Source of the DNA: Cyanobium sp.
GTDB taxonomy: Bacteria > Cyanobacteriota > Cyanobacteriia > PCC-6307 > Cyanobiaceae
Reading direction: 5' to 3'
NCBI GenBank assembly: GCA_014191755.1
Contig: BJHE01000001.1
Span: 1 to 64,000 of the forward strand
Length of the DNA: 64,000 nucleotides
Every line of letters begins with the position of its first letter. Position 1 is the first letter of the stretch. This document shows positions 1-64,000 of this stretch, one piece after another. A model generated the notes under the pieces. That model saw only the letters and a list, made by a program, of their open reading frames with translations. It searched no databases and had not been told where the DNA came from. A program made the position numbers and the translations under genes.

Positions 1-178
1 TCAGCCTGTGATGGCCGTCAACTGGAACGGGGAACGAAGAGCACTGCCCGAACCTGGCTAGGACGGTACGCATAAAGATGGGCCGGCAGCCGCAGGGCTG
101 CCGACTCGTGCCAGCTGGTGAAGACGGGCTTCAAGCCTCCCAGCACCGCTAGCATTGATAGCGACCTGGAGGACATGC
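1..178. other. Leading edge; possible 3' end of an upstream gene
   Basis: No complete gene is visible here. Forward frame 1 is open from base 1 to a TAA at 73-75 and could be the last 24 codons of a gene that begins outside the window. Frame 2 is also open to a TAG at 59-61, so the frame cannot be decided. A GC-rich hairpin follows the TAA at 84-103. The bases after it lead to the ribosome-binding site of the FitA-like gene, GGAGGA at 168-173. Confidence 0.3.
84..103 (+). terminator. GC-rich hairpin after the leading reading frame
   Basis: CGGCAGCC (84-91) pairs perfectly with GGCTGCCG (96-103) around a four-base loop, eight bases after a TAA. No T-tract follows, so it may end or stabilise an upstream transcript rather than be a classical intrinsic terminator. 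Confidence 0.35.
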
Positions 179-415
179 ATGGCTGACCTGCTGGTGCGAG
201 GCGTGGAGGAGACCCTGGTGCGAGCCTTGAAAAAGCAGGCCGGAGAGCATGGCCGCAGTTCAGAAGCGGAACACCGGGCCATTCTCAAGGCGGCGTTGTT
301 GAGCCCACCCCGCCGCAAACTGGCCGACCTGCTGGCCGCCATGCCGGATGTAGGGCGCGACGCAGATTTCGAGCGTCAGAGCGAGGCCGCGGCCGACACC
401 GATGTATTTAATTGA
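179..415 (+). CDS. fitA: FitA-like ribbon-helix-helix antitoxin
   Basis: A 78-residue protein beginning MADLLVRGVEE, with the N-terminal beta strand and two helices of the FitA/VapB-type ribbon-helix-helix antitoxins (roughly residues 1-45, including the conserved GRSSEAEHRAIL helix). It should bind the promoter of the pair and neutralise the PIN toxin encoded next. ATG 179 is preferred over upstream codons because GGAGGA at 168-173 is correctly spaced and translation from there gives the family's usual N-terminus. It overlaps fitB by 14 bases, so the two are translationally coupled, and autoregulation is expected for the family. Confidence 0.82.
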   Translation: MADLLVRGVEETLVRALKKQAGEHGRSSEAEHRAILKAALLSPPRRKLADLLAAMPDVGRDADFERQSEAAADTDVFN

Positions 416-839
416 TACCAACGTCATCAGCGAAGCGCGCAAGGGTTCACGGGCTGATCCGGGGGTGCGGGCCTTCTTTGGCGCGGTCAGCGACCAAGAC
501 CAGCCGTTGTATCTGGCGTCGATCACCATCGGTGAACTGCGCCGTGGCGTGGATCTGATCCGCCGCAGAGGCGATGCGGCTCAGGCCGATGCGTTGGAGC
601 AGTGGCTGGCTGTGCTCCTGGAGACCTACGGCGATCGGGTCCTGGTGCTGGACGCGGAGGCCGCTCAGCTCTGGGGGCGGCTGCGGGTGCCGCATCCCGA
701 GCATGCGCTCGACAAGCAGATCGCGGCGATCGCACTGCTGCATGACCTCACGGTGGTGACGCGCAACACGGCCGATTTTCTACCCACGGGCGTGGCCTTG
801 CTGAATCCCTTTCGAGGGCCAACCGAGCCTGCCCCATGA
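402..839 (+). CDS. fitB: FitB/VapC-type PIN-domain ribonuclease toxin
   Basis: 145 residues, the usual length of a single PIN domain. The opening MYLIDTNVISE carries the first metal-binding Asp, GELRRG near residues 45-50 holds the conserved Glu, and the LDKQIAAIALLHDL stretch near 103-116 with the following TRNTADF supplies the remaining acidic residues. Family members are Mg-dependent endoribonucleases, often acting on tRNA or other structured RNA, and are held inactive by the upstream antitoxin. The acidic residues look intact, so the toxin is probably functional. The gene overlaps fitA at its start and shares ATGA with the next gene, which indicates one transcript. Confidence 0.85.
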   Translation: MYLIDTNVISEARKGSRADPGVRAFFGAVSDQDQPLYLASITIGELRRGVDLIRRRGDAAQADALEQWLAVLLETYGDRVLVLDAEAAQLWGRLRVPHPEHALDKQIAAIALLHDLTVVTRNTADFLPTGVALLNPFRGPTEPAP

Positions 840-1090
840 CCCAGACACCTCCCCGTGCCAACGAATCGGCAGCCGGCTTTGTGCCCTACGACGTAGCGGA
901 GCACCTCAGAACCCCAGAAGAAATGGCTGCCTATCTGGATGCCTGGCTGGAGGAGGCACCGGATGATGTGGCTGGACTGGCGCGGGCCCTGGGGGACATC
1001 GCCCGAGCCAAGGGAATGACGCAGGTGGCGAAGGAGACCAAGGCACTCCGCCTCAGGCTTCATGCCTGCGCCGCTGTTGTTGAGGGGTAA
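836..1090 (+). CDS. HigA-like addiction-module antitoxin, internally deleted
   Basis: 84 residues. Residues 16-54 match the N-terminus of the 'probable addiction module antidote protein' family (a DVA...TPEEMAAYLDAWLEE stretch, then ALGDIARAKGMTQVAKET). In the family a helix-turn-helix of the type GLSRESLYKAL follows and the protein ends with ALGLRLHA. Here the sequence jumps from KET straight to KALRLRLHA, so about 25 residues covering the recognition helix are missing without a frameshift. No RelE/ParE-type toxin accompanies it. It starts inside the fitB stop (ATGA) and ends 61 bases before pglX. I infer a decayed antitoxin that probably no longer binds DNA specifically. Confidence 0.6.
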   Translation: MTQTPPRANESAAGFVPYDVAEHLRTPEEMAAYLDAWLEEAPDDVAGLARALGDIARAKGMTQVAKETKALRLRLHACAAVVEG

Positions 1091-1151
1091 TCCAACCCGA
1101 CCAACGTCACAAGGTTTCACCGCACTCCACACCCCCAACTTCCCTTCCTCC

Positions 1152-4100
1152 ATGCCCGTCAACACCGCCGCCCTCAAAACCTTCGCCCCGGCGATGCGGC
1201 GGCAACTGCTCGAGGCGGTGGGCCGCAAGCTAGACCTGCTGCTGCACCAGATCAGCGCCGACACGCTGACCACCGCCGCCGGCCCGATCGAGGAGCTGCG
1301 GCAGCAGGAGGCTACCAATCGCCAGGAGCTGCTGGAGCGGGTGGCCTACAGCTGGTTCAATCGCCTGGCGGCGCTGCGCTATCTCGATGCCCGGCTCAGG
1401 CATCCCTTCGGCGCCAAGGTGTTGATGCCGCAGACGGAATCAGAAACCCAGCCCGAGTTGCTGAAACTGCTGCGCAGCGGCAGCCTGCCCGCTGAACTGC
1501 AACCCCACACCGATGAGGCGCGCCTGCAGGGCCTGCTCGATGGCCGGCTACCCACAGCCCAGGCCGGCGCCGATCCCCAGGGGGAGGTGTATCGCGAGCT
1601 GATCCTGGCGGTGTGCCGCTCCTATCACCAGCTGCTGCCGAATCTGTTTGAAGGGCTGGATGATGCCAGCGAGTTGTTGTTACCGGATGATCTGCTGAGT
1701 GATGGCTCGATTGCCGGTGGGTTCCGCCGCCAGATCACCGATGACGATTGCGAGGATGTGGAAATCATCGGCTGGTTGTATCAGTTTTATATCTCCGAAA
1801 AGAAAGACCAGGTGATCGGCAAGGTGGTGAAGTCCGAAGACATTCCGGCCGCCACCCAGCTGTTCACGCCCAACTGGATCGTGAAATACATGGTTCAGAA
1901 TTCGTTGGGGGCCCAGTGGCTGGCCACCTATCCGGCTTCAGCGCTCAAGGGCCAGATGGAGTACTACATCGAGCCCGCTGAGCAAACCGAGGAAGTGAAA
2001 GCGCAGCTGGCGGCGATCACGCCGGAGGCGCTCAACCCCGAAGAACTCACCCTGATCGATCCGGCCTGTGGCTCGGGCCATATTTTAGTGGAAGCCTATG
2101 ACCTATTCAAGGCGATCTATCTGGAGCGCGGCTATCCACAACGGGAGATTCCGCAGCTGATACTGGAGAAGAATCTGTTTGGCCTCGATATCGACGAGCG
2201 AGCCGCCCAGCTGACCAGCTTTGCGCTGATGATGAAAGGTCGGGAGGATGATCGGCGGTTGTTTGAGCGTGGCATCAAGCTCAATGTGATGGGGTTGGTG
2301 AACAGCGATGGGCTGAATGTGGAGGCATTGGCCAATGCCATCAACCTTGCGGACCATGGTCTGAAGCTGGCGGACATTGTGGAGCTGAAACAGCTGTTTG
2401 AACACGCCACCACATTTGGTTCGCTGATTCAGGTGCCTGATGGGTTGGCATTGAAATTGCCTGCGTTGAGGCGGTTGAGTGAGCTGAAGGGGCAGGACAT
2501 GCTTGTGGCGGAGGCATTGAAGATGCTGGAACCGCTGGTGAGCCAGGCTGAGTTGCTGGCGGCGCAGTATGACGCGGTGGTGGCGAATCCTCCGTATATG
2601 GGGAGCAAGAACGGCATGAATACAAGCCTAAAGGAATTTACAAAAACTCACTACCAGCATGCTAAGGGGGATTTATTTGCTTGCTTCTTAGAACGTGGAT
2701 TTTACGCTGCACGCAGCTCAGGACATAGCTCTATGGTAACAATGGAGAGCTGGATGTTTCTTTCTAGCTATGAGAAATTCAGATTTAAATTACTCTGCTC
2801 TCATACCCTCACTAACTTGGCACACTTTCCATATGACGGCAAGCAGCCAACCGTGATGGGAATAAACTTTGGTATTGCTGCAATGACTGCAAAAAAAGCC
2901 CATATTTCAGGCTACCAATGCCAATACTCCTGCTCTAGATACCATGAGCTATCCAAAGACGGCATTCCGAATTCATTCCCAACGCAGAACAAATTCCGAA
3001 ACCACTTGATTACAGACGATTTCACGCAGATACCTGGCTGTCCACTTGTGTATACGATCGGGAATTTTGTCAACCGAGTCTTTGGAGATCTACCAAGGAT
3101 TAAAACAGTAGCCGAAACATGCTCTGGCCTCCAGACAAGTGACAATGCTCGTTTTCTACGCCAATGGCATGAGGTTTCGAGAAAAGATATAACTTTAGGC
3201 GCTAAATCTCGCGAGCAGGCAGCGGCCTCTGGTGGCAAGTGGTTCCCTCATAAAAAAGGGGGCCCATATAGGAAATGGTATGGAAACAATGATTTTGTAC
3301 TAAATTGGGAAAATGATGGCGCAGAGCTGTGGGCATTTGCCAGTGACCTATATGGATCTCCCACAAGAATAATCAAAAATACAGACAGATATTTTCAGCC
3401 GGGCATTACCTGGTCACACACAACCAGCTCGCATTTCAGCGCAAGATCTATGGATGCTGGATTTATCGCGAATGTTGAAGCGCCAGCACTTTACAGCTCT
3501 CAGGACGATATTTTTCTGGCAATTGTAAACTCAAAGCCCATCCAAGCCCTTTTAGAATTAATAAATCCATCCCTTCACTTCATTTCGTCCAGTGTTGCGG
3601 GAATGCCCTATCCACAAAGTGAAGTTACTGAAATAAGTAATGAGCTCAAAGGCGTATCAAGCAGTGCTGTTGATATTGCGCGGACGGACTGGGACCTCTC
3701 TGAGTTGTCCTGGGACTTTTCGCAGCCATGGTGGCAGAAAAGCGACAAAGAAGAGGGTCTTGTCAGGACATGGCAAGCATTCCTCGATTGGTCAAAAACA
3801 GTTGTTGCCAAGATGAGAGAGCTAGAAGAATATAACAATAAGCTAGTGGCTGAAGTGTACCATTTGGCTGATGAATTTCCTCCCGAAGTGCCAATCGAGC
3901 AGATCACCCTCACGGTGAATCCCGCCTACCGCTACGGCGGCAATCTCAGCGAAGACGAGCTCTGGATCCGCTTCCGCCAGGACACGATCAAGGAATTGTT
4001 GTCTTATGCCACCGGCTGCATGATGGGCCGCTACAGCCTCGATCACCCTGGCCTGATCCTCGCCAATGCCAGCGATACGTTGGAGAACTACGCCGCCAAA

Positions 4101-4736
4101 GTCGGCAAAAGCACTGGCGATCTCACCTTCCAACCCGACCGCGACGGCATCATCCCCGTGCTCGATGGCGAGTGGTTTGAAGACGACATCGTCGCCCGCA
4201 GCCGCGAGTTCCTGCGCGTCTCCTTCCCCGCCAGCTCCCTCAACACCGATCTGGCTTTCATCGAAACCGCCCTCGGCAAAGACCTGCGCAAATATTTCTG
4301 CACAGACTTCTACAAAGATCACCTGCAAACCTACAAAAAACGCCCGATCTACTGGCTGGTGCAGAGCTCATCTGGCCCTGCCAAGGGTGGCTTCGCCTGC
4401 CTGATCTACCTGCACCGCTACACCAAAGACACCCTCAACCTCGTTCTCAACAACTACTTCCGCCCCTACCTGCAGAAACTGGAAGCCCGCCAAGCCCAGC
4501 TCGGCCTCGATCAACTCAATGACGCCATCCCCAGCCGCGATCGCACCGCCGCCCGCAAGGAAGCCGATAAAATCACCAAGGTGCTGAAAGAATGCCAGGC
4601 CTGGGAACAGGATTCCCTGCTGCCCCTGGCCCAGCAACGCATCGAGCTCGATCTCGATGATGGGGTGAAGGTGAACTACCTCAAGCTCCAAGACGTGCTG
4701 GCGCCGATTCCGGGGCTGGCGGCGAAGGAGGAGTGA
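1152..4736 (+). CDS. pglX: BREX adenine-specific DNA methyltransferase PglX
   Basis: A 1194-residue protein. It methylates adenine in a non-palindromic site so that the BREX system distinguishes host from phage DNA. ATG 1152 is chosen over ATG 1062 because MPVNTAALKTFAPAMRRQLLE is the typical PglX N-terminus. Visible motifs are the S-adenosylmethionine site DPACGSGH near residue 305 and the catalytic NPPY near residue 480. The region after NPPY, to about residue 910, should hold target recognition. It is clearly richer in A+T than the flanks, while the C-terminal 300 residues return to the local composition. The reading frame is intact. It is first of the visible BREX genes, separated from hipB by 288 bases containing repeats. 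Confidence 0.93.
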   Translation: MPVNTAALKTFAPAMRRQLLEAVGRKLDLLLHQISADTLTTAAGPIEELRQQEATNRQELLERVAYSWFNRLAALRYLDARLRHPFGAKVLMPQTESETQPELLKLLRSGSLPAELQPHTDEARLQGLLDGRLPTAQAGADPQGEVYRELILAVCRSYHQLLPNLFEGLDDASELLLPDDLLSDGSIAGGFRRQITDDDCEDVEIIGWLYQFYISEKKDQVIGKVVKSEDIPAATQLFTPNWIVKYMVQNSLGAQWLATYPASALKGQMEYYIEPAEQTEEVKAQLAAITPEALNPEELTLIDPACGSGHILVEAYDLFKAIYLERGYPQREIPQLILEKNLFGLDIDERAAQLTSFALMMKGREDDRRLFERGIKLNVMGLVNSDGLNVEALANAINLADHGLKLADIVELKQLFEHATTFGSLIQVPDGLALKLPALRRLSELKGQDMLVAEALKMLEPLVSQAELLAAQYDAVVANPPYMGSKNGMNTSLKEFTKTHYQHAKGDLFACFLERGFYAARSSGHSSMVTMESWMFLSSYEKFRFKLLCSHTLTNLAHFPYDGKQPTVMGINFGIAAMTAKKAHISGYQCQYSCSRYHELSKDGIPNSFPTQNKFRNHLITDDFTQIPGCPLVYTIGNFVNRVFGDLPRIKTVAETCSGLQTSDNARFLRQWHEVSRKDITLGAKSREQAAASGGKWFPHKKGGPYRKWYGNNDFVLNWENDGAELWAFASDLYGSPTRIIKNTDRYFQPGITWSHTTSSHFSARSMDAGFIANVEAPALYSSQDDIFLAIVNSKPIQALLELINPSLHFISSSVAGMPYPQSEVTEISNELKGVSSSAVDIARTDWDLSELSWDFSQPWWQKSDKEEGLVRTWQAFLDWSKTVVAKMRELEEYNNKLVAEVYHLADEFPPEVPIEQITLTVNPAYRYGGNLSEDELWIRFRQDTIKELLSYATGCMMGRYSLDHPGLILANASDTLENYAAKVGKSTGDLTFQPDRDGIIPVLDGEWFEDDIVARSREFLRVSFPASSLNTDLAFIETALGKDLRKYFCTDFYKDHLQTYKKRPIYWLVQSSSGPAKGGFACLIYLHRYTKDTLNLVLNNYFRPYLQKLEARQAQLGLDQLNDAIPSRDRTAARKEADKITKVLKECQAWEQDSLLPLAQQRIELDLDDGVKVNYLKLQDVLAPIPGLAAKEE
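2610..3880 (+). other. AT-rich segment inside pglX (putative swapped recognition domain)
   Basis: Composition changes sharply just after the NPPY motif and reverts near 3880. In one 60-base row (3481-3540) I counted 27 G+C, whereas a row in the 3' part (4201-4260) has 39. Codon choice changes too, with many A- or T-ending codons in this segment and almost none in the flanks. The position matches where PglX selects its DNA site. Boundaries are judged by eye to within about 50 bases. Confidence 0.7.
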
Positions 4737-4768
4737 GCTGATGGCTGGGCAAGACGCTTCAGCTCAGG

Positions 4769-4820
4769 GGCAGAGTCGGGCTCCCGGGGCAGAGTCAACG
4801 GCAGAGTCAGGGGCAGAGTC
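4769..4820 (+). repeat. Four copies of GGCAGAGTC downstream of pglX
   Basis: GGCAGAGTC occurs at 4769-4777, 4788-4796, 4800-4808 and 4812-4820, separated by 3 to 10 bases. The array begins about 30 bases after the pglX stop and lies in no recognisable gene. Confidence 0.75.
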
Positions 4821-4888
4821 GCTTCTTTCGCTCCGCCACCCCTCCCAGGCCGTTGCCCAGATCGAAGGATTGGCCGAAGCCCGCAGGT

Positions 4889-4913
4889 AGCCAATACCTG
4901 GGATGTATTGGCT
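4889..4913 (+). repeat. 9-bp perfect inverted repeat between pglX and hipB
   Basis: AGCCAATAC (4889-4897) and GTATTGGCT (4905-4913) flank a seven-base loop. No T-run follows. It could be a weak terminator for pglX or a regulator site; the sequence does not decide between them. Confidence 0.6.
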
Positions 4914-4956
4914 GATCTGCCAAGTCCTGACCTCGGCAGACCCACCCTGCTCAACC

Positions 4957-5015
4957 GGATTCCCGATAAAGGTCACCCATCGAGAATCCTGATAACATGC
5001 GTTTATCGAGAATCC
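4957..5015 (+). promoter_or_regulatory. Putative HipB operator, three copies of GGATTCTCGATAA
   Basis: Three related boxes precede hipB: GGATTCCCGATAA at 4957-4969, and two in the opposite orientation, CATCGAGAATCC at 4978-4989 and TTATCGAGAATCC at 5003-5015. The two reversed boxes share an exact 11-base repeat spaced 26 bases apart. The last ends 9 bases before the hipB start codon. HipB family repressors bind repeated or inverted boxes upstream of their own gene, so this is the likely autoregulatory operator. It would also affect hipA, pglZ and brxL if these are transcribed from here. Confidence 0.6.
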
Positions 5016-5024
5016 GCGTAAGCC

Positions 5025-5279
5025 ATGGCCTTGGGCGAGCAGGTGATCCAGGCCCCTTCTCAGTTGGGTGTGCTGCTGCGGGGAGCCCGTCGGAAGCGGG
5101 GGATGAGCCAGCAGGAGCTAGCCCTCAAGGCCGGCGGCACCAGTCAGAACCGGCTCTCCGAGCTCGAATTGCAACCGGGGCGCCTCACCGTGGAGCGTCT
5201 CCTGCTGATCCTGGCCGCACTCGACCTCGAACTGGTGGTACGGCCCCGGGAGACCAGTACCAAGCCCGCCGAGTGGTGA
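5025..5279 (+). CDS. hipB: HipB-like XRE-family antitoxin/repressor
   Basis: 84 residues with a single helix-turn-helix at about 14-68 (LGVLLRGARRKRGMSQQELA, then the recognition region around GGTSQNRLSELE). This is the size and layout of HipB, the DNA-binding antitoxin that sequesters the HipA kinase and represses the operon. ATG 5025 lies 9 bases after the last operator box. Its TGA overlaps the hipA start (TGATG), which indicates coupled translation. Its place inside a BREX operon is the unusual point. Confidence 0.85.
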   Translation: MALGEQVIQAPSQLGVLLRGARRKRGMSQQELALKAGGTSQNRLSELELQPGRLTVERLLLILAALDLELVVRPRETSTKPAEW

Positions 5280-6631
5280 TGGGCAGACCAACGCGGACGC
5301 GCTCATTGGCGGTATGGATGAACGGCGAACGGGTTGGCACCTGGATGTTGCCGGCGCGGGGGGCACAGACATTCACTTACGACGAAACCTGGCTGCACTC
5401 CAGCCAGTTCCGCCCGTTGTCGTTGTCACTTCCGACAGGCTTCGGGGCCACAACGCTCAGCGGCAGCGCCGTGGAGAGCTGGTTTGACAACCTCCTCCCC
5501 GACAGCGACGCCATCCGCCGCAGAGCCCAGACCCGTTTTCAAGCCGCCAGCACCAGTGCCTTCGATCTGTTGGCGGCGGTTGGCCGCGATTGTGCCGGCG
5601 CCGTGCAACTGCTGCCGCCGGACCAGGAGCCCAGCGGCTTCGATCGCATCGAGGCCCGGCCTCTGAGCGACAAGGAGATCTGCCGGCGCCTGAGCGCCGT
5701 CACGGCGGCACCGGCTCCAGGATCCCTGGGCCCTGAGTCCGATGAGCTCCGGCTCTCCGTGGCCGGTGCCCAGGAGAAAACCGCCTTCCTCTGGCACAAC
5801 AACCAATGGTGTCTGCCGCTGGGCAGCACCCCCACCACCCACCTCTTCAAGTTGCCGATGGGCGTGATCGGCGAGGGGCAGATTGATTTCAGCTCCTCGG
5901 TGGAGAACGAATGGCTCTGCAGCAAGCTGCTGATGGCCTACGGGCTACCAGTGGCCTCCACGGAGATGGCCCGGTTCAACGGCGAGCGCGGCCTGATCGT
6001 GCAGCGCTTTGACCGCCGCCTGCACCCCAGTGGCACCTACTGGCTGCGCCTGCCAACAGAGGACTGCTGCCAGGCCACCGCCACACCAGCCGCCAACAAA
6101 TACGAAAACAGCGGTGGGCCAGGCATGGTGGCCATTGCCGAGCTGCTGGCTCAATCCTCAGAGCGCAGCGATCTGGCCAATTTCTTCAAAGCACAGGTGT
6201 TGTTCTGGATGTTGCGTGCCATTGATGGTCACGCCAAGAACTTCAGCCTCTTCCTGAATCCAGGCGGTCGTTTTCAGCTCACACCGCTCTACGACGTTCT
6301 CTCAGCATGGCCAGTGATCGGACGTCATAGTGGCCAATGGCCACAACAAAAGCTCAAGATGGCAATGGCCTGGTTTGGTGAGAAAAACAGGTACTACAAG
6401 CCTCTGGAGATCACCAGCCACCGCATGCTGCTCACTGCAAAACGGCTTGGCCTGGGTGACGCCCAACCCATCCTCAACGCGCTGATCGACCAGACGCCAA
6501 CGGTGATTGCTGCGGTGCAAGCCCAGCTACCTGCTGACTTTCCACAAACCATCGCCGAACCGGTGTTCACTGGGTTACAAACCTCCGCCAGCCAGCTTCA
6601 GCGCCAACTTCTTGAGCGCCAACTCCTCTGA
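5279..6631 (+). CDS. hipA: HipA-family serine/threonine kinase toxin
   Basis: 450 residues, normal for HipA. The N-terminal subdomain (LAVWMNGERVGTW, then the FRPLSLSLP region) leads to the activation-loop segment LSVAGAQEKTAF around residue 160. The catalytic motif IDGHAKNFSLFL lies near 317-328 and the metal-binding LTPLYDVLSAW near 336-346, so the kinase core appears intact. Characterised HipA proteins phosphorylate targets such as glutamyl-tRNA synthetase and induce dormancy; the target here is unknown. ATG 5279 overlaps the hipB stop, and its own stop overlaps the pglZ start (TGATG), so it is coupled to BREX genes on one side and to its antitoxin on the other. A longer frame open from 4997 crosses hipB and is not the gene. 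Confidence 0.88.
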   Translation: MGRPTRTRSLAVWMNGERVGTWMLPARGAQTFTYDETWLHSSQFRPLSLSLPTGFGATTLSGSAVESWFDNLLPDSDAIRRRAQTRFQAASTSAFDLLAAVGRDCAGAVQLLPPDQEPSGFDRIEARPLSDKEICRRLSAVTAAPAPGSLGPESDELRLSVAGAQEKTAFLWHNNQWCLPLGSTPTTHLFKLPMGVIGEGQIDFSSSVENEWLCSKLLMAYGLPVASTEMARFNGERGLIVQRFDRRLHPSGTYWLRLPTEDCCQATATPAANKYENSGGPGMVAIAELLAQSSERSDLANFFKAQVLFWMLRAIDGHAKNFSLFLNPGGRFQLTPLYDVLSAWPVIGRHSGQWPQQKLKMAMAWFGEKNRYYKPLEITSHRMLLTAKRLGLGDAQPILNALIDQTPTVIAAVQAQLPADFPQTIAEPVFTGLQTSASQLQRQLLERQLL

Positions 6632-9168
6632 TGCCTGCCTCCCCCGCCGCCACCAGCCGTATCCACGAGAGTCTCGACACCTCTCTGGCACGCAAGCGTG
6701 TCGTGTTCTGGTACGACGCCAATGGTGAGTGGACTTCGGAGTTCGACGACTACGAGCCTGCTCAGGCCGAAAAGCTGCGCGTGCAGGGCAACGAGTTCTC
6801 GGTGAAGGTGGAGATCAGCAGGGCAGCCCTTGACCAGCGCTTCCTCCTCTACCTCCCCTGCCCCAAGCCACCAGAGCCGGATAACTGGCTGCTGGATCTG
6901 TTGCTGGCGGGCCATGAGTTCACGGCCGATCGCGCCTCGCTCGACATCCAGGAGGCGGGACTGACCCTGGAGTTCAAGGAACTGGCCCAGCAACACAAGG
7001 CCTTTTTCCGCTCGCCGGTGCGCACCACCAAGCTCAAGGAGCTGCTGCGCCCCAACGACGACGAGGGCGCCGTGCGGCTCAAGATGTTGGCGGTCCTGGC
7101 CAAGCAGCAAGCCGACATCGACAAACTGCTGCTTCATGCCTTCAGCCAGCTGGACCCGGCCAACCCCGATGGCGATGACCCGGTGGAAGCCCTCTACGGA
7201 AACCACCAGCTGAGCAGTCATTTTTGGCGGGCGGTTGGCGAGAAGTTCGGCTACACCAGCCCGGAGCCCAACCTGCGCGACTTCGCCGTTGCCCTGTTCA
7301 ACAGCGTGAGCAGCATCGGTCCTTCTGGGGAGCTGCTGCCCCACGCTCGGGTGTTCCTGAGCATCTGGAAAGACAGCCTCAGCTCACGGCCGGCCTTTGA
7401 GCAGTGGAGTGATCACCTGGCTGGGGTGCTGCGGGTTGAGCACCAGCTCAACGACGCGCCAGACACCTACGACCCAGACGACGACGACAGCTACGAGCTG
7501 ATCGAGCGTTTTGTGCTCAGCCGCCTGCTGCAACGCTTCCAGGGCGACGCCTCAGACACCCAGCTGTTGGAGACGATCCGCAACCGCAGCAGCTCCTGCT
7601 GGTTCGAGAAGCACCAATACGGCTATAGCGCCCTGGAGCAGGCGATCACCTTCCGGGGCTTGCTGGCCAAGGCCGATCTGCAGGTGCCCAGCTTCGAGGA
7701 GGGGCTGCAGCGTTACTGCAACGGCTGGTGGCGCCTGGATCAGGCCTACCGCCGCTGCATCTTCCACGCCCGCACCTACCAACAGCCTGGGCTGCTCAAG
7801 CCACTGCGCGACTGGTTGGAGGCTCAGTACGTCAACAATGTGTTGCTGCCCCTCACCAACCGCTGGAGCGATCAGGTGGCTGACCTCAGCAGCTGGGGAT
7901 CGAGCACCCTGCCGCGGCAGAAGGAGTTCCACATGCGCTACGTGCATGCGCCGCTCTCCTCAAAGGGCCTCAAGCGCCTGTTCGTGGTGATCTCGGATGC
8001 GCTGCGCTACGAGGCCGCCCGCGATTTCGCTGATCGCCTCAACAATCAGGCCGGCAAGGGTTGGCAGGCCGAAGTGGATGCCCTGTTGGGGGTGCTGCCC
8101 AGCTTCACCCAGCTGGGGATGGCAGTTCTGCTGCCCGGTGCGCAGCCGAGCCTCAACTCCAGCGATGCCACGGCCCTGGTGGATGGTCAGAGCGCCACCG
8201 GCACCGACAACCGCGACAAGATTCTCAAGGCCTATGCCAATGGCCGCGCCACGGCGATCCTGGCGGAAGATTTCCTTGGCCTCGCCACAAGCAAGGAGGG
8301 TGCCGAACTCACCAAAGATCACGACCTGATCGTGATTTTCCACAACCGCATCGACCGGATCGGCGACAAGCGCGAGAGCGAAGCTGAGATCTGCCAGGCG
8401 GTGGAGCAGACCTTCGACGACCTGGAGCAGATCCTGCGCAAGATCGCCAGCCTCAAGGGCAGCCAGGTTGTGATCACCGCCGATCACGGCTTCCTGTTCC
8501 AGCAGGAGCCAGTGGATGCCAACGACCGTGCTCAGTTCCCTACGGCCAAGGAGCTCAGCTTCAAAAACCGGCGCTTTGCCTTGGGCACGGGCATCAAGGC
8601 CAGTGCCGGGCAAAAGGTATTCACAGCTGATGAGCTGGGGCTCTCCGGCAACTGGGAGGCCGTCTTCCCCCTGGGGCTGGATCGCTTCCCCCGTTCAGGC
8701 TCGGGCTCACGCTTCGTGCATGGCGGCACCTCCCTGCAGGAGGTGGTGGTGCCGGTGATCCGGCTCAAGCGCGAACGGAAGGACGAGAGCCGGGTGGTGG
8801 AAGCCGAGCTGCTGCGGGTGCCCGCCAAGATCACCATGGGCAAGCTGACATTTGGTCTGTTCCAGCTGGAGCCGGTGGAGCCCAAAAAGCGCCTGCCCTT
8901 GCAGCTGCGCATCGGCCTCTACGCCAAGGCTGATGGCGCCCTGCTTTGTGCGCACCGCAACGTGTTGCTGGATTCCGCGGCCAGCGAGGCTCGCGAGCGG
9001 GAGCAGCAGGTGGTCCTGGAGCTTTCCAACGCTGCCGGCGACTACAACAACCAGACCCTGGAGCTCCGCCTGGAGCGGCAGTTGGAGGGTGTCGCCAAGC
9101 CGGTGCCCTACAAGACTGTGGAGCTAAAGCTGCAGCGGCCCTTCGGCAGCGACTTCGACGACTTCTGA
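6631..9168 (+). CDS. pglZ: BREX alkaline-phosphatase-superfamily protein PglZ
   Basis: 845 residues, standard for BREX PglZ. The N-terminal part (VVFWYDANGEWTSEF) is characteristic of the family. The phosphatase-like core has a metal-binding Asp in LFVVISDALRYEAA near residue 450 and the ITADHGFLFQQ motif near 615. PglZ is essential for BREX protection; it acts with PglX, though its exact biochemical activity is not settled. ATG 6631 shares a base with the hipA stop and the brxL start follows 8 bases after its stop, so all three are probably one transcript. Confidence 0.93.
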   Translation: MPASPAATSRIHESLDTSLARKRVVFWYDANGEWTSEFDDYEPAQAEKLRVQGNEFSVKVEISRAALDQRFLLYLPCPKPPEPDNWLLDLLLAGHEFTADRASLDIQEAGLTLEFKELAQQHKAFFRSPVRTTKLKELLRPNDDEGAVRLKMLAVLAKQQADIDKLLLHAFSQLDPANPDGDDPVEALYGNHQLSSHFWRAVGEKFGYTSPEPNLRDFAVALFNSVSSIGPSGELLPHARVFLSIWKDSLSSRPAFEQWSDHLAGVLRVEHQLNDAPDTYDPDDDDSYELIERFVLSRLLQRFQGDASDTQLLETIRNRSSSCWFEKHQYGYSALEQAITFRGLLAKADLQVPSFEEGLQRYCNGWWRLDQAYRRCIFHARTYQQPGLLKPLRDWLEAQYVNNVLLPLTNRWSDQVADLSSWGSSTLPRQKEFHMRYVHAPLSSKGLKRLFVVISDALRYEAARDFADRLNNQAGKGWQAEVDALLGVLPSFTQLGMAVLLPGAQPSLNSSDATALVDGQSATGTDNRDKILKAYANGRATAILAEDFLGLATSKEGAELTKDHDLIVIFHNRIDRIGDKRESEAEICQAVEQTFDDLEQILRKIASLKGSQVVITADHGFLFQQEPVDANDRAQFPTAKELSFKNRRFALGTGIKASAGQKVFTADELGLSGNWEAVFPLGLDRFPRSGSGSRFVHGGTSLQEVVVPVIRLKRERKDESRVVEAELLRVPAKITMGKLTFGLFQLEPVEPKKRLPLQLRIGLYAKADGALLCAHRNVLLDSAASEAREREQQVVLELSNAAGDYNNQTLELRLERQLEGVAKPVPYKTVELKLQRPFGSDFDDF

Positions 9169-9176
9169 TCCCCCCC

Positions 9177-11357
9177 ATGGTCACCAGCGCTGCCCCTCCG
9201 GCCCAAAGTCCCCTGGATCAGAAGATCCTTGAGCACTTCCCTGGCCTGGTGGTCCGCAAGGACCTCACCACGGAGCTCAAGCAAAACGCGGTGGTGCCCA
9301 CTTACGTGCTCGAGTACCTGCTCGGGCAGCACTGCGCCACTGACGATCCAGCTCTGATCAGCGAAGGGCTGGAGTCGGTGCGGCGGATCCTCGCCAAGCA
9401 CTACGTGCACCGCAACCAGGCGGAGCTGGTGAAATCCACGATCAAGGAGCGCGGCACTCACAAGGTGATCGACAAGCTCACGGTGGAGCTCAACGACAAG
9501 GGTGGCTTCTACGAGGTGGAGTTCACCAATCTCGGGCTGAAGAAGGTGCCGATTGATGTGGACTTCGTGAAGCGCTACCCCAAGCTGCTGGTGGGTGGCA
9601 TTTGGGCGATCACCGATGTGGAGTACGAGCTCCCCGCCGACCCCAAGGCCAGCCCTTGGCAGATCTCATCGGTCAAGCCGATCCAGGTGGCCGGCGTCGA
9701 CCACGACGAGTTCCTCAAAGCCCGGGCGCAGTTCACCACTGACGAGTGGATGGACGTGCTCATGCAGAGCGTGGGTTTCAATCCCGAACCCTTCACCCGC
9801 CGGGGCAAGCTGCTCACCCTGATCCGGCTAATCCCCTTCTGCGAGCGCAACTACAACCTGCTGGAGCTGGGCCCAAAGGGCACGGGTAAATCCCACGTGT
9901 ACGCCGAGTTCTCGCCCCACGGCATGTTGATCTCAGGCTCGGAGGTCACCGCCCCGAAGCTGTTTGTGAGCAACGCCAACGGCAAGATCGGCCTGGTGGG
10001 CTATTGGGACTGCATCTGCTTCGACGAGTTCGCCGGTAAGGACAAGAAGGTCGACAAGACGCTGGTCGACATCATGAAAAACTACATGGCCAACCGCACC
10101 TTTTCGCGGGGCATCGAGCAGCTCACCGCCGAGGCCTCGATGGTGTTCATGGGCAACACCCAGAAGTCGGTTGCCTACATGCTCAAGCACTCCCACTTCT
10201 ACGAGCCGCTGCCCGACAAGTACATCGATTCGGCCTTCCTCGATCGGATCCATGCCTTCAATCCCGGCTGGGAGGTACAGCCGGTGCGCCATGAGCTCTT
10301 CTGCACCGGCTACGGCTTCGTGGTGGATTACATCGCTGAAGTGCTCAAGCACCTGCGCACCGAGGATTACACCGGCCTCTACAAGCCCCACTTCGAGATC
10401 AGCTCGGAGGTCTCGACCCGTGATCAGACGGGCTTTGAGAAGACCTTCTCGGGCCTGATGAAGATCCTCCATCCCAATGGCAAGGCAACACCTGAGGAGA
10501 TTGCAGAACTACTGGGGTTCTCGATGGAGTGCCGCCGGCGAGTTCGGGAGCAGATCCTGCGCATCGACGACACCTTCAAGGCCAACGACTTCGCCTACCG
10601 GCCCCTAACCGGTGGTGATGCAGTCACCGTGCTAACGCCTGAGGAGCAACAGTACCCAGCGTTTGCGGGACTGCGCCCCCTCAGCAGCGAAGCGCAACCC
10701 GCTGCAGTGGAAGGTCCCGCAGTAGCAGCCGAGCCCTCAGTGGGACAAGCCACCAAGGCCGCAGGCAAGGTCCAAGCCGCTGCACCTGCTGAGTCAGTGG
10801 CCCCTGCTGCTGTAGAAGTCAATGTTGGCTCGTCAGCCAGTAAGCAGCCGCCTGCCATCGCCGCCCAACTCAAGGAACAGCATCTGGTGGTCCCGGAAAA
10901 TGCCAAGGGCTGGAGCTACCGCCGCCTGTTTGCAGACTATCTCCAGGGCTGCAGCGGCATCATCATCCGCGACCCCTACATCCGGGCTTTCCATCAGGTC
11001 CGCAACCTGGTCGAATTCCTGCGCATGGTGAATGAGATCACCCCCATAGGCGATGAGGTGACCGTGCATCTCATCACCGGCTCCGACCAGGAGACGATGG
11101 AGAAACAGGTCGAGAATCTCGGCCAGGTGCAAGATTCATTCGCTGGCACCAGTACCCCTTTCACTTGGGAAATCGATGCCAGCCCCAATTTCCACGCCCG
11201 CAGCATCTCCACAGACCACGGCTGGAAGATCAGCCTCGATCGGGGCTTGGACTTCTTCCAATGGTTTGAGTTCTCCCCCTTCAATGCCGCTGCGGTGATG
11301 CAGGAAGCCCGGATGGTGAAGGGCTGTGAGGTGAATTACATCAAGACGAGCGCTTGA
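9177..11357 (+). CDS. brxL: BrxL-type BREX AAA+ protein with MITD1-like C-terminal domain
   Basis: 726 residues. Residues 1-490 match BrxL: a VVPTYVLEYLLGQHC stretch, KSTIKERGTHKVIDK, Walker A GPKGTGKS near 232-239, Walker B CICFDEF near 280, and FMGNTQKSVAYML as sensor region. Residues about 498-565 are an Ala/Pro/Gln-rich linker. The last 160 residues are not the Lon-like protease domain of BREX-1 BrxL. They contain YRRLFADYLQ, IIIRDPYIRAFHQ, then HARSISTDHGWKISLDRGLD and a short strand before the end. This resembles the phospholipase-D-like C-terminal domain of eukaryotic MITD1, which has IEDPYIRHTHQ and NNGWMIKIGRGLDYF at equivalent places. ATG 9177 is chosen because it follows the pglZ stop and gives the normal N-terminus. 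Confidence 0.88.
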   Translation: MVTSAAPPAQSPLDQKILEHFPGLVVRKDLTTELKQNAVVPTYVLEYLLGQHCATDDPALISEGLESVRRILAKHYVHRNQAELVKSTIKERGTHKVIDKLTVELNDKGGFYEVEFTNLGLKKVPIDVDFVKRYPKLLVGGIWAITDVEYELPADPKASPWQISSVKPIQVAGVDHDEFLKARAQFTTDEWMDVLMQSVGFNPEPFTRRGKLLTLIRLIPFCERNYNLLELGPKGTGKSHVYAEFSPHGMLISGSEVTAPKLFVSNANGKIGLVGYWDCICFDEFAGKDKKVDKTLVDIMKNYMANRTFSRGIEQLTAEASMVFMGNTQKSVAYMLKHSHFYEPLPDKYIDSAFLDRIHAFNPGWEVQPVRHELFCTGYGFVVDYIAEVLKHLRTEDYTGLYKPHFEISSEVSTRDQTGFEKTFSGLMKILHPNGKATPEEIAELLGFSMECRRRVREQILRIDDTFKANDFAYRPLTGGDAVTVLTPEEQQYPAFAGLRPLSSEAQPAAVEGPAVAAEPSVGQATKAAGKVQAAAPAESVAPAAVEVNVGSSASKQPPAIAAQLKEQHLVVPENAKGWSYRRLFADYLQGCSGIIIRDPYIRAFHQVRNLVEFLRMVNEITPIGDEVTVHLITGSDQETMEKQVENLGQVQDSFAGTSTPFTWEIDASPNFHARSISTDHGWKISLDRGLDFFQWFEFSPFNAAAVMQEARMVKGCEVNYIKTSA

Positions 11358-11512
11358 ACCTCATTCATCCTGCTGGCATCATCCAGACACGAAGAAATCT
11401 CGTTTGGGAAACGCTCCTCCAGCACCCGGATCAACCCCTGGCGGTCAGGAAGAGCTCCCAGATCGACATCCAGGCCATCCCAGGCCACATAAACCCGGGC
11501 CTCATCGAGTAT
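11336..11512 (-). pseudogene. 3' fragment of an unrecognised gene at the island edge
   Basis: The reverse strand is open for 58 codons, from just after an in-frame TAG (11513-11515) to a TAA at 11336-11338. The translation (LDEARVYVAWDGLDVDLGAL, then PDRQGLIRVLEERFPNE) has protein-like composition and GC-rich third positions, but there is no ATG or ribosome site. Its 3' end overlaps the brxL 3' end antiparallel. I do not recognise the family. It is probably the remnant of a gene cut at the junction between the defence island and leuS. Confidence 0.4.
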
Positions 11513-11548
11513 CTACACTAATATCATGCAAACTCATCGCCCCTCGTC

Positions 11549-14254
<2,706 letters not shown>

Positions 14255-14260
14255 AGGGGA

Positions 14261-14500
14261 TCAGCTGAGCATGCGCAGCAGCACGACCTTGGTGCGGTTC
14301 ACCATCAGCAGGGGCAGATCCAGGTCCTGCTGGATGGCCAGGAAATCGTGGTCCAGCCAGCGGATGGTGCCCTGCAGGCTCTGGCCACCCTCGAGCTCGA
14401 TGTGCACGGGGGAGCTGTGGCGGATCAGGTCTTGCAGGTGGCGCACGCTGGGGGAGGAGGTGTCGAGCCTGGGCCCACGGTGTTCGAAGAAGCTCTGCAT
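14261..14500 (-). CDS. hfq: Cyanobacterial-type Hfq
   Basis: 79 residues with an Sm fold: SVRHLQDLIRHSSPVHIEL, then GGQSLQGTIRWLDHDFLAI, and a C-terminal strand VNRTKVVLLRMLS. Cyanobacterial Hfq lacks the classical RNA-binding residues of enteric Hfq, and in the studied species it acts in motility through the type IV pilus machinery. The assignment rests on the Sm-like layout and the divergent position 32 bases from dapF, an arrangement common in cyanobacteria. ATG 14500 is the only well-placed start. Confidence 0.85.
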   Translation of the reverse strand: MQSFFEHRGPRLDTSSPSVRHLQDLIRHSSPVHIELEGGQSLQGTIRWLDHDFLAIQQDLDLPLLMVNRTKVVLLRMLS

Positions 14501-14532
14501 AGGATCGGTTCGTCGGACGGTGGGATGGATCG

Positions 14533-15696
14533 GTGCTCCAATTCAGCAAGTATCAGGGGCTCGGTAATGATTTCCTGCTTCTGGATGGCCGCGATCTGGA
14601 GGATGGCGATCGGTCCTTTGGGCTGGATGCGGAGGCGGTGCGTCGCCTCTGCGACCGGCGCTTTGGCGTTGGTGGCGATGGCGTGATCCTGGCACTACCG
14701 CCCCGCCAGGGAGGGGAGCTGCGGATGCGGATCTTCAATGCCGATGGCAGCGAACCGGAGATGTGCGGCAACGGCATCCGCTGCCTGGCGCGCTTCCTGG
14801 CCGACAGCGATGGCGACGAACCCGGCCGCATCTGGCAGGTGGAGACTCTGGCGGGACGGATCGTGCCGGAACTTCGTGCTGACGGCACCATTCGCGTCGA
14901 CATGGGACCGCCCTTGCTCGAGCCGGCGGCGGTGCCCACCACCCTGCCCCTGGGACCGGCCGGCCTGCCCCAGGGAGAGCTGGAGGTGGAGGGTCATACC
15001 TTCACGGTGGCGGCCGCCGGCATGGGCAATCCCCATGTGGTGATTCCCGTGGAGGATGTGGAAGCCGTTGAGCTGGAGCGTTTCGGTGCGGCGCTTGAAC
15101 GCCATCCCGCCTTCCCGGCTCGCACCAATGTGCATTTCGTGCAAGTGCTCAGCCCTGAGCATCTGGTGATGCGGGTCTGGGAGCGCGGCGCTGGCCCCAC
15201 CCTGGCCTGTGGAACCGGCGCCTGCGCCACCCTGGTGGCCTGCCATCGCCTGGGCCTGTGCCAGTGCCGTGCCCGCCTGGATCTGCCGGGGGGGCCGCTG
15301 TGGATCGAATGGGCTGGCGATGGGGCCTCGGTGTTCATGAGCGGCCCCGCCGAGGCGGTGTTCGATGGCGTGGTGGTGCCTGGCCTGCTGGGCGAGCCGG
15401 CGGTTGTCGGCCAGCCGCCTGCGGCGAAGAGCGTCGCTTCGGCCACCCCTCTGACGCGCGCTCCCGCAGAAGCTGCCACCGAAGGCTCCTCACTTGCGCC
15501 TGCCCTGCCGGCGATCGATTGCGCCACCGCCTGCGGGAATGGCTGCCTGCGGCCAGAGGCCTGCAGCAGCGCCGAGGCCCGCGCCCGGGTGGCGGCCCTG
15601 CTGGCGGGGCGCTCTCTCGACGAATTGGTGGCCCTTGCCACGGCCACTGCGGAACGACGCAGCCTGGAAGGTCCTCGCCCCGATGATGCCGCCTGA
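14533..15696 (+). CDS. dapF: Diaminopimelate epimerase with a cysteine-rich C-terminal extension
   Basis: Interconverts LL- and meso-diaminopimelate for lysine and peptidoglycan synthesis. It starts at GTG 14533 with LQFSKYQGLGNDFLLLD, the normal N-terminus. The two catalytic cysteines are in EMCGNGIRC near residue 76 and GPTLACGTGACATL near 222. Typical DapF is about 280 residues, but this one has 387. Residues about 285-328 are an Ala/Pro-rich linker, and the tail has cysteines at about 330, 334, 338 and 344 followed by a helix-rich end. The 3' end overlaps the cysteine desulfurase start by 14 bases. Confidence 0.95.
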   Translation: MLQFSKYQGLGNDFLLLDGRDLEDGDRSFGLDAEAVRRLCDRRFGVGGDGVILALPPRQGGELRMRIFNADGSEPEMCGNGIRCLARFLADSDGDEPGRIWQVETLAGRIVPELRADGTIRVDMGPPLLEPAAVPTTLPLGPAGLPQGELEVEGHTFTVAAAGMGNPHVVIPVEDVEAVELERFGAALERHPAFPARTNVHFVQVLSPEHLVMRVWERGAGPTLACGTGACATLVACHRLGLCQCRARLDLPGGPLWIEWAGDGASVFMSGPAEAVFDGVVVPGLLGEPAVVGQPPAAKSVASATPLTRAPAEAATEGSSLAPALPAIDCATACGNGCLRPEACSSAEARARVAALLAGRSLDELVALATATAERRSLEGPRPDDAA

Positions 15697-16915
15697 ATCC
15701 CTGCAGGATCTTTCCGGCTATCTCGATGCCTGCGCCACCAGCCCCCCCACGGAGGGGGTGGTCAGGGTGATGGCGGCGGCCCAAAGCTCCGCCTGGGCCA
15801 ATCCTTCCAGCCTCCACGGCTTCGGCCTGCGGGCCTCCGAACTCCTGGAACGCAGCCGTGGGCGTCTGGCCGAATTGCTGGGAGCGAGCCAGCACGATCT
15901 GATTTTCTGCTCGGGTGCGAGTGAGGCGATTCACCTGGCGCTGCTGGGGCAGGCGGGGATGGCTCCCCCCGGGCGGCTGGTGATCTCACCGGTGGAGCAT
16001 CCCGCCACCATCGCAGCGGCCGAAACGTTGCTGCGGCAGGGCTGGGAGGTGGCGAAGGTGCCGGTGGATCACTGCGGCGTGATCGACCTGGTGACTCTCC
16101 ATGAACTTCTGGAGCCCCCCACACGCCTGGTGTCGCTGATTTGGGGCCAAAGCGAGGTGGGCACGCTTCAGCCCCTGGAGACGGTGAGTCGCCTGTGCCG
16201 GAGTGCCGGCATCCCCCTGCATATCGATGCGGTGCAGGTGGTGGGTCACCGGCTGGTAAGCGCCGACGCCCTCGGCGTGGATCTGCTCAGCTGCACGGCC
16301 CACAAGCTGGGGGGACCCCGGGGGATTGGCCTGCTGCTGCGTCGCCGCGGCGTTGGGCTGCTCCCCCTGATCGGCGGCGCCCAGGAAGGCGGGCTGCGGG
16401 GAGGCACCGAGGCGGTCGTCCTGGCTGCGGGTTTCGTTCAGGCCCTGGAGGAGGCCCACGAACGTTTGCGCAGTTTTAGTGGGCTGGATCCGTTGGCGGC
16501 CCTGCGCGACCCCCTGCTGGCACGCCTCCTGGAACTGCCCGGCGTGAGCCTCAGCGGTCCCGCCCCCGAGGATCGGGAAGGCCGACTGCCCCATCACAGC
16601 CGACTGCCCCATCACATCAGTCTGGTGGTGACCACTGCGTCGGGGGTGCCGCTGCCCGGCCGAGAGCTGGTGCGGGGGCTCTGGCGTCAGGGACTGGCGG
16701 TGAGCAGCGGCTCGGCCTGCAGCGCCATCGTCTCCCCGGCCTCCCGGGGGGGTGGCAGCGCGGTGTTGCGGGCGCTGGGGTACCCCGAATCCCACTGCGC
16801 CAGTGGTCTGAGGATCAGCCTCGGGCCCTGGCTCTGCCCCGCCGATCTCGAGCGGGTGCCGGGGGCCCTCGAGCAGGCCCGGCGGGACCTGGAGACCTCA
16901 GCCCCGGGCCATTAA
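15683..16915 (+). CDS. NifS/IscS-type cysteine desulfurase
   Basis: PLP enzyme that takes sulfur from cysteine for iron-sulfur clusters and thio-cofactors. 410 residues from ATG 15683 (ATG 15686 is equally possible), in the 3' end of dapF. Key sites are LDACATSPP at the N-terminus, the PLP-binding Lys in SCTAHKLGGPRG near 210, and the catalytic Cys in SSGSACSAIVSP near 343. A longer frame open from 15494 overlaps dapF and has no support. Which of the iron-sulfur systems it serves is not visible. Confidence 0.9.
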   Translation: MMPPESLQDLSGYLDACATSPPTEGVVRVMAAAQSSAWANPSSLHGFGLRASELLERSRGRLAELLGASQHDLIFCSGASEAIHLALLGQAGMAPPGRLVISPVEHPATIAAAETLLRQGWEVAKVPVDHCGVIDLVTLHELLEPPTRLVSLIWGQSEVGTLQPLETVSRLCRSAGIPLHIDAVQVVGHRLVSADALGVDLLSCTAHKLGGPRGIGLLLRRRGVGLLPLIGGAQEGGLRGGTEAVVLAAGFVQALEEAHERLRSFSGLDPLAALRDPLLARLLELPGVSLSGPAPEDREGRLPHHSRLPHHISLVVTTASGVPLPGRELVRGLWRQGLAVSSGSACSAIVSPASRGGGSAVLRALGYPESHCASGLRISLGPWLCPADLERVPGALEQARRDLETSAPGH

Positions 16916-16942
16916 GGTCCAGGCTCCTGCGAGGCTCGGCCG

Positions 16943-17680
16943 ATGCTTCCCCCCGACCTTCAAACGGCCGAGGCCGAAGCCTTCGCCTCCCTTCGCTCGG
17001 CCCTGGCGGGCGATCCCCGCGGCCGCTGGACCATGGAGCTGCGCTTTGAGGGGCTGCGGCTGCTGCCGGTGGTGCTGCGGCTGGCCGAGGAGCTGGCAAC
17101 CGGCGCCGCGCCGATCCGGCTCCTGTTCCCGGATGCCGGCGCCGCTGCCCTGGCCCGCCGCGATGGGCCGGAGCTGGCGGAGCGCATCGCCACCTTCAGC
17201 GACCATCTGCGGCAGAGCAGCTCTGCCTTGCCGATCGAAGCTGGCGGTGGCTTGAATGCGCCGGACCCTGGGGGCAGCGGCGCTGAGGTGCTCATCCTGG
17301 TGGGCGCCAGCCAGGCCGATTACGGGACTGTGGAGAGCGTCTGCCAGGCCCACGTGGGCCGGGTGGTGCTGGTGAATCCGGGCCTTGAGGGTGGCGCCGT
17401 GGGCATCGGCAGCGTTGGCCGGGAACGTCGGCGGGGGTTTCTGGCCCAGTGGGAGGCGGCCTACGCCCTGATCCCCCTGTCCGGCTCCGCCCTGCGCCGG
17501 GCCCATCCCCACGACTGGGAGCTCTACCGCCTGGATCCCGATGGCTACCGCTTTGCGGCCAGCTTCGACCATCGACCCGATGGAGAGGAACGGGATGGGG
17601 TCCTGCAGGGTGATGGATCCGGTGGCATTGCGATGACCCTGCGCTCGGTGGATCGTCTGCTGGACGGTTTGCAGCGCTGA
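16943..17680 (+). CDS. DUF1995 family protein
   Basis: 245 residues from ATG 16943, 27 bases after the cysteine desulfurase. The middle (EVLILVGASQADYGTVE, then VVLVNPGLEGGAVGIGSVG) and the end (LYRLDPDGYRFAASFD) fit DUF1995, a family shared by cyanobacteria and plastids that includes the plant LPA3-type photosystem II assembly factors. Molecular function is unknown. There is no signal peptide or membrane span, so it is predicted to be cytoplasmic or peripheral. Confidence 0.75.
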   Translation: MLPPDLQTAEAEAFASLRSALAGDPRGRWTMELRFEGLRLLPVVLRLAEELATGAAPIRLLFPDAGAAALARRDGPELAERIATFSDHLRQSSSALPIEAGGGLNAPDPGGSGAEVLILVGASQADYGTVESVCQAHVGRVVLVNPGLEGGAVGIGSVGRERRRGFLAQWEAAYALIPLSGSALRRAHPHDWELYRLDPDGYRFAASFDHRPDGEERDGVLQGDGSGGIAMTLRSVDRLLDGLQR

Positions 17681-17783
17681 GGATCAGCTGCGGCCCCTCG
17701 TGCCCTCAGGGGTTGCCCTGCAATCCCTGAGGGCTGGTCTGCTCCAGATGATCTGCTTACACTTCGCGAGCTTTCCGGTTGCC

Positions 17784-18308
17784 ATGATCCGCTCCTCCAA
17801 TCCCGGCCGTTCCTTCAATCTCCTGGATGGGGCGGCTGCTGCCGCCGTGGTTCTGGCAGTGGCTGGGGTGGTGTGGAGTCCGAAGCTGAGTGGGGCCGTG
17901 GCCAAGGCCACTGGTGCCCTCAGACCCGTGATCGTGACGGTGGATGTGCGGGGCGTGCCCAGCGCCGATCCCGCTTCCCTGCTGAAGGGCGCCGAAGCCG
18001 AGGGCAAGGTGGCGATCGTGATCCGCAACCAGCCCCATGGCAGCGTGAAGGTGCGGAAGATCGTGCCCCTGGAGCGCCGTCTCACGATCCTCACGCCGGA
18101 TGGAAAGCTCGTTTCAACTCCGGATCCAAACCAGAAGACCTTCGGCACCTTCGATGGACGCTTTGTGCTGGAGGGTGAGGGAAGGCGCTCCGCCGGTGGT
18201 GTTGTCTTCGGTAACCAGAGCATCAAGATCGGTGCCCCCGTGGAGCTGGAGGGCAGCAATTACCGCTTCAACGGCACCGTGACCGACCTCCGCCTGGAAG
18301 GCAACTGA
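17784..18308 (+). CDS. DUF4330 family membrane-anchored protein
   Basis: 174 residues from ATG 17784 (MIRSSNPGRSFNLLDG). One hydrophobic segment at about 14-30 (AAAAAVVLAVAGVVW) is followed by a soluble domain beginning IVTVDVRGVPSAD, consistent with DUF4330, a cyanobacterial family of unknown role. The soluble part probably faces the periplasm or lumen. The frame is open further upstream from 17700, but this start gives the normal membrane-anchor arrangement. The next gene begins 2 bases after its stop. Confidence 0.7.
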   Translation: MIRSSNPGRSFNLLDGAAAAAVVLAVAGVVWSPKLSGAVAKATGALRPVIVTVDVRGVPSADPASLLKGAEAEGKVAIVIRNQPHGSVKVRKIVPLERRLTILTPDGKLVSTPDPNQKTFGTFDGRFVLEGEGRRSAGGVVFGNQSIKIGAPVELEGSNYRFNGTVTDLRLEGN

Positions 18309-18310
18309 GC

Positions 18311-19717
18311 ATGATCGATCCTTCGTCTTTATCGGAACCCATGAGCCTGCTCTCTGTTCAGGGCATGGCTCGGCCGCGTGGTGCTCGCCGGAGCCTCCGG
18401 TTCTTCGCAAGCCTCGCCTGCCTGGGCGTGCTGCTGCCCGCCGGCAGCGGAGCGGCCCTGGCTCAGGCTTACAGCCCCGCCATTCCTGCACGGGTCCGGG
18501 GGCTACCTCCCCGTCTGGCTGCCCTACCTCCGCTGCCACCAGCTGTAGCGAATCCCGTTCTGCAGGCCGAGATCAGCTGCCCAGCGCTTCAACAGAGGGT
18601 GGCGGCCGTGATCGGTGCAGAGGCCGAGGTGTGGAGCGTGAGTGTGGCGGATGCACGTGGGCGCCTGCTGGCCGATATCAACGGCACCCGTTCGCGTACC
18701 CCTGCCTCGAACCAGAAGCTGATCAGCACGGCGTTCGCCCTCGACCGCCTCGGACCGGATTTCCGCCTGGCCACCCAGCTTTGGCGTCTTCCCGATGGCC
18801 GCTTCCGGCTCATGGGGCAGGGTGATCCCGACCTCGCCCTTCCCCATCTGCAGCGCTTTGTGCGGATGACCGCCCTCAGCAGCGGCGCCTCCGCCACCAA
18901 TCCGGTGAGGTTGGAGCTTGCCGAAGAAGACGCCGGCGTCTGGTGGCCCCAGGGTTGGAACTGGGGTGACCGCGGCATGGCTTACGGCGCTCCGGTAACC
19001 CGATTGGCGGTCACCAGCAACACGATTGATGACGCCGTGATGAATCCACCGGCCCGGCTGCGGTCCCTCCTGGACCGCACCGTCGCCAATCAGGCACCCG
19101 GAGCCATCACCTTGAATGTGATCTCGGCCCGGGAGCCGCTTCCCCCGAATGCCGTTCTGGTGCATGAAGAGCCTTCCACCACCATGAATGGTCTCCTCAG
19201 CCTGGCCAATACCGAGAGCCACAACTTCACCGCCGAGGTGTTATTGAGGTCTGCTGCCGGCACCTGGAATGAGCAGGAAGCTGCCCGGCGGGCCACCGCC
19301 TGGCTCCAGAGCCAGGGCCTACCCCTCCAGGGCGTTCGTGTGTCCGACGGCAGCGGCCTTGATCGCTCCGATCGGGTGACCAGTCGTTTCCTCACCGCCC
19401 TGCTGCTGCGGATGGATCAGCATCCCTATGCCCGCTTTTACATGGGATCGATGGCTGTCGCTGGCCAGCGCGGCACCTTGCGCCATCTGTTCAGCGGCAC
19501 CTCCCTCGATGGAATGCTCCACGCCAAAACCGGAACCCTGACCGGTGTTCGGGCGATCAGTGGCATCCTGCAGACCAGCGATGGGCCCCGCTTCGTGAGT
19601 GCGATCTCCAATGGTGCGACAACGCCGAATCGCACGATCGGCAGAGTGATGGCACAGGTGCAGAACGTGTCCCTCTGCTCCAGCACCACCGCCTCGGCCG
19701 ATCTTCGCACTCGCTAG
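18311..19717 (+). CDS. dacB: PBP4-type D-alanyl-D-alanine carboxypeptidase/endopeptidase
   Basis: Trims or cleaves peptide cross-links of peptidoglycan in the periplasm. 468 residues from ATG 18311; ATG 18365 (MARPRGARRSLRFFASLACL) gives a cleaner signal peptide and may be the real start. The serine-peptidase motifs of class C low-molecular-weight PBPs are complete: SNQK (the SxxK serine) near 136, SHN (SxN) near 299, and KTG in HAKTGTLTGV near 403. Other residues in the conserved TNS/SDGSGLDRSDRVTS stretch agree. It runs convergently into the coiled-coil gene with a strong hairpin between. Confidence 0.9.
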   Translation: MIDPSSLSEPMSLLSVQGMARPRGARRSLRFFASLACLGVLLPAGSGAALAQAYSPAIPARVRGLPPRLAALPPLPPAVANPVLQAEISCPALQQRVAAVIGAEAEVWSVSVADARGRLLADINGTRSRTPASNQKLISTAFALDRLGPDFRLATQLWRLPDGRFRLMGQGDPDLALPHLQRFVRMTALSSGASATNPVRLELAEEDAGVWWPQGWNWGDRGMAYGAPVTRLAVTSNTIDDAVMNPPARLRSLLDRTVANQAPGAITLNVISAREPLPPNAVLVHEEPSTTMNGLLSLANTESHNFTAEVLLRSAAGTWNEQEAARRATAWLQSQGLPLQGVRVSDGSGLDRSDRVTSRFLTALLLRMDQHPYARFYMGSMAVAGQRGTLRHLFSGTSLDGMLHAKTGTLTGVRAISGILQTSDGPRFVSAISNGATTPNRTIGRVMAQVQNVSLCSSTTASADLRTR

Positions 19718-19812
19718 GTAAAGACAGCCTGGTAGCGCGAGGATCAGCTCTATCGGAGCTGCGTCGGGATCGCCGAACCCTTGCAGGGATCCGTGGGCTG
19801 TTCGTTCCAAGT

Positions 19813-19839
19813 CCCTGGCGGGTTGGCTTCCCGCCAGGG
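19813..19839. terminator. Bidirectional hairpin between convergent genes
   Basis: CCCTGGCGGG (19813-19822) and CCCGCCAGGG (19830-19839) form a perfect 10-bp stem around TTGGCTT. It lies between the convergent dacB-like gene and the coiled-coil gene and can serve both. There is no T-run on either side. Confidence 0.6.
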
Positions 19840-19864
19840 TCGCGGACTGCCACTGCCGATTGGC

Positions 19865-20812
19865 TCAGCTGGCCATGCCCCGCGCGGCGGCCCGGCGTAG
19901 ACGGCCGGCGGCCCGGCGGGCGCGGTTCAGGGGTTCCTCCTGGTCGGCCGGAACGAGATCGGCGGAGCGGTTCGCCGGCTTGGTGTCGACCGTCTGGAGC
20001 CGGACCAGCTCCCGCCTTCCACCCAACACCACCTGGCTGAGTTCCTTGAGCCGACCTTCCAGTTCCCCCAGCACTTGCTCTGCGTAGTGGTTGGCTCCCT
20101 CCTGAACCGTGGTGGCCTCATGACGGGCCCGGGCGATCAGGGTTTCGCATTGCTGCTGGGTCTGCTGCCGGAACTGGAGGGCATCGTTGTGGAGCCGTTC
20201 CGCCTCGGCCTGGCTGTCGCGCTGAATGCGGTTGCTTTCCTGGCGGACGGCTTCCAGCTCGGCCATCGCCTGCTGCCGGCTGCGTTCATGCTGTTCGAGC
20301 AGCTGGCGATTCCGTTCGGCGGCTTCCTGGTCGAGGTGCTGACGTCGTGCCTGGGCTTCCTGTTCCAGCTGCTGGCGTCGGACGGCGAATTGTTGCTCCA
20401 TCTGGGCCATGCGGGTTTGCAGGTCCTGTTCCGCCAGGGCGGCCTGCTGCCGGCCGGCGAGGATCAGCTGCTCCCCCTGCTGGCGGGCCTGCTCGCGCAG
20501 TTCGCTGCCCTGCCGCTCCGCTTCCTGCCGCACGGAGGCGGAGGCGATCAGCCCCTCCCGTTCCCGTCGGGCCTGGGTCAGGATCTCCTCGGCTTGCTGG
20601 CGGGCCTTCTCGATGAAGCTGTCCCGCTGACTCAGCAGATCCTCAGCCTGGGCGATCTGCTCGGGTAGGGCAGCACGGAGGGCGTCCATCGTTTCGATGG
20701 CGTCCTGCTCGTTGACCAGGCGCCCGCCGCTGAACGGGATGCGGCTGCCTTCGAGAACGATGTCCTCAAGCTGGTCCAGCTGGTCGAGAACGGTGATGCG
20801 CGCCTCGCTCAT
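19865..20812 (-). CDS. Long coiled-coil protein downstream of coaD
   Basis: 315 residues, very rich in Gln, Glu, Arg and Ala. Residues about 40-260 are predicted to be nearly continuous coiled coil (for example IEKARQQAEEILTQARRERE). An N-terminal ordered part precedes it (ITVLDQLDQLEDIVLEG, then SGGRLVNEQDAIETMD), and the C-terminus is basic. The layout recalls DivIVA-like or ATP-synthase-b-like proteins, without a membrane span. The conserved N-terminal pattern suggests a cell-structure or division role, but this is inference. Its ATG is one base after the coaD stop, so they form an operon. Confidence 0.7.
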   Translation of the reverse strand: MSEARITVLDQLDQLEDIVLEGSRIPFSGGRLVNEQDAIETMDALRAALPEQIAQAEDLLSQRDSFIEKARQQAEEILTQARREREGLIASASVRQEAERQGSELREQARQQGEQLILAGRQQAALAEQDLQTRMAQMEQQFAVRRQQLEQEAQARRQHLDQEAAERNRQLLEQHERSRQQAMAELEAVRQESNRIQRDSQAEAERLHNDALQFRQQTQQQCETLIARARHEATTVQEGANHYAEQVLGELEGRLKELSQVVLGGRRELVRLQTVDTKPANRSADLVPADQEEPLNRARRAAGRLRRAAARGMAS

Positions 20813-20813
20813 G

Positions 20814-21305
20814 TCATCCGGGAGGTGATGGCCGATTAAAGAGCCTCCGCAGGTCCTGCGCCACTCCCTCCGGGACCATGTGACTCACATCGCCACCAAA
20901 TCGCGCCACCTCCTTGACCACCGAGCTGCTCAGGAAGCTGTGGTTCACGCCGGTGGCGAGGAACAGGGTCTCCAGGTCCGGATCGAGGCTCTTATTGGTG
21001 TGGGCGATCTGGAGCTCGAACTCGAAATCGCTCAGGGCCCGCAGGCCGCGCAGGATCACGCTGGCGCCGCAGGCGCGGGCGTAGTTCACGGTGAGCCCAT
21101 CGAAACTGCCCACCTCCACTCCCTTCAGGTGGGCCGTGGCCGCGCTGATCTGCTCGAGGCGCTGCTCCAGCGGAAAGGCGGGCTGCTTGAGAGGATTTTG
21201 AAGCACCGCCACCCGCAGGCCGTCGAAGAGCCGGCTGGCCCGCTCGATCAGGTCGAGGTGGCCCAGGGTGAGGGGATCGAAGCTGCCGGGATACAGAGCT
21301 CGCAT
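20814..21305 (-). CDS. coaD: Phosphopantetheine adenylyltransferase
   Basis: Penultimate step of coenzyme A synthesis. 163 residues from ATG 21305, the family's usual length. The nucleotidyltransferase motif [16 protein letters not shown] is at 5-20, and the second signature, [14 protein letters not shown] near 121-134, contains the ATP-binding serines. A longer reading frame reaching 21863 crosses the divergent flavin reductase and is spurious. It is divergent from the flavin reductase with a 58-base gap that must hold both promoters. Confidence 0.96.
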
Positions 21306-21363
21306 GGCCAGGGCGGGCGGGGTCATCTCCCTAGAGTCGCTCCAGGACCGCACCGCACGAATC

Positions 21364-21855
21364 ATGACCGACGTCAGCCTCGACGCCGCCGCCAAGAAGA
21401 CCCTGCTTCGGAAGATTCCCCACGGCCTGTTTATTTGCGGCGTGGCCGAGGCTGAGGAGGTGAACGGCTTCACCGCCAGCTGGGTCACCCAGGGGTCGTT
21501 TGAGCCTCCCCTGGTGGTGATGGCGGTGCGGGCCGATTCCACCAGCAACGGCATGATCCGCCGCACCGGCCGCTTCTCTCTCAACGTGTTGCGCGCCGAC
21601 CAGAAAGACCTGGCGGCGGTGTTCTTCAAGCCCCAGGCGGCGGTGGGGGGACGCTTCGATGCAGCTCCTTTCCGCCTCGGCCCGCTTGGCCTGCCGATTT
21701 TGGAGGACGGTTTGGGCGGGGTGGAATGCGAGCTCGTCGGCACGATCGACCATGGCGACCACACCGTGTTCGTGGGGGAGGTGAAGAGCGCCACCCTGCT
21801 ACGGGAAGGCGATGCCCTGGAGCTGGCGGGCACCGGCTGGCAGTACGGCGGTTGA
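21364..21855 (+). CDS. Flavin reductase-like FMN-binding protein
   Basis: 163 residues from ATG 21364 ([17 protein letters not shown]). The flavin-binding split-barrel pattern is visible: [32 protein letters not shown], then [15 protein letters not shown] and [11 protein letters not shown]. Family members reduce free flavin or bind FMN as an oxidoreductase domain. Related cyanobacterial proteins are also found fused to flavodiiron proteins, but this is a stand-alone copy. The natural electron acceptor is unknown. uvrC follows 28 bases downstream. Confidence 0.82.
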
Positions 21856-21883
21856 GGGGTCAAGCCCCTGCTGGCGCTCCGTC

Positions 21884-24010
21884 GTGACTGCTCGCACCGA
21901 ACTCCCGCCTGAGCTGTCGGGTACCGATCCGTTTCTCGCCAGCGGCGGCCAGGCGTTAGGGCCTTTCCCGGAGCCCTGCCCCCCTTTCAGCCCCGACACC
22001 ACCACAGCACCATCCCTGGCCTCAGCCTCGGGCCCTCCGGTCTTGATCCAGCAGCCGGCCAAGCTCAAGGCCCGCCTGAAGGAGGTGCCTTCCGAACCCG
22101 GCTGCTATCTGCTGCGTGATGGAGAGGACAGGATTCTCTACATCGGCAAGGCCAAGCTGCTGCGCAACCGGGTGCGCAGCTATTTCCAGAGCGGCGGCGG
22201 CCATGCCCATAGCCCTCGGATCGCCCTGATGGTGCGCCAGGTGTGCGAGATCGAATTCATCGTGACCGACAGCGAAGCCGAGGCGCTGGCGCTGGAATCG
22301 AACCTGATCAAGCACCACCAGCCCCACTTCAATGTGCTGCTGAAGGACGACAAGAAATACCCCTATCTCTGCATCACCTGGAGCGAGGCCTACCCGCGCA
22401 TCTTCATCACGCGCCGCCGCCGCTTCCGTTCACCCCTCGATCGCTTCTACGGGCCCTACGTGGATGTAGGCCTGCTGCGCCGCACCCTGGCGATGGTGAA
22501 GCGGGTGTTTCCCCTGCGGCAGCGTCCCCTGCCTCTTCACCGCGACCGCACCTGCCTCAACTACGACATCGGCCGCTGCCCCGGCGTCTGCCAGGAAAAG
22601 ATCAGTTCCGAGGCATACCACCAGGGCCTGCGCAAGGTGGCGATGGTGTTTCAGGGCCGCAACGACGAGCTGCTGGAGTTGCTGCGGGCCCAGATGGAGC
22701 GCTACGCCGAACGGCTGGATTTCGAGGCGGCTGCCCGGGTACGCGACCAGCTGCAGGGCCTCGATGCCCTCTCCGCTGATCAGAAGATGAGCCTCGGCGA
22801 CAGTTCGGTGAGCCGCGATGTGGTGGCCCTGGTCAGCGATGGGCGGGTGGCGGCGGTACAGCTGTTCCAGATGCGGGCCGGCAAATTGGTGGGCCGGCTC
22901 GGATTCACCGCCGACGCGGTGGGCGCCGATGGCAGCGCCCTCGATCCCGGCCGCATCCTGCAGCGGGTTGTCGAGGAGCACTACAGCCAGGTGGAGCCGG
23001 TGGAGATTCCGCCGGAGCTACTGCTCCAGCACCGCCTGCCCCAGCAGGAGCTGATCGGCGAGTGGCTCCAGGAGAGGCGTGGTCGCAGGATGCAGCTGGC
23101 GGTGCCCCAACGCCAGCAGAAGGCCGAGCTGATCGAACTGGTGGAACGCAACGCCGCCTACGAACTGCAGCGGGCCCAGCGCGGCGCCGAACAGCAGCAT
23201 CTCGCCACCGAGGACCTTGCCCAGCTGCTCGACCTGGCGGTGCCACCCCGGCGGATCGAAGGGTTCGACATCAGCCACATCCAGGGCAGCGATGCGGTGG
23301 CTTCCCAGGTGGTGTTCGTTGATGGCCTGCCGGCCAAGCAGCACTACCGCCGCTACCGCATCCAGAGCAGCTCGATCCGGCCCGGCCACTCCGACGACTT
23401 CATGGCGATGGCGGAGATCATGCGCCGCCGCTTCCGCCGCTGGGCTCAGGCCAAGGCCGAAGGGGCGGACCTGGCGGAGCTGCGCCGCACCGCCGACACG
23501 GCCCTCCACACCGGTGGCCTCAACGACTGGCCCGATGTGGTGATGATCGATGGCGGTAAGGGCCAGCTCTCGGCCGTGATGGAGGCCCTGCGGGAGCTCA
23601 ACCTCCACGAGGACCTGGTGGTGTGCTCGTTGGCCAAGCAGCGGGAGGAGGTGTTCGTGCCGGGGGCGAAGCAGCCCCTCGAGAGCGAGGCCGACCAGCT
23701 GGGGGTGCAGCTGCTGCGGCGCCTGCGCGATGAGGCCCACCGCTTCGCCGTGAGCTATCACCGCCAGCAACGGGGCGAGCGGATGAAGCGCTCGCGGCTG
23801 GGGGACATCCCTGGCCTGGGTCCGAAGCGGGTGAGGGATCTGCTGGCCCATTTCCGCTCGATCGATGCGATCCAGCTCGCCAGCCCCGAGCAGATCGCCG
23901 CCGCTCCGGGCGTGGGGCCCGCCTTGGCCAGGCAGGTGTGGGAGTACTTCCATCCGCCCCAGGGAGCCGAGGATGCCCAGGAAGGTGCCCGCTCTGAACC
24001 GGTCGAGTGA
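21884..24010 (+). CDS. uvrC: Excinuclease ABC subunit C
   Basis: Makes both incisions in nucleotide excision repair after UvrA/UvrB have found the lesion. Domains in order: GIY-YIG nuclease ([20 protein letters not shown]), UVR motif ([20 protein letters not shown]), the RNase H-like 3' half ([20 protein letters not shown]), and a C-terminal helix-hairpin-helix pair ([13 protein letters not shown], then [12 protein letters not shown]). The N-terminus is uncertain. GTG 21884 gives 708 residues with an unconserved Pro/Ser-rich leader, while a TTG at 22042 ([14 protein letters not shown]) starts just before the conserved part. Confidence 0.95.
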
Positions 24011-24145
24011 GTGCGCCGGTTCTGGTTGGTCGGCAGTGATCAGCATCCGCCCTAGCCGCCGCCGACTCAGGAATCGCGAAGGTTTCTCAACCAGCCGATC
24101 CCCAAGGCTGAACCGCCAGGATGGACTCTCTTTGTTGAGCCGCCC

Positions 24146-24529
24146 TTGCAGCCCCTGCTCCGACTGCGGACCCAGCCGCTTGCGGGACAACGGCCCCCAG
24201 GCCAGCACTGGTCCGAAAGCTTGTGCCGGAGCCTGAGCCTGGTGTTGGCCTTAGTTCTGGCGCTCCCTGCGCTGCCCGCGCTGGCATCCCCGGGCCTCTG
24301 CGTGGGGCCTGTCTGCGGTGATGAATTCAGCCGCAGCGCTCTTTACCACTGGCAACTACGACTGCGGGTCAACGACCAACAGGGACACCGCGAGCGCCTC
24401 GTGGTGGATTGCCGCACCGGTGCCCTCAGCCCCCAGCAGGGGCTGGTGGAGCGGGGTTATGCCAGCGCCGTGGCCCGACGGGCCTGCCGGTTGGCAGCCG
24501 AGGGAATGGCTGATCCCATCGATAACTGA
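24146..24529 (+). CDS. Small secreted cysteine-containing protein
   Basis: 127 residues. A hydrophobic signal segment (about 31-47, LVLALVLALPALPALA) is followed by a mature part of about 80 residues with four cysteines (GLCVGPVCGDEFS, VVDCRTG and RRACRLA). An internal start would shorten the leader. The cysteines suggest disulfides in the periplasm. I recall similar short proteins in marine and freshwater Synechococcus but know of no function. Confidence 0.65.
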   Translation: MQPLLRLRTQPLAGQRPPGQHWSESLCRSLSLVLALVLALPALPALASPGLCVGPVCGDEFSRSALYHWQLRLRVNDQQGHRERLVVDCRTGALSPQQGLVERGYASAVARRACRLAAEGMADPIDN

Positions 24530-24536
24530 GCCCTGC

Positions 24537-24641
24537 TTACATCCCGGCCTCAGGGGCATTGCGGCGGAAGAGAGACTCCTCCTGCCAGTGCTTCAGCTTG
24601 GCGACAACGGGGATTTCGAAGAGAAAAACATAGAGATAAAA
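24537..24641 (-). pseudogene. Possible C-terminal gene remnant
   Basis: On the reverse strand 34 codons are open from just after a TGA down to a TAA at 24537-24539. The end (LFEIPVVAKLKHWQEESLFR, then RNAPEAGM) looks protein-like, with a hydrophobic start. There is no start codon, and the upstream sequence becomes AT-rich and non-coding. I do not recognise the source. It is a weak call that overlaps no convincing forward gene. Confidence 0.25.
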
Positions 24642-24918
24642 AATTCACGCTCTGAATGCCGAAAAAACTAGCGATATGGGTTGCTGTTGTCCCTTGAAGT
24701 TGAGACTATAATTCTCCAAGGGTTTTTCCAAGGATTTTACCGGGGTCACGTGCTTGAGGCAGTGGATAAGAGCATAGGGAAATTATAAGATAGTATGCGC
24801 TCTGACCGGCGCTGAGATCGTAAGCCGAAACAGTCCGGCGGCCCTGTCAAGCTCCACAGGGGTGGGCCAGGTTGGATGATGAGTGGCCCCCGGATGGCTG
24901 TCGCGAGGTCCTGGATCG
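24642..24918. other. AT-rich gene-free stretch upstream of the photolyase gene
   Basis: This stretch is visibly poorer in G+C than its neighbours, especially 24620-24790. It contains a perfect -10 hexamer TATAAT at 24707-24712 without a good -35 at standard spacing, a hairpin with a T-run around it, and the direct repeat CCAAGG at 24716-24721 and 24728-24733. No open frame of convincing composition is present. Confidence 0.5.
24691..24727 (+). terminator. Candidate intrinsic terminator
   Basis: CCCTTG (24691-24696) pairs with CAAGGG (24717-24722), extended inward by AG/CT after one mismatch, and is followed directly by TTTTT (24723-24727). The 15-20-base loop is large and contains TATAAT. 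It would end transcripts from the small secreted protein gene. Confidence 0.35.
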
Positions 24919-26790
24919 ATGAACGTCGGCATCTTGATCCTCCAGGATCAACTCTCTCTCTCCCAGTCGGCCCTGAGGGATCTGCTGGACCGGTTGGGCC
25001 CAGCTGAGGCCAAGCGCCAGTGCCGCCTGTTGCTGATCGAGAGCACCGGTGGTCTGCAGCTCATCCCCCTGCATCGCCAGCGGCTGGTGCTGCTCTGGAG
25101 CGCCCAGCGCCACTTCGTGGCCGAGCTGCGCCAGGCGGGCTGGCAGGTGGACCACCGCGAGGCGGAAAGCTTCGGGGTTGCCTTGCGTGCCTGGTGCGCG
25201 GAGCACGGCATCACGGAGCTCCACGCGATGGAGCCGGCCGACCGGCCGGTTCGTGAGGTCCTGGAGCGGATCATCAGCCGCTGGGAAGGCTCCAATCCTG
25301 ATCCAACAACTCCTGATCCAACAGATTCCAACCCAACAGGTACGAATCAGACCAGTCCAGAACAGACCAGTCCAGAACAGAGCCGTGTCGAACTGACGGG
25401 TCTCGATCAACAAACTCTCGATCAGACCAGGCTCGATCAGATCAGCGGCGCTGATCCAGGCCCCGGTGTGTCCCGATCAAGGCCGCCAACCTCAGCACGG
25501 TTCCAGGACGGTTCGCCAGGATCCCCGGTTGGCCCGCCGCGGCCTCCCCTGTCCTCGGCACCCACCCTGATCTGGCATCCCTCCAACGCCTTTCTGTGGA
25601 GCCGCGAGGACTTCGCCACTTGGGCCCATGGCCGCCGCCAGCTGCGCATGGAGCTCTTCTATCGCGAGGGGCGGCGGCGCTTCGGCGTGTTGATGCAAGG
25701 GGAGGGGCCCAGCGCCACGCCCCTCGGCGGCCAATGGAACTACGACCACGACAACCGCCGCCCCCCCACCAAGGGGCTGGCCGGTCCAGCGCCGCTGTGG
25801 TTTGAGCCGGACGTCATCACCCTGGAGGTGATCGCCAAGGTGCGGCGGCTCGATTCCAGTCGGGCCAGCAGCGGGCTCGCTCCACTGCCCGGAGATCTGG
25901 AGCCCTTCGGCTGGGCGGTGAGCCGCCAGCAAGCCCTGGCGGTGCTGGAGCACTTCATTGCCACCCGCCTTGCCGGCTTCGGCCCTTATCAGGATGCGAT
26001 GGTGAGCGGCCAGCCCACCCTCTGGCATTCGCTGCTCTCCCCCTTCATCAACCTCGGGTTGCTGCATCCGCTTGAGGTGATCGAGCGTCTGGAGCAGGTC
26101 GGCCGCCAGCCGGTTGAATCCTCACCAGCCGCTCCCAACGCCGTGCCGCTGGCCAGCCTGGAGGGCGTGATCCGCCAAATCCTGGGCTGGCGGGAATACA
26201 CCCACGGCCTGTACCACTGGCTCGGCCCCACCTATCCGCACCTCAATCATTTTCAGGCCTCCAGGCCCCTGCCGGCCTGGTTGGAACAACTCGGCTGCAG
26301 CGGCATGGCCTGCATGGACACGGTGCTGGCCGAGCTGAAGGTCACGGGCTACGCCCACCACATCCAACGGCTGATGGTGCTCGCCAACTACGGCCTCCTG
26401 GCCGGCCTCGATCCCCAGGCCCTCACCACCTGGTTCCACCACCAGTTCATTGATGGCCACGACTGGGTGATGCAGACCAATGTGATCGGCATGGGGCTGT
26501 TCGCCGACGGTGGCCGGCTGGCCAGCAAGCCGTATGCCGCCAGTGGCAACTACATCAATCGCATGTCCACCTATTGCAAGGGCTGCCGCTTCAATGTGAA
26601 GCAACGCAGCGGAACCGATTCCTGCCCGTTCAACAGCCTCTACTGGGATTTTCTCGCCCGCCACGCCGCGCAACTCCGCGCCAATCCCCGCATGGGTCTT
26701 GTGATCAAGCAACTCGACCGCCTTCCGCCTGAGGAACTCGACGCGATCCGAGCCACGGCAGCGGCCCACCTCATGGCCCAGGCCCCCTGA
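24919..26790 (+). CDS. Iron-sulfur photolyase/cryptochrome (FeS-BCP family) with repeat insertion
   Basis: Related to the bacterial (6-4) photolyases that repair UV lesions with light, FAD and a [4Fe-4S] cluster. 623 residues from ATG 24919 (MNVGILILQDQLSLSQSAL); a normal member has about 510. The N-terminal Rossmann part (about 1-120) is followed by an insertion at about 125-214 built on a 15-base repeat. The conserved body resumes with TLIWHPSNAFLWSREDF, GGQWNYDHDNRRPP and RQILGWREYTHGLYHW. Cluster cysteines are in TYCKGCRFNV and SCPFNSLYW near the end, with the fourth earlier at CSGMACMDTV. Function probably survives because the insertion lies in a surface linker region. Confidence 0.88.
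   Translation: MNVGILILQDQLSLSQSALRDLLDRLGPAEAKRQCRLLLIESTGGLQLIPLHRQRLVLLWSAQRHFVAELRQAGWQVDHREAESFGVALRAWCAEHGITELHAMEPADRPVREVLERIISRWEGSNPDPTTPDPTDSNPTGTNQTSPEQTSPEQSRVELTGLDQQTLDQTRLDQISGADPGPGVSRSRPPTSARFQDGSPGSPVGPPRPPLSSAPTLIWHPSNAFLWSREDFATWAHGRRQLRMELFYREGRRRFGVLMQGEGPSATPLGGQWNYDHDNRRPPTKGLAGPAPLWFEPDVITLEVIAKVRRLDSSRASSGLAPLPGDLEPFGWAVSRQQALAVLEHFIATRLAGFGPYQDAMVSGQPTLWHSLLSPFINLGLLHPLEVIERLEQVGRQPVESSPAAPNAVPLASLEGVIRQILGWREYTHGLYHWLGPTYPHLNHFQASRPLPAWLEQLGCSGMACMDTVLAELKVTGYAHHIQRLMVLANYGLLAGLDPQALTTWFHHQFIDGHDWVMQTNVIGMGLFADGGRLASKPYAASGNYINRMSTYCKGCRFNVKQRSGTDSCPFNSLYWDFLARHAAQLRANPRMGLVIKQLDRLPPEELDAIRATAAAHLMAQAP
25296..25439 (+). repeat. 15-base minisatellite inside the photolyase-like gene
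   Basis: Three sub-arrays share a 15-base period. TCCTGATCCAACA occurs at 25296-25308 and 25311-25323. ACCAGTCCAGAACAG is repeated exactly at 25351-25365 and 25366-25380. CTCGATCA recurs at 25402, 25417 and 25432. The period equals five codons, so copy-number change keeps the frame. The encoded peptide is Pro/Thr/Gln/Asp rich and lacks predicted structure. Confidence 0.85.
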
Positions 26791-26843
26791 CCCCGTCCTC
26801 GACGGGCTGACCCCCTAGCGTGAGGAGGATCTGTTCGCGGCCG

Positions 26844-27482
26844 ATGCTCCTGGCCTTCACCTGGCCCCCGGAGGCCTACCTCTGGTTCAAGACCCTCCAC
26901 ATCGTGGGGGTGGTGGTGTGGTTCGCCGGACTCTTTTATCTGGTACGCCTGTTCATTTACCACCGCGAGGCAGCTGAATTGGAGCCCCCGATCCGGGCGG
27001 CCTTCGAGGCTCAGTATTCGCTGATGGAGCGGCGCCTGGCCAATATCATTACCACCCCTGGCATGGCGGTGGCGGTGGCGATGGCGATGGGCTTGCTCAG
27101 CGTGAACCCCGCCTGGCTTCACCAGGGCTGGATGCACGCCAAGCTGGCCTTCGTGGCGGCGCTACTGGCTTACCACGCCTTCTGTTATCGGTTGATGGGC
27201 CAGCTGCAGAGCGGGTACTGCACCTGGAGTGGCCGTCAGTTGCGGGCACTCAACGAACTGCCCACCCTGCTGCTGGTGATGGTGGTGATGCTGGTGGTGT
27301 TCAAAAACCAGTTCCCTACTGGCGCCGCCACTTGGTTCTTGGTGGCCCTGGTGATCGCGATGGCGGCCTCGATTCAGTTCTACGCCCGCTGGCGCCGTCT
27401 GCGGAGCGAGAAAGAGGCTGAGACCGCCCGAATGGCTGCTGTCATCGTGAGCGACGGGGAAAGGAGCAGTGCTGCGGGCTGA
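26844..27482 (+). CDS. hemJ: Protoporphyrinogen IX oxidase HemJ
   Basis: Membrane enzyme that oxidises protoporphyrinogen IX to protoporphyrin IX for haem and chlorophyll synthesis in cyanobacteria. 212 residues from ATG 26844. Four transmembrane segments are apparent: around YLWFKTLHIVGVVVWFAGLF, the Ala/Val-rich MAVAVAMAMGLL, LAFVAALLAYHAF, and the pair LLLVMVVMLVVF and WFLVALVIAMAA. The conserved His of LHIVG and the Arg/His of LFIYHREA agree with the family. The charged C-terminal tail overlaps the PHP gene by 14 bases. Confidence 0.88.
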   Translation: MLLAFTWPPEAYLWFKTLHIVGVVVWFAGLFYLVRLFIYHREAAELEPPIRAAFEAQYSLMERRLANIITTPGMAVAVAMAMGLLSVNPAWLHQGWMHAKLAFVAALLAYHAFCYRLMGQLQSGYCTWSGRQLRALNELPTLLLVMVVMLVVFKNQFPTGAATWFLVALVIAMAASIQFYARWRRLRSEKEAETARMAAVIVSDGERSSAAG

Positions 27483-28134
27483 GGCGCATCAACATCCGCT
27501 GGCGGCGGTGCTGCGCGAGGTGGGTCCGGAGAGCTGTCCGACCCGCTTCAACTTCCACTGCCACACCCTCTGCAGCGATGGCAGCCTGGCCCCAGAGGAC
27601 CTCGCCCACCAGGCCGTGGCGATCGGCCTTGAGCACCTGGCCGTGACCGACCACCACGCCCTGGCCGCCCATGACCTCATCGCTTCCGCCTTGGCGCGTC
27701 ATCAGGAGAAGGGGAACCCGGTTCCCACCCTCTGGCGGGGGGTAGAGATCAGCTGCCTGTTGGAGGGCTGCCTCGTGCATGTGTTGGGTCTGGGATTCGG
27801 GCCCGATCCCGATCCCCTGGCCCCCTACCTGCAGGGCGAGGCCGTGGTGGGACCAGGCCTGCGGGCGGAGGCGGTGGTGGCTTCGATCCGGGCCGCCGGG
27901 GGGCTGGCACTGCTCGCCCATCCTGCCCGCTATCGCTTGGCCCACCAGCGACTGATCGCCGCTGCCGCCGAGGTTGGTCTCGATGGCGGAGAGGCCTGGT
28001 ACGACTACACCATGGCTCCGCACTGGAGCCCCACACCGCTGGTGTGCGACGCCATCGCCCGCAACCTTTCCGATCGTGGCCTCTTGCATAGCTGCGGCAC
28101 TGACAGCCACGGTCTGACCCTGCGGGGCCGCTAG
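27469..28134 (+). CDS. PHP-domain metal-dependent phosphoesterase
   Basis: 221 residues from GTG 27469, inside the hemJ 3' end. PHP metal-site motifs are present: FNFHCHTLCSDGSLAPEDL, then VTDHHALAAHDL, a VEISCLLEG stretch, LLAHPARYR, and the C-terminal CGTDSHG. The family includes histidinol-phosphatase-like and 5'-3' oligonucleotide-cleaving (YciV/RNase AM-like) enzymes. The organisation fits YciV-type small-RNA or nucleotide phosphoesterases, but the substrate cannot be set from sequence. Confidence 0.8.
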   Translation: MLRAEAHQHPLAAVLREVGPESCPTRFNFHCHTLCSDGSLAPEDLAHQAVAIGLEHLAVTDHHALAAHDLIASALARHQEKGNPVPTLWRGVEISCLLEGCLVHVLGLGFGPDPDPLAPYLQGEAVVGPGLRAEAVVASIRAAGGLALLAHPARYRLAHQRLIAAAAEVGLDGGEAWYDYTMAPHWSPTPLVCDAIARNLSDRGLLHSCGTDSHGLTLRGR

Positions 28135-28161
28135 GGTTCAAAAACAGATTTGTCGCCACTC

Positions 28162-28704
28162 ATGGGTCTGTTTGATCGCCTGCTCGGTTCCCGCTCCAGC
28201 GGGGTAAACAACTCCGGCCAGTCGGAGCCGGCCAAGGCCAAGAAGGCCAAGAAGGCCGAAGACGCTTACTTCCTGGATCCCGACGCCTCCGCCAGCATGG
28301 GGGATGTCAACTTCATGCGGCGCTCCAACACGATCCGCCGCACCTTTCCCGGCACCGCTGAGAGCCCCGGCCAGAAGGAAATGATTCAGGAGGTGGCCTC
28401 GATGGAGGCCCGTCTCGAAACCATGACCCCCGGCCTGGCCGGCACCAGCTCCGACACCGACGTGGAGGTGAATCTCACTGGTGGGGTACCCAAGCCTGTC
28501 AAGAAAACCTTCGCCCAGCAGTTGTCACCGGCCCAGCTCGCCCAGCGCATGAAAGGCACCGCCGTGTCCGTGAACCAGCCCGGTGGCGCTCCTTCAGCCC
28601 GGCAGGCCAAGGCCTCCGAGAGCGAGGATGCAGCCTCCCCAGCTGCGGGCCGTGCCGGCTCCATCGACCCGTTCAAGTCGATGGCCAAGGATCTGAACTC
28701 CTGA
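28162..28704 (+). CDS. Conserved hypothetical protein next to cobN
   Basis: 180 residues from ATG 28162 (MGLFDRLLGSRSSG), low in complexity at both ends. The N-terminal part has a Lys-rich run (AKAKKAKKAEDAYFLDPDAS). The ordered middle is MGDVNFMRRSNTIRRTFPGT, and the C-terminus ends SIDPFKSMAKDLNS. No domain is recognised and there is no membrane span or signal. The charged, repetitive N-terminus and short motifs suggest a mostly disordered protein. The stop lies three bases from the cobN stop on the other strand. Confidence 0.6.
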   Translation: MGLFDRLLGSRSSGVNNSGQSEPAKAKKAKKAEDAYFLDPDASASMGDVNFMRRSNTIRRTFPGTAESPGQKEMIQEVASMEARLETMTPGLAGTSSDTDVEVNLTGGVPKPVKKTFAQQLSPAQLAQRMKGTAVSVNQPGGAPSARQAKASESEDAASPAAGRAGSIDPFKSMAKDLNS

Positions 28705-28707
28705 TCC

Positions 28708-31700
28708 TCAGGGTGCCTCAATCAGGGCCTCGCTCTCGAGCACCAGCTCCCTGAGACTTGCCACTTGCTCGTTCTGGGCGCCTGCCCAGAGCCCGCGGTT
28801 GTGGGCTTCGAGCATGCGTTCGGCCATGTCCCGCAGGGCCCAGGGGTTGCTGCGCCGCAGGAAGGCCAATACAGCGGGATCGTCAAGCCATCGATCCGCC
28901 AAGGCCCCGTAGCTCCAGTCCGGCACCCGACCGGTGCTGGCGTCATAGGCGAACAGGTAATCGAGGCTGGCCGCCATCTCGAAGCCCCCCTTGTAGCCAT
29001 GGCCCTGCATCGCCTCGATCCAGCGGGGGTTGAGCAGACGCGAACGCAGCACCTTGTCGAACTCCTTCTCGAGCCGGTGCATCCGGGGCCGTTCGCTGCG
29101 GGAGTGGTCCGCGAACCAGAGCTGGGGCGCAGAGCCGCGCAGATGTTCCACTGCGGCGCTAAGGCCCCCCTGGAACTGGTAGTAATCATCAGAATCGAGC
29201 AGGTCATGCTCCCGGTTGTCCTGGTTGTGGAGCACCACCTGCACCTGGCGCAGGCGAGCCTCCAGGCCGGCACGGTCGTGGCTGGCTTCGATTCCAGCCT
29301 GACTGGGATCCCAGGCCGAAGCGCCGCGTCCCGGTTCCGTCTGCCCGGGCTCCCCCGCCATGGCTCCAGATTCAATCGCGGCGCCGTAGCGCCAGGAACT
29401 CCACTGCAGGAAGGCCTCTCCGAGGTCGGAGCGGCTCTCCCACTGCCCGGAATCGATCAGGGCCTGCAGGCCGGCCCCGTAGGCCCCTGGGGCCGATCCA
29501 TACACGCGCCAGGCCTGCCCCTCGCGCCGTGCCGCCGCCGCCAAGGGATTGGCCTCCTCGCTTTCCGCGAGGGCGGCCACCAGGCTGCAGGCTCGGTTGA
29601 ACCAGCCCACCAGCTGGGGGAAGGCATCACGGAATAGGCCAGAGATGCGCAGGGTCACATCCACCCGGGGCCTGCCAAGCACCGTCAGGGGAAGCACCTC
29701 CAGATCCACCATGCGGCGGGTGGGGCCATCCCACACCGGGCGCACTCCCATCAGGGCCAGGGCCTGGCCGATGTCCTCGCCGCCATTGCGCATCGTGGCG
29801 GTGCCCCACACCGAGAGGGCCAGGTGGCGCAGGTCGTCGCCCTCGCTCTGCAGGTGTTCCTCCAGCAGCAGTTCAGCGCTGCGGCGGCCCAGATCCCAAG
29901 CGGCTTCGGTGGGAAGACCGCGCAGATCGACGCTGTAAAAGTTGCGGCCCGTGGGGAGCACATCGGGGCGCCCGCGGCTGGGGGCGCCGCTGGGTCCGGC
30001 GGCGACGCGGCGGCCGGCCAGTCCGGCGAGCAGGGCTTCCCTTTCGGCTGCGGCGCAGGCGAGCAGGTCGGGGAGGAGCCTTTGTCGCAGGGCCCTCAGC
30101 ACGGTGTCGCTGGTGGTGCCAGGACCGGACTGAACCCCGGACTGCGGAGCCGCTGGCGAGCAGCCGGACACCAGGGCCTCGCCCACCTCGCGCCGCAGCA
30201 GCGCCAGAGCCATGGTCTCCAGCAGGGCGATGGCATCGCCGCAATGGCGTAGACCGATCGCCCCCGAAGTGGCAGCCAAGCTCAGCAGGCGATCGCGGTC
30301 CGCCTCCCCAAGCGGAGCTTCTTCCCTGTCGGCCCAGGGGTCCAGCTCGAGGCCCAAATCTAGGGCGAGGGCCTGGGTGAGTCCAGGCAGCCCAGCCTGG
30401 GGCGGGCGCGCCAGGCACAACAGCAGCTCAGCCAGTTTTGCAGGCTCGGGCAGGGTGCCGTAGGTGTGGAGCCCTAGCCTGATCTGGGCTTCCTTGAGTT
30501 CACAGAGGTAGCCGTCGGCAGCCTCCAGCCGCCCATCACCGACCGCTCCGCTGCTCTCAGAGGCGGGAAGGTTCAGCTCGGCCAGGCGGCGATCCAGCTC
30601 GAGCCGCAGGGGTTCAGCGCGTTCCGCTCCGAGCTGGCGGGCCTCCCAGTACTCATCGAGCAGGGCCTCTAGGGCCTGGAGATCGCCGTGAAGTCCAGCC
30701 CGTCCCAGGGGTGGGGTCAGGTGATCGAGGATCACGGCCTGGCTGCGGCGCTTGGCCTGGCTGCCCTCGCCGGGATCGTTCACGATGAAGGGATAGAGAT
30801 GGGGCAGGGGCCCAAGCGCCCATTCTGGGAAGCAGTGCTCCGAGAGGCCCACGGCCTTGCCCGGCAGCCATTCCAGGTTGCCGTGCTTGCCCACATGCAC
30901 CACAACCTGGCAGCCGAAGCTCTGCCGAAGCCAGAGGTACTGGGCCAGGTAGGCATGGGTGGGAGGCAGGTCGGGGCTGTGGTATGTCAGCTCCGGGTCA
31001 CGGTCGTAGCCGCGGTCGGGCTGCACCAGCAGGGCCACGGATCCGAAATCCAGCCCTCGAACTGGGAAACCCTGCTGGCCATCAGCCATCGGTTCGAGGC
31101 CGAGATCGCGCTCCGGTATTCCCCAGACGGCCTCCAGGCGCTCCCGACCCTCAACCGGCAGGCTGCCATACCAGCTCAGGTAGCTCCTCAGGGGTAGATG
31201 GGTGAGTGGCGGCCGGTGGCCGCTCTCGGGGTCGTTGGTCCGCCCGGCGAGCAGACGCTGGATCAGCCCATCCCCATCGGCTGGCAGGGGCTCCTCCACC
31301 GCGTAGCCCGCCTCCGCCAGCCAGCGGAGCATGAGCACCACGCTGGCGGGGGTGTCGAGGCCCACGCCATTGGCCAGCCGCGAATTGCGGGTCGGGTAGT
31401 TGGCCAGCACCAGGGCCACCCGGCGTTGCGCCACCGGCGTGCGGGCCAGCTCGATCCAACGCTCCACCAGCTCGCAGATCCAGCCGAGCCGTTGTGGGTC
31501 CGCTTCCGTGCGGTGGAGTGCGGTGCCCAGATTCGGATCGCTGGCCGTCCATTCCTTGAAGGCCGCCACCCGGGTCGTGAGGCGCCCGTCGAGCTCGGGC
31601 AACACCACCTGCAGGCTGAGGTCGAGGGGGCCTAGACCGATGCTGCTCTCCTGCCACGCGGAGCGGCCCCTGGCACTGCAGAGCATCTGGAACACCGGAA

Positions 31701-32544
31701 CATCCAGCCGCTCCCAGAGGGGAGCCCCGAGTCCCGCCAGCTCGAAACGCACCGAGGCGAACCCGGTGCCGCAGAGCACCGCTGCCACCGCCTCGCGGCG
31801 GTACAGGTCGGCCACCCCCTCCTGCACGGCGGCATCCCGCAGGCTGCTCACCCAGAGGCCCCGCGGCGCCAGGCCCCGTTGACGCAGGGCGCCGAGCATG
31901 GCCTCCATCAGGCCCGTATCGCCGGCCTGGCGCTGGGCCCGGTAGAGAATCACGCCGACGCGGGCCCCGCGCTCATTGCGCCAATCGTGGGGAAGGGGGT
32001 CGGGTGCGGGCTCGATCACGGGCATCAGGGGTGGCTGCCGGAGCCGGAGCCGCTCAAGGCAGCGCAACACCTGGCGCTGATTGGTGGTGCCGCTCTCCCG
32101 CATGCAGCCCGCCAGCGCCAGGGTGAGGTCGGCAGGGGCGTTTCCCAGTTCCGCCAGGGCGTGTTCCTCCTCGGCCGTGCCCGCCAGCACCAGCAGGGTC
32201 CGACCTTCCGCGCTCCTGCTCCAGGCCTGAAGGCGCTCGAGGCCGTAGCTCCAGTGCCCCCGGCCGCCCAGGAGTCGCACCAGCACCACCGTCGCTTCCG
32301 GCAGGGTGGTGGCCACGTAGTGGTCGATCACGGCGGGATGGCCGAGGGCCGCCAGGTTCAGGGCCCGCAGCGACCCTGCGATCAGCTGCGGTTCCTTCTC
32401 CAGCAGGGCCGCCACGGCGGTCAGATCCGTATCGGCGCTGCTGAGCAGCACCATCTCGGCAGGCTCCTGCTCCACGAAGGGCAGGGAGCCATCAGCGGGT
32501 TCCGGGGCGCCGGGAATCGTGGCAAGTCGGTGCATGGCCACCAT
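28708..32544 (-). CDS. cobN: Cobaltochelatase subunit CobN
   Basis: Large subunit that inserts cobalt into hydrogenobyrinate a,c-diamide in aerobic cobamide synthesis; some homologues serve as magnesium chelatase H-type proteins. 1278 residues, starting at ATG 32544 or ATG 32535 (MHRLATIPG). Typical stretches are VVVHVGKHGNLEWLPGK, then LPHLYPFIVNDPGEGSQAKR and the C-terminal KGGFEMAASLDYLFAYDAST. Its partners cobS/cobT are not in the window. It is divergent from the aminotransferase gene with a 45-base gap. With cobU and metH also in the window, the assignment as a cobalt enzyme rather than BchH is likely. Confidence 0.92.
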   Translation of the reverse strand: MVAMHRLATIPGAPEPADGSLPFVEQEPAEMVLLSSADTDLTAVAALLEKEPQLIAGSLRALNLAALGHPAVIDHYVATTLPEATVVLVRLLGGRGHWSYGLERLQAWSRSAEGRTLLVLAGTAEEEHALAELGNAPADLTLALAGCMRESGTTNQRQVLRCLERLRLRQPPLMPVIEPAPDPLPHDWRNERGARVGVILYRAQRQAGDTGLMEAMLGALRQRGLAPRGLWVSSLRDAAVQEGVADLYRREAVAAVLCGTGFASVRFELAGLGAPLWERLDVPVFQMLCSARGRSAWQESSIGLGPLDLSLQVVLPELDGRLTTRVAAFKEWTASDPNLGTALHRTEADPQRLGWICELVERWIELARTPVAQRRVALVLANYPTRNSRLANGVGLDTPASVVLMLRWLAEAGYAVEEPLPADGDGLIQRLLAGRTNDPESGHRPPLTHLPLRSYLSWYGSLPVEGRERLEAVWGIPERDLGLEPMADGQQGFPVRGLDFGSVALLVQPDRGYDRDPELTYHSPDLPPTHAYLAQYLWLRQSFGCQVVVHVGKHGNLEWLPGKAVGLSEHCFPEWALGPLPHLYPFIVNDPGEGSQAKRRSQAVILDHLTPPLGRAGLHGDLQALEALLDEYWEARQLGAERAEPLRLELDRRLAELNLPASESSGAVGDGRLEAADGYLCELKEAQIRLGLHTYGTLPEPAKLAELLLCLARPPQAGLPGLTQALALDLGLELDPWADREEAPLGEADRDRLLSLAATSGAIGLRHCGDAIALLETMALALLRREVGEALVSGCSPAAPQSGVQSGPGTTSDTVLRALRQRLLPDLLACAAAEREALLAGLAGRRVAAGPSGAPSRGRPDVLPTGRNFYSVDLRGLPTEAAWDLGRRSAELLLEEHLQSEGDDLRHLALSVWGTATMRNGGEDIGQALALMGVRPVWDGPTRRMVDLEVLPLTVLGRPRVDVTLRISGLFRDAFPQLVGWFNRACSLVAALAESEEANPLAAAARREGQAWRVYGSAPGAYGAGLQALIDSGQWESRSDLGEAFLQWSSWRYGAAIESGAMAGEPGQTEPGRGASAWDPSQAGIEASHDRAGLEARLRQVQVVLHNQDNREHDLLDSDDYYQFQGGLSAAVEHLRGSAPQLWFADHSRSERPRMHRLEKEFDKVLRSRLLNPRWIEAMQGHGYKGGFEMAASLDYLFAYDASTGRVPDWSYGALADRWLDDPAVLAFLRRSNPWALRDMAERMLEAHNRGLWAGAQNEQVASLRELVLESEALIEAP

Positions 32545-32589
32545 CCTGGTGTCCGCAGTGAGAAGATCGCAGTGTCAGCACCGCGTTCC

Positions 32590-33507
32590 ATGCATCAATT
32601 CCTCCCCTATGCCTGGTTCGGCGGATCCTGTGTTCCCTTCGCCGAGGCCACCCTCTCGGTGGCAACCCATGCCCTCCATTACGGCACGGGCGCCTTTGGT
32701 GGCATGCGGGGGCTGCCCAACCCGGACGATCCCGGCGAGGTGCTGCTGTTCCGAGTCGATCGCCATGCCCGCCGCCTCACCCAAAGCGCCAGGCTGCTGC
32801 TCACCGAGCTGAGCGAGGAGACGGTGCTCGCAGCGATCGGGGCGTTCCTGCAGGCCAACAAACCACGCAAACCCTTTTACCTGCGCCCCTTTGTTTACAC
32901 CTGCGGTCTTGGCATCTCCCCTCGACTTCACGATGTCGAGACGGACTTTCTCATCTATGGCATCGAGATGGGCGATTACCTCTCGCCGGAGGGGGTCACC
33001 TGTCGTTTCAGCAGCTGGACCCGCCAGGAGGATCGCTCCCTGCCCCTGCGGGGCAAGATCAGCGGCGCTTACATCACCAGCTCCCTCGCCAAGACCGAGG
33101 CGGTGAAGAGCGGCTTCGACGAGGCCCTGCTCCTGAATAGCCGGGGCAAGGTGAGCGAGGCCAGCGGCATGAATCTGTTCATCGTGCGCGATGGGGTCCT
33201 GATCACGCCTTCGGTGGATCAGGACATCCTGGAGGGGATCACCCGCGCCAGCATCCTGGAGCTGGCCAGGGCTATGGATATTCCGGTGCTCGAACGACCC
33301 GTCGACAAGACGGAGCTGTTCGTGGCCGATGAGGCCTTTCTCAGTGGCACGGCGGCCCGGGTGACCCCGATCCGTCGCCTGGAGAGCACCGATCTTCCCA
33401 ACCGCCGGCCGGTGATGGAGAAGCTGCGCGACCGGCTGACCGCGATCACGGAAGGCCGCGATTCCGTTTATGAACACTGGGTCACCCGCATCCGCATCGA
33501 CGCCTGA
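32590..33507 (+). CDS. ilvE: Branched-chain amino acid aminotransferase
   Basis: Class IV PLP aminotransferase for the last step of leucine, isoleucine and valine synthesis. 305 residues from ATG 32590 ([20 protein letters not shown]). Typical motifs are [15 protein letters not shown], the PLP Lys region [20 protein letters not shown], and [15 protein letters not shown] frame open from 31879 is antisense to cobN and not part of the gene. Its TGA overlaps the metH start by one base. Confidence 0.93.
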
Positions 33508-36500
33508 TGACTGCCGCCACCGTCGTCGCCACCGCCACCCGCCGGATCGGTTTCCTGGATCGCCTCCACGATCCCTCCAGGCCGGTGCTGGTGTTCGACG
33601 GTGCCACCGGCACCTCGTTGCAGCAGATGAACTTGGGCCCCGAGGATTTCGGTGGCGCGGCCCTGGAGGGCTGCAATGAGAACTTAGTGGTCACCCGGCC
33701 CGATGCGGTGCAGGCGGTGCATCGCCAGTTCCTAGAGGTCGGTGCCGATGTGATCGAGACCGACACCTTCGGTGCCGCCTCGATCGTTTTGGCCGAATAC
33801 GGCCTCGAGGACCAGGCCTTCGCGCTCAACAAGCGGGCCGCCGAATTGGCCCGAGCGATGGCCAATCAGTACAGCACCCCGGAGAAGCCCCGCTTCGTGG
33901 CCGGCTCGATCGGTCCCACCACCAAGCTGCCCACGCTCGGCCACATCGATTTCGACACGATGAAGGCCTCGTTCCGCGAGCAGGCGGAGGGTCTGTTAGC
34001 CGGTGACGTGGATCTTTTCATCGTCGAAACCTGCCAGGACGTGCTGCAGATCAAGGCAGCCCTGCAGGGGATCGAGGAGGCCTTCAGCGCGGCGGGCGAG
34101 CGGCGCCCCCTGATGGTGTCGGTCACGATGGAAACCACCGGCACGATGCTGGTGGGCTCCGACATCGCCGCGGTGGTGGCGATCCTGGAGCCCTTCCCGA
34201 TCGATGTGCTCGGCCTCAACTGCGCCACCGGGCCAGAGCAGATGAAGGAGCACGTGCGCTACCTCAGCGAACACTGCCCCTTTGTGGTGAGCTGCATCCC
34301 CAATGCCGGCCTGCCGGAGAACATCGGCGGGGTGGCCCATTACCGCCTCACCCCCACTGAGATGAAGATGCAGTTGCTGCACTTCGTTGAGGACCTGGGG
34401 GTGCAGGTGATCGGTGGCTGCTGCGGCACCACTCCGGCCCACATCGGCGCCCTGGCGGAGCTGGCGGCCGAACTCCATCCGGCCCCCCGGCCCGTGCGGC
34501 GCAGCCCCGCAGCGCCGGTCCAGGCCGCCAACGGCCATGCCGTCGTCACAGCCGATGCCTCCGCGGTGCGTCCGGCCCTGGGTTACGAGCCCGCCGCCGC
34601 CTCCCTGTACGGCGTGACCCCCTACCTGCAGGACAACTCCTTCCTGATCATCGGCGAGCGGCTCAATGCCAGCGGCAGTAAGAAGGTGCGCGAACTGCTG
34701 GCCGAGGAGGACTGGGATGGCCTGGTGGCAGTGGGCCGCAGCCAGGTGAAGGAGAACGCCCATGTGCTCGATGTCAACGTCGACTACGTGGGCCGCGACG
34801 GCGAGCGCGACATGCGCGAACTGGTGAGCCGGCTGGTCACGAATGTGAACCTGCCGCTGATGCTTGATTCCACCGAGTGGCAGAAGATGGAGGCCGGCCT
34901 GAAGGTTGCCGGTGGTAAATGCATCCTCAATTCGACCAACTACGAAGATGGCGACGAGCGCTTTTTCAAGGTGCTCGAACTGGCCCGCGATTACGGCGCC
35001 GGTGTGGTGGTGGGCACCATCGATGAGGAGGGCATGGCCCGCTCGTCGGAGCGCAAGTTCGCCATCGCCCAGCGGGCTTACCGTGACGCCCTGGAATACG
35101 GCCTCCCGGCCCACGAGATCTTCTACGACCCCCTCGCCCTGCCGATCTCCACAGGCATCGAAGAAGACCGCCGCAATGGCGCTGCCACCGTGGAAGCGAT
35201 CCGTCGCATCCGCAGCGAACTCCCCGGCGTGCATGTGGTGCTCGGGGTGAGCAATGTGAGCTTTGGCCTCTCCCCGGCGGCGCGGATTGTGCTGAATTCG
35301 GTGTTTCTGCACGATTGCTGCGAGGCAGGCTTGGATGCGGCGATCGTCAGCCCCGCCAAAATCCTGCCGCTGGTGAAGATCAGCGATGAGCATCAACAGG
35401 TCTGCCGCGATCTCATCTACGACCGGCGCCGGTTCGAGAACGGCATCTGCAGTTACGACCCGCTCACTGCTCTCACCACCCTGTTCGCCGGGGTGTCCGC
35501 CAAGGACGCCCGTGCCTCAGGCCCTTCCCTGGCGGACCTGCCAGTGGAGGAGCGGCTTAAGCAACACATCATCGATGGCGAACGGATCGGTCTGGATGGC
35601 TCACTGGCTGAGGCTCTCACCACCTACCCACCGCTGCAGATCATCAACACCTTCCTGCTCGATGGCATGAAGGTGGTGGGCGATTTGTTTGGCTCCGGCC
35701 AGATGCAGCTGCCCTTCGTGCTGCAGAGCGCCGAAACGATGAAATCAGCGGTTGCTTTTCTTGAGCCCCACATGGAGAAACAGGAGGATGCCGAGGGCAA
35801 TCAGAAGAGCAATAGCAAGGGTAAGTTTCTGATCGCCACGGTGAAGGGCGACGTGCATGACATCGGTAAGAATCTCGTCGATATCATTCTCACCAACAAC
35901 GGCTACGAGGTGATCAATCTCGGCATCAAGCAAAGCGTCGAGGCGATCGTTGAGGCTCAAAAGCAGCATCAGGCTGATTGCATCGCCATGAGCGGCCTGC
36001 TGGTGAAGTCCACCGCCTTCATGAAGGACAACCTTCGTACCTTCAATGAGGTGGGCATCAACGTGCCCGTGATCCTCGGCGGCGCAGCCCTCACCCCCCG
36101 CTTCGTCCATGGCGATTGCCGGGCCGCCTACGGGGGCCAGGTGATCTACGGCCGCGATGCCTTCGCCGATCTTCGCTTCATGGATGCCCTGATGGAAGCC
36201 AAGGCCACCGGCCGCTGGGATCACGGCCAGGGCTTTCTCGACGGTACGCCGGAAGGCCTCGGGCCTAGCCTCGGCAGCAGCGAGGGGCTGGAGGCCGGGG
36301 CAGAGGCCACCGAATCCACCCCGGCCGCTGTGGCTGCGTCCGCCACCCCGGCCGCACCTCCAGCCAGCGACCACCGCTCGGAAGCCGTACCGGAGGAGGA
36401 GGCGATCAGTCCGCCCTTCTGGGGCGCGCGGTTGCTCGATGAAGGCCAGATCGATCTGCAGGAGGTGTTCGCTTACCTCGACCGCAACGCCCTCTTTGCC

Positions 36501-37250
36501 GGTCAGTGGCAGCTGCGCAAGGCCCAGGACCAGAGCCGCGAGGCCTATGAGGCCATGCTGGCCGAGAAGGCGGAGCCCGTGCTGGCCCAGTGGATGGAGC
36601 GTTGCCTGGCGGAAGGGCTGCTCACCCCGCGGCTGGCCTACGGCTATTTCCCCTGCGGCCGCCAGGGCAACGCCCTGGTGGTGTTCGATCCGGCTGGCCT
36701 GGCGGATGGTGCCAGCCCCGGCGAGGTCGATCAGGTGCTCGGCCACTTTGACCTCCCCCGCCAGCGTAGCGGCAACCGTTATTGCATCGCCGACTTCTAC
36801 CGCGATCTGAACCACGGTCCGGATGGAATTCCCAGCGCCGCCGATGTGCTGCCGATGCAGGCGGTCACGATGGGAGAGAAGGCCACCGCCTTCGCCCGCG
36901 AGCTGTTCGCCGCCGACCGCTACAGCGATTACCTCTACTTCCACGGCCTCGGGGTGCAGATGGCTGAGGCGCTGGCCGAATGGACCCACGCCCGCATCCG
37001 CCGCGAGCTGGGCTTCCCCGATCCCGCCGTCATGCCCCTGCGGGAGGTGCTGGCCCAGCGCTACCGCGGCAGCCGTTATTCCTTCGGCTATCCCGCCTGT
37101 CCCAATGTGGCCGATTCCCGCCAGCAACTCGCCTGGCTCGACGCTGATCGGATCGGCCTTCACATGGATGAGAGCGACCAGCTCGAGCCGGAGCAGAGCA
37201 CCACGGCCCTGGTGGCACTCCACAGCAAGGCCCGGTACTTCAGCGCTTGA
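33507..37250 (+). CDS. metH: Cobalamin-dependent methionine synthase
   Basis: Transfers a methyl group from methyltetrahydrofolate through a cobamide to homocysteine. 1247 residues with all four modules: the homocysteine domain with zinc cysteines in [10 protein letters not shown] (near 237) and [10 protein letters not shown] (near 306), the pterin domain (about 365-630, [10 protein letters not shown] and [11 protein letters not shown]), the cobamide domain with [11 protein letters not shown] near 782, and the activation domain to the end (PCGRQGN and SYGYPACPN region). An Ala/Pro-rich linker of about 60 residues lies between the last two. No cobalamin riboswitch is visible; the gene starts in the previous stop codon. 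Confidence 0.97.
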
Positions 37251-37302
37251 GGGCGCGGCACCGCCATGGCAGGCTCACGTCCGTCCTCTATCCACCCCTG
37301 CC

Positions 37303-37575
37303 ATGGCCATTGCCGGTCCCAGTGGCGTCGATGACGCCATCGCCGCGGGTCTCGACCTCGACGGCACCCCCATCCCCGCCCCGATGCTTGCCCTCTACAA
37401 CGAGGTGATGGAGCTCGAAAGCCGCCGAGCCCGCAGCGGTGTGAAGAAGTCGATGCGCAACCGCATCGTCAAGACCGGCTCCAAGCACCTAGACCAGGCC
37501 ACCCTCGATGCCCGGCTGAAGGCGGCTGGCTGGGAGGGCCTCAAGGACAAGGAGGTGGCCTTCTTCTACGGCTGA
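37303..37575 (+). CDS. Small conserved hypothetical protein downstream of metH
   Basis: 90 residues from ATG 37303, 52 bases after metH. The middle is helical and basic (NEVMELESRRARSGVKKSMR, then IVKTGSKHLDQATLDARLKA), ending WEGLKDKEVAFFYG. No domain, signal or membrane span is recognised. It resembles short conserved proteins I associate with unicellular cyanobacteria. A long frame that reaches back into metH is a shadow. Confidence 0.6.
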   Translation: MAIAGPSGVDDAIAAGLDLDGTPIPAPMLALYNEVMELESRRARSGVKKSMRNRIVKTGSKHLDQATLDARLKAAGWEGLKDKEVAFFYG

Positions 37576-37768
37576 GTTCTACGGCTCAGCATCAGCCATG
37601 GGCCGCTGCAGCTGCCGATCTGCGTAGGCGGCCCTCGGCATGGACCTCGATCGCAGAGAGGCCATCATCAAGCAAGCCCACTGAAGCGGTTTGAAGACTG
37701 AAGCGATCAGGCCGACTGGCACGAAATGCCGGCGAGGCGCAGCTGGGATGGACTTGCCCTGCAGCCGA

Positions 37769-37996
37769 TCAGCTGCAGAGCTCCTCGAGGCTGTCGATCA
37801 CTTCTTGCTGGAATTCCTCAAGATCGTCGGAATCGCTCAGATCGATCCCTTCTCCAGCCGCGTTCTGGGACAGCTCCTGAAAATGGAAGGCCCCCTCGCC
37901 ATGGGCGAGGAACTCCATAGCGGAGGGTTCACCGCTTTCCTTGTAGGCGTCGCAGAGGGCCAAAAAGGCCGCGTCTTCGGTGAAATCCCAGCTCAT
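37769..37996 (-). CDS. Small acidic hypothetical protein
   Basis: 75 residues, strongly acidic, ATG 37996 (MSWDFTEDAAFLALCDAYKE), ending DLEEFQQEVIDSLEELCS. No known domain. The codon usage and the Phe/Trp-rich start favour a real gene over the longer forward frame on the other strand, which lacks a recognisable start or composition. Confidence 0.5.
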   Translation of the reverse strand: MSWDFTEDAAFLALCDAYKESGEPSAMEFLAHGEGAFHFQELSQNAAGEGIDLSDSDDLEEFQQEVIDSLEELCS

Positions 37997-38133
37997 GAAA
38001 AAAGTGGTCGTGCGGAAAGGGGTGTGGTCCTTTCCAAGACGTTTAACGCCTCACCCCCGGAATCCGTCAACCATCCGTCAGCTTTTGGTGCTGGTCCACT
38101 CCAGACTTGGAAGCTGGAACCACCCCCGCAGGC

Positions 38134-38547
38134 ATGTCCCCATCCCCTGTCGAGCCGCTGCCCCCCATCGTTCCAGAGCCCTCTGCAGAGGGTCTGAACG
38201 TGTTGGGAACACCCTTGGCCAGCTGCAGCTGCAAGCCCCTCACCGGCTGGTTTAGGGATGGCTCCTGTCGCACTGATCCCGCCGACCTGGGCCGCCACAC
38301 GGTCTGTTGTGTGATCAGCGAATCCTTCCTGGCCTACACAAAGGCCCAGGGCAACGACCTCAGCACGCCGGCCCCGGCCTACGGATTTCCAGGCCTTCGA
38401 CCTGGCGATGGCTGGTGTGTGTGTGCCCGTCGCTGGCTGGAGGCCTACGAGGACGGCATGGCACCGCCGGTGCGGCTTGAGTCCTGTGAGATCAGCACCC
38501 TGGAGGTGATCCCCCTGGACGTGCTGCAGCAGAACGCGGCCGTCTGA
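38134..38547 (+). CDS. DUF2237 family protein
   Basis: 137 residues from ATG 38134. The family's pattern is complete: NVLGTPLASCSCKPLTGWFR, DGSCRTDPADLGRHTVCCV, GNDLSTPAPAYGFPGLRPGD, then WCVCARRWLEAYEDG and ILEVIPLDVL-like end. The six conserved cysteines suggest a metal or disulfide role; function is unknown. A longer start at 38107 lacks conservation. Confidence 0.88.
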   Translation: MSPSPVEPLPPIVPEPSAEGLNVLGTPLASCSCKPLTGWFRDGSCRTDPADLGRHTVCCVISESFLAYTKAQGNDLSTPAPAYGFPGLRPGDGWCVCARRWLEAYEDGMAPPVRLESCEISTLEVIPLDVLQQNAAV

Positions 38548-38562
38548 ACCGCCGCCGGCGCT

Positions 38563-39375
38563 TCACCAGGGGATCGGCTGGCCATCCCAGGCCACGAAGT
38601 TGCCGCTCTGCTCCGCGCTCCGCGTCGCCAGAACCTCCAGGAGTTGATGAGCAGCCCGTTGCGGAGAAAACAAGCCTGAGGGCGGAACGGAGGATCGGAA
38701 CGGTTCCGAGAGGCCGGTGGCGGTGGTGCCGGGATGGAGGGCGGTCACGCAGGCGAGGGGCAACCGCCGCCGCCATTCGATCGCCAGGGTGCGCAGCAGC
38801 TGGTTCTGGGCGGCCTTAGCGGCCCGGTAGGCATACCAACCACCAAGTTTGTTGTCGGTGATGCTGCCTACCCGCGCCGAAAGGCTCGCGAAGTGAAGGG
38901 GAAGGTGCCGGGGAAGGGCAGGCTCGAGGGCCTTGGCCAGCAGGAGCGGCCCGAAGGCATTGAGCTCGAAGCTGCGCCTCAGGTTGTCGCGGTTCACCTG
39001 GAGCAGCCGCTTTTCAGGCTGAAGGGACCCCTCATGCAGCAGGCCGGCCGTGCAGATCACCAGCCTCAGTGGCTGGAAGCGCTCCAGGGCCAGCGCCGCG
39101 AACGACTCCAGGCTGGCGTCATCACCGAGATCGAGCCGCCAGGTTCCCCGTTTTGGTCCGGCGGTATGCACCTGCAGCCCCGCTGCGCGCTGGGCCAGGC
39201 CATCGGCCAGGGCTTGGCCGATGCCGCCAGCCCCCACCACCAGCGCATGGCCCTGCCAGTGGAACAGATCCGTGGCTTGTGGTTCCACAAGAGTTCCAGG
39301 GTTCGACACCGTCTGCGACGACTGGGGCCCTGGTGGCTGATCGGCGAGCACGGTGAGAATCTGAAGATGGCGCAT
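38563..39375 (-). CDS. Short-chain dehydrogenase/reductase, CsgA-like
   Basis: NAD(P)-dependent oxidoreductase fold. 270 residues from ATG 39375 (MRHLQILTVLAD); upstream starts would overlap the gpsA start. The nucleotide site is ALVVGAGGIGQALADGL. LVICTAGLLHE fits the NAG/NxAG region, and the catalytic triad is the Ser in FASLSARVGSI and the Tyr/Lys in YRAAKAAQNQL. Similar proteins include bacterial C-factor-like SDRs, substrate unknown. It is divergent from gpsA. Confidence 0.8.
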   Translation of the reverse strand: MRHLQILTVLADQPPGPQSSQTVSNPGTLVEPQATDLFHWQGHALVVGAGGIGQALADGLAQRAAGLQVHTAGPKRGTWRLDLGDDASLESFAALALERFQPLRLVICTAGLLHEGSLQPEKRLLQVNRDNLRRSFELNAFGPLLLAKALEPALPRHLPLHFASLSARVGSITDNKLGGWYAYRAAKAAQNQLLRTLAIEWRRRLPLACVTALHPGTTATGLSEPFRSSVPPSGLFSPQRAAHQLLEVLATRSAEQSGNFVAWDGQPIPW

Positions 39376-39430
39376 GATGGCAGCGCCATGCCCAATGCCG
39401 TGTTGTTTCGATGCGGCCGCCTGAAAATCC

Positions 39431-40345
39431 ATGGGTCCTCGTCTCACGCTGCTCGGCCGCGGTGCCTGGGGGAGCACCCTGGAACATCTGTGGAGAGACC
39501 TGGGCCTGGAGGTGCGCAGCTGGTCACGCCGTGACGGCGGCTCCCCCGAGCCCCTCCTGAGGGATTCCGACCTCGTGGTGGTGGCGGTCTCGATGGCCGC
39601 CGTCCGTCCCCTGGCCGCCTCCCTGGTGCAGTCCTGGCCGCCCGGACTGCCCCTGCTTTCCTGCAGCAAGGGGATCGACCTCGAGGGGCTCTGCACCGCC
39701 AGCCAGCTGTGGGGGCAGCAGCTTCCCCAGGCGCCGACGGCCGTTCTCTCGGGCCCGAATCTGGCGGATGAGCTGCAGCGCGGTCTGCCGGCGGCGAGTG
39801 TGATCGCCAGCCACGATGGCAACCTGGCCAGCAGCCTTCAGAGAGCACTGCACACGCCAAACCTGCGGCTTTACACCAACAGCGACCCAATCGGCACGGA
39901 AGCGGCCGGTGCCCTCAAGAATGTGATGGCCCTGGCGGCCGGTATCAGCGATGGTCTGGGGCTGGGAGCCAATGCCAGGGCTTCGCTCCTCTGCCGGGGT
40001 CTGGCGGAGATCGGGGTGGTGCTCAAGGCACTCGGGGGCCAACCAGCCACCCTTTACGGACTGGCGGGGCTCGGCGATCTGCTGGCTACGGCCACCAGCA
40101 GCCTCAGCCGCAACCAGCGCTTCGGCGGCCTGCTGGCCCGTGGCCTCAGCGAGCAGGAGGCTCTCAGTTGCATCGGGGCCACCGTGGAGGGTCCGCGTAC
40201 CGCCCGGGCCACCGTGGCCCTGGCCAGTCGCCAGGGCTGGCGGTTGCCAATCTGTGAACAGGTGGTTCTGCTGCTCGATGGTGGTGTCGATGCCCAGGGG
40301 GCGGTTCGGGCCCTGATGGAGAGGGATCTGAGGCCGGAGGCGTGA
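39431..40345 (+). CDS. gpsA: NAD(P)-dependent glycerol-3-phosphate dehydrogenase
   Basis: Makes sn-glycerol 3-phosphate from dihydroxyacetone phosphate for lipid synthesis. 304 residues, a little shorter than the usual 330. The nucleotide fold LTLLGRGAWGSTLEHL is at the N-terminus, followed by SGPNLADELQRGLP, the catalytic Lys in AAGALKNVMALAAGISDGL, and ATSSLSRNQRFGGLL with ATVEGPRTARATVAL. Its stop is three bases before the PhzF-like start, so the genes are coupled. Confidence 0.93.
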   Translation: MGPRLTLLGRGAWGSTLEHLWRDLGLEVRSWSRRDGGSPEPLLRDSDLVVVAVSMAAVRPLAASLVQSWPPGLPLLSCSKGIDLEGLCTASQLWGQQLPQAPTAVLSGPNLADELQRGLPAASVIASHDGNLASSLQRALHTPNLRLYTNSDPIGTEAAGALKNVMALAAGISDGLGLGANARASLLCRGLAEIGVVLKALGGQPATLYGLAGLGDLLATATSSLSRNQRFGGLLARGLSEQEALSCIGATVEGPRTARATVALASRQGWRLPICEQVVLLLDGGVDAQGAVRALMERDLRPEA

Positions 40346-40347
40346 GC

Positions 40348-41328
40348 ATGGATGCCTTGCCCGCGGTGTTGATCGAGGCCTTCAGCGGCGGCCCCTTCGG
40401 GGGCAATGGCGCGGCCGTGGTGGCTCTGGAGGCTCCGATGCCCGACGATTGGATGCAGGCGGTGGCCGCCAGTCTCCGCCAGTCGGAAACGGCCTTCCTG
40501 CTTAAGAGCAAGCAGGGGTGGATGCTGCGCTGGTTCACGCCCGTCTGCGAGGTACCCCTCTGCGGCCACGCCACCCTGGCGGCGCTGCTGGCCCTGGGCC
40601 ACTGGAACCGACTCGGCCCCGGTGATCGCACCTGGCTCAACAGCCGCAGTGGGCCGCTGGAGGTGGAGTTGCCGGCGAGCCGGCCCGGCTGGGGCACGAT
40701 CGTGCTGCCCTGCGGCGAGCTACAGCCAGAACCTGGCGCCGCCGGCCTGACGGACCTCCTGCTGGATCGGCTCGGATTCGGGCCGGAGGGATGTTGGAGT
40801 TCTGCGTTGGGGTATTGGGTGGTTCTGCTGCCTCGGGAAGCTCCCCTCGCCTCCATGGAGGGTCTCGCCCCGGCCTTGGAGGGGCCGCTGCGGCAGGGCC
40901 TGGTGCTGATGCAGGGCCTCGATCCATCTGCAGGTGGGCCGCAGATCGGGGGCGAACCTGCTGATTATCAGCTCCGCTTCTTCGCCCCCGGCCTGGGAAT
41001 CCCGGAGGATCCTGTCACCGGTTCGGCCCACGCTCTGGTGGCTCCCTGGTGGCAGCGGCACCTGGGTCGGCCCCTTGTGCGGGGCTGGCAATGCTCTGAC
41101 CGTCCTGGGGGGATGGTCTGCGAGGCCGTGTCATCCGCCATGATCCGGCTGACCGGATCGGGACATCTGCTATGGGATGGAACCTTACGGGCGGCCTCCG
41201 CAGGCTGGCCAGCAGCACCGCAGCGACGGGGCGCACGGGATGGCGCTCCCTGGACCGAGCAATGGACCGTCTGGCGCACAGCGACCCGCTTGCCGTGTTC
41301 CACAGCCTCCGCCGCCACCCCTTCCTGA
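40348..41328 (+). CDS. PhzF-family isomerase-like protein with an extended C-terminus
   Basis: 326 residues from ATG 40348 (GTG 40342 possible). The PhzF fold is clear: EAFSGGPFGGNGAAVV, the catalytic Glu in RQSETAFLL, TPVCEVPLCGHATLAALLAL, LGIPEDPVTGSAHALVAPWW, and IRLTGSGHLLWDGTL near 275. Family members usually end about here. The last 45 residues (AASAGWPAAPQRRGARDG onwards) are read out of the 5' end of the next gene in another frame, so the original stop was probably lost. The substrate is unknown. Confidence 0.82.
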   Translation: MDALPAVLIEAFSGGPFGGNGAAVVALEAPMPDDWMQAVAASLRQSETAFLLKSKQGWMLRWFTPVCEVPLCGHATLAALLALGHWNRLGPGDRTWLNSRSGPLEVELPASRPGWGTIVLPCGELQPEPGAAGLTDLLLDRLGFGPEGCWSSALGYWVVLLPREAPLASMEGLAPALEGPLRQGLVLMQGLDPSAGGPQIGGEPADYQLRFFAPGLGIPEDPVTGSAHALVAPWWQRHLGRPLVRGWQCSDRPGGMVCEAVSSAMIRLTGSGHLLWDGTLRAASAGWPAAPQRRGARDGAPWTEQWTVWRTATRLPCSTASAATPS

Positions 41329-42347
41329 TCAGCGCTCCCCTGGCGGCCCTGGCGTTGGGAGCGGGTATCGGGGCCAACGCTCTGCTGCGACCCGGCACCT
41401 CCGCCGCCGAGGGCGAACTGCTGGACACCCTGATCGCCAGCCCGAAGGCCCGACCGTCGCTGGCCCCAACCGCGGATCCTCTAGCTCCTCTCACCGCTAG
41501 CGAGCCCATGGCAGCAGGTGAGATGGAGGCCCCAGCTCCCATGAATGGGGGCCTGGCTCCTGCCAACTTGCGGGCTCAGCGCGCCGCCGCCCATGCGAGC
41601 GCGGGTGGGGGTTTGGTCGAACCCGTAGCCGGACCCACTCTCAAGATGGAGATTAGGGTCGCCCTGCTGAAGCTGCCCGCCTATCCCGATTTCAGCGCCT
41701 CTGGGGCCTGGCGGCTGCTTGACCGTCAAGGCCGGGTGCTACGTCAGGGCACGGCGGCCCAGGCGCCCGATCCCGCCCCCTATCTCGCTCAGGAAGCCGA
41801 AGTGTGGCTGGAGGCCGGCCCCTACGACCATCTCAGCAGTGCCGGTCGTCGCTACGAGGGCCGTTTTCGCATCCTCCGGAGCAACAACGGTCTGCGGGTG
41901 ATCAACCACCTGCCGCTCGAGAACTATGTGAGCTCGGTCGTGGGTGGCGAGATGCCCCCCTCATGGAATCGCGAAGCCTTGCGGGCCCAGGCTGTGGCAG
42001 CCCGCTCCTACGCCCTGGCCCACATGGCCCGCCCGGCCGACGATCAGTGGCACCTGGGGGATACCACCCGCTGGCAGAACTACGAAGGCCTCTCCAGCGT
42101 GACCGCCACCACCCGGGATGCCACGAGCAGCACCGACGGGCTGATCCTCAGCTACCAGGGTGGGATCGTGGAGAGTCTCTATGCCGCCACCCAGCAGATC
42201 GTCGAGGAAGCCCATGGCAACCTTGGCGCCAGCATGAGTCAGACGGGGGCCCAGGAGCTAGCGAAGCAGGGGCTTCGCTACAATGAAATTCTCGGTCGCT
42301 ATTACCAGGGCGCCTCCCTCGCCCGACTCCAGGCCGGTGCGGGCTGA
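41262..42347 (+). CDS. SpoIID/LytB-domain protein
   Basis: 361 residues from ATG 41262; ATG 41172 and GTG 41295 are alternatives. The 41262 start sits 67 bases inside the preceding gene's reading frame. A single hydrophobic segment (PFLISAPLAALALGAGIGAN) precedes a long low-complexity region. The SpoIID domain follows: LPLENYVSSVVGGEMPPSW, EALRAQAVAARSYALAH, TTRDATSSTDGLILSY. SpoIID family enzymes are lytic transglycosylases that remodel peptidoglycan, and this is the cyanobacterial vegetative relative. Predicted periplasmic, membrane-anchored. Confidence 0.85.
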   Translation: MDRLAHSDPLAVFHSLRRHPFLISAPLAALALGAGIGANALLRPGTSAAEGELLDTLIASPKARPSLAPTADPLAPLTASEPMAAGEMEAPAPMNGGLAPANLRAQRAAAHASAGGGLVEPVAGPTLKMEIRVALLKLPAYPDFSASGAWRLLDRQGRVLRQGTAAQAPDPAPYLAQEAEVWLEAGPYDHLSSAGRRYEGRFRILRSNNGLRVINHLPLENYVSSVVGGEMPPSWNREALRAQAVAARSYALAHMARPADDQWHLGDTTRWQNYEGLSSVTATTRDATSSTDGLILSYQGGIVESLYAATQQIVEEAHGNLGASMSQTGAQELAKQGLRYNEILGRYYQGASLARLQAGAG

Positions 42348-43164
42348 ACGCTGGTGGCGGCGAGCCGTCGAGGTGTCGGAACAGGCCCTTGCCGCCGGTG
42401 CCTTGGTCCCCGTGGAGACCCGCCTGATCGATCAGCCGGCGATCGCCCCGTTCCTGCTGCGGGAATTGGTCTCCCGTCCGCCACGGCACCTGCGGCCCGA
42501 GGGACCGAAGCCCAATCCCTTCCTTCCCTGGGACCAGCCCCTTGAGGTGGGCCACATCGGCGAGAGCCACGTGTTGCTCCTCAACAAATATCCAGTGCAG
42601 GCCTGCCATCTGCTGGTGATCACCCGCGGCTGGCAACCCCAGAGCGGCTGGCTGGATGCCACCGACTGGGCCAGTGTGGCGGCGGTCGGAGCCGACACGG
42701 GGGGCCTCTGGTTCTTCAACAGCGGGGCGACCGCCGGTGCGAGCCAACCCCATCGCCATCTGCAGCTCCTGCCCCGCAGCGAGGGGGCACCCAGCTGCCC
42801 CCTTGCGTCCCTGCTGGAGTCCCAGCTGCAGGGAGCATCGCCTCCCTGGCCATGGGCCTACCGCCTCAGCCCCCGCCTTGATCCCATCGGTGGCCGGGAT
42901 CTCGAGGAGCTCTACGCGAGCCATTGCGAGGCCTTGGGTCTTGGTCGCCGGGAGTCCGATGAGGCTCCGCGCCATCCCTACAACGTGCTGTTCGACGACC
43001 GCTGGTTCCTCACGGTGCACCGCTGGCGTGAGCACGGGGCTGGTTTCAGTGTGAATGGCCTGGGTTTTGCCGGCTATCTGCTTTGCACGGAAGCCTCAGA
43101 TCGAAATTGGTTGGAGCGCCATGGCCCCTGGGCCCTGCTGGCCTCTGTGGCGGTACCTGCCTGA
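42337..43164 (+). CDS. Ap4A phosphorylase (ATP adenylyltransferase)
   Basis: HIT-superfamily enzyme splitting diadenosine tetraphosphate into ATP/ADP products. 275 residues from GTG 42337 (VRAERWWRRAVEVSEQAL), overlapping the previous stop; ATG 42283 is an alternative with a non-conserved leader. PKPNPFLPWDQPLEVGH and HVLLLNKYPVQACHLLVIT match the APA1/2 N-terminal half. The histidine triad is in SQPHRHLQLLPR near 143-154. YNVLFDDRWFLTVHR and the end agree. Confidence 0.88.
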   Translation: MRAERWWRRAVEVSEQALAAGALVPVETRLIDQPAIAPFLLRELVSRPPRHLRPEGPKPNPFLPWDQPLEVGHIGESHVLLLNKYPVQACHLLVITRGWQPQSGWLDATDWASVAAVGADTGGLWFFNSGATAGASQPHRHLQLLPRSEGAPSCPLASLLESQLQGASPPWPWAYRLSPRLDPIGGRDLEELYASHCEALGLGRRESDEAPRHPYNVLFDDRWFLTVHRWREHGAGFSVNGLGFAGYLLCTEASDRNWLERHGPWALLASVAVPA

Positions 43165-43382
43165 GGGGGGATACCCACCGGCCGGCGTGAGGGCGCCATG
43201 AGCCCCTGAATCGGTGTTTTCACGGTTGTGTTCCCCGGCGGCTGGATCTCTTCTGAAGGGAAGGGACGGCAACGGTCCCTGCGGTCCTGATCTGGTTCCG
43301 GAAGGCTTCCTCCTTTAAGGGGTCAGGTTTCTTGATCGGAAGCCAGCTCATTTCAAATGTTCTCTATTTCAACTTGTATTTC

Positions 43383-44147
43383 ATGGCCATCTCCGCTACC
43401 AATCGCCGCCTGCGGCGACGCTTTGCCCTGGAGCAGCGCAATCGACTCGTTGAAGCCCACCGGGATCTAGTGAGACCCATCGCCATCCATTACGGCCGCT
43501 GCTGCCGGGAGAGTGTGGAGGATCTGCTCCAGGTGGGGATGATCGGGCTGATCCGGGCCGCCGAACGGTTCGACGCTCAGCAGGGCACACCCTTCGGAGC
43601 CTTCGCCCGACCCCACATCCGAGGCGCCATCCTGCACCACCTTCGCGATCTGGCTCCCTCGGTCCGCCTGCCCCGCCGGCAGGCCGAGTTGCAGGAAAGG
43701 CTGCGCCGCCTGGAGCGCCACGTACTACAGCAGGGTCGGGTGGCGAATCCTGCTGACCTACAACGACTTCTGGGCATCGATGCCGAACAGTGGAACCTGC
43801 TGATGCGGCAGCGGCTGCTCAATCGGGCCGAGGCCCTCACGGAGATCGCCGAGGAGGACCTGGATCAGGCGGATTCAGAGGCCGGAGCCGATCCAAATGA
43901 AGGAGAGGGTGAAACGGTGCAGGCCCTACTTGAGGGTCTGGATCCGCGCCAGCGGGAGGTGGTTCACCAGGTCGTGCTCAGAGGCCTCAGCTATCGCCAG
44001 ATCGCCCGTCGAATGCAGGTGAGCCCAATGACCGTACAGCGGCTGCTCCATCGTGGCCTGGAGCAGCTGCGGGGTCATCTGGAGGTGGCGGACTTCAGGA
44101 GCCCTGGCCGGGTTGATCCCGCGCGATCTGCTGCTCGAGTGTGCTGA
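43383..44147 (+). CDS. sigF: Type III alternative sigma factor, SigF-like
   Basis: 254 residues from ATG 43383 (MAISATNRRLRRRFALEQ). Region 2 includes VEDLLQVGMIGLIRAAERF and GTPFGAFARPHIRGAILHHL. Region 3 includes RRQAELQERLRRLERHV. Region 4 is DPRQREVVHQVVLRGLSYR then QIARRMQVSPMTVQRLLHRG. Group 3 sigma factors of cyanobacteria serve stress or motility functions. The tail overlaps a reverse-strand small gene by 53 bases. The 218 bases upstream hold no gene; the 60 bases just before the start are AT-rich and probably carry its promoter. Confidence 0.88.
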   Translation: MAISATNRRLRRRFALEQRNRLVEAHRDLVRPIAIHYGRCCRESVEDLLQVGMIGLIRAAERFDAQQGTPFGAFARPHIRGAILHHLRDLAPSVRLPRRQAELQERLRRLERHVLQQGRVANPADLQRLLGIDAEQWNLLMRQRLLNRAEALTEIAEEDLDQADSEAGADPNEGEGETVQALLEGLDPRQREVVHQVVLRGLSYRQIARRMQVSPMTVQRLLHRGLEQLRGHLEVADFRSPGRVDPARSAARVC

Positions 44148-44286
44148 TCGCGGCATTGAGGGCAGCCAGGCGCCTCTCGGAGGCATCCCGCCAAAAAGTG
44201 AGCATACGGAGCTTGTTGCTCTGATGCTGGCGCCAGGCTTCGGCTCCATCCACGACTGGATAGCAGGAAGCAAAAGGAGGAAACAT
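44095..44286 (-). CDS. Small hypothetical protein antiparallel to the sigma-factor tail
   Basis: 63 residues from ATG 44286 (MFPPFASCYPVVDGAEAW); ATG 44319 adds eleven residues. The C-terminal half, RMLTFWRDASERRLAALNA then AISTLEQQIARDQ, looks like a coiled-coil helix. No known domain. The composition is protein-like, and I recall similar short proteins in picocyanobacteria. Confidence 0.55.
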   Translation of the reverse strand: MFPPFASCYPVVDGAEAWRQHQSNKLRMLTFWRDASERRLAALNAAISTLEQQIARDQPGQGS

Positions 44287-44498
44287 CACGATCAACCAAT
44301 CGTGTTGTGTTCTAGCCACACTGAAGCCACCTCCGTGGTGCGGGGCGGACCCCGGAAGGGGGAGGGTGGAGAGTCGGTGTGGGGTCGGCGCCGTTGCGAT
44401 GGACAGGGAAAACCTGATAATTCCCCCCGGTGAGGCTGCCCGGTTGCCATTGGCTGCCCGCTGCGGGGATCCATCTCCTTGCCTGCAGGTTTGCTGCG

Positions 44499-45500
44499 AT
44501 GTCGGCCGAATGGGTCTGGCCCTGGTCTGGGCTGGTGGCGCTCATGGCGGGTCAGACCGCCCGTGTTCTGCAGGGCAGCTTCAACACGGTGCCCGTGCTC
44601 CATTCCAATCAGCCGGAGGCGGTGAACGGACCCGGAATCCTGATCGATACCAGCCTGGGGATCGTTTACTCCGAAACGGGCTTGGCGATGGCCAATCCCA
44701 CCCTCCGCTTCGAGGGACCCTTCGGCCTGCATTTCCACCACTTTTACAGCCCCTCCAGCCCAGGACAGGGTCGCCTGGGTCGTCGCCCGGAACCCAGCCT
44801 CGCCGCGGTCGTGATCAATCCGGGCGGCGTGCCGGTTCGGTTGCGGCTGTTCCGGGGCGCCGTGCGCAACAGCTTCGCAGCGCCCTACCCCGGTCACCAG
44901 CTGCTTGGCGTGAATCCCCTTGGTCCCGGGCCCACGGCCGTGCAGATGCTCTGGGGCCGTCTCGATCCCGACCTACCGGAGGAACTCACCGTTCCACCAC
45001 GATCTCGCCTGGTGCTGCTGCGAACCGACCTCCCGGCCCTGGGCGTGGTGAACGGCATGCAGCTGGGCGAGAGCGATGGGCCCTTCCATCTCGCCATGGT
45101 GGCGGCACCCTCCCCGGCCACGGATGAGGAAATCTTCTCCCACATCGATAGCCGTCGGCTTGCTCCGGGGAGGACCTACCTCACCCAACTGGAGGCCATC
45201 GAGCGGGGCCTGGTGTTCTCCAGGGTCAGTGGGGTGGCCCTTGGTGACACCTACCAGGCCAGCCTCAGCCATGACCTGGAGCGCAAAGGCCCCCTGCATG
45301 TGCCGCTCACCAGAACGGTGCGACAGAGCTTCGGTATCGGGAAGATCCTGGTGAACCGCCCGGTGGCGCGGATGCTGGATTGTGCCCTGGAAAACGTGGG
45401 CACCTACGGCGTGCGCTTCGACCCGCTGCAGCGGCAGACGCCAACCCCGCGCGGGGGCGCCGCCCCGGAATGGCCTCTGCATCAGGCCAGCGGGCTCTGA
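44499..45500 (+). CDS. DUF3370 family protein
   Basis: 333 residues from ATG 44499 (MSAEWVWPWSGLVALMAGQT). VLHSNQPEAVNGPGILIDT, HHFYSPSSPGQGRLGRR, LYNPGG-like VVINPGGVPVRLRLFRG and the end ILVNRPVARMLDCALENVG fit DUF3370, a cyanobacterial family with an expected periplasmic or surface location. The N-terminus is weakly hydrophobic rather than a clear signal peptide. Function unknown. Confidence 0.78.
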   Translation: MSAEWVWPWSGLVALMAGQTARVLQGSFNTVPVLHSNQPEAVNGPGILIDTSLGIVYSETGLAMANPTLRFEGPFGLHFHHFYSPSSPGQGRLGRRPEPSLAAVVINPGGVPVRLRLFRGAVRNSFAAPYPGHQLLGVNPLGPGPTAVQMLWGRLDPDLPEELTVPPRSRLVLLRTDLPALGVVNGMQLGESDGPFHLAMVAAPSPATDEEIFSHIDSRRLAPGRTYLTQLEAIERGLVFSRVSGVALGDTYQASLSHDLERKGPLHVPLTRTVRQSFGIGKILVNRPVARMLDCALENVGTYGVRFDPLQRQTPTPRGGAAPEWPLHQASGL

Positions 45501-45628
45501 TCGTGGCACCGCCACTCCTGCGTCCTTCATCGCGCCAGCCGTTGACCCTGCCCACCACCTTGAGTGATCGCTACCGTCAGGCTCTGGAAGCCCAGGAGCG
45601 TTTGATGCGCAGCTGGCTGAAACCATGA
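45470..45628 (+). CDS. Putative small protein between DUF3370 and J-domain genes
   Basis: 52 residues from ATG 45470, overlapping the DUF3370 3' end and ending in the ATGA that starts the J-domain gene. The final part, LSDRYRQALEAQERLMRSW, is helix-like and protein-like in composition. No homolog is recognised. The arrangement of overlapping starts and stops is consistent with an operon, but the gene is not certain. Confidence 0.4.
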   Translation: MASASGQRALIVAPPLLRPSSRQPLTLPTTLSDRYRQALEAQERLMRSWLKP

Positions 45629-46671
45629 CCCCACCAACAGGCAAGGAGGACCGGCGTCGCCTGACCTTGGAGCTCTCCCGCACCCGGATCGAGCACCTCG
45701 ATGCGCTCAAGCGGGAATGGGGCCTGCGGAACAGGGGGGATGTGCTGGAGCGGCTGTTCGATGGCCTCTTTCCGTCCATCAAGGCGGAGGGCGATGCCAT
45801 GGCCATGGCCCAGGGTGACGAGCGGGGTGAAGCCGAGAGCGATCTCGATGAGCAGGCGGCTCTGGTGCTGGTGGGTTCCGGTGCCCTGGAACGAATCCCT
45901 AGAGAAGCCGGCGATGGGTCCAGCGGCTCCTCGCAGGCTGATGGAGGGTCACAACACCGCTCCAGCGCCGGCATCGATCTTCCTGGGTTTGTGCGTAAGC
46001 GATCGAGGGACTTGCGCCACAGTCTTCAGGCCCCTCCGGAGCCCAGCCCCGGCATCGCTCCCATGCCCCGACTGGCTGCCGATCTTGCCGAGCAGGCCCT
46101 CTCCCAGGCCAAGGACCACTGGCTGGGCCTTTACGGAAGCACGGCCAATGAGGCCGTGCTTGAGGCGGCGATGACCTGGCTGGCGCAAGACGTTTGGCCC
46201 CAGGCCGAACCCGTGGAGGGCAGGGCCTTCACCTGGACCGCCGCCTGTGCCCTGATGCAGCAGTTAGTCGATGGCTGGAGTCTGGATGCGGCGAGCTTCG
46301 AGCGGGTGGTGGTCACGGCGGGGGTTCTCGAGGATCCCTTCAGCGCGACAACCCTGCCGATGAGGATCCCGACCCTGATCCATCGCTTCGTTCAGCGATT
46401 CCGGCGTCGGCCGAAGGGGACCTCATTCCAGACCTTGGAGCACACGATGACTCTCCAGGGCGCCCTGCGTTTGCTGGAGTTGCCAACCCAGCTCGGTCAG
46501 CGGGTCACCCTTGCGGACATCCGCGAGGCCTATCGGGAGATGGCACTGCGCCACCACCCGGATTCCGGTGGCTCCGTGGAGGCCATGCGGCGAGTCAACG
46601 AGGCCTACCAACTGCTTAAGGAGCTCTACCGCCATCCAGCAGCAGAACCCGCCGGACCACGTTTGCGCTAG
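45625..46671 (+). CDS. J-domain protein with an N-terminal helix-rich region
   Basis: 348 residues from ATG 45625. The J domain is at the C-terminus (about 300-340, VTLADIREAYREMALRHHPD) with the HPD motif intact, so it should stimulate an Hsp70. The N-terminus (about 11-50, RRLTLELSRTRIEHLDALKR) recalls a ribbon-helix-helix element. The middle, about 60-135, is low-complexity. C-terminal J domains with long N-terminal parts occur in cyanobacteria; partner and client are unknown. Confidence 0.78.
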   Translation: MTPPTGKEDRRRLTLELSRTRIEHLDALKREWGLRNRGDVLERLFDGLFPSIKAEGDAMAMAQGDERGEAESDLDEQAALVLVGSGALERIPREAGDGSSGSSQADGGSQHRSSAGIDLPGFVRKRSRDLRHSLQAPPEPSPGIAPMPRLAADLAEQALSQAKDHWLGLYGSTANEAVLEAAMTWLAQDVWPQAEPVEGRAFTWTAACALMQQLVDGWSLDAASFERVVVTAGVLEDPFSATTLPMRIPTLIHRFVQRFRRRPKGTSFQTLEHTMTLQGALRLLELPTQLGQRVTLADIREAYREMALRHHPDSGGSVEAMRRVNEAYQLLKELYRHPAAEPAGPRLR

Positions 46672-46752
46672 CAGGGGAACTCAGAACGCACTCACCGCGC
46701 CGATTCGGAGATGCCTTTTTGCGGACCCTGACTCATTTGAGACGCAAAACTG

Positions 46753-47453
46753 GTCTTATCGCAAGACATATCTGGTAGGCCTGCAGCACCTTCGGTCGTC
46801 TCATTCTGGACTTTTACTTGGTCTAGTTACGTTTCCCGCCTGAGATGCTCGGGATTGATTGATTTGCCTGGAAGCAGCCGCGCTACCTTGCCGTGTGCGT
46901 CTCAGGAATCTTGACTGAGTCGATTCATGCGTCACGCAACGGGACTCTTTCAAGACTTATCGGATTGCCTTTTCGTGTTGATTTCAGCTGACAGGCCCTT
47001 GGGCTTTCCATGCCGTGCACGACGAGAATCGAGTTGGAGGATCGCTCCGTCCCAGCACGGGCCAAGTAGCCGCTCCAGGCGGCTCATGGAACGGCCCGAA
47101 GGTTTTGGACTGGGCTTCCTTTCAGTGCCCAACTTGAGTTTTGGCCTGTTCGGCGTGCTTGCGTACCTGTCTAAGACACAGGTACGCAAGCGTTCCCTGG
47201 CTCTTCTGGCTTTGAGTCGCCCAGCATCCCGCTAACGATGACCGCTGATCTCAGATAAGACCCGTAATGCTTCCAGTGAGGTGTCCAAGATAAGACTCAA
47301 GAGGCTGCATGATCCTTTGCGGTTGTTTCGCGGGTCTTGTTGTTCTGCCATGGCGCCAGCCCGCATGCCATCGTCGGCTCGCCAAAGGATCAAGCCAGTT
47401 TGATCTGATAATCCGCATCCCGGTCTTGTCATAAGACCTGTTTCGAGTCTTAT
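46753..47453. repeat. Five dispersed copies of ATAAGAC/GTCTTAT
   Basis: Exact copies: GTCTTAT at 46753-46759 and 47447-47453; ATAAGAC at 47255-47261, 47290-47296 and 47431-47437. The last two outer copies face each other across nine bases. Shorter GTCTT/AAGAC occurrences at 46763, 46952, 47173, 47334 and 47423 belong to the same cluster. GGTCTT-GTCAT-AAGACC at 47422-47438 is a perfect 6-bp inverted repeat around five bases. Confidence 0.8.
47157..47191. repeat. Perfect 14-bp inverted repeat
   Basis: GCTTGCGTACCTGT (47157-47170) and ACAGGTACGCAAGC (47178-47191) flank CTAAGAC, a seven-base loop. No T-run follows on either strand. The strength and precision exceed an ordinary terminator, and the loop contains the AAGAC pentamer of the surrounding cluster. 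Confidence 0.85.
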
Positions 47454-47484
47454 ATGGGATCCATAGAACAAGATCCAGGCCAAT

Positions 47485-47508
47485 AAAAAACCCCGCAGGT
47501 GCGGGGTT
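47485..47508 (-). terminator. Intrinsic terminator of apcD
   Basis: Read on the reverse strand, AACCCCGCA pairs with TGCGGGGTT and the stem is followed by a run of T. It lies 44 bases beyond the apcD stop and is a textbook rho-independent terminator. Confidence 0.85.
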
Positions 47509-47551
47509 GGAGCAATGGTCATCAAAGCGATGCGAGCCAGTCAGGGTCCGC

Positions 47552-48046
47552 TCAGGTGCTGGTCTGCATCCCCTGGATCAGGAAGTCGAAATAGGGGTTG
47601 ACCAGGGCCGCCTGTTCGCCGTTGACCAAGGCCACCGAAGCCTCCTTCAGGCAGCGGATAGCCTCCACCATGCCGGGCATCGGCACACCGAGACTGTTGT
47701 ACATCTCGCGCGCACCGATCAGGCCGATCTCCTGGATCCGCTCCGTGCTTCCGGCCAGAACCCCGTAGGTCACCAGGCGTAGATACCAGCTGAAATCCCG
47801 CAGGCATTGGGCTCGCTGCTTCTGGCCAAAAGCATTGCCACCGGGGGCCACATATTCAGGCTTGCGGCTGAACAGCTGACGGGCCGCTTCGTCCACGATC
47901 TTCTTCTCGTTGTCGGTGAGCACCCGCACCACCGAGAGGCGTGCATTGCCACCGCTGAGAAACTCCACGATTGATCGAAGCTCGCCTCCGGTGGGATACC
48001 GAAGCTGATCGTCAGCCTGGATGATCAGATCGCGAACGACGCTCAT
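47552..48046 (-). CDS. apcD: Allophycocyanin alpha-B subunit
   Basis: Terminal emitter subunit of the phycobilisome core that passes energy to photosystems. 164 residues from ATG 48046 (MSVVRDLIIQADDQLRYPTG). Chromophore-binding Cys81 is in GQKQRAQCLRDFSWYLR, and YGVLAG, REMYNSLGVPMPGMVEAIRC and YFDFLIQGM match ApcD rather than ApcA. It stands alone, ended by a strong terminator, and is divergent from rlmD. Confidence 0.93.
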   Translation of the reverse strand: MSVVRDLIIQADDQLRYPTGGELRSIVEFLSGGNARLSVVRVLTDNEKKIVDEAARQLFSRKPEYVAPGGNAFGQKQRAQCLRDFSWYLRLVTYGVLAGSTERIQEIGLIGAREMYNSLGVPMPGMVEAIRCLKEASVALVNGEQAALVNPYFDFLIQGMQTST

Positions 48047-48165
48047 TGCAGCGAACTCGGATTGCCCCATCCTATCGACCCCGCCAGGCGGATCCGTCGT
48101 TCACCGCCAACGTGTAACGCCCCTTTGCAAGCGATAGGGTCAGGGTCCGGGGGGCGAACGGGGCT

Positions 48166-49539
48166 ATGTGCAGGGCTGGAGAGCTTGGCGAGATCAGCGT
48201 GGACGACCTCTCCCATCAGGGCGAGGGCATCGGCCGCCTAGGCACGGAGGTGGTATTCGTGCCGGGCGGACTGCCTGGCGATCGGTTGCGCATCCGCCTG
48301 GTGCGCCGCCATAAGGGCCACTGGTCCGGTGAGATCGCCGGAATTATCAGCCCCTCCCCTGACCGGCGCCGCTCCCCGTGCATCCTGGCCGACCACTGCG
48401 GAGGCTGCAGCCTCCAGCCCCTGGACGATCGAGCCCAGACCCGCTGGAAGGCCCAGCAGGTGCTCCAGACCCTGCAGCGCATTGCGGGCCTTGAGGCCCC
48501 CGTGCGGCCCATCCTCGCGGCGTCCGCGCCCCTGGGCTACCGGAACCGGGCAATCATCCCCTTGGAACGCAATGCTGACGGGATCCTGCGGGCGGGCTAC
48601 TACCGACGTGGGTCCCACAGGATCGTCAATCTCAACCGCTGTCCCGTCCTCGATGCCCGCATCGACGACCTGATCCAGCCCCTCAAGCAGGAACTCGAAG
48701 CCAGCGACTGGCCGATCGATCGCCACGGGGGCGGCGGACTTCGCCATCTGGCGTTAAGGGTCGGGCAGGCCACCGGCGAGGTGCTGATCACCCTGGTGTC
48801 CGCCGACCGCGACCTGCCGGGCCTGGAGGCCATGGCCAACGCCTGGATAGCCCGCTGGCCCGAGGTGGTGGGTGTGTGCCTCAACCTTCAGGATCAGCCC
48901 ACCAACCGCCTGCTGGGAGAGCACACCCTCACTGTTGCGGGGCGCCCATGGCTAGAGGAGGGATTCGCCGGTCTGCGGTACCGCATCGGCGCCGACACCT
49001 TTTTTCAGGTGAACACCGGCCAGGCCGAAGCCGTGCTGCCCTCGCTGCTGGAGGCCCTCGCCGATGGGAGCGACCATGGGCCCAGGGAGCTCGTCGATGC
49101 CTACTGCGGCATCGGCACCTTCTCCCTGCCGCTCGCCCAGCGTGGCTGGCGGATCCACGGGCTGGAACAGCATGCACCCTCCGTGGAGCTGGCCCGAAGC
49201 AACGCAGCCCTCAATGGACTGGAGGGGATGGCCCAGTTCGAATGCACCACCGTGGCTCACGTATTGGGCGAGCGGCTCCAACCCCACGTGGAGGCGGTCG
49301 CCGCCCCCTACCTGTTTGTGGATCCCCCCCGCCGGGGCCTGGAGCCGAACGCCCTGGCCGCGATCGAGACGGCTCGCCCGGCCCGGATCGCCTACCTCAG
49401 CTGTGACCCCGCCACCCTCGCCAGGGACCTGGGCCACTTGACAGGCACAGGAACCTACGAGCTGCTCTGGCTCCAGCCGATCGACTTCTTCCCGAACACC
49501 AGTCACGTGGAGTGCTTGGCCGCACTTCGCCGCCGCTGA
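48166..49539 (+). CDS. rlmD: 23S rRNA (uracil-5-)-methyltransferase, RlmD/RumA type
   Basis: Methylates a uracil at C5 in 23S rRNA using S-adenosylmethionine. 457 residues: an N-terminal TRAM domain (about 1-60), the [4Fe-4S] cysteines C72, C78 and C81 (SPCILADHCGGCSLQP), the S-adenosylmethionine site ELVDAYCGIGTFSLPLA near 306-322, and the catalytic Cys in YLSCDPATLARDLGHL near 425. The fourth cluster cysteine, normally further along, is not obvious by eye. Annotation at the family level is certain; the exact uridine is inferred. Confidence 0.92.
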   Translation: MCRAGELGEISVDDLSHQGEGIGRLGTEVVFVPGGLPGDRLRIRLVRRHKGHWSGEIAGIISPSPDRRRSPCILADHCGGCSLQPLDDRAQTRWKAQQVLQTLQRIAGLEAPVRPILAASAPLGYRNRAIIPLERNADGILRAGYYRRGSHRIVNLNRCPVLDARIDDLIQPLKQELEASDWPIDRHGGGGLRHLALRVGQATGEVLITLVSADRDLPGLEAMANAWIARWPEVVGVCLNLQDQPTNRLLGEHTLTVAGRPWLEEGFAGLRYRIGADTFFQVNTGQAEAVLPSLLEALADGSDHGPRELVDAYCGIGTFSLPLAQRGWRIHGLEQHAPSVELARSNAALNGLEGMAQFECTTVAHVLGERLQPHVEAVAAPYLFVDPPRRGLEPNALAAIETARPARIAYLSCDPATLARDLGHLTGTGTYELLWLQPIDFFPNTSHVECLAALRRR

Positions 49540-49618
49540 GGGTTCGCTCAGGGGATAGAACCGACTGAACGACCAGATCGACGGACGACTCTGCTAGGTG
49601 CAGCTTGCTTAGATGAAG

Positions 49619-52075
49619 CTAACTGCGCAGCTCGGCAGCGAACTGACGTTCCAGGCTCTGGCGCACCCTGCCGTGGGCCTCCTCCACCTCCGCTTCGGTG
49701 AGGGTGCGGCTGGCGTCGCGGTAGCGGAGCCTGAAGGCCTGGCTGCAGAAGCCCGCTTTCACCGGCTCACCCTCGTAGCGGTCGATCAGCTCGGCCTGCT
49801 CCAGCAGGGGTTTGCCCGCCTTGCGGATCGCCTGAAGCAGATCCGATGCCGTGATGCCGCCTTCGACCACCAGGGCCAGATCCCGCTCGGAAGCTGGCAC
49901 CGTTGCATACGGGCGGAAGGCTGGCTGCAACCGCACCGGACGGTTCGCCGCAGTGATCAGCCCCCGAAGCTTCAGCTCGAACACATAGGTGGCTTCAGGA
50001 AGATCCAGCTCCTGGGCCCGGGCAGGATGCAACTGTCCAAACCAGCCAACGGGCTGGCCCTCCACCACCAGCGTGGCGCTGCGGCCAGGGTGCAGCAAAT
50101 TGCCTGGAGCCTCACCAGCTGCCAAGGGTCTGTCCTGCACGGGCACCAGCAGGGGATCAAGGCCGGCCTGAAGAACACCCCGGGCGAGGTAGTAGTCGGC
50201 AGGTCGTGTTTTTCCGCTGCTGCTCCAAAGCTCGCTGCGCCGTTCGCCGGCGATGAGCCCCGCCAGCAGGTCCCGCTCAACGATCACGCCCTCGGCCTCG
50301 CTGAACACCCGGCCGATCTCGAAGGCCCAGAAGCCCGGGCGGGAGGCCTGAAGATTGCGGCGGGCCGCCTGCAGCAGTTCCGTATGGAGGTCGTCACGAA
50401 GATGGCCGTAGTCGGTCAGCAGGGGGTTGGCCAGGGAAACCCGGCCGGCTCCCGCCGCCACCAGCGAGAAGCCACAGGTTTCCTGGAGCCCGGCAGCGCA
50501 CAGGGCCTGGCGCAGTCGGCGCTCGAGGCGCTGGGCAGGCGCCGGACCGCCCGGTTCCAGGGGGTCGGGCAGATGGGCTGAGAATTGGTCGTACCCCACC
50601 AGACGCGCCACCTCCTCGATCAGATCAACCTCGCGGCGTAGATCCAGGGCCCGCTCCGGAGGCACCGCCACGGCCCAGCCCCATTCCTCGGGGCTGAGGG
50701 TGCAGCCCAGGGCCTGCAGGGTGCCCTCGATGCGGCCATCGTCGAGGTCCTCTGCCTCGCCATCGACCAGCACCGGACCCAGCAGGTTGTGGAGGGCATC
50801 GCGGCGCAGCAGCACCTCCTCAGGCCCACTGGAGGGGCGCCGATGCAGCCAGCGGCCCTCCAGGGTTGCGCCTGTCAACTGTTGGAGCAGCGCCACGGCT
50901 CGATCACTGGCGGGGAGGGTGCCATCGGGAGGCAGCCCCTTCTCGAAGCGGCTGCTCGCCTCGGTGCGCAGTCCCACGCTGCGGGCCGAACGCCGCACCG
51001 CCTGGGGCTCGAACACGGCAGCCTCCAGCCAGATGGATGAGGTGGTGGTGGTGACGGCCTCTTCAAGGCCCCCCATCACGCCGGCCAGGGCGATCGGTCG
51101 ATTGGCGAGCGTCACCAGCAGGGCTTCCGAATCAAGGGTTCGCTCCACCCCGTCGAGGGTAACGAGCCGTTCTTGCGGTTCGGCCTGGCGAACCCCGATC
51201 GCAGCCGGATCGGCCGGAGAGCCCACCGCCTGGTCCAGGCGATCCCGATCGAAGCCATGGAGTGGCTGGCCCGTTTCCAGCATCACCAGGTTGGTGATGT
51301 CCACCACGTTGTTGATCGGACGCACGCCCGCCTTCTCCAGCCGCTGTTGTAGCCAGGCCGGGGAGGGCTCAACCTTGACGTTGCTCAGGGCGGTGATGCT
51401 GAACAACCCCCCGGCCTCGATGCGCCGGCAATTCTCCGGATCGGTGGGGAGCTGGGCGGCTTCGATGCTTGGACCCGTTGCCGGAAAGCGGGTCTGGCCG
51501 CCGCTCAGGGCCGCCACCTCTCGGGCAATTCCTCGCATCGAGAGGCCATCGGGTCGGTTGGCGGTAATCGCCAGCTCCAACACCTGATCATCAAGCCCAA
51601 GGGCCGGCCCGATCGAGGCCCCGAGGGGCGGCACCGTCTCGAGCAGATCCTCAAGGATCGCAATGCCGTCCACGCCACTGGGAAGGCCGAGCTCCTGCAG
51701 GGAGCAGATCATGCCGTTGCTGGCCACGCCCCGCAGCTCTGCAGGCTTGATGGTGAGGTTCACCGCCGGGAGCGTGGTCCCCACGAGTGCCACAGGCACA
51801 TGGATCCCCGCCCTCACGTTCGCGGCGCCGCAGACGATCTGCAGCGGCTCGGCTGCCCCCACCCGCACGCGGCAGACACTCAGCTTGTCGGCGGCCGGGT
51901 GGGGATCCCGAGCCTCCACCAGCCCCACCACCACCCCGGCGGCCCGGGCGGCCAGATCATCCACCGACTCCACTTCAAAGCCGGCGATCGATAGCCGTTC
52001 TGCAAGGTGCTCCGGATCGAGGGCCTCCGGCTCCACCTGCACGAGCTCCCGGAGCCACTGGAGCGAAACCCGCAT
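49619..52075 (-). CDS. pheT: Phenylalanyl-tRNA synthetase beta subunit
   Basis: Beta subunit of the (alpha-beta)2 enzyme. 818 residues from ATG 52075 (MRVSLQWLRELVQVEPEAL); ATG 52090 would add five residues. It has the tRNA-binding OB-like domain (about 40-150), the B3/B4 editing domain around GGQTRF to LHGFD, B5, and the C-terminal anticodon-binding RRM-like domain (EQAELIDRYEGEPVKAG, then FRLRYRDASRTLTEAEVE). pheS is not in the window. Confidence 0.96.
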   Translation of the reverse strand: MRVSLQWLRELVQVEPEALDPEHLAERLSIAGFEVESVDDLAARAAGVVVGLVEARDPHPAADKLSVCRVRVGAAEPLQIVCGAANVRAGIHVPVALVGTTLPAVNLTIKPAELRGVASNGMICSLQELGLPSGVDGIAILEDLLETVPPLGASIGPALGLDDQVLELAITANRPDGLSMRGIAREVAALSGGQTRFPATGPSIEAAQLPTDPENCRRIEAGGLFSITALSNVKVEPSPAWLQQRLEKAGVRPINNVVDITNLVMLETGQPLHGFDRDRLDQAVGSPADPAAIGVRQAEPQERLVTLDGVERTLDSEALLVTLANRPIALAGVMGGLEEAVTTTTSSIWLEAAVFEPQAVRRSARSVGLRTEASSRFEKGLPPDGTLPASDRAVALLQQLTGATLEGRWLHRRPSSGPEEVLLRRDALHNLLGPVLVDGEAEDLDDGRIEGTLQALGCTLSPEEWGWAVAVPPERALDLRREVDLIEEVARLVGYDQFSAHLPDPLEPGGPAPAQRLERRLRQALCAAGLQETCGFSLVAAGAGRVSLANPLLTDYGHLRDDLHTELLQAARRNLQASRPGFWAFEIGRVFSEAEGVIVERDLLAGLIAGERRSELWSSSGKTRPADYYLARGVLQAGLDPLLVPVQDRPLAAGEAPGNLLHPGRSATLVVEGQPVGWFGQLHPARAQELDLPEATYVFELKLRGLITAANRPVRLQPAFRPYATVPASERDLALVVEGGITASDLLQAIRKAGKPLLEQAELIDRYEGEPVKAGFCSQAFRLRYRDASRTLTEAEVEEAHGRVRQSLERQFAAELRS

Positions 52076-52266
52076 GCTTCTGGTATCCACCTGTGTGGAC
52101 GGGATCCTAGGCAGCGGCTGTTGGCGTCTCCTCCTGCAGTGGCTTCTGAGGCATCCCCGCCGTCCGTCGCGTAGCTCGACGCGAACAACCCAGGACTGGA
52201 GGTAACGGCGCGGAGGTATGGTTAACCGTTGTCACATCGCTTCGCTCAGCGGCGCAACGTCCTTCC

Positions 52267-52461
52267 ATGGCAAAAAACAAGGGCGTCCGGCTCGTGATCA
52301 CCCTCGAGTGCACCGAGTGCCGGTCCAACCCCGCCAAGCGGTCCCCTGGCGTGTCCCGTTACACAACCCAGAAGAACCGCCGCAACACCACTGAACGGCT
52401 GGAGCTGAAGAAGTTCTGTCCGCACTGCAATTCCTCCACGGTGCACAAGGAAATCAAGTGA
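52267..52461 (+). CDS. rpmG: 50S ribosomal protein L33
   Basis: 64 residues from ATG 52267. Zinc-ribbon type: [19 protein letters not shown] has the first CxxC and [18 protein letters not shown] the second. It is followed 149 bases later by rpsR, the usual L33-S18 pairing. Confidence 0.97.
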
Positions 52462-52526
52462 GGTCAGCGACGCGCCGGAATCCTTCCTAAGTCGCGGCCC
52501 AACCACCTGCCTGGAGCTGATCGCCA

Positions 52527-52548
52527 TCCCAACTGCTTGCCGTTGGGA
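52527..52548 (+). repeat. Hairpin in the leader before rpsR
   Basis: TCCCAAC (52527-52533) and GTTGGGA (52542-52548) form a perfect 7-bp stem around eight bases, between rpmG and rpsR. It could be an S18 autoregulatory or a processing structure; there is no T-run. Confidence 0.35.
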
Positions 52549-52610
52549 CAGTCCTTCAGTCGCCCGGCAGAGCAGAGCATTTTCCCTTCTTCTTCCGTTC
52601 CTCCGATCCC

Positions 52611-52832
52611 ATGTCCAGCTCCTTCTTCAAGAAGCGTCTTTCCCCGATCAAGCCCGGTGATCCAATTGATTACAAGGATGTTGATCTGCTCAAGAAATTC
52701 ATCACCGAGCGCGGCAAGATCCTTCCCCGCCGCCTCACCGGTCTCACCGCCAAGCAGCAGCGCGACCTCACCAACGCCGTGAAGCGTGCCCGTATCGTGG
52801 CGCTCCTGCCCTTTGTGAATCCAGAGGGTTGA
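52611..52832 (+). CDS. rpsR: 30S ribosomal protein S18
   Basis: 73 residues from ATG 52611. [40 protein letters not shown] and [10 protein letters not shown] are the standard S18 sequence. It is followed 19 bases later by the RNase II-type gene. Confidence 0.97.
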
Positions 52833-52851
52833 TTTAGGGGACAGCCTCGGC

Positions 52852-54897
52852 GTGGGCCAGCCTTCCAGCATCCAAAGCGGAGATCTCGTTGGTGTCGATG
52901 ACGCCCGCGGATTCCAGTTGGCTGTAGTTCAGACGGTGCGCGGTTCTCGGGTTGAGCTTCGCAGCGGCTTTGATGCCAGGCTCCAACAGGTGCCGCTGCG
53001 GGATGTCGAGCGTCTTGCCGCCCTGCCGCCAACGGCGGCGGGCACCCCTGGCCGACTCGGAGATCCCCCCTGGAGCCTCAGCCCTGCCGGCCTGGCGGCC
53101 AGCCGACCCAGCTGCCGTGCCTTCGGGGAAGCCTGGGTGGTGCTGGTGGAGGAACCCGACCCCTGGGAAGGCTGCCTCAGCGATCTAGCTGATCTGCTCG
53201 GATCAGCGGCGGATCCTTCCCTGCTAGCGGCATGCTGGCTCTGGTTGCACGGCGATCAAACCCTCTTTCGCCTCCGCCAGGCCAGGATCACTCCCCGCCG
53301 CGCCGACGAACTTCGGCCGCTGCGTCAGGAGCGGCGCCGCCAGGCCCTGCTCCGCTTGCGCCGAGACCAATGGCTGCAGCAGCTGCAGGCCAGGAAGCCC
53401 ATAGAAGCCGACGGGCTCAACGCGGAGCAACGGAACGACCTGATCCAACTCCGCGGCTGGGCCGGCGGCGCAACGGAGCAGCCCCTCTCCGACGACCTGC
53501 AGCGCCTTCTGCGGGAGATCCATTGCCCCCTCGAGCCCGGCCCGATTCGCCACCTGCTGGTCGATCTCGGCCAATGGGAGCGCCACCACCTGCCTTCTCT
53601 GGAGGCCACCACCTGGCAGCAGGGCTTCACCAGCCAGCTGCTCCAGGAGGCGGATGAGCTTGTGGCCCGTGCTCACCTGCCCTTCCCCGGCGATGGGGAG
53701 CGTGTCGATCGCTGTGAGCAGCGGGTCATCACCATCGACGACGACGACACCCTTGACATCGACGACGGCCTTGCCCTCGAAACCTCTGCGGAGGGGCACC
53801 AGCGGCTGTGGATTCACATCGCCGATCCAGGGAGGCTCGTGGCGGCGGGCACCCCCCTCGATCTGGAGGCTCGCCGCCGCGCCAGCAGCCTTTACCTGGC
53901 CCGCGGCAACCTTCCGATGTTTCCGCCCCAACTCGCCCATGGCCCCATGAGCCTGCGCCGCGGGGAGCGCAGCGCGGCCTGGAGCCTCTGGGTGGAGCTC
54001 GATGGCAGCGGCGCCGTGCTGGCTGATGGATTCGAGCGCAGCTGGGTCCGGCCCACCTATCGCCTGTCCTATGCGGATGCCGATGAGTTGATCGAACTGG
54101 CGCCACCGCAGGAGGCCGATCTGGTGGCGATTCACGACCTACTCAGCTTGCGCCGCAGTTGGCGTACGGCCCGGGGCGCCCTCCAACTGGAGGATCCCGA
54201 GGGCAGGATCCGCTGCCGCGGCGAGCAGGCCGAGCTTGAGGTGGTGGAGGCTTCGCCGTCCCGCCGTCTGGTGGCCGAGGCCATGGTGCTCGCCGGCAGC
54301 CTGGTGGCGGAGCGCGGAATTCACGAGGGCCTGGCCCTTCCCTTCCGCAGCCAGCCCACCTGTGAGCTGCCTTCAGCGGCGGAGCTGGCCCAGCTTCCCT
54401 GCGGGCCTGTGCGCCATGCGGCGATCAAACGCTGCCTCAGCCGCGGCCTGGTGGGAACCTCCCCGGCACCGCACTTCAGCCTCGGACTGCCCGCCTACGT
54501 GCAGGCCACATCTCCGATCCGGCGCTATGGCGATCTGCTGGTGCAGCGCCAGCTCCTGGCCCTGCGGGCGGGTGAGCCACCCCTGGCGGAACAAGACCTC
54601 GCCGCCCTGCTCACGGAGTTGGAAGGTCCTCTGCGCCAGGGCATCCAGATCGGCCGCGAGGACCAGCGCCACTGGCTGCAGGTGTGGTTCGAAGAGCAGG
54701 AGCGAAGGCCGTGGTCTGGGCTTTTCCTGCGCTGGCTGCGGCAGGACCATCAGCTCGGCCTGGTGTGGCTGGAGGATCTGGCCCAGTCGCTCCCCTGCAG
54801 TTGTCCATCCCGCAGTGAACCTGGAAGCACCCTGCTGGTGCGGGTCAGCGCGGTGGATTCCCTCCAAGACCTACTCCGCCTGGAGGCCACGGCCTGA
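52852..54897 (+). CDS. RNase II/RNB-family exoribonuclease
   Basis: 681 residues from GTG 52852, 20 bases after rpsR. The catalytic RNB domain begins around ITIDDDDTLDIDDGLALE near 298-315, with the metal-binding aspartates, and continues with FPPQLAHGPMSLRRGERS and ATSPIRRYGDLLVQRQLLAL. RNase II/R degrades RNA 3' to 5'. The N-terminal part (about 1-250) shows weak cold-shock-like features only, so substrate range is unclear. S18 plus RNase is a common cyanobacterial arrangement. Confidence 0.92.
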   Translation: MGQPSSIQSGDLVGVDDARGFQLAVVQTVRGSRVELRSGFDARLQQVPLRDVERLAALPPTAAGTPGRLGDPPWSLSPAGLAASRPSCRAFGEAWVVLVEEPDPWEGCLSDLADLLGSAADPSLLAACWLWLHGDQTLFRLRQARITPRRADELRPLRQERRRQALLRLRRDQWLQQLQARKPIEADGLNAEQRNDLIQLRGWAGGATEQPLSDDLQRLLREIHCPLEPGPIRHLLVDLGQWERHHLPSLEATTWQQGFTSQLLQEADELVARAHLPFPGDGERVDRCEQRVITIDDDDTLDIDDGLALETSAEGHQRLWIHIADPGRLVAAGTPLDLEARRRASSLYLARGNLPMFPPQLAHGPMSLRRGERSAAWSLWVELDGSGAVLADGFERSWVRPTYRLSYADADELIELAPPQEADLVAIHDLLSLRRSWRTARGALQLEDPEGRIRCRGEQAELEVVEASPSRRLVAEAMVLAGSLVAERGIHEGLALPFRSQPTCELPSAAELAQLPCGPVRHAAIKRCLSRGLVGTSPAPHFSLGLPAYVQATSPIRRYGDLLVQRQLLALRAGEPPLAEQDLAALLTELEGPLRQGIQIGREDQRHWLQVWFEEQERRPWSGLFLRWLRQDHQLGLVWLEDLAQSLPCSCPSRSEPGSTLLVRVSAVDSLQDLLRLEATA

Positions 54898-54927
54898 GCG
54901 GGCCCGAGGCTCCGCGGACCGCCCAGA

Positions 54928-56814
54928 TCAGGAGCTGGCCAACCGGCTGACCCTCAGCCAGCGGCCCCAGGGATTGGCACAGCCCACCAGTCGCACCGGG
55001 GTGGACCGCTCCAGTTGCGCGAGCCAACCATGGAGAGCCGGTTCCAGGGTGATCACGGGCCAGGGGCCCTCGGCGGTGTTGAGCACGAAACCGCCGGCAC
55101 CATCCGGCACCAGATCTCCCTGCCACAGGCGCTCGCCGGCCTCCGGGGGGGCCTGGTGAGGATCGGCGGCCTGCCCATTCCAGGGCGGCTTCAGCAGGTC
55201 GCCGCGGCTATCAAGACGGCTGGGCTCGCTCAGCACCGCTCGCTGCCCCTCGGCCCACTGGGGGTGATGCCACGGCAGGGACCAGACGGGAAATGGTCCG
55301 GCCGGGGCCAGGGGATCGTTGATCAGGGCTTCCTGAAGCCGCTGCACGGGAAGCTCGGCGGGAAGGAAGCCTTCCAGCACACACAGGGCGGCCGCCAGAC
55401 CGGCCGCCTGTCCGAGGTTGAGCACCAGGGGCTGGAGGCGGGTGGCGCCGTTGGCCATATGACTCACGCTGATGCACTTGTCGGCGGCGAGCAGATTCTC
55501 CACATCGCGGCTCACCAAGGCGCCGTAGGGAATGGTGAAGGGTGTACCGCTCCAGCGCCCACCCCAGCGGCAGCTTTTCGGCGCCAGCGGCCAGTCCGCG
55601 CCCGGGTAGTGGTGATCGTTGGCGTAATTGCCCACCGCGATGGCGCTGCAGACACCGCGCTCGTCGCTGGGGAGGGCGGCGATGCTGGCCCCCTGGGATA
55701 CCGGCAGCAGCTGCTGCTCGAGCACCAGGTCATGTCCAAGCAGGCGCCTGCCTTCGCGCCAGTAGGGCATCAGGGCAAGCGCCTCGCCGCCCTCCAGTGA
55801 CCCGGCCCTGGCTTGCTCATGCGTGGGGAACAGCCCGCCGGGCCGCAACGCTCCGCCGCTCGCCTGCTCCAGCACCCGGGCGAAGTGGAGGCTGTGCTGG
55901 CGCATCGAATCAGCCAATTCCTGCTCAGGGACTGTGGCGGGAAAACCGGCGGCCTCGACGGCCAGGAATGCCCGCCCGAGGCCCTCGTGCCAGTCATTGC
56001 CCTCCAGGGGCCAGTTGAGCATCACCGCGCCGCCCGGCAGACGGCCGTAGCTGAGGGTGCAGGCGACCCCGAAGGCATCACAGGCGCCGCGGAAGGGCGC
56101 AGGCAGCGAGGGCGGCGCGTCGCTCTTCAGTGTCAAGTCTGTTGTGGGCGGCGGGGCCTGCCCAGAAGCCAGCTGGCCCATCACCACCCAGGTGGGGGAC
56201 TGCACCGGCTGGGCAGCAAAGAAAGGCGCCGCCAGATCAGCGGCGGCCGGTGCGCTGGGCTCGCCCCAGAGCTCCCGAGCTTCCCATCCGAGGCGGAAGG
56301 GGGCTGACGCCAGGGGAAAGAGGTCGCCCCGATCGCTACCGTCGATCACCAGCTCCGGGTTGATCCCGATCAGCTGCTCCGTGGCGCTGGAGGGTGCAGC
56401 CGAGCGGGTCACGATCACCTCGCTAATCCGGGAACCCCGGCGCATGATCTCCAGCACCCGACAGCCGGGCCACCACGAGAGCCTTGATTCTGCGGCTACC
56501 CAGCGCCTCAGGATCCTCTCCGCCGTGGCGGGTCGGTAGCCGAAGCAGCTCACCCAGTTTTGATCGAGCCCCCCCAGCTCCTCGGCGGCCAGGCTGCGCA
56601 ACAGGGCTCCCCAGAGTCCGGTCTGCCAGGGTGTGAGTTCATTGCCATCTGGGCAACACACCCCCGCGGCGCTCACCATCCCGCCGAGCCAGGGGCCCGG
56701 GGTGAGCAGCAGGGTGTGGGCTCCCGAGCGGGCCGCCTGCAGCGCCGCCGCCACGCCACCGCTGCCACCGCCCCAAACCAGAACGGCCACGGGCTGGGAG
56801 GTGGGACCGACCAT
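54928..56814 (-). CDS. FAD-dependent oxidoreductase (FAD_oxidored family)
   Basis: 628 residues from ATG 56814 (MVGPTSQPVAVLVWGGGSGG), with ATG 56841 as an alternative. The dinucleotide fold is VLVWGGGSGGVAAALQAARS, and the second FAD contact around LVIDGSDRGDLFPLA. RDVENLLAADKCISVSHMAN and LNLGQAAGLAAALCVLEG are typical of the family. Substrates are mostly unknown; some relatives act on sugars or lipids. It converges on the RNase II-like gene 31 bases away. Confidence 0.82.
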   Translation of the reverse strand: MVGPTSQPVAVLVWGGGSGGVAAALQAARSGAHTLLLTPGPWLGGMVSAAGVCCPDGNELTPWQTGLWGALLRSLAAEELGGLDQNWVSCFGYRPATAERILRRWVAAESRLSWWPGCRVLEIMRRGSRISEVIVTRSAAPSSATEQLIGINPELVIDGSDRGDLFPLASAPFRLGWEARELWGEPSAPAAADLAAPFFAAQPVQSPTWVVMGQLASGQAPPPTTDLTLKSDAPPSLPAPFRGACDAFGVACTLSYGRLPGGAVMLNWPLEGNDWHEGLGRAFLAVEAAGFPATVPEQELADSMRQHSLHFARVLEQASGGALRPGGLFPTHEQARAGSLEGGEALALMPYWREGRRLLGHDLVLEQQLLPVSQGASIAALPSDERGVCSAIAVGNYANDHHYPGADWPLAPKSCRWGGRWSGTPFTIPYGALVSRDVENLLAADKCISVSHMANGATRLQPLVLNLGQAAGLAAALCVLEGFLPAELPVQRLQEALINDPLAPAGPFPVWSLPWHHPQWAEGQRAVLSEPSRLDSRGDLLKPPWNGQAADPHQAPPEAGERLWQGDLVPDGAGGFVLNTAEGPWPVITLEPALHGWLAQLERSTPVRLVGCANPWGRWLRVSRLASS

Positions 56815-56904
56815 CGAACAAGCGCTGCCGATCAACACCATGCCAGCTCAGGGGGGCGTCCCACCACCCGGCGGAGGCACGGCCGGAGAGCCGGCCACAC
56901 CGTC

Positions 56905-57111
56905 TCAGTAAGATTCTTGCACCGCGAGTGTGTTCACCCCCGCCGGTCGATTTCCCGCATCCCGCCCAATCCGTTCGAGCATCCGCCGGGCCCGGGCCGC
57001 AGCAGGCGAATTGTTCGCGGGCCAGATCGGCTCATGCTCCTGATCCTTCCAGGCCAGAGAGGGCCGGCCAGGCCCTTGTCCACCAGCGCTGCCGCCCCTT
57101 CTGATGCCCAC
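56905..57111 (-). CDS. Putative small protein upstream of metG
   Basis: 68 residues from ATG 57111, which overlaps the first bases of metG. The C-terminal half (AAARARRMLERIGRDAGNRP, then AGVNTLAVQESY) is the most protein-like portion; an internal non-ATG start near LAWKDQEHEPIWP would make a shorter protein. No domain recognised. The call is tentative. Confidence 0.4.
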   Translation of the reverse strand: MGIRRGGSAGGQGPGRPSLAWKDQEHEPIWPANNSPAAARARRMLERIGRDAGNRPAGVNTLAVQESY

Positions 57112-58681
57112 CTACACGCTCACCACCCCTCTTTACTACGTCAACGATCGGGCTCACCTCGGCAGCACCTACACCACCCTGGCCTGTGATGCGATCGCAC
57201 GCTTCCAGCGGCTGCAGGGTCAGAGCGTGTGTTTCATCACCGGCTGCGATGAACATGGCTTGAAAATCCAGAGAACCGCCGAAGCGGCGGGCCTGCTGCC
57301 CCAAGCCCATTGCGATGCCGTGAGCGAGGGCTACCGGGATCTGTGGCGCCGCTGGCAGATCAGCAACGACCGCTTCATCCGCACCACCGATCCACGCCAT
57401 CGCCAGCTGGTGGAGGCCTTTTTCGCCCGGGTCGAGGCCAGCGGCGATGTGGTGGAGGGTCGCCAGCAGGGCTGGTACTGCGTGGCCTGTGAAGAGTTCA
57501 AGGACCCCTCTGCCAGCGACCCGGAGCCGAGCTGCGCCATCCACCTCCGTCCCCTGGAATGGCGTGATGAGGTGAATCTCTTTTTTCGGCTTTCGCGCTA
57601 CCAGCAGGCGATCGAATCCCTGATCGCCCGCCCAGGCTTCGTGGCTCCCCCATCCCGCCGGCGCGAGGTGGAGAATTTCGTGGCGGGCGGTCTTAAGGAT
57701 TTTTCGATTTCCCGCCAGAACCTTACTTGGGGTATACCTGTGCCTGGCCATCCCGGCCATACTTTCTATGTGTGGTTTGATGCCCTGCTCGGTTATCTTT
57801 CCGCCCTGCTCGATCCCTCCGACCCGATCGATCTCGACCTCCTTGCCAGTCGGGGCTGGCCGGCCCGGGTGCATGTGATCGGTAAGGACATCTTGCGTTT
57901 CCACGCCGTGTTCTGGCCCGCCATGCTGCTCTCGGCCGGTATGGAAGTGCCCGGTTCGGTGTTCGGCCACGGATTTCTTACCCGGGAGGGCCAGAAGATG
58001 GGCAAATCCCTGGGCAACGTGCTGGATCCCGAACAGCTGCTCGAACGCTGCGGAACCGATGCGGTGCGCTGGTATCTGCTGCGGGACATCCCCTTCGGAG
58101 AGGACGGAGATTTCCAGCAGCAGCGCTTCACGGACCTCGTGAACAACGACCTAGCCAACACGATCGGAAACCTGCTGAATCGCACCTCCTCCATGGCGCG
58201 CAAGTGGTTTGCTGGATGCGTGCCTCCCTCCCAGGAGGGCCTGTCCATGGAGCATCCGCTCGCCCAGGCCGCAGAGCGGGCCCGTGAGGTGGCAATCGCT
58301 TCCCTTGAAGTGTTCGATTTCCGACGTGGGGCCGAGGCGATTCTGCAACTGGCGATCGAGGCCAATGGCCATCTCAATGATCGGGCGCCCTGGAAACTGA
58401 TGAAACAGGAGGAGAATCGCGACTCCGTGGCGGCTGACCTTTACGCGGTGCTGGAAACCTGCCGCCTGGTGGCGGTGCTACTCACCCCGCTGCTGCCCGA
58501 TTTGGCCACCAGGATCCTCGCCCAGCTTGGGCTGGAGCCGATCCCGTGCGGTGCTTCCGGCACCGCCGCGATTCCGCCCCCCTGGTCCGAGCCACTCCGC
58601 TGGGGAGGGTTGCGGGGGGGCAGCCCCCTGCCTGAGCCGGTACCGGTGATGCAAAGGCTTGAGCTGGAATCCCCCCTGTGA
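57104..58681 (+). CDS. metG: Methionyl-tRNA synthetase
   Basis: Charges tRNA-Met. 525 residues from ATG 57104 (MPTYTLTTPLYYVNDRAHLG); the class I HIGH equivalent is HLGS and the KMSKS equivalent is KMGKS in REGQKMGKSLGNVLD near 304. CDEHGLKIQ and WFDALLGYLSALL fit the active site. The cysteine-poor connective peptide and short C-terminal anticodon domain match the cyanobacterial type without a C-terminal OB-fold. lptC begins in its stop codon (GTGA). Confidence 0.95.
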   Translation: MPTYTLTTPLYYVNDRAHLGSTYTTLACDAIARFQRLQGQSVCFITGCDEHGLKIQRTAEAAGLLPQAHCDAVSEGYRDLWRRWQISNDRFIRTTDPRHRQLVEAFFARVEASGDVVEGRQQGWYCVACEEFKDPSASDPEPSCAIHLRPLEWRDEVNLFFRLSRYQQAIESLIARPGFVAPPSRRREVENFVAGGLKDFSISRQNLTWGIPVPGHPGHTFYVWFDALLGYLSALLDPSDPIDLDLLASRGWPARVHVIGKDILRFHAVFWPAMLLSAGMEVPGSVFGHGFLTREGQKMGKSLGNVLDPEQLLERCGTDAVRWYLLRDIPFGEDGDFQQQRFTDLVNNDLANTIGNLLNRTSSMARKWFAGCVPPSQEGLSMEHPLAQAAERAREVAIASLEVFDFRRGAEAILQLAIEANGHLNDRAPWKLMKQEENRDSVAADLYAVLETCRLVAVLLTPLLPDLATRILAQLGLEPIPCGASGTAAIPPPWSEPLRWGGLRGGSPLPEPVPVMQRLELESPL

Positions 58682-59841
58682 GACGTCTTCTGCCAGGCGC
58701 TGCCGTTGTGGCGGTGGGCCTGCTCCCCCTGGCCGCCTGCCGTGGCTCCCGACCGCCGAGCGCCGATGTCCAGACCCCTCCCTTTGTCTTCCGCTCCCTC
58801 GACCTCAAGCAGCAGGATGCAGGCGGGCGCCCCGCCTGGCAACTCACCAGCCCCGAGGCCCGTTACGACCTTCGTCGTCGGCTCGCCCGGGCCGAAAAGC
58901 CCAAGGGATTGATTTATGCCAAGGGCCAGCCTCTCTACCGGCTCCAGGCCGACAGCGGCACGGTGATCGGTGATGGCCAGGCGATTCTGCTGGAGGGGAA
59001 CCTGCGGGTTGAGCGCCTCTCGAAACCGGAGGTGCTGATCCAGGCGGCACGTGCGCGCTGGCTCCCCCAGCAGAAGTTACTGCTGGTGGACCGCCGTCCC
59101 GAGGCCTATGACCAACACGGAAGGCTGCGGGCTGAGCGCGCCCGTTTCCGCCTCGATGACGACACGCTGGAACTTAGCGGCGCGCCCCGGCTCGATCGCT
59201 GGGCACAACGCTTCAATCCATTTGCGGCACTGCCGACGAGCCCGCCGGAAACCACGGTTCAGGTTGCCAGCCTGAGCTGGCAACCTGGCACGGGAGCGCT
59301 GGTGGCCCCCGGCCCCGTGGTCGGAGAGCGGCGCATGGGCGGCCTGCCGGCCGGCGCCCAACCTCAGAAGCTCCTGGCGGAACGCCTGGAGGGAAATACC
59401 CAGCTGCAGACCTTCTCGCTGCTAGGGGCGGTGCAACTGGAGGATTCCACGCGGGGCCAGCGGTTCGTAGGGCGTGATCTGCGCCTCGATCTTTCGGCCC
59501 AGTCGGGAACCACGAACCTGCCGTTCCAGCTCTCCGAAGGCTCCCGTCGGGTCAAGGGCACCGGTCTCACAGTTCAGGCACTGGAGGGTGTGGCTTCGAT
59601 CGCAAGCCAGTGCCATGTCGAACAACCAGGAGATCAGCTCAATGCTGATCGCTGTCAATGGAACTGGCGCAGCGGGGTCGTGTCGGCCGAGGGTTCGGTG
59701 TTGCTTCAGCGGGCGGCGAATCGCCAGACCAGCCGCGCCACCCTTCTCCAGGGCAACCTCGGAGAAAGGGGCAGCTTCGCGATTAGCGCGCCCGGTGGTC
59801 GAGTGATCAGCCAATTTCAGGTCTCGGGCCGTTCCCGCTGA
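58678..59841 (+). CDS. lptC: LptC-like lipopolysaccharide transport protein
   Basis: 387 residues from GTG 58678. The signal peptide ends in the lipobox LLPLAAC near residues 15-21, so it is a lipoprotein. The OstA/LptC-like beta-jellyroll region runs about 38-330 (FRSLDLKQQDAGG, ARYDLRRRLARAEKPKGLIY, QADSGTVIGDGQAILLEGNL). It would connect the inner-membrane ABC transporter to LptA. It is longer than the enteric protein (about 190), which is typical for cyanobacteria. Its 3' end overlaps the convergent CCB-like gene by 35 bases. Confidence 0.8.
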   Translation: MRRLLPGAAVVAVGLLPLAACRGSRPPSADVQTPPFVFRSLDLKQQDAGGRPAWQLTSPEARYDLRRRLARAEKPKGLIYAKGQPLYRLQADSGTVIGDGQAILLEGNLRVERLSKPEVLIQAARARWLPQQKLLLVDRRPEAYDQHGRLRAERARFRLDDDTLELSGAPRLDRWAQRFNPFAALPTSPPETTVQVASLSWQPGTGALVAPGPVVGERRMGGLPAGAQPQKLLAERLEGNTQLQTFSLLGAVQLEDSTRGQRFVGRDLRLDLSAQSGTTNLPFQLSEGSRRVKGTGLTVQALEGVASIASQCHVEQPGDQLNADRCQWNWRSGVVSAEGSVLLQRAANRQTSRATLLQGNLGERGSFAISAPGGRVISQFQVSGRSR

Positions 59842-60472
59842 CCGCAGGAATCGACGCCAGGGCCACAGCCAGCCTGGAAGCCCAACCCTCGATCCAGAGC
59901 AGGTCGCCCCGGCCGAAGCAGCGTGGCGACCACCCCCCCACGAGGAGCAGGCCGTCCCGACCGATCGGCTGCACCACCACGGCCGGAAGATCAGCCAGAA
60001 GGGTATGGAATTCGTCTCTGCCCGGATACAAGGCCAGGTCCACGAGGGAGATCGAGCGCTGCCTCTCAAGGGCCTGAGCGCAGATCACGCCCGGCACGAA
60101 GCTGGTATCCGCCAGAAGTCCCCGCCGCAGAAGCATCTGGTCACCGCGCTGCACCGCCACTACGGCAGCCGGAGTGGCCTTCAACAGCATCGCGCTGCCC
60201 CAGGCGAGCTCCTGGCGCAGGGGCTCGGGAAGGGCCTCGGCCAGCTTCAGGCCCTCCCGGCCCACCAGAGCCACACGGGTGCTCTCTGCCGGCAGCACCC
60301 TCTCGCCAAGAAGCCCGCTCAGCATGAGCAACACTGCCAAGATCCCCGCCAGCACCGAGGCCCTTTCCAGGGGAGGTTCCAGGGCCGGTGCGGTGGCCTG
60401 GTTGATCACCGCCAGGGTCAGACCCGCCACGCCCACCAGCACGGCGGATCGGGCGGCAGTGGAGAGGGCCAT
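59807..60472 (-). CDS. Cofactor assembly of complex C subunit B (CCB-like)
   Basis: 221 residues from ATG 60472 (MALSTAARSAVLVGVAGLTL). Two N-terminal hydrophobic segments (about 9-25 and 40-57, LAGILAVLLMLSGLLGERVL) are followed by a soluble domain with LPEPLRQELAWGSAMLLK, RRGLLADTSFVPGVICAQAL, VDLALYPGRDEFHTLLADLP and GDLLWIEGWASRLAVALAS. This matches the cyanobacterial CCB2/CCB4-type family needed to attach haem ci to cytochrome b6. A longer open frame to 60628 has no support. It is divergent from psb32. Confidence 0.85.
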   Translation of the reverse strand: MALSTAARSAVLVGVAGLTLAVINQATAPALEPPLERASVLAGILAVLLMLSGLLGERVLPAESTRVALVGREGLKLAEALPEPLRQELAWGSAMLLKATPAAVVAVQRGDQMLLRRGLLADTSFVPGVICAQALERQRSISLVDLALYPGRDEFHTLLADLPAVVVQPIGRDGLLLVGGWSPRCFGRGDLLWIEGWASRLAVALASIPAVSGNGPRPEIG

Positions 60473-60576
60473 GGCGCACGGCCTGAAGGGCCCTTGATCC
60501 TCTCCGATCCTGAAGCCGCGACAGGTGGACCAGCTGGCGGCAAACTGGGAAAGCTTTGCCGGTGTGTGGCCCTGCT

Positions 60577-61341
60577 GTGACAAACCCCCTTCCGTCGGAC
60601 GCACCCGGCTCCCTGGCTCCCCTCTCAACCCGGGGCTGCATCGTCAGCAGGGCCTGGCTCCGACTCGTGGCCCCTCTCCTGCTCACCTTGCTGGCCCTGA
60701 CGCCGATCGATGCGGCCATGGCCGTGTCGTTGAAGGATCTCCCGAGCTCGCCGCCCGCCGCAGCGTTGCTCGATGCTGCTGATGTGTTCAGCCGCGCCTC
60801 CCGCGGCGAGATCGAGAAGCAGCTTGAAGCGTTCCGGGCCGAGCGGGTCGACGCCCGATTGATCACAGTTCCCCGCCTCGACTACGGATTGAGCCTTGAG
60901 CAGCTGGGCCAGGAGTTGGTGCAGCGCTGGTCTGCCCCCGCCACCGACCCCGACACCGCTGCCGTCACGAACCTGGACCCGCTGCTGCTCGTGCTGGTTG
61001 ATGCCCAGACCAAGGCGGCCGCCGTAGTGGCCTCGGAACCTCTGGAGCGCCAACTTCCCCCTGAGCTGCTCCGCAGCACCGCCCGCACCACCATGGCGCT
61101 CCCCTTGCGCGAGGGAAATCGCTATCGCCAGGCAAGTATCGATGGGCTCACACGGCTTGCCACGGTGCTGCGGGGCGGGGAAGATCCCGGTGAACCCGAG
61201 GTTGCTTCCGAAGCGGTGATCACCACCAACATTCCCAGCCACGAAGAAACCGAACGCAGCAACGGCTTCACCTGGGTTGTGGTTTTGCTGGTGGTGGGTT
61301 CAGTGGTTCCGATGCTCACTTGGTGGGTTTTCTCCCGCTGA
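60577..61341 (+). CDS. psb32: Photosystem II repair protein Psb32
   Basis: TPM-domain protein that protects photosystem II and speeds its recovery after light damage. 254 residues from GTG 60577, preceded by alternatives; the signal segment is WLRLVAPLLLTLLALTP. The TPM domain begins LLDAADVFSRASRGEIEKQL and includes LDPLLLVLVDAQTKAAAVVA, with a C-terminal single transmembrane helix (FTWVVVLLVVGSVVPMLTWW). Predicted thylakoid lumen, anchored. Confidence 0.85.
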   Translation: MTNPLPSDAPGSLAPLSTRGCIVSRAWLRLVAPLLLTLLALTPIDAAMAVSLKDLPSSPPAAALLDAADVFSRASRGEIEKQLEAFRAERVDARLITVPRLDYGLSLEQLGQELVQRWSAPATDPDTAAVTNLDPLLLVLVDAQTKAAAVVASEPLERQLPPELLRSTARTTMALPLREGNRYRQASIDGLTRLATVLRGGEDPGEPEVASEAVITTNIPSHEETERSNGFTWVVVLLVVGSVVPMLTWWVFSR

Positions 61342-61371
61342 TCGCCCTTCTCCCACACCGTCGCGAAATCC

Positions 61372-62517
61372 ATGGGTCTCACCGATTGGATCGGAGCTTT
61401 CGGCCAGGCCAACTCTCGTGACCTGAGTAGTGACCTGGAGCGCGGCTACGAGGCAGCCCTGCAGATCCAGAACATTGAGCTGGAGCATTACAACGATCGT
61501 CCGATCCGGCCGGAACTTGAACTCCCCGTTCCAAAGTATGTTCAGGCCCAGTTGCTCCGCCGCTTCCGAGCGGCCTCCCAGGTCTGTCAGCAGGCCCTCA
61601 ACACGGTGGAGCCCTATCGTCTCGAGCTCTCCGGGCAGGAACTAAGGCAGCTTCAGTTGATCGAGTCGGTGATGAACCGTTATGACTCCCGCCGGGCGCC
61701 GCTCCCCGCCCTCAGCCGGAGCCCTGAGGTGTTACCCCGCAGCCTGCTCGGGGTCGTCGATCAGGTGCGCCGACAGCTGGATCCCGATGCCGAGGCCAGC
61801 GTGGTTGCCGGGTTTCGGCGGCGGCGCGATTCCACCCTGGTCTCCCTGCGGATTCTTTTGCTTCTGATCCTGGTGCCGATCCTGCTGCAACAGGTGAGCC
61901 GCACCTATGTGGTGTCACCACTTGTTGATCATTTTGCCCCCAGATCTAGCCTGCTGAGTTATCCAAGACCCCATCTCCAGGAGCGGGCAGTTCGCGAACT
62001 GCGCGCCTACAAGGATGAATTGGAGTTTGAAGCGCTGCTCAGCAATCAGCCCGAACCAAGTTCGGAGGAGCTTCAGAAACGCCTCAGCGAAAAGGCGAGG
62101 GAACTCCAAGATCAATCCAAGCAGGAAAGCACCCATGCCATCAAAAATGTCTTTGCCGACATCGCAAGCTTGATCGGGTTTGTACTGGTCTGCCTGCTAG
62201 GTCAGAGGGATATTCAGATCCTGCGCGGCTTCATCGATGAAGTCGTCTACGGATTGAGTGATAGCGCTAAGGCTTTTACGATCATTCTCGCTACCGACAT
62301 TTTCGTGGGTTTCCATAGTCCTGAAGGTTGGACTGTGCTGCTTGATGGGGTCGCCCGCCACCTCGGTCTGCCGGCCAAGGAAAACTTCATCATGCTCTTC
62401 ATCGCCACCTTCCCGGTGGTGCTGGCCACGATCTTCAAATACTGGATCTTCCGCTACCTCAATCGCGTCTCCCCTTCTTCGGTGGCCACCTTGCGCACCA
62501 TGAATGGCGGTGGTTGA
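61372..62517 (+). CDS. pxcA: Proton extrusion protein PxcA/CemA-like
   Basis: 381 residues from ATG 61372 (MGLTDWIGAFGQANSRDLS). The N-terminal 150 residues are soluble and helical. Three to four transmembrane helices follow: ILLLLILVPILLQQVS, IASLIGFVLVCLLGQRD, and FIMLFIATFPVVLATIFKYW. The conserved CemA-like region is RVSPSSVATLRTMN at the end. PxcA is needed for light-induced proton extrusion from the cell. cobU starts 14 bases before its stop. Confidence 0.9.
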   Translation: MGLTDWIGAFGQANSRDLSSDLERGYEAALQIQNIELEHYNDRPIRPELELPVPKYVQAQLLRRFRAASQVCQQALNTVEPYRLELSGQELRQLQLIESVMNRYDSRRAPLPALSRSPEVLPRSLLGVVDQVRRQLDPDAEASVVAGFRRRRDSTLVSLRILLLLILVPILLQQVSRTYVVSPLVDHFAPRSSLLSYPRPHLQERAVRELRAYKDELEFEALLSNQPEPSSEELQKRLSEKARELQDQSKQESTHAIKNVFADIASLIGFVLVCLLGQRDIQILRGFIDEVVYGLSDSAKAFTIILATDIFVGFHSPEGWTVLLDGVARHLGLPAKENFIMLFIATFPVVLATIFKYWIFRYLNRVSPSSVATLRTMNGGG

Positions 62518-63070
62518 TTCCAATCTTCCCCGTTTCACCTTGATCAGTGGTCCTGCCGGTTCAGGCAAGAGCCGCTGGGCTGAACATCTCGCCGCGCAAA
62601 GTGGTCTCGAGGTGATTTACATCGCCACCGGTCCCATCCTTGAGGATGATGCCAGCTGGCAGGAGAGGCTGCGACGTCACCGAGATCGTCGTCCGCCGGA
62701 CTGGGACCTCTGGGAAGTGGCTGGCGATCTCTCGCCTGCTTTAGGGCGATTGGTTTCGGGGCAGCTCGCCCTGATCGATTCCCTAGGCACCTGGGTGGCG
62801 GCCCACCTTGAGGCCGATCAGGGCGAATGGTCGGGTTGTTGTCAGGCCCTGCTGGAGCAGGTGCGAATCGGAGCGGGCCATCTGCTGATGGTGGGCGAGG
62901 AATGTGGCTGGGGGGTGGTTCCCCCCACGGCGGTGGGAGGACGTTTCCGGGAGCGGCTCGCTGTCCTGCAACAGCAGCTGGCCGCCGAAGCAGATGCATC
63001 CTGGCTGGTGATTCACGGTCGTGCTCTCAATCTCATGAGCCTGAGCCTTCCGGTGCCGGGTGTCCCCTGA
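62504..63070 (+). CDS. cobU: Adenosylcobinamide kinase/guanylyltransferase
   Basis: Phosphorylates adenosylcobinamide and transfers GMP in the lower-loop part of cobamide synthesis. 188 residues from ATG 62504, with Walker A SGPAGSGKSRWAEHLA near 15-30. YIATGPILEDDASWQERLRR and HRDRRPPDWDLWE hold the guanylylated His, and LMVGEECGWGVVPPTAVG with GRFRERLAVLQQQLAAEA are standard. It overlaps the pxcA stop. Confidence 0.93.
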   Translation: MAVVDSNLPRFTLISGPAGSGKSRWAEHLAAQSGLEVIYIATGPILEDDASWQERLRRHRDRRPPDWDLWEVAGDLSPALGRLVSGQLALIDSLGTWVAAHLEADQGEWSGCCQALLEQVRIGAGHLLMVGEECGWGVVPPTAVGGRFRERLAVLQQQLAAEADASWLVIHGRALNLMSLSLPVPGVP

Positions 63071-63096
63071 TTCCCCCACCAACCGCCCCATCCACC

Positions 63097-63609
63097 ATGC
63101 CCAGGGTCGTTCTCTACCAGCCCCAGATTCCTCCCAACACAGGCAATGTGGCCCGCACCTGCGCCGCCACCGCTACCCAATTGCACCTGATTGAACCGCT
63201 GGGATTTCAGATTGATGACCGTCAGCTGCGCCGAGCCGGCCTCGACTACTGGCCCTTGGTGCCGCTTACGCTGCATCCTGATCTCCTGGCCTTCCTGGCC
63301 CACCAACGAGGCCGGGGCGGCCGCCTGATCGCCCTCAGCAGCCATGCCGCCCAGAGTTACATCGGTTTCAGCTTCCGCCCCGACGACTGGCTGCTCTTCG
63401 GCCGGGAAACGGATGGCCTGCCCTCGGATCTCCAGCAGGAGGCCGACGCCCGCCTGACGATTCCTCTCGCTCGCCCGTCCCTGATGGGGGCTCCCGGCGT
63501 GCGCAGCCTCAATCTCTCAGTTGCCGTGGGTGTGGTTCTGTTTGAAGCCATCCGGCAGCTGAACAGCGGCACAGCCCCTTGGAGTCCCCCCAGCGGCAGT
63601 GGGTTCTGA
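63097..63609 (+). CDS. trmL: tRNA (cytidine(34)-2'-O)-methyltransferase TrmL
   Basis: SPOUT knotted methyltransferase modifying the wobble base of leucine tRNAs. 170 residues from ATG 63097 (MPRVVLYQPQIPPNTGNVAR). The start is chosen because upstream residues belong to the overlapping cobU frame. WLLFGRETDGLPSDL, RPSLMGAPGVRSLNLSVAVG and VVLFEAIRQL complete the family signature. Confidence 0.92.
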   Translation: MPRVVLYQPQIPPNTGNVARTCAATATQLHLIEPLGFQIDDRQLRRAGLDYWPLVPLTLHPDLLAFLAHQRGRGGRLIALSSHAAQSYIGFSFRPDDWLLFGRETDGLPSDLQQEADARLTIPLARPSLMGAPGVRSLNLSVAVGVVLFEAIRQLNSGTAPWSPPSGSGF

Positions 63610-63719
63610 GCTGATCGCACTAGATCTGGTGCCCAGCGAGGGCCCGATTTGTCGCAGGGAACACTTGATCCCCAGGAGGCTGGGCGCTACTGTCTGCGCG
63701 GCCCGGGGATGTTGGCTTC

Positions 63720-63743
63720 TCCAACGGGTCTTGTCCAACGGGT
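63720..63743 (+). repeat. Direct repeat before the final gene
   Basis: TCCAACGGGT occurs at 63720-63729 and again at 63734-63743, ending 9 bases before the ATG of the last gene. It may be an operator or chance; no -10/-35 pair is clear. The second copy's GGGT overlaps where the ribosome-binding site should be. Confidence 0.4.
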
Positions 63744-63752
63744 GAATCCTGC

Positions 63753-64000
63753 ATGAAGCCTTACCGATTGATGCTCCCTCTGCTGCTTGCCACACCGGCA
63801 TTGGTGCCTGTGGTTGGCGCAGTTGCAAGCAATCCCGCCTTCAAGGCCCTGGAGCCTGAGGGTTTCCAGATTCTTGATGAGGTTGTGGTGGAGCCCTCTC
63901 CACCCCTGTCCCGCCCATCCACAGACACCTTGATCGCCCAGGAGATCGAGATTCCACGCCGGCCCTCGCTGCCGCCGCCACCGCCGGCCACCACAGTCTC
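63753..64000 (+). CDS. Start of a secreted protein, incomplete
   Basis: The first 82 residues only; the frame is open at the window end. MKPYRLMLPLLLATPALVPV is a signal peptide with a cleavage region near AVASNPAF. A Pro-rich segment follows (IEIPRRPSLPPPPPATT). The fold is not visible yet. Cell-envelope hydrolases of the M23 type commonly have such Pro-rich leaders, but this is a guess. Confidence 0.6.
   Translation, partial: MKPYRLMLPLLLATPALVPVVGAVASNPAFKALEPEGFQILDEVVVEPSPPLSRPSTDTLIAQEIEIPRRPSLPPPPPATTV

Follow-up and report, generated by a model that had tools for sequence, protein, structure and literature searches.

Probable allelic exchange of the target-reading core of the BREX methyltransferase PglX in a Cyanobium genome

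How did a cyanobacterial pglX gene come to carry an AT-rich centre between GC-rich ends in one open reading frame? A sequence-only reading of the stretch of Cyanobium DNA analysed here (hereafter the window, 64,000 nucleotides at the start of contig BJHE01000001.1, assembly GCA_014191755.1) had located an AT-rich segment at 2610-3880 in this gene and had taken it for a target recognition domain (TRD) replaced by recombination, changing the methylated and therefore the restricted site. The gene is a BREX type 1 pglX/brxX: its product matches the PADLOC PglX profile over residues 4-1189 (E=0, 1250 bits) and the PDB entries 8c45/9ewz (E about 1e-244), and it has both gamma-class motifs, the SAM-binding DPACGSGH (residues 303-310) and the catalytic NPPY (residues 479-482), whose positions are nearly all invariant in 40 homologues, the window protein having the invariant residues. 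The start at 1152 was preferred over 1062 because the homology of relatives begins at 1147-1150. Features are collected in Table 1, in which the TRD limits are taken from the literature (PMC11842806).

Table 1. Features of the pglX gene and of the BREX locus in the window.
Feature	Coordinates (strand)	Residues	Description
pglX/brxX	1152..4736 (+)	1194 aa	BREX type 1 adenine methyltransferase and specificity factor; coding 1152-4733, stop 4734-4736
N-terminal domain (NTD)	1152..1751 (+)	1-200	lineage-bound outer shell
First half of methyltransferase domain	1824..2606 (+)	225-485	DPACGSGH and NPPY; "class A" layer common to several phyla
Replaced AT-rich tract (probable)	2607..3881 (+)	about 487-909	second methyltransferase half, whole TRD, helical spacer
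TRD	3027..3617 (+)	626-822	maps to E. coli BrxX 651-837 via the 9ewz alignment
Helical spacer	3687..3878 (+)	846-909	foreign only in the window gene among class-A relatives (L011 partly)
Class-A segment 3' of tract	3879..4001 (+)	910-950	73-95% to class-A relatives
C-terminal domain (CTD)	4002..4733 (+)	951-1194	lineage-bound outer shell, co-inherited with NTD
hipB and hipA-like toxin-antitoxin pair in BREX locus	5025..6631 (+)		Pfam HTH_3, Couple_hipA, HipA_C
pglZ	6631..9168 (+)		Pfam PglZ, PADLOC PglZ
brxL	9177..11357 (+)		Pfam BrxL_N, BrxL_ATPase; PADLOC BrxL

As expected of a BREX type 1 locus, pglX, pglZ and brxL stand together, in the order pglX, hipBA, pglZ, brxL. No brxC was detected in the assembly, a 3.5 Mb draft of 220 contigs (91.5% complete, 1.75% contaminated) in which window base 1 is the start of contig 1, just upstream of pglX; in relatives, brxC lies upstream of pglX on the same strand, with small genes in between. 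The cargo of the slot between pglX and pglZ varies, being hipBA in the window and AlbA_2/HATPase_c_4 (Schlafen/RecG-like) genes in genome G286 (L141 4550-7610). Upstream of pglX, a VapBC/FitAB-like pair (179-839, with the PIN domain toxin at 402-839) is 98-99% identical to the loci of G268 and G286 (L140, L141), while the adjoining pglX start is only about 88-92% identical. Between the toxin gene and pglX, an antitoxin-like gene (836-1090), which we take to be HigA-like, is without 78 bp (in frame, 26 codons) that are present in L140 and L141, the deletion ending at a GACC repeat; blastn gives the same offset for L149 and L059, and the gene may be inactive. Two decayed BREX relics, 97% alike over 2.6 kb, lie on other contigs of the same genome (L038 6317-8909 and L039 3955-5593) and consist of the N-terminal part of pglX with stops, fused to brxL remnants. 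Finally, some cyanobacterial genomes have two full-length PglX genes (G137 with L040 and L041, G250 with L042 and L104), the pair of G250 combining a class-A and a class-B methyltransferase half.

The AT-rich segment was recovered to within a few bases, and the whole window and the neighbouring genes served as the reference for its composition. A two-level maximum-likelihood fit to GC along pglX gave best limits of 2616-3878 (GC 0.442 inside, 0.599 outside), in a frame that stays open from 1152, so that the tract begins about four residues past NPPY. For GC at third codon positions (GC3), the best segment is 2619-3893 (Fisher p = 1.9e-32), with a log-likelihood gain of 74, whereas shuffling the codons 500 times never gave more than 12; GC3 is 0.43 in the tract and 0.77-0.80 in the flanks. 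No other stretch of this length in the window has so low a GC (0.444, the next lowest elsewhere being 0.563; z = -6.9). The codon-preference index of the tract, computed against neighbouring genes, is 0.28; the flanks reach 0.51-0.68 and reference genes 0.58-0.73. GC as a whole falls from 0.60 to 0.44 along the gene, and at four-fold sites it is 0.38 in the centre and 0.93 in the ends.

Composition as the sole evidence for replacement had nevertheless to be rejected, because AT-richness is general for the PglX module. At four-fold sites, the centre has less GC than the ends in 86/86 full-length PglX homologues (mean 0.45 vs 0.74), including those of low-GC hosts, and almost every PglX of other phyla has the dip. 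At 58 loci, pglZ has no such dip in its middle, while the PglX centre falls below pglZ at four-fold sites in 57 of them, the mean centre deficit at loci with pglZ being about -0.27. Moreover, centre GC3 tracks the host only partly (slope 0.57 vs 0.90 for the mid part). The dip therefore marks the recognition module, not a recent arrival. We hold it to be an even chance that it is an intrinsic or long-standing trait of these modules and not the imprint of one AT-rich donor, a reading that is compatible with recombination. It accommodates the homologues and the flat profile of pglZ, but it sits less well with the window gene itself, whose GC3 gap ranks in the top six of 86 and whose dip also covers the helical spacer, where most class-A relatives keep a GC3 of 0.72-0.81.

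The case for replacement is carried by the comparison with relatives (genome searches used one genome per species). Seven Cyanobiaceae relatives match the window DNA, at about 78-94%, up to about 2605 and/or from about 3880, and hardly ever in between. With blastn, the matches of six (L134, L135, L136, L138, L014 and L043) begin at about 1149 (at 1030 in two of them), break off at 2602-2620 and resume at 3870-3882, and a contig fragment (L148) matches from 3880 at 92%; the sole match of this first group inside the tract is a 98-base piece of L138, at 72%. In a second group (L139, L141, L142, L144 and L016-L022), only the outer parts match, to about 1880-2290 and from about 4002-4014. At the protein level, residues 274-486 of the first group are 82-92% identical to the window, compared to about 40% in most of the second group, and residues 487-909 of the first group only about 28-33%. 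Class-B relatives align 3' of the tract only from 4002, and one of them (L013) reaches 95% nucleotide identity to the window in the region of the C-terminal domain. At both junctions the nucleotide match ends within about 10 bases, and the identical runs shared with relatives at the joins are short. The alignment of homologues thus gave the picture that marks TRD replacement, with conserved flanks, an unrelated centre and sharp junctions, while the opposite case, the same segment in close relatives at uniform divergence, was looked for among these relatives and not found. Pairwise breakpoints among 19 Cyanobiaceae genes are narrowly clustered. The main clusters on the left are at residues 244-280 and 482-490, and a minor one lies near 354-378; those on the right are at 835-851 and 949-955, minor ones lying between these two and further out. 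The right junction of the window gene, at 907-911, is unlike the usual 835-851.

That displaced junction singles out the event. Among class-A cyanobacteria, identity over residues 851-906 of the spacer is mostly 57-97%, and to other phyla it is 55-81% (L011 being an exception at 37-46%), whereas the window spacer is only 30-38% identical to all sequences compared; its GC3 is 0.52, compared to mostly 0.72-0.81 in class-A relatives (L014 0.57, L011 0.63). The replaced piece appears to reach 3881, past the usual hypervariable block, because the window spacer is foreign while that of relatives is conserved. On these identities, spacer replacement gives a right junction near 3880 that is independent of composition and speaks against drift of a variable domain. 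Divergence of the TRD in place, under diversifying selection and with AT drift from fast evolution under AT-biased mutation, is consequently very unlikely: it would leave unexplained the abrupt end of the nucleotide match at both junctions, a spacer conserved to several other phyla yet unrelated and AT-rich in the window, the nearly identical centres on more divergent ends described below for two alphaproteobacterial genes, and the conflict between module trees.

This conflict was seen in trees computed by a quick method (LG+G4, 38 rows). In the tree of NTD and CTD, all cyanobacterial rows form one clade (support 100), with the window gene beside the class-B genes L013 and L015. For residues 225-480, the window gene falls among class-A genes and cyanobacterial monophyly is rejected (AU p=2.3e-5); class labels being drawn from mid-part identities, the class-A test is not independent there, while the cyanobacterial grouping is. 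For residues 492-900, cyanobacterial monophyly is rejected far more strongly (AU p=1.5e-31), the nearest row being L104, 45% identical, so that module and flanks are in phylogenetic conflict, as TRD replacement implies. Pairwise identities among 79 sequences follow the same lines: NTD and CTD are correlated (r=0.93), as are the spacer and the next segment (0.70), while TRD identities go with those of no other module (r about 0.00 with NTD, mid part and CTD) except, at a weak 0.20, the adjoining methyltransferase half. In 40-residue windows, the N-terminal domain is 10-52% identical to L046/L050 (Pseudomonadota, Thermodesulfobacteriota) and mostly 62-100% identical to Cyanobiaceae. The first methyltransferase half is 82-92% identical to most class-A Cyanobiaceae and about 40% to class-B Cyanobiaceae, and its residues 274-486 are 72-78% identical in some genes of Pseudomonadota, Thermodesulfobacteriota, Planctomycetota and Verrucomicrobiota (about 60% in the verrucomicrobial L100), the ends of these genes mostly reaching only 42-50%.

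Judged by these identities, the first methyltransferase half is itself an exchangeable outer layer, and PglX is layered, with lineage-bound ends, a methyltransferase half common to several phyla and a free-moving recognition core. The same module was apparently exchanged recently between two alphaproteobacterial orders, since the genes of Salipiger (L083) and Rhabdaerophilum (L086) have centres with 95-98% protein identity on ends with 67-76%. We found no description of this layering in the open-access literature on mosaic or recombinant pglX. It is possible, at somewhat less than even odds, that a lineage-bound shell (NTD and CTD) draws methyltransferase halves and recognition cores from a cross-phylum pool and that the AT-richness of the core is the lasting mark of this pool; GC-biased conversion might spare the pooled cores because homologous partners are seldom at hand, or the cores might pass repeatedly through AT-rich mobile DNA. 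The synonymous AT-richness of the core is a simple marker for exchanged modules, and it raises the question of its cause.

As to the source of the centre, the best match is about 45% across 400 family-level, 386 phylum-level and 399 order-level genomes, plasmids and viral contigs, with nothing close in plasmids (best 42%, Acinetobacter) or viral contigs (best 33%). The best matches of its sub-blocks are 58% for the methyltransferase half (L046), 53% for the TRD (L104) and 41% for the spacer, so that the incoming piece may itself be composite. Transfer of the whole locus was rejected, the ends of pglX being cyanobacterial in the tree; so were the relics of the same genome (contigs 104 and 135) as a source, since they keep only the N-terminal part and no centre.

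The absence of a centre in the relics also bears on the idea that two pglX alleles of a mixed sample were wrongly joined during assembly. The draft state of the genome and the presence of pglX relics on two other contigs lend this idea some colour, but it is highly improbable: it would need two independent in-frame false joins, relatives match exactly over short lengths only at these joins, and junctions of the same kinds are seen again in independent genomes. A programmed switch, with invertible or shufflon-type cassettes exchanging TRDs inside the cell, is scarcely credible even though phase variation of pglX is reported to be common elsewhere (PMC11341690), since neither inverted nor direct repeats were found at the tract junctions, no simple repeat within pglX and no second centre or silent cassette in the assembly, that is, neither the flanking repeats nor the silent alternatives by which such cassettes are recognised.

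The structural context of the junctions was examined in an AlphaFold2 model of the window PglX (40-sequence alignment, pLDDT 85.9, pTM 0.73), which superposes on Salmonella PglX 8q56 with Z 45.5 over 1134 residues. In the model, a loop linking the NPPY strand to helix 491-500 holds the left junction, and a loop that follows the second of the two spacer helices (822-850 and 870-902) holds the right one. By the 9ewz alignment and the published domain limits (PMC11842806), the methyltransferase part responsible for reading base 6 lies within the piece, as do the entire TRD and the spacer. The E. coli recognition positions K681, D684, R751, Q784, G785 and N823 are occupied in the window protein by S, Q, K, V, E and H, a combination that none of six class-A cyanobacterial relatives has (KARTVH, QTKDSH, GKITKS, ETRSTD, KTDNAH, QVFDAN). 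All six residues recur in L104, whose middle is class B and 42% identical to the window, and thus one TRD type apparently stands on two backbones. L104 is the nearest predicted specificity match, and a common motif is predicted for the two enzymes. A His at Salmonella position 838 was reported to go with a G just before the modified A (PMC11341690, Went et al.); its counterpart in the window is H809, which tentatively suggests a methylation motif xxxGAx. From these residues we infer that specificity has changed, with a methylated and restricted site other than that of relatives.

We are therefore confident that the tract at about 2607-3881 entered a resident cyanobacterial pglX by allelic recombination and brought in all target-reading parts, the chimera being predicted to recognise another site. 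The left crossover would lie just past the conserved NPPYMG codons, and the right one within the conserved codons for PEVPIEQITL that follow the spacer helices. Every target reader (the base-6 loop of the methyltransferase, the whole TRD and the spacer) would have come with the exchanged piece, while NTD and CTD, thought to dock on other BREX proteins, and the SAM-binding half would stay resident. With docking ends kept and target readers swapped, the chimera would still fit the resident BREX machinery, but its methylation and its phage exclusion would go by another 6-bp site; the recombination was presumably homologous and the enzyme is presumably active. The TRD replacement first proposed thus stands on junctions, tree conflict and the foreign spacer and not on AT-richness, and its extent needs amending: the exchange took in the recognition part but went beyond the TRD to the second methyltransferase half and the helical spacer.

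More generally, a one-chain defence enzyme could be retargeted without losing its partners, by exchanging its DNA readers and keeping its presumed docking parts. The joins seen in nature, one past NPPYMG and the other past the spacer helices, would be cut points already tried by evolution for BREX enzymes of new specificity; in a published attempt, the swap of one loop only led to loss of defence (PMC11842806).

Among known systems, E. coli HS BrxX and Salmonella PglX (9ewz, 8c45, 8q56) share with the window PglX the full-length fold, the domain order, the SAM and NPPY motifs, the metal-site aspartates and 37-40% identity, but all five base readers of E. coli BrxX (K681, D684, R751, Q784 and N823) are changed in the window (S, Q, K, V and H), and a different site is therefore predicted. 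Between the BREX loci of E. coli HS and Salmonella StySA, a divergent stretch of pglX was attributed to the TRD on the evidence of an alignment (PMC9009780); in both cases loci that are otherwise similar diverge locally in the recognition part, to which the window adds junctions, tree conflict and an event-specific spacer replacement. MmeI and other Type IIL enzymes (5hr4) have the same methyltransferase-TRD architecture (Z 21.8), but the window PglX has no nuclease and has an additional NTD and CTD tied to BREX. Finally, in Helicobacter pylori, TRD alleles of Type I S and Type III M genes are likewise replaced at conserved flanks (domain movement), and their exchange changes the methylated motifs (PMC3983042); the window PglX differs in being a one-chain BREX enzyme with a motif change that is only predicted, in an exchanged block that takes half of the catalytic domain, and in its nested layers of differing reach.
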